NCBI GenBank assembly: GCA_007693295.1
Contig: REDT01000144.1
Location: 1 to 33,387 of the forward strand
Direction: 5' to 3'
DNA: 33,387 nt
Origin: Balneolaceae bacterium
Lineage (GTDB): Bacteria > Bacteroidota > Rhodothermia > Balneolales > Balneolaceae
Position 1 is the first letter of the stretch. Each line of letters starts with the position of its first letter. The notes below the pieces were generated by a model, which had not been told where the DNA came from, ran no database searches, and saw nothing but the letters and a program-made list of their open reading frames with translations. This document shows positions 1 to 33,387 of this stretch, in pieces. The translations under genes were made by a program, and so were the position numbers.

Positions 1-176
1 GCGACACTTATTTTTGATCTTTTGTCCGGTAAGTGCGAAAAAAAGACATTTCTCTGTAAGGGCTCTCCGCTTTTTGGATCAAAAAAATAAATTCAAAATT
101 CAAGATCAGTATAAACGAATCAACATATGTTCACAGGAACACAGAAGGCTCCATAACTTGCTGTAATAAGTGGTAA
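1..176. other. Non-coding left edge of window
   Basis: No credible coding frame is visible. The stretch is A/T-rich, with runs of A and T and a six-base inverted pair (CACTTA at 5-10 and TAAGTG at 30-35). It lies downstream of the minus-strand reductase and small-peptide genes, so it probably holds their 3' untranslated region. No convincing stem with a T tract was found, so the transcript end is not placed. Confidence 0.5.
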
Positions 177-260
177 TTACCCGAGCGCAAATATCGTTAC
201 TGCAGCCAGGATGATTATCGAAATAACAATTACGGTTCTTCTGATATAGATGTGCAGCAT
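177..260 (-). CDS. 27-residue single-span membrane peptide
   Basis: This is a short reading frame that is easy to miss. The peptide starts MLHIYIRRTVIVIS and ends FALG: a short basic N-terminus followed by about 18 hydrophobic residues, so one membrane helix with the N-terminus probably inside. The ATG is preceded by AGGAG with a seven-base spacer, one of the best Shine-Dalgarno sequences in the window, where many genes have none. It lies 15 bp downstream of the flavohaem reductase stop on the same strand, so the two are probably co-transcribed. By analogy with small subunits of membrane oxidoreductases such as CydX, it may be an accessory subunit. That role is inference only; no family was recognised. 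The stop codon lies in a ten-base palindrome at 172-181. Confidence 0.55.
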   Translation of the reverse strand: MLHIYIRRTVIVISIIILAAVTIFALG

Positions 261-275
261 GATTTATCTCCTATT

Positions 276-1601
276 CTAAACGATATTAAATCTTTCTGAG
301 TGAACCCGGTGTACAGGAATTCCCCAATCTCTAAGCGTGGGTTCAGCTACATCCATCATGGGTGGCGGCCCGCAAATGAAAAACTCACAGTTGGAATAAT
401 CATCGGGCAAGTTGCGCTTCATAATCTCTTCAGTGATAAACCCGGTTTCCCCATCCCAGTCATCCGGTGCTTCTTCAAACACGTGAATAAGGTTCAGGTT
501 CAGTTCGTCTGATAGACTTTTCAGCTCCTCATAAAAGGGGGTCATTTCCATGGAAGGTGTGCCATAAATGACGGTTGTTTCCCTTTGATCTCCACTGCTT
601 TTTAAATCTTGCAGAACGCTCATTGTTGGTGTAATTCCGATTCCTCCAACAATAAATACATTGTGTGTCGAGGAACTGGCATCCATGGTAAAGTTGCCGT
701 ATGGGCCTTCTATAAACGCTGTAGAACCCGGTTCAAGAGTATCTATATTAGAGGTGAAATCGCCCAGCTCCTTGATGGTTAAACGGATCTCTTTTTGGCT
801 GGGTGCGGATGAGATGGTAAACGGATGCTGCTGCAGGCTGAAGGGTGAATCACCCAGGGTAATCCAGATAAACTGTCCTGCTTTAAAATCGATCCCGTCA
901 TGACCTATAGGTTCAAGCCAGATTGACCATATACCGTCAGCCTCTTCATGAATAGAGGATATTTTCCACGGCTTTTTCTTCATCTGCATAGGGCGTAAAA
1001 CCCGGTTGTGCACTAGCATACTCATTGCTGCTAAAGAGAGAGAAACCCAAACTACCTGCTGCCAAAGCTCAGACACATAAAAGCTGACCTGCATAATGTG
1101 AACGGTTCCAATAAAAACAACAAAGAGTGCAAGAGCGCCATGAGAAGCGCGCCACCACTCATAGATAAGCCCGAATTTTTCCCGCCAGTGTGTTGTGGCA
1201 ATAAGGGCAGTAATGGCAATAATTACTGCGGAGAGAGCAATAGCCCGAGGCAGGTTTTCAGTGGGGCTGAGAAACTTGATGAATTCTGAATCGGCTGTTA
1301 ACAGGATGATGAAATGGCCCATGATGAAGAGCCATGCGATGTACCCGGCTTGTCCATGAAACTGCAGGAGTTCATCCAGCCCGAAGGGAGCGCCTATTTT
1401 ACTATATCGGGCAGTAAGAACAAATTGAAGTCCCATCATGGCCAGCCCTACGAAACCGAGCCCCACTCCAAACTCAATCCAAAAGCCTCGGCTCTCCTCT
1501 TCGTGGCCGATCAGGGCCAGGCTTAATGGTGCTATAACCAGTACTAAAAACAGTATGAGCCATTTAAGAGCGTTCTTGATGAAGGCAGATTTTGTACGCA
1601 T
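276..1601 (-). CDS. Ferric reductase-like transmembrane FAD/NAD(P) oxidoreductase
   Basis: This is a 441-residue membrane flavohaem protein of the ferric reductase/NADPH oxidase superfamily. The N-terminal 200 residues hold about five or six hydrophobic helices. Histidines 82/96 and 154/168 form two pairs each spaced by 14 residues, the arrangement used to bind two b haems across the membrane. The C-terminal half is a ferredoxin-NADP reductase module: the FAD motif HPFTISS is at 259-265, a GGIGITP nucleotide loop is at 319-325, and FFICGPPPMM near 415-423 is the usual C-terminal NAD(P) motif. It would carry electrons from cytosolic NAD(P)H through FAD and haem to an acceptor across the membrane. 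The physiological acceptor (ferric iron, oxygen, a periplasmic protein) cannot be read from sequence. No 2Fe-2S domain is present. A 27-residue membrane peptide follows at once. Confidence 0.85.
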   Translation of the reverse strand: MRTKSAFIKNALKWLILFLVLVIAPLSLALIGHEEESRGFWIEFGVGLGFVGLAMMGLQFVLTARYSKIGAPFGLDELLQFHGQAGYIAWLFIMGHFIILLTADSEFIKFLSPTENLPRAIALSAVIIAITALIATTHWREKFGLIYEWWRASHGALALFVVFIGTVHIMQVSFYVSELWQQVVWVSLSLAAMSMLVHNRVLRPMQMKKKPWKISSIHEEADGIWSIWLEPIGHDGIDFKAGQFIWITLGDSPFSLQQHPFTISSAPSQKEIRLTIKELGDFTSNIDTLEPGSTAFIEGPYGNFTMDASSSTHNVFIVGGIGITPTMSVLQDLKSSGDQRETTVIYGTPSMEMTPFYEELKSLSDELNLNLIHVFEEAPDDWDGETGFITEEIMKRNLPDDYSNCEFFICGPPPMMDVAEPTLRDWGIPVHRVHSERFNIV

Positions 1602-1834
1602 TCAATTCCCCGGCAGTTTTAGAAAATGAAATCGTTATTACGTCCAAATTAACAGAAGTGCGGGATTATTGGAAATGAAAACGCCTTTATTTGTTAAATT
1701 CAGGGTTTTTTAATTCCGTGATGCTGTTGTTACCGATCCAAAAAATAGAAAGAGTTATCTTGCCAGACTGCAAAAAACCCTCCTTCGTACAAGTGAACAG
1801 AATAGGAGTTTGGTTCACGGGGCTACTCATTTTT

Positions 1835-1850
1835 AACCCCATTCGGGGTT
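1835..1850. terminator. Hairpin downstream of thioesterase gene
   Basis: AACCCC and GGGGTT form a perfect six-base-pair stem around a four-base loop. It lies 41 bp past the stop of the minus-strand thioesterase gene. There is no clean T tract on the minus strand, so termination is likely but not certain. The rest of the 1602-1890 gap shows no credible gene. Confidence 0.4.
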
Positions 1851-1890
1851 GGATTTCGCATTACAATCCAAGCCCAAACATCAGATTACA

Positions 1891-2301
1891 TCATGAAGAG
1901 GAGTTCTGAATGGCAGTTTGTACCTCTTCCGGCGGGCGGATTGGACGTCCATTGGTCATAAATACAGCAGTAACTTTCCCCTCAAGAGCGAGCTCGTTTT
2001 CAGGCAGTTTGTAAATATCCTGGAAAAACACAAATCGAACAAACCCCTCTTGCTCAGCTCTCATTCTCACCACAAAGCGATCGTCTCCCAACAAGGGGCG
2101 TTTATAGACCAGTTCCACCTTGTGAACTACCGCATCGGTTCCGTTTTCGTGAAGCTCATTAAAGTTCAGACCGATATGTTTCAAATACTCGTGCCGTGCA
2201 TGCTCCAGGTAGTTTTGATACACGGAATTGTTTACAACTCCCTGGGTATCCAGTTCATAATCGCGAACCGTAAATTCGAGTTCAAATTGATAATTTTTCA
2301 T
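1891..2301 (-). CDS. Acyl-CoA thioesterase, 4HBT hotdog family (YbgC/FadM-like)
   Basis: This 136-residue protein has the size and layout of a single hotdog-fold thioesterase. The key stretch is YELDTQGVVNNSVYQNYLEHAR at residues 15-36. Asp18 sits where YbgC/4-hydroxybenzoyl-CoA thioesterases place the catalytic Asp, and GVVNN followed by the long central helix matches the family. It should hydrolyse acyl-CoA thioesters in the cytosol; chain length and physiological substrate cannot be inferred. There is no signal peptide or membrane segment. It starts with ATG after an A-rich stretch and stands alone, not in an obvious operon with either neighbour. Confidence 0.85.
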   Translation of the reverse strand: MKNYQFELEFTVRDYELDTQGVVNNSVYQNYLEHARHEYLKHIGLNFNELHENGTDAVVHKVELVYKRPLLGDDRFVVRMRAEQEGFVRFVFFQDIYKLPENELALEGKVTAVFMTNGRPIRPPEEVQTAIQNSSS

Positions 2302-2440
2302 AGTGCACTTATTTAGTGTTGAAGCTCTTGGTTATCCGTCAACCCGATTCAATCTTGATTTTAATTTAACATTCACCGGAAACGGTCAGGGGTGAATGGG
2401 TCTGTGACTGCGTCAAGACATAAAGTTATGGCAAAAGTCG

Positions 2441-3250
2441 TCAGATTTCTCTTACCCAAATGTTTCGAAAGCTTACGTAATCACCATGATCCTGCAAACC
2501 GATGGGGAGCTTTCGCGAGTGTGGCTCATAGTGTGAGAGGCCGATATAAACCGTTGGCCCCTGCAGTTTCTGCCGGTGGTGAATCAGTACTCCGTTGTGC
2601 AGAACGGTAACATACGCCGCTTTGATCAACTTTCCATCATCGTCGAAATAGGGTGCTTCAAAAAAGATATCATAGCTCTGCCACTCTCCCGGAGGACGGC
2701 TGGCGTTTACCATGGGCGCTTTTTGTTTATATATGGCCCCGGCCTGTCCATTGGAATAGGTTGGATTCTGCCATGAATCAAGCACCTGTATTTCGTAGAG
2801 ACCCATCAGGAAAACACCGCTGTTACCTCTTCCCTGTCCGTCACCAACAATTTCAGCCGGCGCTCTCCACTCAATATGGAGGTGCATGTCGCCAAACCCC
2901 TGCTTTGTTTTAATGTTCCCGGAACCGGGCACAACCGTCATAATTCCATCTTCAACCTTCCAGGGTGCGGGATCATGTTCACGCTGCAGAGCTTCAAGGT
3001 AATCGGGTACGCCATCCATGCTGGGAAAGTATCCGGGGGCTGATTCCCAATCGGAGAGATCCGTACCATCAAAAAGAATAATGGCGTCGGATGGCGGCTC
3101 TCCAAAATAACCGGTAGTGGACACCGAGTCGGTAACAGGAGTCCAATCGTCAGTAAGTTCTGGCTTCCACTCTACCTCACTGTTTTGCGCGCAGGCTATA
3201 TTTATGAGGAAAAGTGAGCTGAAAATGAGAGAAAATATTGGTTTGACCAT
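2441..3250 (-). CDS. DUF1080 (3-keto-disaccharide hydrolase) family lipoprotein
   Basis: The protein is 269 residues. Residues 1-19 are a hydrophobic signal and Cys20 (in NIACAQ) is a plausible lipidation site, so it is probably an outer- or inner-membrane lipoprotein. The mature part matches DUF1080: ILFDGTDLSDWES near residue 60, PWKVEDGIMTV, the GDMHLHIEWRAP strand, a GNSGVFLMGLYEIQVLDS core, and a C-terminal HSRKLPIGLQDHGDYVSFRNIWVREI. DUF1080 is a concanavalin-like jelly roll that includes 3-keto-disaccharide hydrolases, so a role in periplasmic sugar or glycoside breakdown is likely. The substrate is unknown. It diverges from the CHRD gene across a 188-bp gap. Confidence 0.85.
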   Translation of the reverse strand: MVKPIFSLIFSSLFLINIACAQNSEVEWKPELTDDWTPVTDSVSTTGYFGEPPSDAIILFDGTDLSDWESAPGYFPSMDGVPDYLEALQREHDPAPWKVEDGIMTVVPGSGNIKTKQGFGDMHLHIEWRAPAEIVGDGQGRGNSGVFLMGLYEIQVLDSWQNPTYSNGQAGAIYKQKAPMVNASRPPGEWQSYDIFFEAPYFDDDGKLIKAAYVTVLHNGVLIHHRQKLQGPTVYIGLSHYEPHSRKLPIGLQDHGDYVSFRNIWVREI

Positions 3251-3415
3251 GTCGATATTTTAACTGTTTCAGTTGAAGATGTAATCAAGTTGATAGTTGA
3301 AGCGTTAATAATGTAGGTAATTCAAACGGATGTTGCTTAGAGGGAAATTGAATCATTTTAGTATAAATCAAGTAAGAGGTATACATTAATTTAAATGTAA
3401 CGCTTTCACATTAAC

Positions 3416-3428
3416 CCAACAATGTTGG
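3416..3428. promoter_or_regulatory. 13-bp palindrome overlapping CHRD ribosome binding site
   Basis: CCAACA and TGTTGG pair perfectly around a single central A. The right arm runs into the GGAG ribosome binding site (3427-3430) of the CHRD gene that starts at 3439. It could be an operator or a small RNA stem that masks the ribosome site. It could also be chance in a short A/T-rich gap. Confidence 0.25.
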
Positions 3429-3438
3429 AGAAAACGAT

Positions 3439-3870
3439 ATGAAAACAGTAATCTTGATATTTTTTTTACTTGGGCTTTCAGCCGGTGAAGTTCTCTCTCA
3501 AACTACGTACGAGGTTAATTTGGCGGGATACAATATGATACCACCAGTTCGAACAGCGGCTACCGGTATTTTGGAAGTAACGGTTCATAACGATTCACTT
3601 TTTGTTAGCGGTGAATTTCGGGATCTGCGCGGTCAATACTGGGCGACGTACATACACTATGGTAAAGAGGGCGAAACCGGCAATCGATTAATTCAGTTAC
3701 GAGCAGATGTAAATGAAGAGAAAAATGGTGGTGAATTAAAAAAAGAAAGAAACAGCTTCGAGCTGCGTCCGGCAATCAGGCGTGCGCTACAGGAGGGGAA
3801 TTTATACGTGGTAATTTCTTCCAATCGCAATCAGGATGGGGAAATTCGCGGACAGATTCCGAGGATGTAG
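3439..3870 (+). CDS. CHRD domain secreted protein
   Basis: This 143-residue protein has a signal peptide (MKTVILIFFLLGLSAGEVLSQ, cleavage probably after residue 20). One CHRD domain then fills the rest: YEVNLAGYNMIPPVRTAATG at the start, a central strand-rich segment including ATYIHYG, and a C-terminal NLYVVISSNRNQDGEIRGQI. CHRD domains were named from chordin and occur in many bacterial secreted proteins; their molecular role is not established. It starts with ATG preceded by GGAG nine bases upstream. It converges with the beta-propeller lipoprotein gene, with only 40 bp between the two stops. Confidence 0.85.
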   Translation: MKTVILIFFLLGLSAGEVLSQTTYEVNLAGYNMIPPVRTAATGILEVTVHNDSLFVSGEFRDLRGQYWATYIHYGKEGETGNRLIQLRADVNEEKNGGELKKERNSFELRPAIRRALQEGNLYVVISSNRNQDGEIRGQIPRM

Positions 3871-3910
3871 CAGGTGATATCGTCTAAATAATACACTTCT
3901 GATATTCTTC

Positions 3911-5020
3911 TTAAAAATTATAAGAGAAGATATTCACTACGGGAATGCCATCTTCAGTGTTATTTACGGTATAGAGCATGTTATGTCTTACGGCGTGCAA
4001 TCTGTATCCATCCGGAAGCTCTGCCCTGTACATAGGCTCGCCTTCACTTGAAAAAACAAACCAGTCTGTTCCCTCTTCTTCATTAAATATTTGCACCCAT
4101 ATTCTTCCGTTGTCATCAACTTTGAAATCAGAGTAAACCGGTTTTGTATCAGGAAATGAAGAGATTAAATCTCTTCTGGCCTGATTGTTCTCAGACAAGA
4201 GGTTTTCGTAATTACTCAAAAGAGTGTCTCTTGTAGATGATGTAAATGGAGTATTTTTAATAGAGCTATTTAAAATTGGAGTAAACTCTTGTTCATCGAG
4301 AGCTCTCCGAAAAATTGTCAAAGAGTCTGTCCATCCAAAATAGGTGTTCCCGGTATAATCTGCGTAAAACCGCCCCTGTCTGTGCATGCTTGGAATCGTC
4401 ATCGACATGCGGGGCATTCCGTTTTCAAATACGGTAAAGCGCTCATTTTGTGGAAATACATATACTGAATCCTGAACCAGCCCGCCGGTGTTATCAATTT
4501 TTCGAACAATCAACTTACTGTCTTCTTCATCTATACGCATTGGGCTGGTAACGATGTAGTATTGATTGTTGGCTGCCGTGAAAAACTGAGTAAAGAATCC
4601 ATATTGATTGAAATCAGCAGTAAAGTCAGAACTAAAACTCCACACTCCATTATTTTTGGTATAGACGATCATGGATCTTGAACCCCAGTCAAACAGATGA
4701 ATACTGTTATCATCTGCCAGTTGAACGATACCCGGGAACTCATACTCACCCGGGCCCGATCCTCGCGCACCCACCTGCTGAATAAATTCACCCTCCGCAT
4801 TCACGGCATATACATACCGCTGTGAACCGTCAACCAAAATAAGATCGCCGTCAGAGTCTACAAGAAGATTAGTAATACTGCCCAAGAGAAGGTCTTCAGA
4901 TTCTGAAACTTCCATGAGGTGTTCTATATCAAGTACAGGCAAGTCGAGTGTACTATCTAAATCTACTTGTGCAGAACAGCCTATGAGAAGGAGAATGAAT
5001 AAGAGTAAAAAATATTTCAT
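3911..5020 (-). CDS. 6-bladed beta-propeller lipoprotein
   Basis: This 369-residue protein has a clear lipoprotein signal: a hydrophobic run of Leu, Ile and Phe ending in LLIGC, with Cys15 as lipid anchor. The mature protein reads as repeated beta-propeller blades: LLVDSDGDLILVDGSQRYVYAVNAEGEF followed by QQVGARGSGPGEYEFPG, the typical NHL/6-bladed loop of Bacteroidetes proteins of this type, and a late FKVDDNGRIWVQIF blade. Such proteins are found on the cell surface or in the periplasm and mostly have no assigned function. A TAnnTTTG-like box lies 37-44 bp upstream. The gene is monocistronic by position. Confidence 0.75.
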   Translation of the reverse strand: MKYFLLLFILLLIGCSAQVDLDSTLDLPVLDIEHLMEVSESEDLLLGSITNLLVDSDGDLILVDGSQRYVYAVNAEGEFIQQVGARGSGPGEYEFPGIVQLADDNSIHLFDWGSRSMIVYTKNNGVWSFSSDFTADFNQYGFFTQFFTAANNQYYIVTSPMRIDEEDSKLIVRKIDNTGGLVQDSVYVFPQNERFTVFENGMPRMSMTIPSMHRQGRFYADYTGNTYFGWTDSLTIFRRALDEQEFTPILNSSIKNTPFTSSTRDTLLSNYENLLSENNQARRDLISSFPDTKPVYSDFKVDDNGRIWVQIFNEEEGTDWFVFSSEGEPMYRAELPDGYRLHAVRHNMLYTVNNTEDGIPVVNIFSYNF

Positions 5021-5056
5021 GGTTCCCGAATGTTTGATTTCAACCAGATTTTAAAA

Positions 5057-5064
5057 CAAAAATA
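5057..5064 (-). promoter_or_regulatory. Putative -7 promoter box (TATTTTTG)
   Basis: On the minus strand this is TATTTTTG, an exact match to the Bacteroidetes -7 consensus TAnnTTTG, placed 37 bp upstream of the beta-propeller lipoprotein start. No good -33 TTTG was found at the usual spacing, and the region is A/T-rich, so chance is possible. Confidence 0.25.
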
Positions 5065-5179
5065 GTTTGAGAAGCTAATCTGACTTTGATATAATTTCAA
5101 GTTATTGTTTATATGTATTGAACGGGGTATGGTTGTGAGGTGTTATTGGTATTAAAATATGAACTAAAAAGTTAGATTT

Positions 5180-5824
5180 ATGAATATTGTAATAGCCGGC
5201 GCTCACGGTCAGATCGCTATGCTTCTCCACCCGATTTTAAAAAAAAATGGACATAACGTAAAAGGTCTGATTCGAAAACCGGAACAGTCCGGTGATCTGC
5301 AGAAGGCAGGCGCCGTACCGGTTGTAGCGGATATAGAAAAGGAAGATGACATCTCAGAAGCCGTTGGCAGTGCAGATGCCGTAGTGTTTGCTGCAGGTGC
5401 AGGACCAGGAAGTGGCGCAGAGAGAAAATGGACAGTAGACCGCGACGGCGCCATTAAATTGATTGAAGCCGCTAAAAAAAACGGAATCAAGCGTTATGTA
5501 ATGATCAGCGCCATGGGTTTGGATACTCCGCGTGGAGATGAGGTGTTTCAGGCCTACCAAAAAGCCAAGGCTGAAGCAGACGAAGCCCTGAAGCAAAGCG
5601 GACTCGACTATACGATTATAAAACCCGGAAGACTGACGAATGATCCGGGTACCGGTAGAGTAAAAATTGCACGCAATCTCGACGGGGGAGAAATTCCACG
5701 CGAAGATGTAGCCCGAGTGATCAGAGCCGTAATTGAAGATCACCGGACCATCGGCAAGGAATTCGACCTTCTCTCGGGAGAGAATTCTATCGAAAGCGAA
5801 CTGTTGCAGCTTGTGAAGGGGTAG
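5180..5824 (+). CDS. NAD(P)-binding atypical SDR family oxidoreductase
   Basis: This 214-residue protein is a compact Rossmann-fold protein of the NAD(P)H-binding atypical SDR group (SDR5/NmrA-like). The nucleotide loop GAHGQIAMLLHPIL is at residues 7-20, VVFAAGAGPGSG at about 74-85 is the usual second glycine-rich segment, and YVMISAMGLDTP near 107-118 is the central strand. There is no classical Tyr-x-x-x-Lys, as expected for this group, although a YQKAK occurs near residue 127. It is probably cytosolic. Related proteins are annotated as sugar epimerases or NAD(P)H-dependent reductases, and the true reaction is unknown. The start is ATG without a ribosome site. A repeat-like inverted sequence follows. 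Confidence 0.8.
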   Translation: MNIVIAGAHGQIAMLLHPILKKNGHNVKGLIRKPEQSGDLQKAGAVPVVADIEKEDDISEAVGSADAVVFAAGAGPGSGAERKWTVDRDGAIKLIEAAKKNGIKRYVMISAMGLDTPRGDEVFQAYQKAKAEADEALKQSGLDYTIIKPGRLTNDPGTGRVKIARNLDGGEIPREDVARVIRAVIEDHRTIGKEFDLLSGENSIESELLQLVKG

Positions 5825-5836
5825 AAGGTTTTACCC

Positions 5837-5931
5837 ACAAGGATCACGAAGGCTTACACAAAGTGCACAAAGGTTAAGTGTATGATTGACATACCATAAA
5901 GCCTTCGTGCAATTATTTGTGATCCTTATGG
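5837..5931. repeat. Interrupted inverted repeat, intergenic repeat type
   Basis: The left arm at 5837-5855 (ACAAGGATCACGAAGGCTT) is matched by the right side in two blocks: AAGCCTTCGTG at 5899-5909 and GTGATCCTTATGG at 5919-5931, separated by nine bases. Between the arms is another CACAAAG-type direct motif. The ACAAAGG/CACGAAGG style resembles the dispersed intergenic repeats seen in many Bacteroidetes-group genomes. It lies between the convergent SDR and S10-like peptidase genes and may also act as a transcript end. Confidence 0.5.
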
Positions 5932-5991
5932 ATACTAAACCCCGAGATCTTACACTAATTTTCAGCCTACACTTCTGAAAAAGCTCACATC

Positions 5992-7494
5992 TTAATACCG
6001 CGCAGGTTCCCCGCTTGTCATCGATTCGCGGATAAACTCACGAATATGTTCGTTTGAAGTCACAAGATCTTCTTGGCGTAAATACATCATATGACCGCTT
6101 CGATATCCTTCAAAACGCAGCCTGTCTTTAACTTTGCCGCTTCGGTCCATATTCCACATCACGTATTTAGCCGAAAAGTAGTCGGTAGCACCGTCGTAGT
6201 AGCCCGCCTGGGTCATAACATGCATGAATGGATTTTCACCCATTGCACGCCTGAGGTCTTCACCGGTGGTGTTGTTGCTGTTATTCCAGGGATGTACTGG
6301 CCCAAAAATGTTGTATTTCAGGTCGGTTTCATAACCCAAATGCTCACGTAAATAGTGGTTGATAGCGGGCGTAAATGAGTGATTCCAGGCAGTTAAAGCC
6401 GGGTCGTGATCGTATCGGTCACCCGCATCCATCCGGTCGATGCCGCGGTAACGGGAATCGAGACGCCCGATTGTGAGGCCTTCATCACGCAGAAGCTCCT
6501 TCCAGTAGAAGGAAGTGGGCAGGGTCAGGTTGTGATTCAAAATGTGTTGTTTGTCAATTCCTGAATAGCGGGCTACTTTTTCGGCAATAGCGTTCCTGCG
6601 GTCATCATCCAGGAATCCACCCATTGCAACAGCAGGCAGGTACTCCTCGATGGTGAACTCTTCTACTTCAGGCAAGATATCATACAGATCCAGTTCCTGC
6701 AGATCGGGCTCCAGAGCATTGTGATACCAGGACGTTGCAGCATAGTATGGGAGCTTCAGGATTTCGGAGCGGGGAGTCATGGCCGGCGGCTCCAGCCCAA
6801 GACCGGTTGGCGACACCAGAATAACCCCATTGAAGAACATCCAGTGTGAGCTCTGCAGCCTGCGTGCCAAGCCCGCAACACGCGTGGTTCCGTAGCTCTC
6901 CCCTTTCAGATATTTTGGGGAGGTCCATCGGTTGTTGCGCGATACAAAATTGTCGATCCACTCGGCCAGGTAGTTGATATCGGCATTCACCCCGAAAAAA
7001 TTACTGCGATTGGGATCATCGCCCAGCATGCGCGAAAATCCTGTATTCACCGGATCGATATAGACGATGTCGGCTACATCTAAAATGGAGTGGTTGTTTT
7101 CTACCACTCCGTACGGCTGAACCGGATTGCCCTCATCATCAATGTTTAAAAACCGGGGACCGGTGTACCCGATGTGCATCCATACAGATGCCGATCCGGG
7201 TCCACCGTTAAAAGAGAATACCAGGGGGCGATTTGCGCTATTGTCTACATCGGTACGCCTGTAGTAGACGTAAAAAAGTGACGCAATGGGCTTTCCGTCA
7301 TCACCCCAAACCGGCTGTGTACCGGCAGTGGCTTCATATCGGACACGCTGACCGTTAATGGTTACCTGGTCTTCAGTCGTTACGGCGCTCTCAACTTCTA
7401 TATGACGGCTTTGAGCACCCGCATCAGGGGTCAAAAAGATGCTGAAAGTGAATAATATCAGTAGTGTGAAAAGAGTTATAGTAGAAGTTTTCAT
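5992..7494 (-). CDS. Exported S10-family serine carboxypeptidase-like peptidase
   Basis: This 500-residue protein has an N-terminal signal peptide (about residues 1-27, ending DAGAQ). The catalytic features of the S10 carboxypeptidase family are present. FNGGPGSASVW at 96-106 is the oxyanion-hole segment. GESYGTTR has the nucleophile Ser200. Candidate aspartates are Asp434 and Asp438 in YYDGATDYF. The catalytic His is His468 in EGYRSGHMMY. It should act on peptides in the periplasm or outside the cell, removing residues from the C-terminus. It sits in a block of exported hydrolases with the S9 peptidase about 500 bp away on the same strand, separated by a small lipoprotein gene on the other strand. 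Confidence 0.88.
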   Translation of the reverse strand: MKTSTITLFTLLILFTFSIFLTPDAGAQSRHIEVESAVTTEDQVTINGQRVRYEATAGTQPVWGDDGKPIASLFYVYYRRTDVDNSANRPLVFSFNGGPGSASVWMHIGYTGPRFLNIDDEGNPVQPYGVVENNHSILDVADIVYIDPVNTGFSRMLGDDPNRSNFFGVNADINYLAEWIDNFVSRNNRWTSPKYLKGESYGTTRVAGLARRLQSSHWMFFNGVILVSPTGLGLEPPAMTPRSEILKLPYYAATSWYHNALEPDLQELDLYDILPEVEEFTIEEYLPAVAMGGFLDDDRRNAIAEKVARYSGIDKQHILNHNLTLPTSFYWKELLRDEGLTIGRLDSRYRGIDRMDAGDRYDHDPALTAWNHSFTPAINHYLREHLGYETDLKYNIFGPVHPWNNSNNTTGEDLRRAMGENPFMHVMTQAGYYDGATDYFSAKYVMWNMDRSGKVKDRLRFEGYRSGHMMYLRQEDLVTSNEHIREFIRESMTSGEPARY

Positions 7495-7596
7495 GATTAA
7501 TTATTAAATAAGCGTTAAGCGATTGATTTAAATTTCAGCATTTTTTTACGCAAGCCATATACAGAATCAATAAACCCTGAATTAACCTGAAATAAA

Positions 7597-7941
7597 ATGT
7601 TAAAAACACTGCCTCTGTTTTTCATTCTTATATTTACGATATCAGTACAATATGGCTGCGCACAAAACTCAGAAGAACCGGCGCATTCAGATTCATTAAT
7701 CACAAATGAACCGTTCGTTAAATCAATACCCGATTCCATTTTGAGTTTAAATTTGCGTGATTCACTAAAAGCCCTCTTGCCGGGATGTCATGAATCAGGA
7801 ATTAAAATGCCTAAATTTGTACCGGATACAGATCTTACGGCATCCATGCCTCTACTAACTCCTCCAAAAGTTGATGAAGGAATCTTTATCCCAAGGTTTA
7901 AAAAATGCTCAGAAGAAACAGGCCCTCTTTCGAAGGAATAA
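7597..7941 (+). CDS. Small hypothetical lipoprotein
   Basis: This 114-residue protein is not recognised as a known family. Residues 1-20 are hydrophobic and end in VQYGC, so Cys21 is a plausible lipid attachment site with CAQNSEE following. The mature part is proline-rich and low in predicted structure, for example FVKSIPDSI and LTPPKVDEGIFIPRFKK. One further pair of cysteines (CHES, KKCSEE) could form a disulphide. The start is ATG after an A-rich stretch with no SD, like its neighbours. It lies between the two exported peptidase genes but on the opposite strand. A real gene is likely because signal, lipobox and start region all fit. Confidence 0.65.
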   Translation: MLKTLPLFFILIFTISVQYGCAQNSEEPAHSDSLITNEPFVKSIPDSILSLNLRDSLKALLPGCHESGIKMPKFVPDTDLTASMPLLTPPKVDEGIFIPRFKKCSEETGPLSKE

Positions 7942-7993
7942 AAAACCCCTCAGGCTGCCTTTATCGACAACCCGGGGCTCACTATTCCGCATA

Positions 7994-10078
7994 TTAATCC
8001 TGATTCAGCCAATGATCGAACCAGCTTCTTTTGCGCTCAAGCCGATCAACAAGCAACCATGGCTCACCCGTTCTCGACAGGCCGTGCGACGATCTCGGGT
8101 ATCTCACAAACTCCACAGGAACCTGTAGCTTTTTCAATGCCATGTACCACTGCTCACCATCGGTGATTGGTGTTCTCCAGTCCTCTTCACTGTGAATGAT
8201 CAGCGTTGGGGATTCTACATTTGCAACATATTTGATTGGGGAAAGGTCCCAGTAAAGTTCCTGCTGCTCCCATGGATAGCCATCAAACTCAAACTCCGTA
8301 AGACCTTGTGCATCGGAAGAACCATACCAGCTAAACCAGTTTGAGATAGAACGGCTGGTAACTGCCGCCTTGAATTGATCGGGGAATCGTGCGGTAAGCC
8401 AGTTGGTCATATATCCGCCATAACTGCCCCCCGCCACACCAATTCTGTCCGGATCAACACCGGGATACTTCTCTTTAACAGCCTCAAGTCCTGTCATGAA
8501 ATCCTCTTCGTCCATTACACCCCACTGGCCTTTTGTTGCGAACATAAAATCGTGCCCATAAGCGGACGAACCTCTGGGATTAGGATAGAAGACAAACATT
8601 CCTGAAGCCGACAGCGTGTGAAACGCCTGAAACCATGTGTTACCATAGGCTGTGTGCGGCCCGCCGTGAATTTTAAGCACCAGCGGATAGGATTCGCCCT
8701 CCTGATATCCAACCGGCTTAATTACCCAGCCTTCAATTTCGGTGCCGTCTTGCACGGTCCAGGTAATCGGTTCAGCCGGATTGATGGTTCGTTCTGCCAT
8801 CCATTCTTCATTGAAATTGGAGAGCTGTACCTCACGGCTGCCGTCGCGGCGTGAAATAAAGACTTCGTTAGGGGTTACGGCATCGGTTACCGTATAGGCC
8901 ATAAAGCGTCCATTTTCAGTCGTAGAGACAGAACTCAACCTGCGATCTCCCTCTGTAACCTGCCTGACCGGCCCGCCGGTACGGTTCACTTCAAACAGGT
9001 GGGCATTACCGCGAATCTGGGCAGACCATCGAATCTGGTTGTTGTTCGGCGCCCAGTGTACACCGCCCGGCTGGAGGTCCCAGTCGGCGGTAAGGTTACG
9101 GGGTGTATCGCTGATTTCACCACTACGGTCGAGAGATGCTACATAGATATCGGTCTGAGCTCCCCGTTCAGCAGAGTGAAGAAATGTAATAAAACGTCCA
9201 TTGGGTGATACTACGGGTGAACTTTGAGAACCCTCCCGCTCAAGAAGTTTTTTCCAGTCACCTGAAGCTATATCAATCACGTAAAGGTTTCGTGTAAAGT
9301 CTATATTATATTCATCATCCTCTTCGGGATCGCCGGAGAAATAGATACGGTTTCCTTCGGCCGACCACTCAACATTGCTAACATGGAAAGGCAGGTCGGT
9401 GATTTGGTCAGGTTCGCCGCCATCTGCAGATATGATGTGTAGCTGGCGTTTTCTTTCAATGGATGGGTGTGGCAGCCAGGCTGATGTTCCGTCCCTCATA
9501 TAGCGCATGTGGGTAATCACACGACCGTCGAACCGGGTAGAGTCGAGGGTGTTGGTAATGGCGTCAGGTGCAATCCATCCGGCACGACGATCTCTTTTTT
9601 CGTCTGTGATCGGTTCCCTCACAAATGCAATTTGTGTCCCATCCGGCGACCATACGGGCGTACGATCCACACCTTCAATTGTGAATGCCTCTCCTCCCGG
9701 CGCTGTAACACGCAAGAAGCGGATGGAGTTGTCATCATCACCCCTGCGCGATTGGATACCCAGAAGAGTTCCGTCGGGCGACCATTGAGGGTTTGAAGAC
9801 TGAACCGTTGGATCAGTAAACCGGAAGGGCTCGCCATCAGGCTGGCCATTGCGCAGTTTTGCAAGCCACACTTCGCGGTGTCGTGCATTGTTTTCAGCGT
9901 CGATGGTTGTTTTTGTAAAGGCTACATAATCCCCGGCAGGAGAGATTTCTGTTTGGCTTATAAAAACGGTTTTGTAATAATCATCGGGCATTACACCCTG
10001 TTGTGCAGAAGCTGAAAGGGTATATCCTGCAAGGAGAATTAGGAAGAAGAGGAGTTTCAAAGTTTTTACGGATTTCAT
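7994..10078 (-). CDS. Exported S9-family prolyl oligopeptidase/acylaminoacyl peptidase
   Basis: This 694-residue protein has a signal peptide (residues 1-25, ending SASAQ). The first 400 or so residues form a WD40/TolB-like beta-propeller with repeated blade motifs such as NPQWSPDGT, TPVWSPDGTQIAF and SPVVSPNGRFITFL. The C-terminal alpha/beta hydrolase domain holds the triad: Ser552 in GGSYGGY, Asp633 in SEEDWRTP and His665 in SSHGLSRTG. HGGPHTAYGNTW is the oxyanion segment. Members cleave short peptides, often dipeptides or N-blocked residues. This one would act in the periplasm. It fits a peptide-degrading set with the S10-like peptidase downstream. Confidence 0.9.
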   Translation of the reverse strand: MKSVKTLKLLFFLILLAGYTLSASAQQGVMPDDYYKTVFISQTEISPAGDYVAFTKTTIDAENNARHREVWLAKLRNGQPDGEPFRFTDPTVQSSNPQWSPDGTLLGIQSRRGDDDNSIRFLRVTAPGGEAFTIEGVDRTPVWSPDGTQIAFVREPITDEKRDRRAGWIAPDAITNTLDSTRFDGRVITHMRYMRDGTSAWLPHPSIERKRQLHIISADGGEPDQITDLPFHVSNVEWSAEGNRIYFSGDPEEDDEYNIDFTRNLYVIDIASGDWKKLLEREGSQSSPVVSPNGRFITFLHSAERGAQTDIYVASLDRSGEISDTPRNLTADWDLQPGGVHWAPNNNQIRWSAQIRGNAHLFEVNRTGGPVRQVTEGDRRLSSVSTTENGRFMAYTVTDAVTPNEVFISRRDGSREVQLSNFNEEWMAERTINPAEPITWTVQDGTEIEGWVIKPVGYQEGESYPLVLKIHGGPHTAYGNTWFQAFHTLSASGMFVFYPNPRGSSAYGHDFMFATKGQWGVMDEEDFMTGLEAVKEKYPGVDPDRIGVAGGSYGGYMTNWLTARFPDQFKAAVTSRSISNWFSWYGSSDAQGLTEFEFDGYPWEQQELYWDLSPIKYVANVESPTLIIHSEEDWRTPITDGEQWYMALKKLQVPVEFVRYPRSSHGLSRTGEPWLLVDRLERKRSWFDHWLNQD

Positions 10079-10246
10079 AAGATCAAGAAATTTGGTTTTA
10101 TCGAACGCTGTTAATGTAACTGATGATTGGGTTATTTAAAATTCCCGGTAACGACTCTGTTGCTGTTTTACAATATTTATCGGCACTTACTTGCCTATGA
10201 ATAATTGACTATTTTTAATCTGTTAATAAAAAACAAAAGCTAACTG

Positions 10247-11386
10247 ATGGAATTACTGACTGATCCTGCCGAATTTGTTTTTGCGGGCAATGAGCTGTGG
10301 CGAATAATTGTCCTCGTTACCGTAATCGCACTCTCCTTCTTTTTTGGAAAAATTCTAAAATATATTCTTCAGAGGCTCGAGCCCAAAATGGAAAATTCCG
10401 GCCGAAAAATGGCAGCCGCATCCATTCACGCCTCTTCGATGTCGGTCACATTTCTGTTTTTTGCATTTGGGCTGAACATAGCCATGTCGTTTTTAGTCAT
10501 ACCTGAAGGTTTTCAGAGTTTACTGAATACGGTTTTAGAACTTCTGATAATTCTTGCTATCGGGCACTTTGTGTACAGGCAGGTTGATGTGATTGACAGC
10601 TGGCTGAAACGTTTTGCCAGTGAAGAATCGGTCAATATCGACGATATGCTGATACCTATAGTTGGTAAATCTATCCGGGTGGCTGTTGTGATCCTTGTTA
10701 TACTGCAGGCTGCTCAGGCGCTCAGTGATCAGCCCATCACCAGTATCCTGGCAGGCATCGGTATTGGCGGCCTTGCGCTTGGCCTGGCCGCACAGGATAC
10801 CATCAGAAACTTCTTTGGCTCGCTCATGATCTTTGCCGATAAGCCGTTTAATGTGGGGGAATTGATCAACCTGGAAGGCAATCTGGGCAGTATTGTTGAG
10901 GTAGGCGTTCGAACTACAAAAGTGAAAACCCTTGACGGCCATATGCTCACCATACCGAATGGAAACCTGGCCAACATGACCATTCACAACATCGGTAAGA
11001 GGGAGTATATCAGAAGGGTATTTGATATAACCATCACCTACGACACACCTCCCGAAAAGGTAAACCGGGCCATTGAAATCCTGAAAGAGATCCTGGATAA
11101 CCATGAGGGAATGAATCCCAATCTACCTCCCAGGGTCTATTTCGATAACATGAATGCAGACTCCCTTAATATAAAATGCTTCTATTGGTTTCATCCGCCC
11201 GATTTTTGGAAGTATATGGACTTTACCCAGCATGTAAACAGTGAAGTGTTCAGGCGCTTTAATGAAGAAGGAATCGACTTTGCCTTCCCAACCCAAACCA
11301 TTCATCTTGCGGGAGATAAGAAAAGGCCGCTCAATATTGGCGTGAATGAGAGTGAAACCGAGAATGGGTCAAGTAAAACCGATTAA
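10247..11386 (+). CDS. Mechanosensitive ion channel (MscS family)
   Basis: This 379-residue inner-membrane protein has four or so hydrophobic segments in its first 190 residues. These end in the pore-lining helix and the MscS signature GIGIGGLALGLAAQDTIRNFFGSLMIFADKPFNVGELI (about 170-207). The beta domain follows (VEVGVRTTKVKTLDGHMLTIPNGNLANMTIHN), then a cytosolic cage domain with FRRFNEEGIDFAFPTQTIHL near the end. It should open under membrane tension and release solutes during a drop in external osmolarity. The length is a little above minimal MscS because of an extra N-terminal helix. It starts with ATG in an A-rich context and appears to be a single gene. Confidence 0.92.
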   Translation: MELLTDPAEFVFAGNELWRIIVLVTVIALSFFFGKILKYILQRLEPKMENSGRKMAAASIHASSMSVTFLFFAFGLNIAMSFLVIPEGFQSLLNTVLELLIILAIGHFVYRQVDVIDSWLKRFASEESVNIDDMLIPIVGKSIRVAVVILVILQAAQALSDQPITSILAGIGIGGLALGLAAQDTIRNFFGSLMIFADKPFNVGELINLEGNLGSIVEVGVRTTKVKTLDGHMLTIPNGNLANMTIHNIGKREYIRRVFDITITYDTPPEKVNRAIEILKEILDNHEGMNPNLPPRVYFDNMNADSLNIKCFYWFHPPDFWKYMDFTQHVNSEVFRRFNEEGIDFAFPTQTIHLAGDKKRPLNIGVNESETENGSSKTD

Positions 11387-11489
11387 TAAATATTTAGTAA
11401 TCATGACACTCTTTAATCAAAAATTCACTTAAATAGTTGCCTTTTTTTGTCTGCTAAGGATAGGTTTACTGTTTCTGAAATGATTTTAA

Positions 11490-11687
11490 GCCTGTTTATC
11501 AGTACAGCGATTCAAGCATGATGAAGACTGGCGAACGGCACAGGGAGCACTGTTGAAATCAGGGCAGCGCAGCTATATCGAGCAATCGATACTATCTGAG
11601 GTTTTCAGAAATAACGACTTTTCGGTTAAAAAAGAAGATACAGATAGAGTTCAGTCGGCCGGAAAGAGCGAGAGTAGTGATTTGTAA
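11490..11687 (+). pseudogene. Start-less coding fragment, C-terminal remnant
   Basis: A 65-codon frame is open from just after a TAA at 11487-11489 to a TAA at 11685-11687. It has no ATG or GTG. Its translation is protein-like and charged: RFKHDEDWRTAQGALLKSGQ near the start, then RSYIEQSILSEVF, ending VQSAGKSESSDL. The family is not recognised. It looks like the last part of a gene that lost its 5' end, lying only five bases from the convergent stop of the Na/Pi-type gene. The remainder of the 306-bp gap 11387-11692 shows nothing else. A TTG start within it is possible but would give a very short product. Confidence 0.3.
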
Positions 11688-11692
11688 TTAAA

Positions 11693-13429
11693 TTATCTTC
11701 CTACAGTCATGTCACTGTGTCTCTTCAGCTTGGTTCCGGCAAGTGCCTCATTTACGTTGAAGATGTGGTCGCCAATTTTTTCAAGTCTCGTAATGAAATC
11801 CAGGAAAAACACACCGGCCTTGGCTGAGTAGGTTCCCTTTTCAAGTCTCTTATAATGTATTTCCTTCATAGAATCACGCATTTCATTGATTCTGTTTTCA
11901 AGCTTGATTGCAGTTTTGAGGTCAACGTTGCCATTTGACAGCTCCATGTTTTTTCTCATCTGTTTAATCGTATCACGAACCAGGTCAAGGTATTGACCGA
12001 TCTCTGTGACGGCTTCTTTGGGAAGCTTTATCCCTTCATTATCCATCTGCTCAAACGTTTTAGACATCTGAAAATAGAGATCTCCAACTCGTTCAAGGTC
12101 ATTGATTATACTATGCATGGATCTTATTCTCTTAGTCGCTGACTCGGAGAGATTTGCGCTTGAAATTTTGGTGAGGTATTCACCAATTTCGAGTTCAATA
12201 TTATCGGTGATCTGTTCTCTTTGGGCAATTTTTTTGAGAAATTTTTCCTGTTTTTTCTGTTTTCTGAAAAAGAGCCCGGAAAAGCTGAAGTGCATCTTCT
12301 CTATCAGCTTACCAAAGAGCTCAATCTCTTTGTGAGCCTGAGTGATAGAGAGTTCTGAGGAAGACATCAGGCCGGCTGAAATGTACTGTAGCCGGAACGC
12401 CTGGTCTGACTTATCGGTGTCTTTCTGAATTCTTTCAACGAAAGTGATTATTCTTGGCACGAAAGCAAAAAGTATCAACACATTTAGCACATTAAATGTA
12501 GTGTGGAACAGAGACAGGCCAAGGGTAGCAGCTGCACGGGCTTCCTGGGTATCACCGTATATTGATCCTGCTTCGGGCAGGAAATACTGCATAACATTGT
12601 CAATACCGATTAAAAAGGGATTTATTAGCAACAACATCCAAAGAACCCCGAACACATTGAAAACAAAGTGAAACCGTGCAGCCCGTTTAGCGTGAACATT
12701 TCCGATCAGAGCGGCGATATTAGCGGTTATTGTGGTTCCAATGTTTTCTCCAAGTATCATTGCAGCAGCAATCGGGAAATTGATCCATCCCTGAAAAAGC
12801 ATGACAAGTGTTATCGCTGTAGCTGCAGAAGATGACTGTGTGAGCAGCGTGAGAAGAGTTCCAACAAAAACGAAGATCAACATTGAAGCAAATCCGAACT
12901 CGGTTAAACCATCAAGCATGGCAAACATTTCCGGATTATCCTGAATATTGGGTACCGAATTTTTAATAAATTCCAACCCTATAAATATAATACCGAAGCC
13001 AATCATCGCCTCGGCCAGGTTCCTCATTTTCTCGCGGCCAAAAAACATGAAGGGAAAAAAGATACCGATAAGGCTCACGGCGATAGGCGTGATCTGCATC
13101 TTAAATCCAAATACGGCTACCATCCATGCCGTAACCGTTGTGCCTATATTGGCCCCCATTATCACACCCGTCGACTCAATAAATGTGATCAGTCCTGCAT
13201 TCACAAAACTGACCACCATTACGGTAGTGGTCGTAGACGACTGTGTTATAGTGGTAGCGGTAAATCCTGTAAGAATTCCCCTCAGCCGGCTGGTGGTCAT
13301 CTCTTTCAGAATAGATCTGAGCCGATGGCCGGCCACCTTCTGTAAACCATCACTAAAGATTTTCATACCATAAATGAAAATCCCAAGAGAACCTATCAGT
13401 TGTAAAAAATCAAAAAACGTATATGTCAT
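11693..13429 (-). CDS. Na/Pi cotransporter family protein with PhoU-like C-terminal domain
   Basis: This 578-residue protein has about eight to ten membrane helices in its first 330 residues, and the two inverted Na/Pi-cotransporter repeats each carry the QSS motif: TQSSTTTTVMVV near residue 60 and TQSSSAATAITLVM near residue 200. The region after 340 is helical, charged and PhoU-like (a RIRSMHSIINDLERVGDLYFQ helix and a DFITRLEKIGDHIFNV helix). In this family the membrane part is thought to move sodium with phosphate, and the PhoU-like tail may regulate it. Direction and substrate are not proved by sequence. It has an ATG start and no clear SD. Confidence 0.88.
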   Translation of the reverse strand: MTYTFFDFLQLIGSLGIFIYGMKIFSDGLQKVAGHRLRSILKEMTTSRLRGILTGFTATTITQSSTTTTVMVVSFVNAGLITFIESTGVIMGANIGTTVTAWMVAVFGFKMQITPIAVSLIGIFFPFMFFGREKMRNLAEAMIGFGIIFIGLEFIKNSVPNIQDNPEMFAMLDGLTEFGFASMLIFVFVGTLLTLLTQSSSAATAITLVMLFQGWINFPIAAAMILGENIGTTITANIAALIGNVHAKRAARFHFVFNVFGVLWMLLLINPFLIGIDNVMQYFLPEAGSIYGDTQEARAAATLGLSLFHTTFNVLNVLILFAFVPRIITFVERIQKDTDKSDQAFRLQYISAGLMSSSELSITQAHKEIELFGKLIEKMHFSFSGLFFRKQKKQEKFLKKIAQREQITDNIELEIGEYLTKISSANLSESATKRIRSMHSIINDLERVGDLYFQMSKTFEQMDNEGIKLPKEAVTEIGQYLDLVRDTIKQMRKNMELSNGNVDLKTAIKLENRINEMRDSMKEIHYKRLEKGTYSAKAGVFFLDFITRLEKIGDHIFNVNEALAGTKLKRHSDMTVGR

Positions 13430-13567
13430 TGGGAAGTATTCTGCCAGTGCAGGTCAGTTAAAACCAAATCGCATAGAATATCCGCATTTTACAGGCTAGG
13501 GTGCAAGTTAAATAAATGTTAACAAACCTTAGAAAATCTGCGATAATAGTATTCTGAATATGTATTT

Positions 13568-15097
13568 CTATTTTAGAATAACATCATAGAGATCAGTTCG
13601 GCGATCTTTGAGCGTACGCACGCTTCCCTGTTCATGAAGTTCCTTAAGCAGGTTGAGGTCTACATCCACAATCAGAATCATTTCGGTATTTGGAGTTGCT
13701 TCAGCTTTGATACCGTTTGTGGGAAATGAAAAGTCGCAGGGTGTAAAAACTACCGACTGTGCAAAGGAGATATCCATGTTATGAACCTTTGGTAAATTAC
13801 CCACACTTCCGGCCACAGCTACATAGCACTCATTTTCTATCGCCCGGGCAATGGCGCAGTTTCGAACCCTGGAGTATCCATTCTGAGTGTCTGTTAAAAA
13901 AGGAACAAACAGAATATCCATGCCCTCTTTCCCTAATATCCGGCTCAGTTCCGGAAACTCCACATCATAACAGATCAATATTCCAATTTTCCCTGCGTCT
14001 GTATCAAATGTTTTGATTTGAGTGCCACCGGACATCCCCCATACCTTTACCTCATCAGGTGTTGGATGAATTTTTTCGTAGCGCTCAACTTCACCGTTTC
14101 GTTTGCACAAATAGCCTACATTTTTCAAAACATCATCCTTGAATTCAGGCATACTGCCGGTGATGATATTTACATTGTAGGAGATGGCGAACTCGGCAAA
14201 TGTATCGCGCAACCGATCGGTATATTTGGCAAGCTGCCTGATAGCATCCGGTTCCGAAAGATGATTATATTCGGCCATTAAGGGAGCATTTACGTATTCA
14301 GGGAAAAGCAAAAAGTCGGACCGATAACCGGATACGGCATCTACAAAATACTCAATCTGTTCAGTCAGGTCATCCCACCCATCATAGGGGCGCATTCCCC
14401 ACTGAACCAATCCAAGCCGCACGATCGATTTTTCGGGTTTGTATTCTTTCTTGTACTCTTTTTCGGGTTCAGAATAATAGATATTTGTCCACTCTAAAAG
14501 TGCGGCGTATGATTCGGAGGCCTCATCTTCAGGCAGGTAGTTTTTTACCACACGCTTCACATAGAAATCGTTTGAGAGCTGAAAATTGAGAACAGGATCA
14601 TGAATCTCCTTACTCTTAACTTTCTCGATGTACTCTTTGGCGGTCACGTTATCATATTTATGAAAATTGGGCAGCCTGCCGCCATAAAGGATACTCTTTA
14701 AATTCAGCTCTTCACAAAGCTCTTTTCTGTAATCATAAAGGCGTCGGCCCAACCTTAACCCGCGATAATCGGGATGAACCATAAGGTCGAGTCCATATAG
14801 GGTGTCTCCATTCGGATCGTGCGTATCGAAAGTGTCATTCCCTGTTATGTCATTATACTTATGGCGGTCATCAAATTTTGAATAATTAACGATGATGGAC
14901 ATGCAGCAGGCTACAATTTCTCCATCAACTTTGATTACAGCTTGTCCTTCAGGGAAAATTGTTGTCAGCTTCTTGATCTGATCTTTGTTCCAGGTCGGAT
15001 CCTGCATATTTGGATAACATTTATACATCAGTGCTTGCAGTTCCTTGTAGTCGGAAGCTGTTAAATATTCAAGATCAATTTTTTCAATCGATTTCAT
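13568..15097 (-). CDS. GNAT acetyltransferase-carbon-nitrogen hydrolase fusion protein
   Basis: Two domains are joined in one protein. Residues 1-190 are a GNAT N-acetyltransferase with LDLMVHPDYRGLRLGRRLYDY (about 104-124) as the acetyl-CoA loop. Residues 225-509 are a nitrilase/carbon-nitrogen hydrolase with the catalytic triad Glu267 (LFPEYV), Lys342 (YEKIHP) and Cys376 (GILICYDVEFPE). The frame can extend to a TTG at 15160, but the ATG at 15097 (giving 509 residues, MKSIEKIDLEYL) is better because the GNAT fold starts there and TTG would add an unstructured lead. The pairing is known in Bacteroidetes-type genomes, where the substrate is unknown; an amide-forming and amide-hydrolysing pair on one small amine or acid is a reasonable guess. 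No neighbour suggests the substrate. Confidence 0.88.
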   Translation of the reverse strand: MKSIEKIDLEYLTASDYKELQALMYKCYPNMQDPTWNKDQIKKLTTIFPEGQAVIKVDGEIVACCMSIIVNYSKFDDRHKYNDITGNDTFDTHDPNGDTLYGLDLMVHPDYRGLRLGRRLYDYRKELCEELNLKSILYGGRLPNFHKYDNVTAKEYIEKVKSKEIHDPVLNFQLSNDFYVKRVVKNYLPEDEASESYAALLEWTNIYYSEPEKEYKKEYKPEKSIVRLGLVQWGMRPYDGWDDLTEQIEYFVDAVSGYRSDFLLFPEYVNAPLMAEYNHLSEPDAIRQLAKYTDRLRDTFAEFAISYNVNIITGSMPEFKDDVLKNVGYLCKRNGEVERYEKIHPTPDEVKVWGMSGGTQIKTFDTDAGKIGILICYDVEFPELSRILGKEGMDILFVPFLTDTQNGYSRVRNCAIARAIENECYVAVAGSVGNLPKVHNMDISFAQSVVFTPCDFSFPTNGIKAEATPNTEMILIVDVDLNLLKELHEQGSVRTLKDRRTDLYDVILK

Positions 15098-15248
15098 ACG
15101 TTCAGAGGATAAATATGGGTTTGAAATAGGGTACGACAATTTAAGAAACCGTTCGACCAATTCGGAATGGTTGTGACCAGGTCGGAAATATAGTGTATCT
15201 CATAGCAGTGGAAATGACGGCTCTATATGGGTTTTCCAGAATGGATTT

Positions 15249-15302
15249 AACTCATTTCATAAATTTGAAAAAAATTCTGTAAGGAAATTCCAAATTTGAG
15301 TT
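15249..15302. repeat. Imperfect inverted repeat upstream of transposase
   Basis: AACTCA and AAATTTG on the left (15249-15254 and 15261-15267) pair with CAAATTT and TGAGTT on the right (15291-15297 and 15297-15302), with a few unpaired bases. The pair sits 36 bp upstream of the transposase ATG. IS200-type elements carry foldback ends, so this may be the left-end hairpin, though the A/T-rich sequence weakens the claim. Confidence 0.3.
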
Positions 15303-15337
15303 CATACATATACAACGAGAAACTAAACAGAGAGATC

Positions 15338-15820
15338 ATGGAAAAAACATATTCACGAATCTATATTCATTTTTTTTTCGGTACCAAGAACAGTCAAAAA
15401 CTGATTAAGCCTGAAATTGAAAAGCGTCTCTGGAGCTATATTGGTGCGATTGGTAAGAGAATGGGTGTAAAACCAATAGCCATAGGCGGGCATCAGGATC
15501 ATTTGCATCTGTTGTTATCCGTTCCGCCAAACCTATCCGTCAGTTTCATCATGCAGAAACTGAAAGCAAGCTCCTCCAAATGGATGAATGACACCTTTTA
15601 CCAGCAGCCGCGGAAATTTCGATGGCAGCCGGGATATTATGCTTTTAGCGTTGGATATTCTCAAAAACAGAGAGTTGTCGACTATATTCGAAACCAAAAG
15701 CAGAGGCACAAAACGATATCTTTTGAGGAAGAGTGCCGGATGTTTTTAGACCGGCACCAGGTGGAATTGAAAAAAACCCAGCCGGTTAAAATGGTTGAGA
15801 AAACAAAAACAGGCACGTAA
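15338..15820 (+). CDS. IS200/IS605-type Y1 (HUH) transposase
   Basis: This 160-residue protein starts at the ATG at 15338 preceded by AGAGAG; an upstream TTG at 15296 would only add an unconvincing lead. The HUH motif is GGHQDHLHLLL with His55 and His57. The nucleophile tyrosine is Tyr116 in DYIRNQ, with Gln120 four residues later, the Y...Q spacing of Y1 transposases. FRWQPGYYAFSVGYSQ is the conserved segment before it. Such proteins cut and join single-stranded DNA at hairpins. No tnpB partner is present. The frame is intact. The stop codon lies within a repeat whose degenerate copy occurs 426 bp further on. Confidence 0.9.
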   Translation: MEKTYSRIYIHFFFGTKNSQKLIKPEIEKRLWSYIGAIGKRMGVKPIAIGGHQDHLHLLLSVPPNLSVSFIMQKLKASSSKWMNDTFYQQPRKFRWQPGYYAFSVGYSQKQRVVDYIRNQKQRHKTISFEEECRMFLDRHQVELKKTQPVKMVEKTKTGT

Positions 15821-15854
15821 TTTAGGGGTAATGGATTTGACGCCTTGCAGAGCA
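15812..15854. repeat. Degenerate direct repeat, copy A
   Basis: This segment starts GGCACGTAATT and ends TTGCAGAGCA. The same beginning and ending recur at 16238-16281, with GGGG in a matching place, giving roughly 32 of 44 aligned positions identical by eye. The first nine bases contain the transposase stop codon. Confidence 0.5.
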
Positions 15855-16237
15855 TAAGTGTTACCTTAAGCAAAAAAACGTCGGAATTGGCAGAATCCCC
15901 TCCTTATGAAGCTACCGTGTGTACACATTTTTAGAAAATTGCAAATTGGCGGGCAGCAGTAGCGTCGCTCTACTCCGTGACCGGATGCCCGCCGATCTTG
16001 CCAAAAATGCCTTGTCTTTTCGACCGGAAGCCCGTTTTTTGGGCTGGAGTGGAGAAATCTCCCCGTTATCGGCAGGAGCTCTTTGGAGCGTTGTTTAAGG
16101 TAGTCCCCATCATAAGGAGATCTCTCCACGCGTTCTCCGCCAGCCGGCGGATCACTTGGTCGAGATGACAGTAGCGTTTTATAATAAGAAAGACCGGCAT
16201 ATAAGAATCCCAACCATGCAGGATTCAGTCTCACGCC
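15855..16237. repeat. Hairpin-rich intergenic repeat block beside transposase
   Basis: There is no believable gene here, although a minus-strand frame (15866-16234) stays open by chance. The block contains several short foldbacks: AGCCC/GGGCT around a T-rich loop near 16030, GGAGA/TCTCC near 16051, and TCCGCC/GGCGGA around AGCC near 16143. The TGTCATCTCGACCAAGTGATC stretch, read on the minus strand, resembles the high-copy dispersed repeats common in this group of bacteria. It is bracketed by two copies of a degenerate 43-bp direct repeat. Together with the adjacent Y1 transposase this looks like a REP/BIME-type or non-autonomous element. Confidence 0.5.
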
Positions 16238-16281
16238 GGCACGTAATTCCGGGGGCAGGGGAAATGAAACCCTGCAGAGCA
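16238..16281. repeat. Degenerate direct repeat, copy B, with hairpin
   Basis: This is the second copy of the GGCACGTAATT...TGCAGAGCA repeat. It contains a perfect six-base-pair stem, GCAGGG (16255-16260) with CCCTGC (16270-16275) around a nine-base loop, which copy A has lost or never had. It lies just 15 bp from the stop of the isoaspartyl peptidase gene and might also end that transcript. Confidence 0.5.
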
Positions 16282-16295
16282 GACTTCAGTTAGAT

Positions 16296-17315
16296 TTACT
16301 CATCCTGCCAAATCATCACAACCCGGTTTCCATCCGAGTCAAGTGATGCACGGAACATACCTGCTGTGTTCATCTGCATAGAGAGGTTACCGTTGCGGTC
16401 AACTCCTATAAACCCCGCATCTCCGGGATTGAGTCGTTGAGAGAGCACAAACTGTATAGCCTGCTCGAGGGTTGCATCGTTAAACTCCATATAGTTGGCG
16501 ATGGTATTGGCCGATACATTTCTCATAATCTGCTCTCCCCATCCTGTTGCAGAGATTGCAGCAACATGATTGGCGAAGGTGCCGGAACCGATTATAGGAA
16601 CATCACCGACTCTGCCAAACTGTTTGTTGGTCATACCGCCGGTAGATGTGGCCGCTGCCAGTTTACCGTCGCTGTCCAGAGCCACAGCGCCAACGGTTCC
16701 GAATTTGAGATCTTCAATCCAGTCGTAGAGAGAGGTTTTTTCAGCTTCGGCAGGATCAACTAACGCCTGTTCCTGTGCCCGCTGCCACTGTTGGTATCGC
16801 TGGTCGGTATGGAAATGATCATTTTCAACCCGTTCAACATCTGTTTGATTGGCATACTCTTCAGCCCCTACGCCCGAGAAGAAGATGTGTGGCGAGTCGG
16901 TCATTACTTTACGGGCAAGCGTAATCGGGTTCTTTACAGTGGTTAAACCGGTTAGAGCCCCGGCACCAAGAGTGCTGCCATCCATTATTGCGGCATCCAG
17001 CTCATGTGTGCCATCTTTTGTGAATACGGATCCTTTTCCGGCATTAAAGAGTGGATTGTCTTCAAGATTACGTACTACCTGTTCAACGGCGTCCAGTGCA
17101 GATCCACCATCACGCAATACGAGCTCTCCAACGCGCAAAGCCTCTTCAAGTCCATCATAGTATTGTTGTTTGATGGTGTCGGGCAGATCTTGTGAAATGG
17201 TGCCGGCACCGCCATGCAGGGCTATTGCCCACTCTTTTTGATCTGAAGAGTTGCATGCTGTAAAGAGAAATAGTAGTAGAGCAAAAGCTACAAAAGAAGA
17301 GATAGAAATTTTCAT
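16296..17315 (-). CDS. Isoaspartyl peptidase/L-asparaginase, Ntn-hydrolase, lipoprotein
   Basis: This 339-residue protein has a lipoprotein signal ending LFTAC (lipid Cys at residue 21) and then the T2-family fold. HGGAGTISQDLPD lies near the start, a GKGSVFTKDGTHELDAAIMDG segment follows, and the autoprocessing site is GTVGAVALD with nucleophile Thr207. GGMTNKQFGRVGDVPIIGSGTFA completes the active site. These enzymes cleave into two chains at that Thr and hydrolyse isoaspartyl peptides or asparagine. A lipid anchor implies work in the periplasm or on the surface. The start is ATG. It lies beyond the slipin terminator and is therefore a separate transcript. Confidence 0.9.
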   Translation of the reverse strand: MKISISSFVAFALLLFLFTACNSSDQKEWAIALHGGAGTISQDLPDTIKQQYYDGLEEALRVGELVLRDGGSALDAVEQVVRNLEDNPLFNAGKGSVFTKDGTHELDAAIMDGSTLGAGALTGLTTVKNPITLARKVMTDSPHIFFSGVGAEEYANQTDVERVENDHFHTDQRYQQWQRAQEQALVDPAEAEKTSLYDWIEDLKFGTVGAVALDSDGKLAAATSTGGMTNKQFGRVGDVPIIGSGTFANHVAAISATGWGEQIMRNVSANTIANYMEFNDATLEQAIQFVLSQRLNPGDAGFIGVDRNGNLSMQMNTAGMFRASLDSDGNRVVMIWQDE

Positions 17316-17377
17316 AGGGTTCTTTATTGGATTTTTCAGTTCCTGATTCAGAAAATAGATGAACTGAAGTTAAATAA

Positions 17378-17407
17378 AAAAACCCGGCTGAAATAAACCG
17401 GGTTTTT
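17378..17407 (-). terminator. Bidirectional rho-independent terminator
   Basis: AAAAACCCGG and CCGGGTTTTT make a ten-base-pair stem around a ten-base loop. On the minus strand the stem is followed by a T run, so it ends the slipin transcript 30 bp past its stop. The T run on the plus strand makes it potentially active in both directions. Confidence 0.85.
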
Positions 17408-17436
17408 ATATCTGAATCTATTAAAAAGAGTAGATT

Positions 17437-18216
17437 TTACTCTTTTTTATCTCTTGGCCTGAACGACTCAAGGAAGTCCATTGGAAGAGGTACAAATGTA
17501 AATGTAGAGTTCTCATCACTCAGTTCAACCATGGTTTGCAGATACCGAAGCTGAAGTGCGGTTGGTGTTTTTTCAATCATCTTGCCGGCTTCAACCAGTT
17601 TGGTTGCGGCTTCAAATTCACCCTGTGCATTAATGATTTTCGCACGTCTGTCACGCTCACTTTCAGCCTGCCGCGCCATGGCACGCTTCATGGATTCAGG
17701 CAGTATTACATCCCTGACTTCAACAGAAACTACTTTGATTCCCCATGGATCAGTATTTTTATCAATAATTGTCTGAATCTGCTTATTGATTTTATCACGC
17801 TCGGCAAGCAATTCGTCTAACTCAAATTGTCCCAACACGCTTCGCAGTGTTGTCTGTGCAAACATAGAAGTGGCTGCGATATAGCGCTCAACCTGGATTA
17901 CAGCCTTCTCAGCATCTACTACCCGGAAGAAAGTAATGGCATCCACACCTACCGTTACGTTATCTTTGGTGATCACTTCCTGTCTCTCCACATTGATGGT
18001 AAGTACACGAAGGTCTACACGCTCAACTTTATCAATAAATGGAATCAGAATAATAAGGCCGGGGCCTTTTGTGGCTTGAAATTTACCGAGACGAAATACA
18101 ACTCCACGTTCGTACTCCCTCATGATTTTGAACATTTGTGGTAAAAAGATTGACAGGAATATTACTATCGTAATAACCCATACAAGCATGTTCGTTAATT
18201 GACCTGGATCGTCCAT
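17437..18216 (-). CDS. Slipin/SPFH-domain membrane protein
   Basis: This 259-residue protein has one membrane helix at about 10-28, then an SPFH/prohibitin-homology domain. EYERGVVFRLGKFQATKGPGLIILIPFIDKVERVDLR is the slipin signature, followed by VERQEVITKDNVTVGVDAITFFRV. A charged helical stretch (ESERDRRAKIINAQGEFEAA) follows. Slipins form membrane-associated oligomers and are genetically linked to NfeD proteases, as here: nfeD lies 68 bp upstream on the same strand. The start is supported by AGGAG nine bases before the ATG. It is followed by the T-tract terminator at 17378-17407. Confidence 0.93.
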   Translation of the reverse strand: MDDPGQLTNMLVWVITIVIFLSIFLPQMFKIMREYERGVVFRLGKFQATKGPGLIILIPFIDKVERVDLRVLTINVERQEVITKDNVTVGVDAITFFRVVDAEKAVIQVERYIAATSMFAQTTLRSVLGQFELDELLAERDKINKQIQTIIDKNTDPWGIKVVSVEVRDVILPESMKRAMARQAESERDRRAKIINAQGEFEAATKLVEAGKMIEKTPTALQLRYLQTMVELSDENSTFTFVPLPMDFLESFRPRDKKE

Positions 18217-18284
18217 ATCGTTAGCTCCTTTTTTTAATCGTTTCTAAAAATCCGACTCAGTTAAAAATACCCAATCTGATCAGG

Positions 18285-19676
18285 TTAGTTTTGTTCGTCC
18301 GGATTTTCCTGTTTTTTTGTTAACGGTTTTACAACTACACGTAATCCTTTGTACTCTACAATTTCACAAATATCACCCTCGTTAAGGGGTTTATCGCTTT
18401 CTGCAGTCCAATATTCTCCATCAAAAAATACTCTTCCCGTCTGACCCGGTAATATGGAGTCTGTAACTTCGGCTGTTTTACCAATGGTTGATTCAAGCCC
18501 CGACCTGACAGGTGCAAATAGTGATTTAACGCCATAGGTTACAATCCATGCAAAAAATGCTGCGGTAACCAACGTTGCCGGTATAAGCCAATATAAAGAA
18601 ATCTGCATTTCATCAGGCAAATCCTGAAACAGCATTAATGCCCCTAAAAAGAAAGCCACGGCTCCTCCTGTAATTAAAATTCCAAATGCGGGCGTAAAAG
18701 CTTCAGCCACGAACAATATAATGGCCAGCCCGATTAACAAAAATCCGGCAAGATTTATGGGCATTGCGGCAACGCCATAGAGTAAGAGAATTAACGCAAT
18801 TACACCTGCCACGCCCGGTATGATACCACCGGGATTTGTTACCTCACCGATAATACCATAAATAGCCACCAATGTAAGAATTAACATTACTTCAGGGCGC
18901 AGTATAAAGCTAAAAAAGATTTCTGCCAATGTCTGAGGTATGCGATTTTGCTCAGCATCGCGGGTGTTTAAAGTTTTTCCTTCAACTTCCATACCGTCCA
19001 TTTGGGAGAGAAGGTCGTCTAAATTGTCGGCAATCAGATCTATTACATTCAACTCAAGCGCCTCACTTGATGTGATGGAAGCTCCATCTCTGACCGCAGA
19101 CTTTGCCCATTCGGCGTTTCTGCCGCGCTGCTCCGCAATCGACTCAATATAACTTTCCGCATAACTGAATATTTTTTTCTGAGCAACCGTGTCCATTTCG
19201 CCACCCCCCATAGCTACAGGTGATGCGGCTCCAATATTGGTGGCGGGTGCCATGGCTGCCACATGAGCTGCAAGCGTGATAAAGGTTCCGGCACTTCCGG
19301 CATTCGCTCCCCTTGGTGATACAAATACCACTGTGGGATGTTCTGTACCCAAAAGTATCTGTACGATATCCTGAGTAGAGTCGAGAAGGCCTCCCGGTGT
19401 GTCAAGTTCTATGATGAATGCTTCGTCTTGAGCTTCAATCGATTTTCGAAGACCTCGTTCAATATATTGCATACTTGTAGGGCCAATTGTTCCTTCAACC
19501 CTTATTATGCTTACTGTTGATCGATCATTATCATTTTGCCTTTCGAAATTTCTGTCTGTGGTAAGCGTGTCGTCTTGCAGAACAAATGCCGTTCCAACGA
19601 GGAATAGTATAAGCGCTGTAATAATATTTTTGTTCATCATACATCCATAATTTATAAAAGGATGATTTGGTTCCAT
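18285..19676 (-). CDS. NfeD-family membrane serine protease (ClpP-like)
   Basis: This 463-residue protein is the long NfeD form. After a signal or anchor helix it has a ClpP-like domain: the nucleophile is Ser128 in RGANAGSAGTF and the catalytic Lys is Lys182 in AKSAVRDGASI, as in the archaeal 1510-N protease. Four or five membrane helices follow (about 255-370), then a soluble OB-fold NfeD domain at the C-terminus. The partner slipin gene follows. The start is uncertain. ATG at 19676 has GGGAG eight bases upstream. ATGs at 19640 and 19637 give a cleaner signal peptide (MNKNIITALILFLVG). Confidence 0.9.
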   Translation of the reverse strand: MEPNHPFINYGCMMNKNIITALILFLVGTAFVLQDDTLTTDRNFERQNDNDRSTVSIIRVEGTIGPTSMQYIERGLRKSIEAQDEAFIIELDTPGGLLDSTQDIVQILLGTEHPTVVFVSPRGANAGSAGTFITLAAHVAAMAPATNIGAASPVAMGGGEMDTVAQKKIFSYAESYIESIAEQRGRNAEWAKSAVRDGASITSSEALELNVIDLIADNLDDLLSQMDGMEVEGKTLNTRDAEQNRIPQTLAEIFFSFILRPEVMLILTLVAIYGIIGEVTNPGGIIPGVAGVIALILLLYGVAAMPINLAGFLLIGLAIILFVAEAFTPAFGILITGGAVAFFLGALMLFQDLPDEMQISLYWLIPATLVTAAFFAWIVTYGVKSLFAPVRSGLESTIGKTAEVTDSILPGQTGRVFFDGEYWTAESDKPLNEGDICEIVEYKGLRVVVKPLTKKQENPDEQN

Positions 19677-19796
19677 TAATCGGTCTCCCGGGCACCAAAA
19701 TCTCTCATCAAATTAACATTTTTTAGTTACAATAATAGAACAGTCTCAACTGATGGAGTATGTTCAACATATTGAAACTTATTAAGTGATAGGTTC

Positions 19797-19821
19797 AAAA
19801 AAAAGGCTATCAATGATAGCC
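19797..19821 (-). terminator. Rho-independent terminator of rpmH-rnpA-yidC transcript
   Basis: On the minus strand GGCTATCA and TGATAGCC form a perfect eight-base-pair stem around a single base (effective loop 3-5), followed by eight T. It lies 34 bp past the yidC stop and separates yidC from nfeD and slipin. Confidence 0.9.
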
Positions 19822-19854
19822 CCTTATATGGTTAACGCAGAAATAGCAATGATC

Positions 19855-21720
19855 CTATCTCTTTTTCTTTCTCTTGCCTTTTTTCAATTTTTTCTCGGCT
19901 GCTTCTTTTGCTTCTTCAATTTCGGGTGGTTTTTTTGCAGCAATCTGCTTGTTAATCAATACCTGCTGGGCAATGGAAAGTACATTATAGACCAGGTAGT
20001 AGAGGCTTAAACCGGCGGCAAAATTATTAAAGATGAAGAGCAGCATAAATGGCATGATATACATGAATACCTTCATATTGGGTCCGCCGCCTGAAGGAGC
20101 TCCGGCGCTCATACCCCCGCTTACTTTTGTCTGTAAGAACATTGCTGCCGACATCAAAAGAACAAATCCTGCCAGTTGATCACCCAAAAACGGAATGCTG
20201 AACGGAAGACTTAGAATATAATCCGGTGCAGAGAGATCATTTGCCCAAAGAAAAGATTCCTGCCTCATCAGCATAGAGTTCTGGAAAAAGAAGAACATGG
20301 TAATGAGAATCGGGAACTGCAGCAGCATTGGTAAACAGCCTCCCAGAGGGTTCACTTTTGCTTTGCGATATAGAGCTATGGTCTCTTTCTGTTGCTTTTG
20401 CGGATCATCTTTATACTTCTCCTGGATCTCTTTCATTTGGGGCTGCAGCTCTTTCATGCCTGCCATACTCTTAAAGCTCTTTTGAGTAAGCGGGAACAGA
20501 ATAAGTTTAATCGCTATTCCAAAAAGGATAATCAATACGCCAAAGTTGGCGATATACACGCTTCCAAAAGCAAAAAACGGAATGATGACATATCGAACCA
20601 GTGGATCGGCAAACCAGCGTATCAGCGCATATCCGATTTCAACCACATCGTATGCGTTTGCATGAAACTCTTTGAGATCATAATACCTTAAGGGGCCCGC
20701 ATAGAGCTCATAGGAGAGAACCGGGTTTCCTACAATACCGGTTCGAATAGAAGACTGGTAGTGGTGCTTTGTAGACGCAAGGCCTGGCTCGCCTGTTATT
20801 TCGCCCATTACCGTGGCAGCATTAGAGCCGCTAAGAGGTTTAATATATTGGCCAAAGAAACGTGTTCGGGTTGAAACCCAGTCGATTGTACCGTTTATTG
20901 TCTCTTCACCGCGGCCCATCTCGGAAAGCTGAAATTTTTCCAAAACACCACCTGCAAAGATATAAGCGGCGCTATTCGTTGCATCCTGGGCGTAATCTTT
21001 TTCTGTAAGATTAAGCGGTGCATTCCATCCAAAATCTACATTGGTTCCGCTTATCAGCGGTTCCATATTATTCAGTTCAATATCCAGATCAAATGCATAC
21101 TGATCGGCATAGAACGTGTAATTGAACACAATGGAAGCGCCCTGGTCCAGCGAAAGCCGGTAAGAGAGTGAAATACTTTCGTCAAGGGAGAGTTCAATCA
21201 ATTCATCATCAAAAAGGGGCTCAAATGAAAGTTCATCCGTTTCAATATTGTAGTTTTGAAAAGATAAAAATCCAAGAGAATACGCCGACCGGGATGTCCG
21301 GCCAATCATCTGAACCGGTTCTTGATCCCATGTTTTGTGCCCTAAGAGGGTATATTTTGCCGGTCCGGCTCCAATATTGGTCAGCTCAATCTGATAGAGA
21401 GGGGTGCGAACGGTAGTAAATACCGTGTCGGGGTAGGCTGCATCGCGAAATACACCCATTGCGGCGTCATCTCGTTCCATCAAACGGGGTTCAAGGCGAT
21501 CCTGCTCTCTTGTGGCCCTTGGTTCTTGAGCGACATCTGGGTCCCTCTCGGTAATCTCCCGGTCTTCAGGAAGTTCGGCTTCCGCTGCGGCAATACTGTC
21601 TTGAATAGCTTGTTCGAGTCTTTGCCTCTCGATGTCTTCCTGGCTGGGCATCGTATACCAGGCCCAAGCCATGGTAATGATAAAAATGAGCAAGAGTCCT
21701 GTAACCGTATTCCTGTCCAA
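19855..21720 (-). CDS. yidC: Membrane protein insertase YidC
   Basis: This 621-residue protein is the Oxa1/Alb3/YidC insertase. The N-terminus MDRNTVTGLLLIFIITMAW is the first membrane helix. A large periplasmic domain (about 60-350) of beta-sandwich type follows. The C-terminal insertase core (about 370-590) has LFPLTQKSFKSMAGMKELQPQMKEIQEKY, then PLGGCLPMLLQFPILITMFFF and the last helices. A basic tail (KKLKKGKRKKKR) probably contacts the ribosome. The start is an unusual TTG at 21720; no ATG is available, and the MDRNTVTG lead matches the family, so TTG is well supported. Only nine bases separate it from rnpA. Confidence 0.96.
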   Translation of the reverse strand: MDRNTVTGLLLIFIITMAWAWYTMPSQEDIERQRLEQAIQDSIAAAEAELPEDREITERDPDVAQEPRATREQDRLEPRLMERDDAAMGVFRDAAYPDTVFTTVRTPLYQIELTNIGAGPAKYTLLGHKTWDQEPVQMIGRTSRSAYSLGFLSFQNYNIETDELSFEPLFDDELIELSLDESISLSYRLSLDQGASIVFNYTFYADQYAFDLDIELNNMEPLISGTNVDFGWNAPLNLTEKDYAQDATNSAAYIFAGGVLEKFQLSEMGRGEETINGTIDWVSTRTRFFGQYIKPLSGSNAATVMGEITGEPGLASTKHHYQSSIRTGIVGNPVLSYELYAGPLRYYDLKEFHANAYDVVEIGYALIRWFADPLVRYVIIPFFAFGSVYIANFGVLIILFGIAIKLILFPLTQKSFKSMAGMKELQPQMKEIQEKYKDDPQKQQKETIALYRKAKVNPLGGCLPMLLQFPILITMFFFFQNSMLMRQESFLWANDLSAPDYILSLPFSIPFLGDQLAGFVLLMSAAMFLQTKVSGGMSAGAPSGGGPNMKVFMYIMPFMLLFIFNNFAAGLSLYYLVYNVLSIAQQVLINKQIAAKKPPEIEEAKEAAEKKLKKGKRKKKR

Positions 21721-21729
21721 AATGGTAAG

Positions 21730-22194
21730 TTATTTAAGGTCTGAGTTCAACGTTGAATTGGCAGGTCGCTCTGCAGTGTTCAACCTAAGAAGCCTGGTTC
21801 TTGTTTGGGTTAAAAGAGATATCATTTCATCCTCAATTTCAGTAAACGACAGATCGGGGTTTTTAGCCAAAAAAAGTCCATGAAAACCGATCTTTTTTTC
21901 AAGAAACAGATCCTGAAGATAATATTGATGAGTTCGATAAGCTTCTCTGAGCAATCGTTTAACCCGGTTTCGTTTAACTGCTGTAGGGATACTCTTTTTT
22001 GGTGCTGCAAATCCGATAGAACAACCCTCACCGGGTTCGGGATATATTCGATATCGGAATTGGAGTGATTTGGAGTTCAAAACTGTCGACTTTTCGAAAA
22101 GGCGCTGAAAGTTTTTCCTTCCTCGAAGAATTTTAGATCTTGGAAGAGTGTGATCAGATTTACTGGAGTCGGTCCTACTTAGGTCCTTTCTCAT
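21730..22194 (-). CDS. rnpA: Ribonuclease P protein component
   Basis: This protein subunit of ribonuclease P helps remove the 5' leader of tRNA precursors. The signature is [19 protein letters not shown], with [19 protein letters not shown] at the usual start of the fold and [11 protein letters not shown] in the centre. With ATG at 22194 the protein is 154 residues, longer than the usual 110-130 because of an N-terminal extension (about 17 residues) and a C-terminal tail. A GTG at 22197 is one codon earlier. Either start overlaps the end of rpmH by about 20 bases, implying translational coupling. yidC follows nine bases later. yidD, which often lies between them, is absent. Confidence 0.95.
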
Positions 22195-22330
22195 CACTCA
22201 CAGTGAGCTTATGCCTGCCCTTTGCACGGCGGCGTCTCAACACATTTTGGCCATCAGCTGATTTCATTCTTTTGCGAAATCCATGCTTGTTAGCTCTCTT
22301 ACGCTTGCTTGGTTGATAAGTACGTTTCAT
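22175..22330 (-). CDS. rpmH: 50S ribosomal protein L34
   Basis: This gene is short (51 residues). It begins [20 protein letters not shown] and continues [25 protein letters not shown], an exact family layout for L34, with a six-residue C-terminal extension. It sits in the large ribosomal subunit. The gene is first in rpmH-rnpA-yidC, and its last 20 bases overlap the start of rnpA. There is no strong SD before its ATG. A TAnnTTTG-like box is 47 bp upstream. The gap of 259 bp to the divergent secA gene must hold promoters for both. Confidence 0.97.
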
Positions 22331-22376
22331 GATACGAGGTAGTAATAATTCAAAAATCCTGTTTTTAGATAGACTC

Positions 22377-22384
22377 CAAAAATA
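22377..22384 (-). promoter_or_regulatory. Putative -7 promoter box for rpmH (TATTTTTG)
   Basis: TATTTTTG on the minus strand matches TAnnTTTG exactly and sits 47 bp upstream of the rpmH start. A convincing -33 box was not identified. No cluster of DnaA boxes was seen in the 22331-22589 gap. Confidence 0.3.
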
Positions 22385-22589
22385 AGAAGAATTTTCTTAA
22401 AACCGAACGTTTAATTACATCAATCTTATTTAATGTTTTTATGCCCAATGATTCTGCTACTCTTACGTTTATAAGATGCAAACTAAAAACGGCACCATTC
22501 TTGCTTATTATCCCACTATATAAATGTGTTGAACCGCCACATACTAAGCTGTAACTTGTCAGACTAATCCAAAACGCTTTTTAAACTAC

Positions 22590-25500
22590 ATGTTAGAACA
22601 AATTTCCAAAGTCCTTACCAAAATTTTTGGCACAAAAAGCTCAAAAGACCTGAAAAAAATATGGCCCATAGTTGAGGAGGTAAAAAGCTTCGAGGATGAC
22701 ATAAAGGCACTCTCCGATGATGAGCTAAAGCAGAAAACAGAATTTTTCAGGAATCTTATTAAAGAGAGAACGGCTGAAGTGAGCGAGAAGATTGCTGATG
22801 TTAAAGAGAAAATGGATTCGAATGATGAGTCTATTACCCTGGAAGAGAGGCGGGAATTTTCTGACCAGCTCGCGGAATTTGAAGACAACTGGCTCGACAC
22901 TCTCGAAGACACTCTGGATGAGATCATGCCGGAAGCTTACGCCGTTCTGAAAGACACCTGTCGCAGGTTTGTGGGTCAAAAATGGGACGTTGCCGGTAAT
23001 GAAATTGAATGGAATATGGTGCCCTACGACGTGCAGCTCGTAGGTGCAATTTCGATGCACAATAGCAGCATTGCCGAGATGAAAACGGGTGAAGGTAAAA
23101 CACTCGCCGCTATTTTTCCGGCCTATCTGAATGCCCTGGCCGGTCGCGGTGTACATGTGATTACGGTAAATACGTATCTCGCAAGACGTGATGCCCAGTG
23201 GAACGAACCCATTTTTAACTTTCACGGTTTAACTGTCGACTGCATCGATAAGTACGATCCTAATTCAGAACCGCGCCGTAAAGCGTATCGCGCCGATATT
23301 ACCTACGGAACCAACAATGAATTTGGTTTTGATTACCTGCGTGATAACATGGTGATTGAAGAGGAGCAGCTGGTTCAGCGTCATCACCATTTTGCCATTA
23401 TTGATGAGGTGGATTCGATTCTGATTGATGAAGCCAGAACACCTCTTATTATTTCCGGACCTGTACCGCAGTCGAACAGCCAGCAGAAGTATGAAGAGCT
23501 GAAGCCGCGAGTGGAGTCTCTTGTTAAAGCTCAGCAAGGCCTGGTAACTTCTCTGGTAAACGAAGCTGAACGCCTTGTGGAAGAGGGGAAAGTGGAAGAG
23601 GCAGGTCTTGCTCTATTCCGTGCAGAACGCGGATATCCGAAAAACAAAAAATTCAGAAAGTTAATGCAGGAGGCCAATTACCAGCGCCTTGTGCAGCAAA
23701 CCGAAAGCATCTACCTGGCCGATAACGCCAAAAACATGCCGATTGTTGATGAATATCTCTTCTATGCCGTGGATATGAAGCAGAAAACAATCGAAATGAC
23801 GGATAAAGGCCGCGACTTCCTGACTCACAAGGATGAAGACCCCGATATATTTGTGATTCCTGACTTGGGAACGGAAACTTCTGAAATCGAAGAAGAGGTA
23901 GAATCCACTCGTAAGCAGAGAATCGAAGAGCTGGAAGCAAATGATGATTTTAGCGATGATTATAAGCAGAAAAAGAGAGAGGAGATTGAAGAAGAGCTGA
24001 AACAGGAGCGTGAAAAACGCTTTAATGAACTACACCGGTTATTTGCAGAGCGCGGCGACCGGATTCATACCATTAACCAGTTGTTGAAAGCCTACACGCT
24101 ATTTGAACGTGAAGAGGAGTATATCGTTCAGGATGGAAAGGTTCAAATTGTAGATGAGCATACGGGACGTGTTCTCTCCGGCAGAAGGTACTCTGATGGA
24201 TTGCACCAGGCCATTGAAGCTAAAGAGCAGGTAAAAGTGGAGGCGGCAACACAGACGTATGCCACAGTTACGCTGCAAAATTATTTCAGAATGTATCACA
24301 AGCTGTCCGGTATGACCGGTACGGCTGCCACGGAGGAGGGTGAGTTTAATGAGATTTATGATCTGGATGTAACCGTTATACCAACTAACCGTCCAATTGT
24401 TCGGGATGATAAGGAAGATCTGATTTTCAGAACCAAGCGTGAAAAATATAATGCCACGATTGACAAGATTCGCGAATATCATGAGAAAGGCCAGCCGGTT
24501 CTGGTGGGTACAACCAGCGTGGATGTATCAGAAACCTTGAGCCGTATCCTGAAGCGAGCCAATATTCCGCATAATGTATTGAATGCGAAACAGCACGCCA
24601 GGGAGAGTGAAATTGTGAAACAAGCCGGCCAGAGAGGAGGCGTGACGGTTGCCACGAATATGGCCGGACGTGGTACGGATATTAAGCTTTCCGAAGAAGT
24701 TAAGGAGCTGGGAGGCCTGGCTATACTTGGAACAGAGAGGCACGAATCGAGACGAATTGATCTTCAGCTGCGCGGCCGTTCCGGTCGCCAGGGAGATCCG
24801 GGTGAGACCCAGTTCTTTGTTTCACTGGAAGATGATTTGATGTCACTTTTTGGCGGTACAGACAGGATTGCAAATATCATGGACAAACTGAACTTCGATG
24901 AGGGTGAGGTGATTCAGCATCCATGGGTTAGCAAATCGCTTGAACGGGCTCAGAAAAAAGTAGAACAAAACAACTTCAGTATCAGAAAACGTCAGCTGGA
25001 GTTTGATGATGTTCTCAACAATCAGCGTAAAGTAATTTATTCCCGACGGAAAAATGCACTTGTGGGAGACCAGCTTCAGAGTGATATCTTTGACATGCTT
25101 GAGAACCTGGTTGAGACAATTGTTTATAAATATTTCCCACAGGGAGAATTTGAGCCGCTCAGAGATGAAGTTCTGAGACAGCTCGCTGTAGAGGTAGAGA
25201 TCAATCTCGATAAGTGGGCGTTGATGGGCGAAGATGGCCTTATTGACCACATTATTGAGAGAGCATATGAAGTGTATCGAAAAAAAGAGCGACTGGTTTC
25301 AGAACCGCTGTACCGAATTATTCAACAGATCGAAAGCTCCGACTCTGAGAAGAAACCATCTAAAATTCAGGTTATTTTCACCGATGGCATACGCCGGATG
25401 AGAATTGTTGTTGATGTGGAGAGGGCTTCCAAAAATGAAGGCCGTGAAGTGGCTCGTGCACTTGAGCGTACGGCGATTTTGTCAACGATCGACAACAAGT

Positions 25501-25985
25501 GGATGGAGCATCTTCGTGAACTGGATACAGTTAAGGAGGGTATAGGGCTTCGGTCATATGGTCAGAAAGATCCGTTGCTTGAATATAAGCGTGAAGCTTT
25601 TGAGATGTTCAAAACGTTGATTGAAGAGATTAATGAAGACACTATTTCGCTGATCTGGAAGGCTATTCCTGAAATGCAGGCTGATCCGAAAAAGGTTGAA
25701 CAGGCACAGAAGACGAAAGGCAAGTACGACATGAGTAAAGCTCAGGCTGAACATGCCGACTCAACCAATATGGGCTTCCGCGGGGCATCTCAGGGCGATG
25801 GAGATGGCCGGCAGCAAGCGCAGGCTCCGGGTCAAAAACGGCAGCCGGTAACCGTTGAGGATGAGCCCGGACGAAATGACTATGTGAAACTTCAGAACCT
25901 GAGCACCAACGAGACCAAAGAGGTGAAGTGGAAGTACGCCAAAAACATGGTTAATGAAGGCGGCTGGATTTTGATAGAAAAGTAA
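22590..25985 (+). CDS. secA: Preprotein translocase ATPase SecA
   Basis: This 1131-residue protein is the motor of Sec-dependent export. Walker A is MKTGEGKTL at 164-172. DEVDSILIDEARTPLIISG near 272-290 carries Walker B and the start of the cross-linking region. NMAGRGTDIKL, and RRIDLQLRGRSGRQGDPG near 730, carry the second motor domain. Charged helical insertions (about 300-350 and 430-490, for instance RKQRIEELEANDDFSDDYK) make it longer than the roughly 900-residue E. coli protein, as in Bacteroidetes-type SecA. The C-terminal CxCx8CH zinc motif is missing; the tail ends KYAKNMVNEGGWILIEK instead. A strong hairpin follows the stop. Confidence 0.97.
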   Translation: MLEQISKVLTKIFGTKSSKDLKKIWPIVEEVKSFEDDIKALSDDELKQKTEFFRNLIKERTAEVSEKIADVKEKMDSNDESITLEERREFSDQLAEFEDNWLDTLEDTLDEIMPEAYAVLKDTCRRFVGQKWDVAGNEIEWNMVPYDVQLVGAISMHNSSIAEMKTGEGKTLAAIFPAYLNALAGRGVHVITVNTYLARRDAQWNEPIFNFHGLTVDCIDKYDPNSEPRRKAYRADITYGTNNEFGFDYLRDNMVIEEEQLVQRHHHFAIIDEVDSILIDEARTPLIISGPVPQSNSQQKYEELKPRVESLVKAQQGLVTSLVNEAERLVEEGKVEEAGLALFRAERGYPKNKKFRKLMQEANYQRLVQQTESIYLADNAKNMPIVDEYLFYAVDMKQKTIEMTDKGRDFLTHKDEDPDIFVIPDLGTETSEIEEEVESTRKQRIEELEANDDFSDDYKQKKREEIEEELKQEREKRFNELHRLFAERGDRIHTINQLLKAYTLFEREEEYIVQDGKVQIVDEHTGRVLSGRRYSDGLHQAIEAKEQVKVEAATQTYATVTLQNYFRMYHKLSGMTGTAATEEGEFNEIYDLDVTVIPTNRPIVRDDKEDLIFRTKREKYNATIDKIREYHEKGQPVLVGTTSVDVSETLSRILKRANIPHNVLNAKQHARESEIVKQAGQRGGVTVATNMAGRGTDIKLSEEVKELGGLAILGTERHESRRIDLQLRGRSGRQGDPGETQFFVSLEDDLMSLFGGTDRIANIMDKLNFDEGEVIQHPWVSKSLERAQKKVEQNNFSIRKRQLEFDDVLNNQRKVIYSRRKNALVGDQLQSDIFDMLENLVETIVYKYFPQGEFEPLRDEVLRQLAVEVEINLDKWALMGEDGLIDHIIERAYEVYRKKERLVSEPLYRIIQQIESSDSEKKPSKIQVIFTDGIRRMRIVVDVERASKNEGREVARALERTAILSTIDNKWMEHLRELDTVKEGIGLRSYGQKDPLLEYKREAFEMFKTLIEEINEDTISLIWKAIPEMQADPKKVEQAQKTKGKYDMSKAQAEHADSTNMGFRGASQGDGDGRQQAQAPGQKRQPVTVEDEPGRNDYVKLQNLSTNETKEVKWKYAKNMVNEGGWILIEK

Positions 25986-25991
25986 TTCAAA

Positions 25992-26039
25992 AAGTAAACG
26001 TGTGCACATGCATTGGGTTGTTTGTGCACATGTTTACTT
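25992..26039. terminator. Long hairpin between secA and hutG
   Basis: The arms at 25992-26008 and 26023-26039 pair over 17 bases with one mismatch or wobble, around a 14-base loop. The central part contains GTGCAC. It begins six bases after the secA stop codon and lies between convergent genes. There is no T tract, so it may rather stabilise the 3' ends than stop transcription by itself. Confidence 0.6.
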
Positions 26040-26138
26040 ATGGAATGTCTTTAAGGCCTCACCAACACTCTCAAATTGATTGAACTCAATATTTGGTAAC
26101 AGGTCTATCCTTCTCTCAAAGCCACGCCCAATAAAAAA
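26034..26138 (-). other. Open out-of-frame tail of hutG (apparent frameshift)
   Basis: Within hutG a T6 tract (A6 at 26133-26138 on the plus strand) lies in LTLWNF. In the present frame the gene ends 10 residues later. One additional T would instead give FIGRGFERRIDLL and continue for about 33 residues to ...GEALKTFHK and a TAA at 26034-26036, reading like a genuine tail with acidic and basic residues and no early stop. The stop falls within the right arm of the secA hairpin. Confidence 0.45.
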
Positions 26139-26995
26139 TTCCATAGAGTAAGAGCGGCCAGTTTTATGGTTTGGCCATCCCGGTCATAATCGGGATTTAC
26201 CTCGCAAAGATCGAAAGAAGTAACAGATCTCTGTTTTCCAAACTCGAAAGCAAGTTCAAGCCAAAGCGCTTTTGAAATACCGGAGGCATTCGGAGCGCTA
26301 ACACCCGGGGCTTCTGCATGCCGTACAGCATCCATATCCATTGTAACCATAACATTTTCTTTCCGGTGCTCATCAAACCAGTCTAATATACTCTTTAGAC
26401 TTATCTCATTTTCAAAGTGAGCCGTACCCTGTGATGCTGCATATTTCAGATGTTCTAAGGAAACAGATGCAGGGTTTAGGCCAAATACATTGTATGACTT
26501 ACAAAGACCGAGTGGATGTTCCAGAGCCTGCTTAAATGGCGAGCCCGAATGAGCTCTGCCCTCTTTTAGCGGTCTCACGTCTGTATGAGCGTCAATGTTG
26601 AGAATGTGAACCGGCATATTGGCTTCTGCATACCCGAGAAAATGGCCAAAGGAAGTTTCATGACCGCCACCAATGATGATTGGAACAGAGGTTGACGTTA
26701 AAGAATTTGCAACAGAGGTGCCGAGAACTTTTTGATTCTCTTCAACAGTATCGGCGCACTCTACAATTTTTAATCCTGATGTTCGTGACAGGAGCAGGCT
26801 GTGTTTGTCGAACCAGTGTGCATGAGGAGTTAATTTTTGCAGCTGCTCGAAAATTAGATTGGGAGCTCTTGATGCCCCCGGTCGGCCCCCATTGATAACC
26901 ACTCCTTGATCTGATGGGAATCCAAAAATTTCTATGAGAGTACGTTCACTTTTCTCCGGCTTCAGAAAATCTCTTAATCTTGAATCTTCACTCAT
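26105..26995 (-). CDS. hutG: Formimidoylglutamase, ureohydrolase family
   Basis: This is the last step of histidine breakdown: N-formimidoyl-glutamate to glutamate and formamide. From ATG 26995 the protein is 296 residues. The binuclear manganese site of ureohydrolases is visible: His112 (GGGHETSFG), Asp135-His137-Asp139 (NIDAHTDVRP), and Asp220/Asp222 (TMDMDAV). The start is decided by AAGGAG seven bases upstream and an eight-base overlap with the exchanger gene (ATGAGTGA); a longer frame to 27094 runs deep into that gene and is rejected. The C-terminus is short and a plausible longer one lies in the next frame. Agmatinase or arginase activity is less likely given hutH and hutI upstream. Confidence 0.85.
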   Translation of the reverse strand: MSEDSRLRDFLKPEKSERTLIEIFGFPSDQGVVINGGRPGASRAPNLIFEQLQKLTPHAHWFDKHSLLLSRTSGLKIVECADTVEENQKVLGTSVANSLTSTSVPIIIGGGHETSFGHFLGYAEANMPVHILNIDAHTDVRPLKEGRAHSGSPFKQALEHPLGLCKSYNVFGLNPASVSLEHLKYAASQGTAHFENEISLKSILDWFDEHRKENVMVTMDMDAVRHAEAPGVSAPNASGISKALWLELAFEFGKQRSVTSFDLCEVNPDYDRDGQTIKLAALTLWNFLLGVALREG

Positions 26996-28097
26996 TTTCG
27001 ATCTCCTTTTTCGATTTAGCTTTGCCAAACCCTTTAAACCTCTGCCGGATTTTCCACTCCCTGCCGGCCGTAAATAGTATGGTAAACACAGCAAGAGGTA
27101 TTACAAAAAGTATCATTACAGAGCTAAAGGTCTCTAAAGCGGCATGCTCTGCGGAAGAGAGGAACAGATAAAAAATATAGGAAATATAGAAACCAAGAAA
27201 GATAATTCCCTCCCAGCGGCTAATTTTGTGGCCCGTAAAAAAGATGGGTATGCATGCAACAGACACGGCTATCAGTATAAGAAGATCGAATCGTAACAGG
27301 GCACTTTGTACAGGAATATCTCCGGGAATAAAAAGCCCTGAAACTCCAAGGACGGCGAGTATGTTTAGAATATTACTTCCAATTACACTGCCCACAGCCA
27401 TATCGCGCTCTTTCTTGATGGCTGCCATCAGCGTAGTAACCACCTCAGGCAAAGATGTGCCCAAAGCCACCACAGTGAGGCCAATTACCAATTCACTAAC
27501 TCCGGCCAACTCTGCCAGTACAACCGCGCTTTGAACAAGCCACCTCGCACCCATCACAAGCAGAAAAAACCCTGCAATGCCAAGCACGATATAGAGCAAA
27601 ATGGATAGAGGGGTTCTTTTTTTTCTCTCGCGATCAGAAGGGGTTGATACGGCTCCTGACTGCCTCAGAAGAAAATACATGTATACAATCAGTAACCCGG
27701 TTAACGTCATACACTCCCAAAAGGTGATGGCTCCGCTCCAGGCAAATGCATAGAGAAGCAAGGTAATCCCAATCATAACAGGTACATCAATCCGGATCAG
27801 GTTGGCGTGAACCTTGAGGGGGATAATGATGGCAGTAAGGCCCAGGATGAGCAGGATATTTGTGATATTGCTGCCGATGATATTGCCAAGCATCAGGTCG
27901 GTTTGCCCGTCGATACCGGCCTGAATACTGATGGCAAGTTCAGGCGCACTGGTGCCGAAAGCAACCACAGTGAGACCGATAATCAATCGTGAAATACCAA
28001 AAAACCCCGCCAATCGGGATGCCGAACGCACCACCAGTTCGGCTCCTGCGATTAGGGCTGTAAGACCGATAAAAAACCAAAGTATGGTTGTAAACAC
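26988..28097 (-). CDS. Calcium/sodium antiporter (CaCA family)
   Basis: This 369-residue membrane protein has about ten helices in two inverted halves. Each half has the alpha-repeat: GTSAPELAISIQAG and GNIIGSNITNILL in the first, and GTSLPEVVTTLMA with GSVIGSNILNILAVLG in the second. These repeats bind the ions in Na+/Ca2+ exchangers. It should move calcium out in exchange for sodium or protons, which suits a saline habitat, but the ion pair is not proved. The start is GTG at 28097 (no better start in frame). It ends overlapping the hutG start by eight bases. It is wedged between hutI and hutG, an unusual place for a cation exchanger. Confidence 0.92.
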   Translation of the reverse strand: MFTTILWFFIGLTALIAGAELVVRSASRLAGFFGISRLIIGLTVVAFGTSAPELAISIQAGIDGQTDLMLGNIIGSNITNILLILGLTAIIIPLKVHANLIRIDVPVMIGITLLLYAFAWSGAITFWECMTLTGLLIVYMYFLLRQSGAVSTPSDRERKKRTPLSILLYIVLGIAGFFLLVMGARWLVQSAVVLAELAGVSELVIGLTVVALGTSLPEVVTTLMAAIKKERDMAVGSVIGSNILNILAVLGVSGLFIPGDIPVQSALLRFDLLILIAVSVACIPIFFTGHKISRWEGIIFLGFYISYIFYLFLSSAEHAALETFSSVMILFVIPLAVFTILFTAGREWKIRQRFKGFGKAKSKKEIENE

Positions 28098-28221
28098 GCT
28101 GTTTAAAAGAGGGTTGATTAATTAATTCAAACTACCTGGCAGGAAGGTACAAACTGTGGGTGTTGACTAAAATGATTAATTCTATTCCAGATAACAATTC
28201 AGAATTTTAAAAGGAATAAAG

Positions 28222-29454
28222 TTACGATACATAGTCCCCGTTCAGATAAAGTCGATCCACGGCACTTCCCCTGTAGTGATACATCCAAAAATTTACATCC
28301 GGTGAGTCAATGACCGCAAAATCAGCAGATTTCCCCTGCTCAATGGAGCCTGTCCATCCTTCCATACCGATCGCTTTGGCGGCATATATTGTGGCACCCT
28401 TCAGCACTTCAGATGGAGTGAGCCGGCCATGGTTGCAGGTAAGCATCATGGCCAGGGAGAGATCGTAACTGGGTGCTGAGCCGGGATTGAAATCTGTGGC
28501 TACAGCAACGTTTACCCCCCCTTCAACGAGCCGCCTGCAGTTAAGGTAGGGCTGTTGCGTATATAGTGAGGCAAGTGGAAGGGTAACCCCGATCACGCCC
28601 CGTTCCGCCATGCTCTTGATCCCGATTTCAGAGATCTGTTCAAGATGATCGGCACTAATGGCACCCACCTCTGCGGCAAGTTCCGCTCCGCCGCCGCCGG
28701 AGAGCTGATCGGCGTGAAGTTTTGGTTTGAGCCCGTGCTTTTTACCGGTTTCCAGGATCATTCTGGCCTCTTCTATTGAGAATGCCGACTCTTCGACAAA
28801 GATGTCGCAAAAATCAGCCAGCTTCTCTTTAGCCACTGCCGGAATCATTTCGTTGATTATCAGATCAATATACCCTTGCCGGTTCTCTTTAAATTCTGGC
28901 GGAAAAGTGTGCGCGCCCAGAAAGGTCGACACAATGTGGGCCCTGCTTAAACTGCGCAGGCGTTTATAAACCCGCAGCTGTTTAAGTTCATCATCGAGTG
29001 ATAGTCCGTATCCGCTTTTACACTCGATGGTTGTCACGCCTTTTTTTACAATCTCACTAAGCAATCCCTCTGCCTTTTCAAGCAATTCTTCTTCAGAAAA
29101 CTCCCGTGTTGCGTTCATTGTTGAAAGAATACCCCCGCCGGCTTTAGCAATGTCGAGATAACTTCGGCCCTTTATCCGCATCTCGAACTCATCGGCTCGC
29201 CATCCGCCAAAACAGAGGTGCGTATGGCAGTCCACGAGGCCGGGTATGACCATTCGTTCTTCGGCGTCAATAACATTCACACTCTCACCGTCAAATTTCT
29301 CCGGGAGATCAGATTCCCTGCCAACCCATTCAATGATTCCCCCGCTCCATGCTACGGCGCCATTTTGAATAGGGTGAACCTCGGCCTGACTACCCTCTTC
29401 CCGGCAGGTGTATAGGACTGATATGTTTTTGATTACATTCATTTTTTCATTCAC
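28222..29454 (-). CDS. hutI: Imidazolonepropionase
   Basis: This is the third enzyme of histidine breakdown, opening the imidazolone ring. The protein is 410 residues of the amidohydrolase superfamily. The metal-binding pair is His77 and His79 in DCHTHLCFGG. LKPKLHADQLSGGGGAEL near residue 245 carries a third His, ISADHLEQIS follows, and VAVATDFNPGSAPS near residue 325 carries the catalytic Asp. The start may be ATG 29454 or, four codons on, ATG 29442. It lies 70 bp downstream of hutH and 124 bp upstream of the exchanger gene, consistent with one transcript. Confidence 0.95.
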   Translation of the reverse strand: MNEKMNVIKNISVLYTCREEGSQAEVHPIQNGAVAWSGGIIEWVGRESDLPEKFDGESVNVIDAEERMVIPGLVDCHTHLCFGGWRADEFEMRIKGRSYLDIAKAGGGILSTMNATREFSEEELLEKAEGLLSEIVKKGVTTIECKSGYGLSLDDELKQLRVYKRLRSLSRAHIVSTFLGAHTFPPEFKENRQGYIDLIINEMIPAVAKEKLADFCDIFVEESAFSIEEARMILETGKKHGLKPKLHADQLSGGGGAELAAEVGAISADHLEQISEIGIKSMAERGVIGVTLPLASLYTQQPYLNCRRLVEGGVNVAVATDFNPGSAPSYDLSLAMMLTCNHGRLTPSEVLKGATIYAAKAIGMEGWTGSIEQGKSADFAVIDSPDVNFWMYHYRGSAVDRLYLNGDYVS

Positions 29455-29524
29455 TTTTGTAAATTAAAGCGTTGATATTCTCTATATAATGAAGAGGTAC
29501 ATAAACCCAAACCAGATTTTAGGT

Positions 29525-31027
29525 TTAATTCAATTTTGAGACGTTTTTTTCCACTTCATTCACCATTCCACGTTCGCGAATCAGATCAACAGCCTTACTG
29601 ATGTCATCTTTAAAGTAGTGGTCTTCCGTGGCGTGCGGCACCATTTCCCGGATATATTTATGAGCGATCTCAACCCCTCTTCCCGGCTTGAGCGGCTTGC
29701 GGAAGTCGAGAGCCTGGGCTGCTGTAAATAACTCAATCCCCAGAACGATTTCTACATTTTCATAAACCTTTAGCAGATGAAGGGCGCTAATGCTTCCCAT
29801 ACTTACATGATCTTCCTGGCCAAGACTGGTGGGGATAGAATCTACGGAAGATGGGTGGCACAGGACCTTGTTCTCCGAAACCAGGGCAGCCGAAGTGTAT
29901 TGAGGTATCATAAAGCCGGAGTTGATGCCTGTCTCCTGCATCAGCAGTTTTGGCAGGCCGTCATGACCTTCCAGCAGCAGGTAGGTGCGCCGTTCTGATA
30001 TACTTGCAATTTCAGCCAGGGCAATTTTGGCAAAATCGAGAACCAGCGCCAGTGGCTGGCCGTGAAAATTGCCTCCGCTTAGAATATCTCCATTTTGAAA
30101 AACAAGGGGGTTATCGGTTACAGAGTTGATTTCGGTCTCCACAACAGAGATCACATGATCAATTGCATCCCTGCTTGCTCCGTGTACCTGGGGAACACAC
30201 CTGAGGCAGTAGGGATCCTGTACCTTGCCGCAGTGGCGATGCGACTCCAGAATTTCACTCTCAACCAATAGATTGCGAACATTTTCAGCTGAGAGCTGCT
30301 GCCCTTTGTGGGGGCGAATCTCATGTATGCGTTTGTCAAAAGGTGTAAGGCTGCCTTGCAGAGCTTCCAGGCTCATGGCTGAAATAAGGTCGGCCACTTT
30401 AAGAAGATGCAGTGATTTTTCCATGATAAAAGCCCCATAAGCACTCATCAACTGTGTTCCGTTTATGAGAGAGAGGCCATCTTTTGGCTGTAGATCTATT
30501 GGGTGAAGCCCTGCCGAATTTAAGAGTTCATCGGCAGGGATAGTGCCCGTGCCATCTTCGTTCCAAAACTCACCAAAGCCGAGCAAAGGCAGCGACATGT
30601 GTGCCAGCGGGGCCAGGTCGCCGGATGCCCCAACACTCCCTTTTTCAGGAATAGCAGGGATCCAGTCATTTTCCAAAAATAGAATCAGGCGGTTAAACGT
30701 CTGTTCAGATATACCGGAGTATCCAATTGCAAGAGCATGAATTTTTAATTGAAGCATTAAGCGGCTTATCTCCTTTGGAACCAGATTTCCAACACCCACA
30801 GAGTGTGAAAGTATCAAGTTTCGTTGAAGCTGTCGTAAATTCTCATTGTTCACCCTCTTTCCGGCCAGAGCGCCAAAGCCGGTGTTTATACCGTAATAGG
30901 TATTTCCATCTAAGAGAGCTTTTTCAACAACTGTTCTGGCACTTTTCAGAGCAGAGGGATCTCTCTTTATTGAGTCTATGCTAGTATCAATGTGTTCGTA
31001 TAATCCTGATATTCTAATCTGTTGCAT
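29525..31027 (-). CDS. hutH: Histidine ammonia-lyase
   Basis: This enzyme removes ammonia from histidine to give urocanate, the first step of the pathway. At 500 residues it has the family length. The self-made MIO cofactor comes from Ala124-Ser125-Gly126 in GSVGASGDLAPLAH. The mobile loop TYYGINTGFG near residues 43-52 has the catalytic Tyr, and VQDPYCLRCVPQVHGASRDA is the conserved core. It is the first gene of the hutH-hutI-exchanger-hutG block and diverges from pfk. Urocanase (hutU), the second enzyme, is not in the window. A TAnnTTTG-like box lies 42 bp upstream. Confidence 0.97.
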   Translation of the reverse strand: MQQIRISGLYEHIDTSIDSIKRDPSALKSARTVVEKALLDGNTYYGINTGFGALAGKRVNNENLRQLQRNLILSHSVGVGNLVPKEISRLMLQLKIHALAIGYSGISEQTFNRLILFLENDWIPAIPEKGSVGASGDLAPLAHMSLPLLGFGEFWNEDGTGTIPADELLNSAGLHPIDLQPKDGLSLINGTQLMSAYGAFIMEKSLHLLKVADLISAMSLEALQGSLTPFDKRIHEIRPHKGQQLSAENVRNLLVESEILESHRHCGKVQDPYCLRCVPQVHGASRDAIDHVISVVETEINSVTDNPLVFQNGDILSGGNFHGQPLALVLDFAKIALAEIASISERRTYLLLEGHDGLPKLLMQETGINSGFMIPQYTSAALVSENKVLCHPSSVDSIPTSLGQEDHVSMGSISALHLLKVYENVEIVLGIELFTAAQALDFRKPLKPGRGVEIAHKYIREMVPHATEDHYFKDDISKAVDLIRERGMVNEVEKNVSKLN

Positions 31028-31068
31028 GGTGTTCTAAAGATTTTAGCCTGCATTTAGAAACTACATTG

Positions 31069-31076
31069 CAAAGGTA
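31069..31076 (-). promoter_or_regulatory. Putative -7 promoter box for hutH (TACCTTTG)
   Basis: On the minus strand this is TACCTTTG, an exact TAnnTTTG match 42 bp upstream of the hutH start. A TTTG lies 24 bases further upstream, a little beyond the usual spacing. No operator for a histidine-responsive repressor was recognised. Confidence 0.35.
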
Positions 31077-31302
31077 AATGATATGAGAATGAGTTCGTAA
31101 CAAATTGGATTTTTATTTGTTTTTACCGGAGGCTTAAAACTGTTAAATAGTGCAGTCTGGATTAAAGAAAACCGCTTCCACAGCTGATGGTTCTAAGTCA
31201 GGCCGCAGTTTTCACAAAAATTATTTATGATTTTTTTATGCTTTGTTAAATATTACGTGATATTTTAACCCAAATAATCTTTAATCGTATCAATCTGACA
31301 TC

Positions 31303-32511
31303 ATGGCCAATATCAATAAAGGGAATAAAGTAATTGGAATTTTAACCGGCGGCGGGGACGTACCGGGCCTGAATCCGGCTATTCGTGCCGTAACGATCCG
31401 CGCAATTCGTGAAGGGTACAAGGTTATTGGAATCCGGCGCGGTTGGGGTGGTATGGTTGATATCATCCGCGATAAAGATGCGGATAACAGTGATAACTAC
31501 AGGGAACTCAATTCGGAGATTGTAAACAGGGCGGGTCGTACCGGGGGTACATTTCTGCATACATCCCGCACCAACCCGAGCCGGGTAACGAGGGAAAATA
31601 TGCCGGATCAATACAAAGATACTTACAAAGATGATGTGAATGACCTGACTCCGGAAGTACTCAAAAATCTTGACTTTTTGGGTATCGATACCCTCATCCC
31701 GATTGGTGGTGACGATACGCTCAGTTATGCCGTTCGACTTCATGAAGAGGGTTTCAATGTAGTGGCCATTCCTAAAACCATGGATAATGACGTGCCGGGC
31801 ACAGACTACTGTATTGGTTTTAGCACATGTGTAACGCGTACAATTTCACTGGCTAACGTTCTCAGAACACCGGCCGGCTCGCATGAACGATTTTTAGTGA
31901 TGGAAGTATTTGGCCGCTATGCCGGTTTCACGGCAATGCTGCCAACCATGGCGGGAGCAGCACACCGCTGCGTGATTCCTGAATACAACTTCGACATCGA
32001 GAAACTTACAGAACTTCTGGTTGAAGACAGGAATAATAACCCCAGCAAGTATTCAATGGTACTTGTATCGGAAGGAGCCATGTTCGAAGGTGGTGAGATG
32101 GTTTTTGAACACGGGGAAGCCGATGCGTTCGGGCATAAAAAACTAGGTGGAATTGGAGATCTTGTTTCGGAGGAAATTCAGAAGCGTTCATCAAAGTATA
32201 ATAAAGGCAAGGAGATAAGAACGGTGAATCAAAAATTGGGTTATATGGTTAGGGGTGGTGACCCCGACGCGATCGACTCAATTGCACCCATGGCATTTGG
32301 AAATCTCGCTCTTGACCTGATTCTGCAGGGCGTGTATGGAAGATTGGTAGTTTTAAATAATGGGCGCTACAGCAACATTCCAATTGATATCGTAACCAGC
32401 CGAAACAAATTGGTAAACGTAGAGAAGCATTACAATACCGAAAGGTTGCGGCCCTTCTACAAGAGCTTTGAAAACCAGCCGATGTTTATTATGGCCAGTG
32501 ATATGGAGTAA
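31303..32511 (+). CDS. 6-phosphofructokinase, probable pyrophosphate-dependent type
   Basis: This 402-residue protein has the phosphofructokinase fold: GILTGGGDVPGLNPAIR (about 12-28), the catalytic MDND segment, and MEVFGRYAGF. The residues that separate the donor types are informative. GGDD (135-138) has Asp at the place where ATP enzymes have Gly104 (E. coli numbering), and PKTMDND (157-163) has Lys at the place of Gly124. The Asp and Lys together are the hallmark of pyrophosphate-dependent enzymes. A PPi-linked enzyme would make this glycolytic step reversible. The start is ATG without SD, like many here. It diverges from hutH. Confidence 0.88.
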   Translation: MANINKGNKVIGILTGGGDVPGLNPAIRAVTIRAIREGYKVIGIRRGWGGMVDIIRDKDADNSDNYRELNSEIVNRAGRTGGTFLHTSRTNPSRVTRENMPDQYKDTYKDDVNDLTPEVLKNLDFLGIDTLIPIGGDDTLSYAVRLHEEGFNVVAIPKTMDNDVPGTDYCIGFSTCVTRTISLANVLRTPAGSHERFLVMEVFGRYAGFTAMLPTMAGAAHRCVIPEYNFDIEKLTELLVEDRNNNPSKYSMVLVSEGAMFEGGEMVFEHGEADAFGHKKLGGIGDLVSEEIQKRSSKYNKGKEIRTVNQKLGYMVRGGDPDAIDSIAPMAFGNLALDLILQGVYGRLVVLNNGRYSNIPIDIVTSRNKLVNVEKHYNTERLRPFYKSFENQPMFIMASDME

Positions 32512-32526
32512 AATTAGCCCGTATTT

Positions 32527-32673
32527 CCCGCCAACCGGCGGGTTCAAATAATGAGCCTGGTGAGAAGTGCTGCCAGGAGATCATAACAGGGTATTTCTGT
32601 TTTTAAAGTGCAGTGCACTGCATCGTCATAGCCTTCTTAAGAGGGCTATTGACCGGTGTTGGGCAGAAATACC
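32527..32673. repeat. Palindrome-packed gap between pfk and isomerase genes
   Basis: Five foldbacks occur in 147 bp. CCCGCC/GGCGGG (32527-32542) and CCTGG/CCAGG (32556-32577) come first. GGTATTTCTG (32590-32599) then pairs perfectly with CAGAAATACC (32664-32673). Inside this outer ten-base stem are a perfect 14-base palindrome, TGCAGTGCACTGCA (32609-32622), and a near-perfect 22-base one at 32628-32649. The two genes converge on it, so it is probably a shared 3' end or a mobile hairpin unit. CCGCC-AxCC-GGCGG also occurs in the repeat block near 16143. Confidence 0.6.
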
Positions 32674-32725
32674 ATGTTTGGTTTATGCCTCATACCGATT
32701 AGCTTTCTGAAGCTTCCCCTTTTAT

Positions 32726-33387
32726 CTAAACGTCACAAATCCTTATCCCCTGTCGCAGTGATGCCAGCGCATCGCCTCGCGAAGGAATGAATTCCTGTCC
32801 TACATATCCCTCATAATCAGACTCAGCTATCGCCCGCATGATAGCCGGATAGAAGAGTTCCTGAGCTTCATCGATCTCATTTCGACCCGGAACACCTCCT
32901 GTATGATAGTGAGCAAAATACTCCCCAAATTCCCGGATACGGCTGATGATATCTCCCTCCATGATCTGCATGTGATAGATATCGTAGAGAAGCTTGAAGT
33001 TTTCTGAACCCAGCCTGTTGCACATCTCAACCCCCCACCGGGTACTGTTGGCCATATAACCGGGGTGATCTACCCGCGTGTTGAACATCTCCAGGCAGAG
33101 CACCACACCGTGACGCTCGGCATTTCGAAGAATCGGCTTGATCCCCTCTTCAAAATTTTTCATGCCTGTTTCGTCATCCATATCCGGTCCATTGCCGGTA
33201 AAACAGATCAGATTTTTAAATCCTGCTTCAGCCACCATCGGTATTACCCGGTTATAGCTGTCGGCTAAAGAAGAGTGCAGGCTGGGATCAATAAATCCAA
33301 CATCAATTCCCGGTTCTGCACCATTGCACATCGGGCAGTAGAGATCATACTCTTTTAGTGTAGCCCAGTCGTTCGGGCCAACCAGCT
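32726..33387 (-). CDS. Hydroxypyruvate isomerase-like TIM barrel protein (5' end cut by window)
   Basis: Only the C-terminal part is in the window. The frame stays open to the last base, with LVGPNDWATLKEYDLYCPM upstream of the first internal ATG at 33331, so the true start lies beyond. It is a sugar-phosphate isomerase/epimerase (AP endonuclease family 2) barrel: the metal ligands are likely Glu in CLEMFNTRVDHPGYM, Asp in LLYDIYHMQIMEGD, a His in HYHTGGVPGRNE, and Glu in VGQEFIPS, as in Hyi-type isomerases. It should interconvert hydroxypyruvate and tartronate semialdehyde or related small sugars. The exact substrate is not shown. Confidence 0.85.
   Translation of the reverse strand, partial: LVGPNDWATLKEYDLYCPMCNGAEPGIDVGFIDPSLHSSLADSYNRVIPMVAEAGFKNLICFTGNGPDMDDETGMKNFEEGIKPILRNAERHGVVLCLEMFNTRVDHPGYMANSTRWGVEMCNRLGSENFKLLYDIYHMQIMEGDIISRIREFGEYFAHYHTGGVPGRNEIDEAQELFYPAIMRAIAESDYEGYVGQEFIPSRGDALASLRQGIRICDV

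Follow-up and report, generated by a model that had tools for sequence, protein, structure and literature searches.

A 27-codon gene for a probable dedicated single-helix subunit of a NOX/ferric-reductase-type enzyme

CydX/CbdX, the single-helix small subunit of the membrane haem enzyme cytochrome bd, is encoded at the 3' end of its operon and has a quinol oxidase as its partner; to our knowledge, there is no case in which it is fused to the catalytic subunit. Subunit IIa (CbaD) of the ba3-type haem–copper oxidases is likewise a single helix, 34–41 residues long and often unannotated (PMC3128077). In eukaryotes, NOX1–4 require a membrane partner, p22phox (PMC3591440). Bacterial NOX homologues such as SpNOX, the NADPH oxidase of Streptococcus pneumoniae (PDB 8QT6), serve as single-polypeptide NOX models. 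The SpNOX chain ends in a C-terminal tail set between its membrane domain and its dehydrogenase domain; F397 acts as a gate for the transfer of hydride between NAD(P)H and FAD, and F399 forms a bond with K70 of TM3 (PMC11564096).

Here we report a 27-codon frame that, on the evidence of comparative sequence analysis, probably (at a likelihood of about 0.78) codes for a single-helix subunit dedicated to the NOX/ferric-reductase-type enzyme whose gene immediately precedes it. The DNA analysed, hereafter the window, comprises 33,387 nucleotides from a Balneolaceae bacterium and is one entire contig (REDT01000144.1), with the peptide gene close to one of its ends. The frame (177..260, minus strand) runs from an ATG at 260 through 27 codons to a TAA at 177–179, and its product is the membrane microprotein MLHIYIRRTVIVISIIILAAVTIFALG. 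The TAG of the reductase occupies 276–278, leaving 15 nt before the ATG of the short frame, and a Shine–Dalgarno-like AGGAG (268..272, minus strand) falls within this gap. A preliminary description of this DNA had placed a short ATG-to-TAA frame directly after the reductase, with one membrane helix and AGGAG seven bases ahead of the ATG, and these particulars proved exact; the single helix reaches a maximum 17-residue Kyte–Doolittle mean of 3.17. Among the 276 ATG frames of 20–50 codons on both strands of the window, two are strongly hydrophobic (mean of at least 2.4), and 177..260 alone combines strong hydrophobicity with AGGAG or GGAGG, which makes it conspicuous in the window before any conservation data are considered. 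An SD-like motif stands at the right distance ahead of just 2 of the 17 other, larger clear genes tested in the window, in agreement with the earlier remark that many longer genes lack one; such a motif ahead of the microprotein is therefore unusual for this genome region.

The adjoining gene (276..1601, minus strand) encodes a 441-residue catalytic subunit, a bis-haem reductase of the NOX/ferric-reductase type in which six membrane helices are combined with FAD and NAD(P)H domains. The assignment rests on Pfam matches, on invariant histidines, and on the SpNOX fold of a homologue. Ferric_reduct, FAD_binding_8, and NAD_binding_1 all score above cut-off in the product, and reductase alignments contain the invariant pairs H82/H96 and H154/H168, corresponding to the two haem sites of NOX/FRE enzymes; the earlier naming of this neighbour as ferric reductase-like is borne out. 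The features that define the NOX/FRE group (the ferric reductase domain superfamily) are all found: two bis-histidine haem sites with pair members ~13 residues apart, FAD-binding and NAD(P)H-binding domains past the membrane domain, and the SpNOX fold, the last by way of a natural reductase–helix fusion among the homologues, L134 (Z 33.4, rmsd 2.7, 393 aligned residues). The reductase shares with SpNOX the six-helix bis-haem and FAD/NAD(P)H architecture and the C-terminal Phe on the flavin, but SpNOX, at 21% identity, is a single polypeptide and ends where the linker to the helix begins (PMC11564096).

The peptide itself matched none of the curated families of Pfam 2025 or NCBIfam 20.0 above cut-off, with best E values of 0.18–3.7, at chance level. 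It is like CydX/CbdX in its single helix and 3' place, but no sequence relation was found, neither database yielded a match, and the neighbour is not cydAB. Subunit IIa bears out the earlier statement that small single-span subunits are known in other membrane oxidoreductases, and it resembles the present helix in that its gene adjoins those of its enzyme and is sometimes fused to an electron carrier (halocyanin, in haloarchaea); its gene lies upstream of subunit II, however (PMC3128077), whereas the helix gene here lies downstream of a reductase, and both enzyme and sequence differ. The neighbour is a NOX-type reductase, and the PxGT/Trp motif of subunit IIa (PMC3128077) is absent from the peptide alignment. 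The eukaryotic p22phox is larger, has several helices, and recruits cytosolic factors (PMC3591440); it is recognized by its multi-helix form and proline-rich region, whereas the peptide has 27 residues, one helix, and no proline, and no sequence relation to it. Single-helix subunits are thus a familiar kind, but by sequence the present one was not found to belong to any of these, and for NOX/FRE enzymes p22phox is the known membrane partner. The open-access literature searched yielded no paper describing a small subunit for these enzymes in bacteria, an absence that is no proof of novelty.

Evidence that the frame is a gene comes from its relatives. In a first sweep, each reductase at least 50% identical and on a contig reaching past its stop was followed, 5–17 nt on, by the same frame of 27–29 codons. 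In a widened set of 19 Balneolales relatives, the frame was intact and within 31 nt of the reductase; no stop interrupted it over 25 codons at any of the 19 loci, and the +1 frame was stopped at every one. Mean pS was 0.735 against a pN of 0.223 (16 loci), and in the closest relative, whose reductase is 89% identical, the peptide is identical and the nucleotide changes are all synonymous. Identity at codon positions 1, 2, and 3 was 0.62, 0.86, and 0.41 for the peptide (19 loci), a pattern equal to that of the last 25 reductase codons at the same 19 loci (0.75, 0.84, and 0.40), and was just 0.26 over the 60 bases past the peptide stop (19 loci). The preliminary description had proposed looking for the same frame 3' of the reductase in relatives and for a preponderance of synonymous changes; both were found, while frame loss or frame-breaking changes, which it took as counterevidence, were seen at none of the 19 loci. 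The intact frame, its conservation, the signature of purifying selection, and the place 3' of the reductase indicate that 177..260 is a real coding gene under purifying selection. A frame of 27 codons is short, and such lengths are often open by chance, but a chance frame without a product is vanishingly improbable in view of pS/pN, the codon-position pattern, the linkage to the reductase alone, and the combination of hydrophobicity with AGGAG; we rejected it on conservation, purifying selection, reductase linkage, and the fusions described below. The Shine–Dalgarno motif was also dropped as a mark of the gene: AGGAG occurs in just 4 of the 19 close relatives and is therefore regarded as incidental, not as a conserved feature.

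The association between peptide and reductase extends well beyond the Balneolales. Searched against 128 genomes of the order, a peptide profile returned 24 matches at E<1e-6, all 24 directly 3' of this reductase. A reductase profile run against 84,980 species genomes recovered 80 loci (L065–L144) in about 12 phyla, among them Balneolota, Bacteroidota, Rhodothermota, Chloroflexota, Thermomicrobiota, Myxococcota, Planctomycetota, Gemmatimonadota, Verrucomicrobiota, Kiritimatiellota, Latescibacterota, Deinococcota, and Actinomycetota; many of the loci are from MAGs. A helix profile (E<=0.05) matched downstream of 89 of 105 reductases, a figure that is partly circular because the seed was taken from some of the 105 loci, and upstream of 0 of 105, a control that this does not affect. 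The 16 reductases lacking a match lie mostly at contig ends or are divergent forms. In a related reductase subfamily of the same phylum, with the C-terminus EDFDF or EEFAF, the helix was found at 0 of 9 loci. A third gene conserved beside the pair across phyla was sought and none was found, the thioesterase at 1891..2301 being common to a few Balneolaceae only. In Nonomuraea, the helix is present beside a reductase of 39% identity. The helix gene lies 100–400 nt from the reductase at a few loci, and tight coupling is therefore not obligatory.

The helix occurs in three architectures: as a separate gene, which is commonest; as the C-terminus of the reductase; and as the N-terminal anchor of a CxxCH protein. 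The second was found at six loci in Acidimicrobiia and Truepera (L088, L121, L134, L141, L142, L150), where, for example, the reductase tail continues as ...ERFDI-GAAGMIGRRATGIRRMVLGLGAVLILAAAMFAA and the protein then ends. Such natural fusion provides strong independent support for the helix being a subunit of this enzyme. The third is found in Deinococcota, where at eight loci (L154, L155, L158, L159, L162, L164, L165, L166) the helix anchors the N-terminus of a longer protein with CxxCH at least ~35 residues past it. Pfam matches of these domains to Cytochrome_CBB3 and Cytochrom_C are weak and fall under the curated cut-off; together with the in-frame CxxCH, they are the basis for calling the domains cytochrome c. 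In a tree made by a quick method and rooted only at its midpoint, the cytochrome form makes up one clade with full support, branching early within the helix-bearing subfamily, while the fused forms are scattered among the separate ones and the helix-less subfamily stands apart.

These architectures also bear on whether the peptide and the enzyme belong together at all. A small membrane peptide unrelated to the reductase and merely downstream of it, such as a type I toxin, a leader peptide, or a signal-peptide relic, would account for the generic size and hydrophobicity and for family matches at chance level, and in one genome (L021) an amidohydrolase-like gene indeed has a similar N-terminus as its lipoprotein signal. 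Such a peptide is very improbable: across phyla the helix is tied exclusively to one reductase subfamily, it is under purifying selection, and it occurs in natural fusions; all three candidates were discarded on those grounds. The same lines of evidence, along with the lack of a Pfam or NCBIfam family, lend strong support to the earlier suggestion that the frame may encode an undescribed accessory subunit.

Residue frequencies over 83 aligned helices give the subunit a recognizable anatomy. Position 3 is His in 73% and Tyr in 25%, position 6 is Ile or Val, and positions 7 and 8 are Arg, with Lys or Arg in 77% and 83%, respectively; small residues are frequent at positions 10, 14, 20–22, and 25, position 24 is Phe in 84% and position 25 Ala in 85%, and Arg often follows the helix. 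The Arg-Arg at the N-terminal edge (I-R-R, positive inside) and the haem-c domain on the C-terminal side in the Deinococcota form both point to a probable N-in/C-out orientation, and the face made up of small residues may mean that the helix packs tightly against another protein. It is possible, though unlikely, that the helix is chiefly a docking anchor for an acceptor, with an ancestor that carried a cytochrome c in the periplasm and a remnant of 27 residues left once that carrier was lost or became soluble. The in-frame CxxCH at the eight Deinococcota loci and the well-supported, early-branching position of these loci would fit such a history, for which the fusion of ba3 oxidase subunit IIa to its partner halocyanin in haloarchaea offers a precedent (PMC3128077). 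Yet the cytochrome form is limited to one clade of a tree that is midpoint-rooted only, and the best-conserved polar residues (H/Y3, R7, R8) lie towards the cytosol, not on the outer side of the helix.

Structure models place the helix in relation to the rest of the enzyme. AlphaFold2 modelled the natural fusion L134 with a pLDDT of 93.6 and a pTM of 0.91; the added helix (residues 450–474) has block means of 92–98, and in the window pair modelled as one chain the helix (448–473) stands at 93–98, although high pLDDT comes cheap for a lone helix. The linker ahead of it has low confidence, at 59–65 (65 in L134). The input consisted of natural fusions and in-frame read-through rows in which, purely for modelling and with no claim that read-through occurs, each stop was replaced by Gly; these rows were used because separate 27-residue peptide rows aligned onto a reductase helix, and one plasmid-derived row was left out of the alignment. 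Residues 5–443 of the L134 model align to SpNOX (8qt6), where the added helix has no counterpart. In the natural fusions the helix starts 10–15 residues past the Phe of the ERF tail (F438 here, the equivalent of SpNOX F397), which in the fused forms would put its cytosolic end close to FAD and to the inner haem. The entry point would adjoin the hydride-gating Phe (PMC11564096), as might be expected if the helix were not a constant structural part of the enzyme but served to inhibit it in a regulatory way or to modulate it under the control of stress, in the manner of the small membrane regulators of transporters and kinases; the peptide is also small, always last in its unit, and separate in most lineages. 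C-terminal fusions, however, fix a 1:1 stoichiometry and leave no separate control, and a shared short transcript unit argues for constant co-production. We consider a modulator quite unlikely.

If the helix is instead a dedicated structural subunit, as we favor, it would add a seventh membrane span next to the six helices of the haem domain, and its cytosolic end would sit close to FAD and the inner haem, at the interface where the membrane domain meets the dehydrogenase domain. The helix would then most likely serve to clamp or orient that interface through the Arg-Arg end and to stabilize the haem domain. The outer end would lie on the side of the outer haem and, in Deinococcota, bears the putative cytochrome c, which could bring an acceptor to the outer haem; this suggests that the helix may dock a periplasmic acceptor to which electrons are passed, or from which they come. 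The cytochrome c fusion further hints that the physiological acceptor is perhaps other than that of an NADPH oxidase in the strict sense, which produces superoxide or H2O2. More tentatively, a widespread, unannotated seventh-helix family might mark a NOX-like branch of transmembrane NAD(P)H:cytochrome c (or periplasmic acceptor) reductases, in which the helix would hold the dehydrogenase domain fast on the inner haem and would position the acceptor outside, with the stand-alone, fused, and cytochrome forms as alternative solutions to one need.

A one-helix partner that is too small for annotation pipelines thus goes with an entire reductase subfamily in about 12 phyla, and since it escapes annotation, a reductase expressed from annotated genes would miss a subunit. 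The natural fusions offer single-chain constructs ready for use, and a direct clue to the electron acceptor comes from the cytochrome c fusions. The pair may also be a further example of the general rule by which single-helix subunits are taken on by membrane oxidoreductases.

Several further observations concern the outer range of the family. At five alphaproteobacterial loci (L146, L147, L177–L179; Paracoccus, Ruegeria, and Sulfitobacter plasmids), with reductases of ~31% identity, a short hydrophobic frame occupies the equivalent place, directly past genes named 'ferredoxin reductase family protein'; the likeness in sequence and position is suggestive only, and the subunit family may extend to this class. 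RefSeq lists no gene at the short-frame site in the annotated Nonomuraea and alphaproteobacterial records. Many carriers of the pair, from many phyla, are soda-lake MAGs (CSSed names; there are papers on Cock Soda Lake) or isolates with alkaliphile-sounding names (Indibacter alkaliphilus, Natronoflexus). A habitat-linked gene moved between phyla is possible, with sampling bias as another option.

The surroundings of the helix also vary. At two Balneolia loci, L102 (from about 4326) and L109 (from about 2030), a related helix reads on in frame into a membrane protein of several helices for which there is no Pfam family, while at L116 and L126 the helix and the multi-helix piece are separated by a stop. 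At L021/L055 (G041:C11), where the reductase is 41% identical, the amidohydrolase-like gene that follows it has the helix-like N-terminus MLHKYIRNIVIVLTLLLVALVGVLASGC as its lipoprotein signal; another protein may have captured the helix, or the likeness may be fortuitous. Finally, 3' of the reductase at L063 there is an inverted repeat, GTGGCGGACACGG with its complement ~150 nt further on, and no helix in the 700 nt read, and 3' of the reductase at L105 there is a repeat-like stretch of ~240 nt with the helix beyond it; both look like small mobile or repeat elements.
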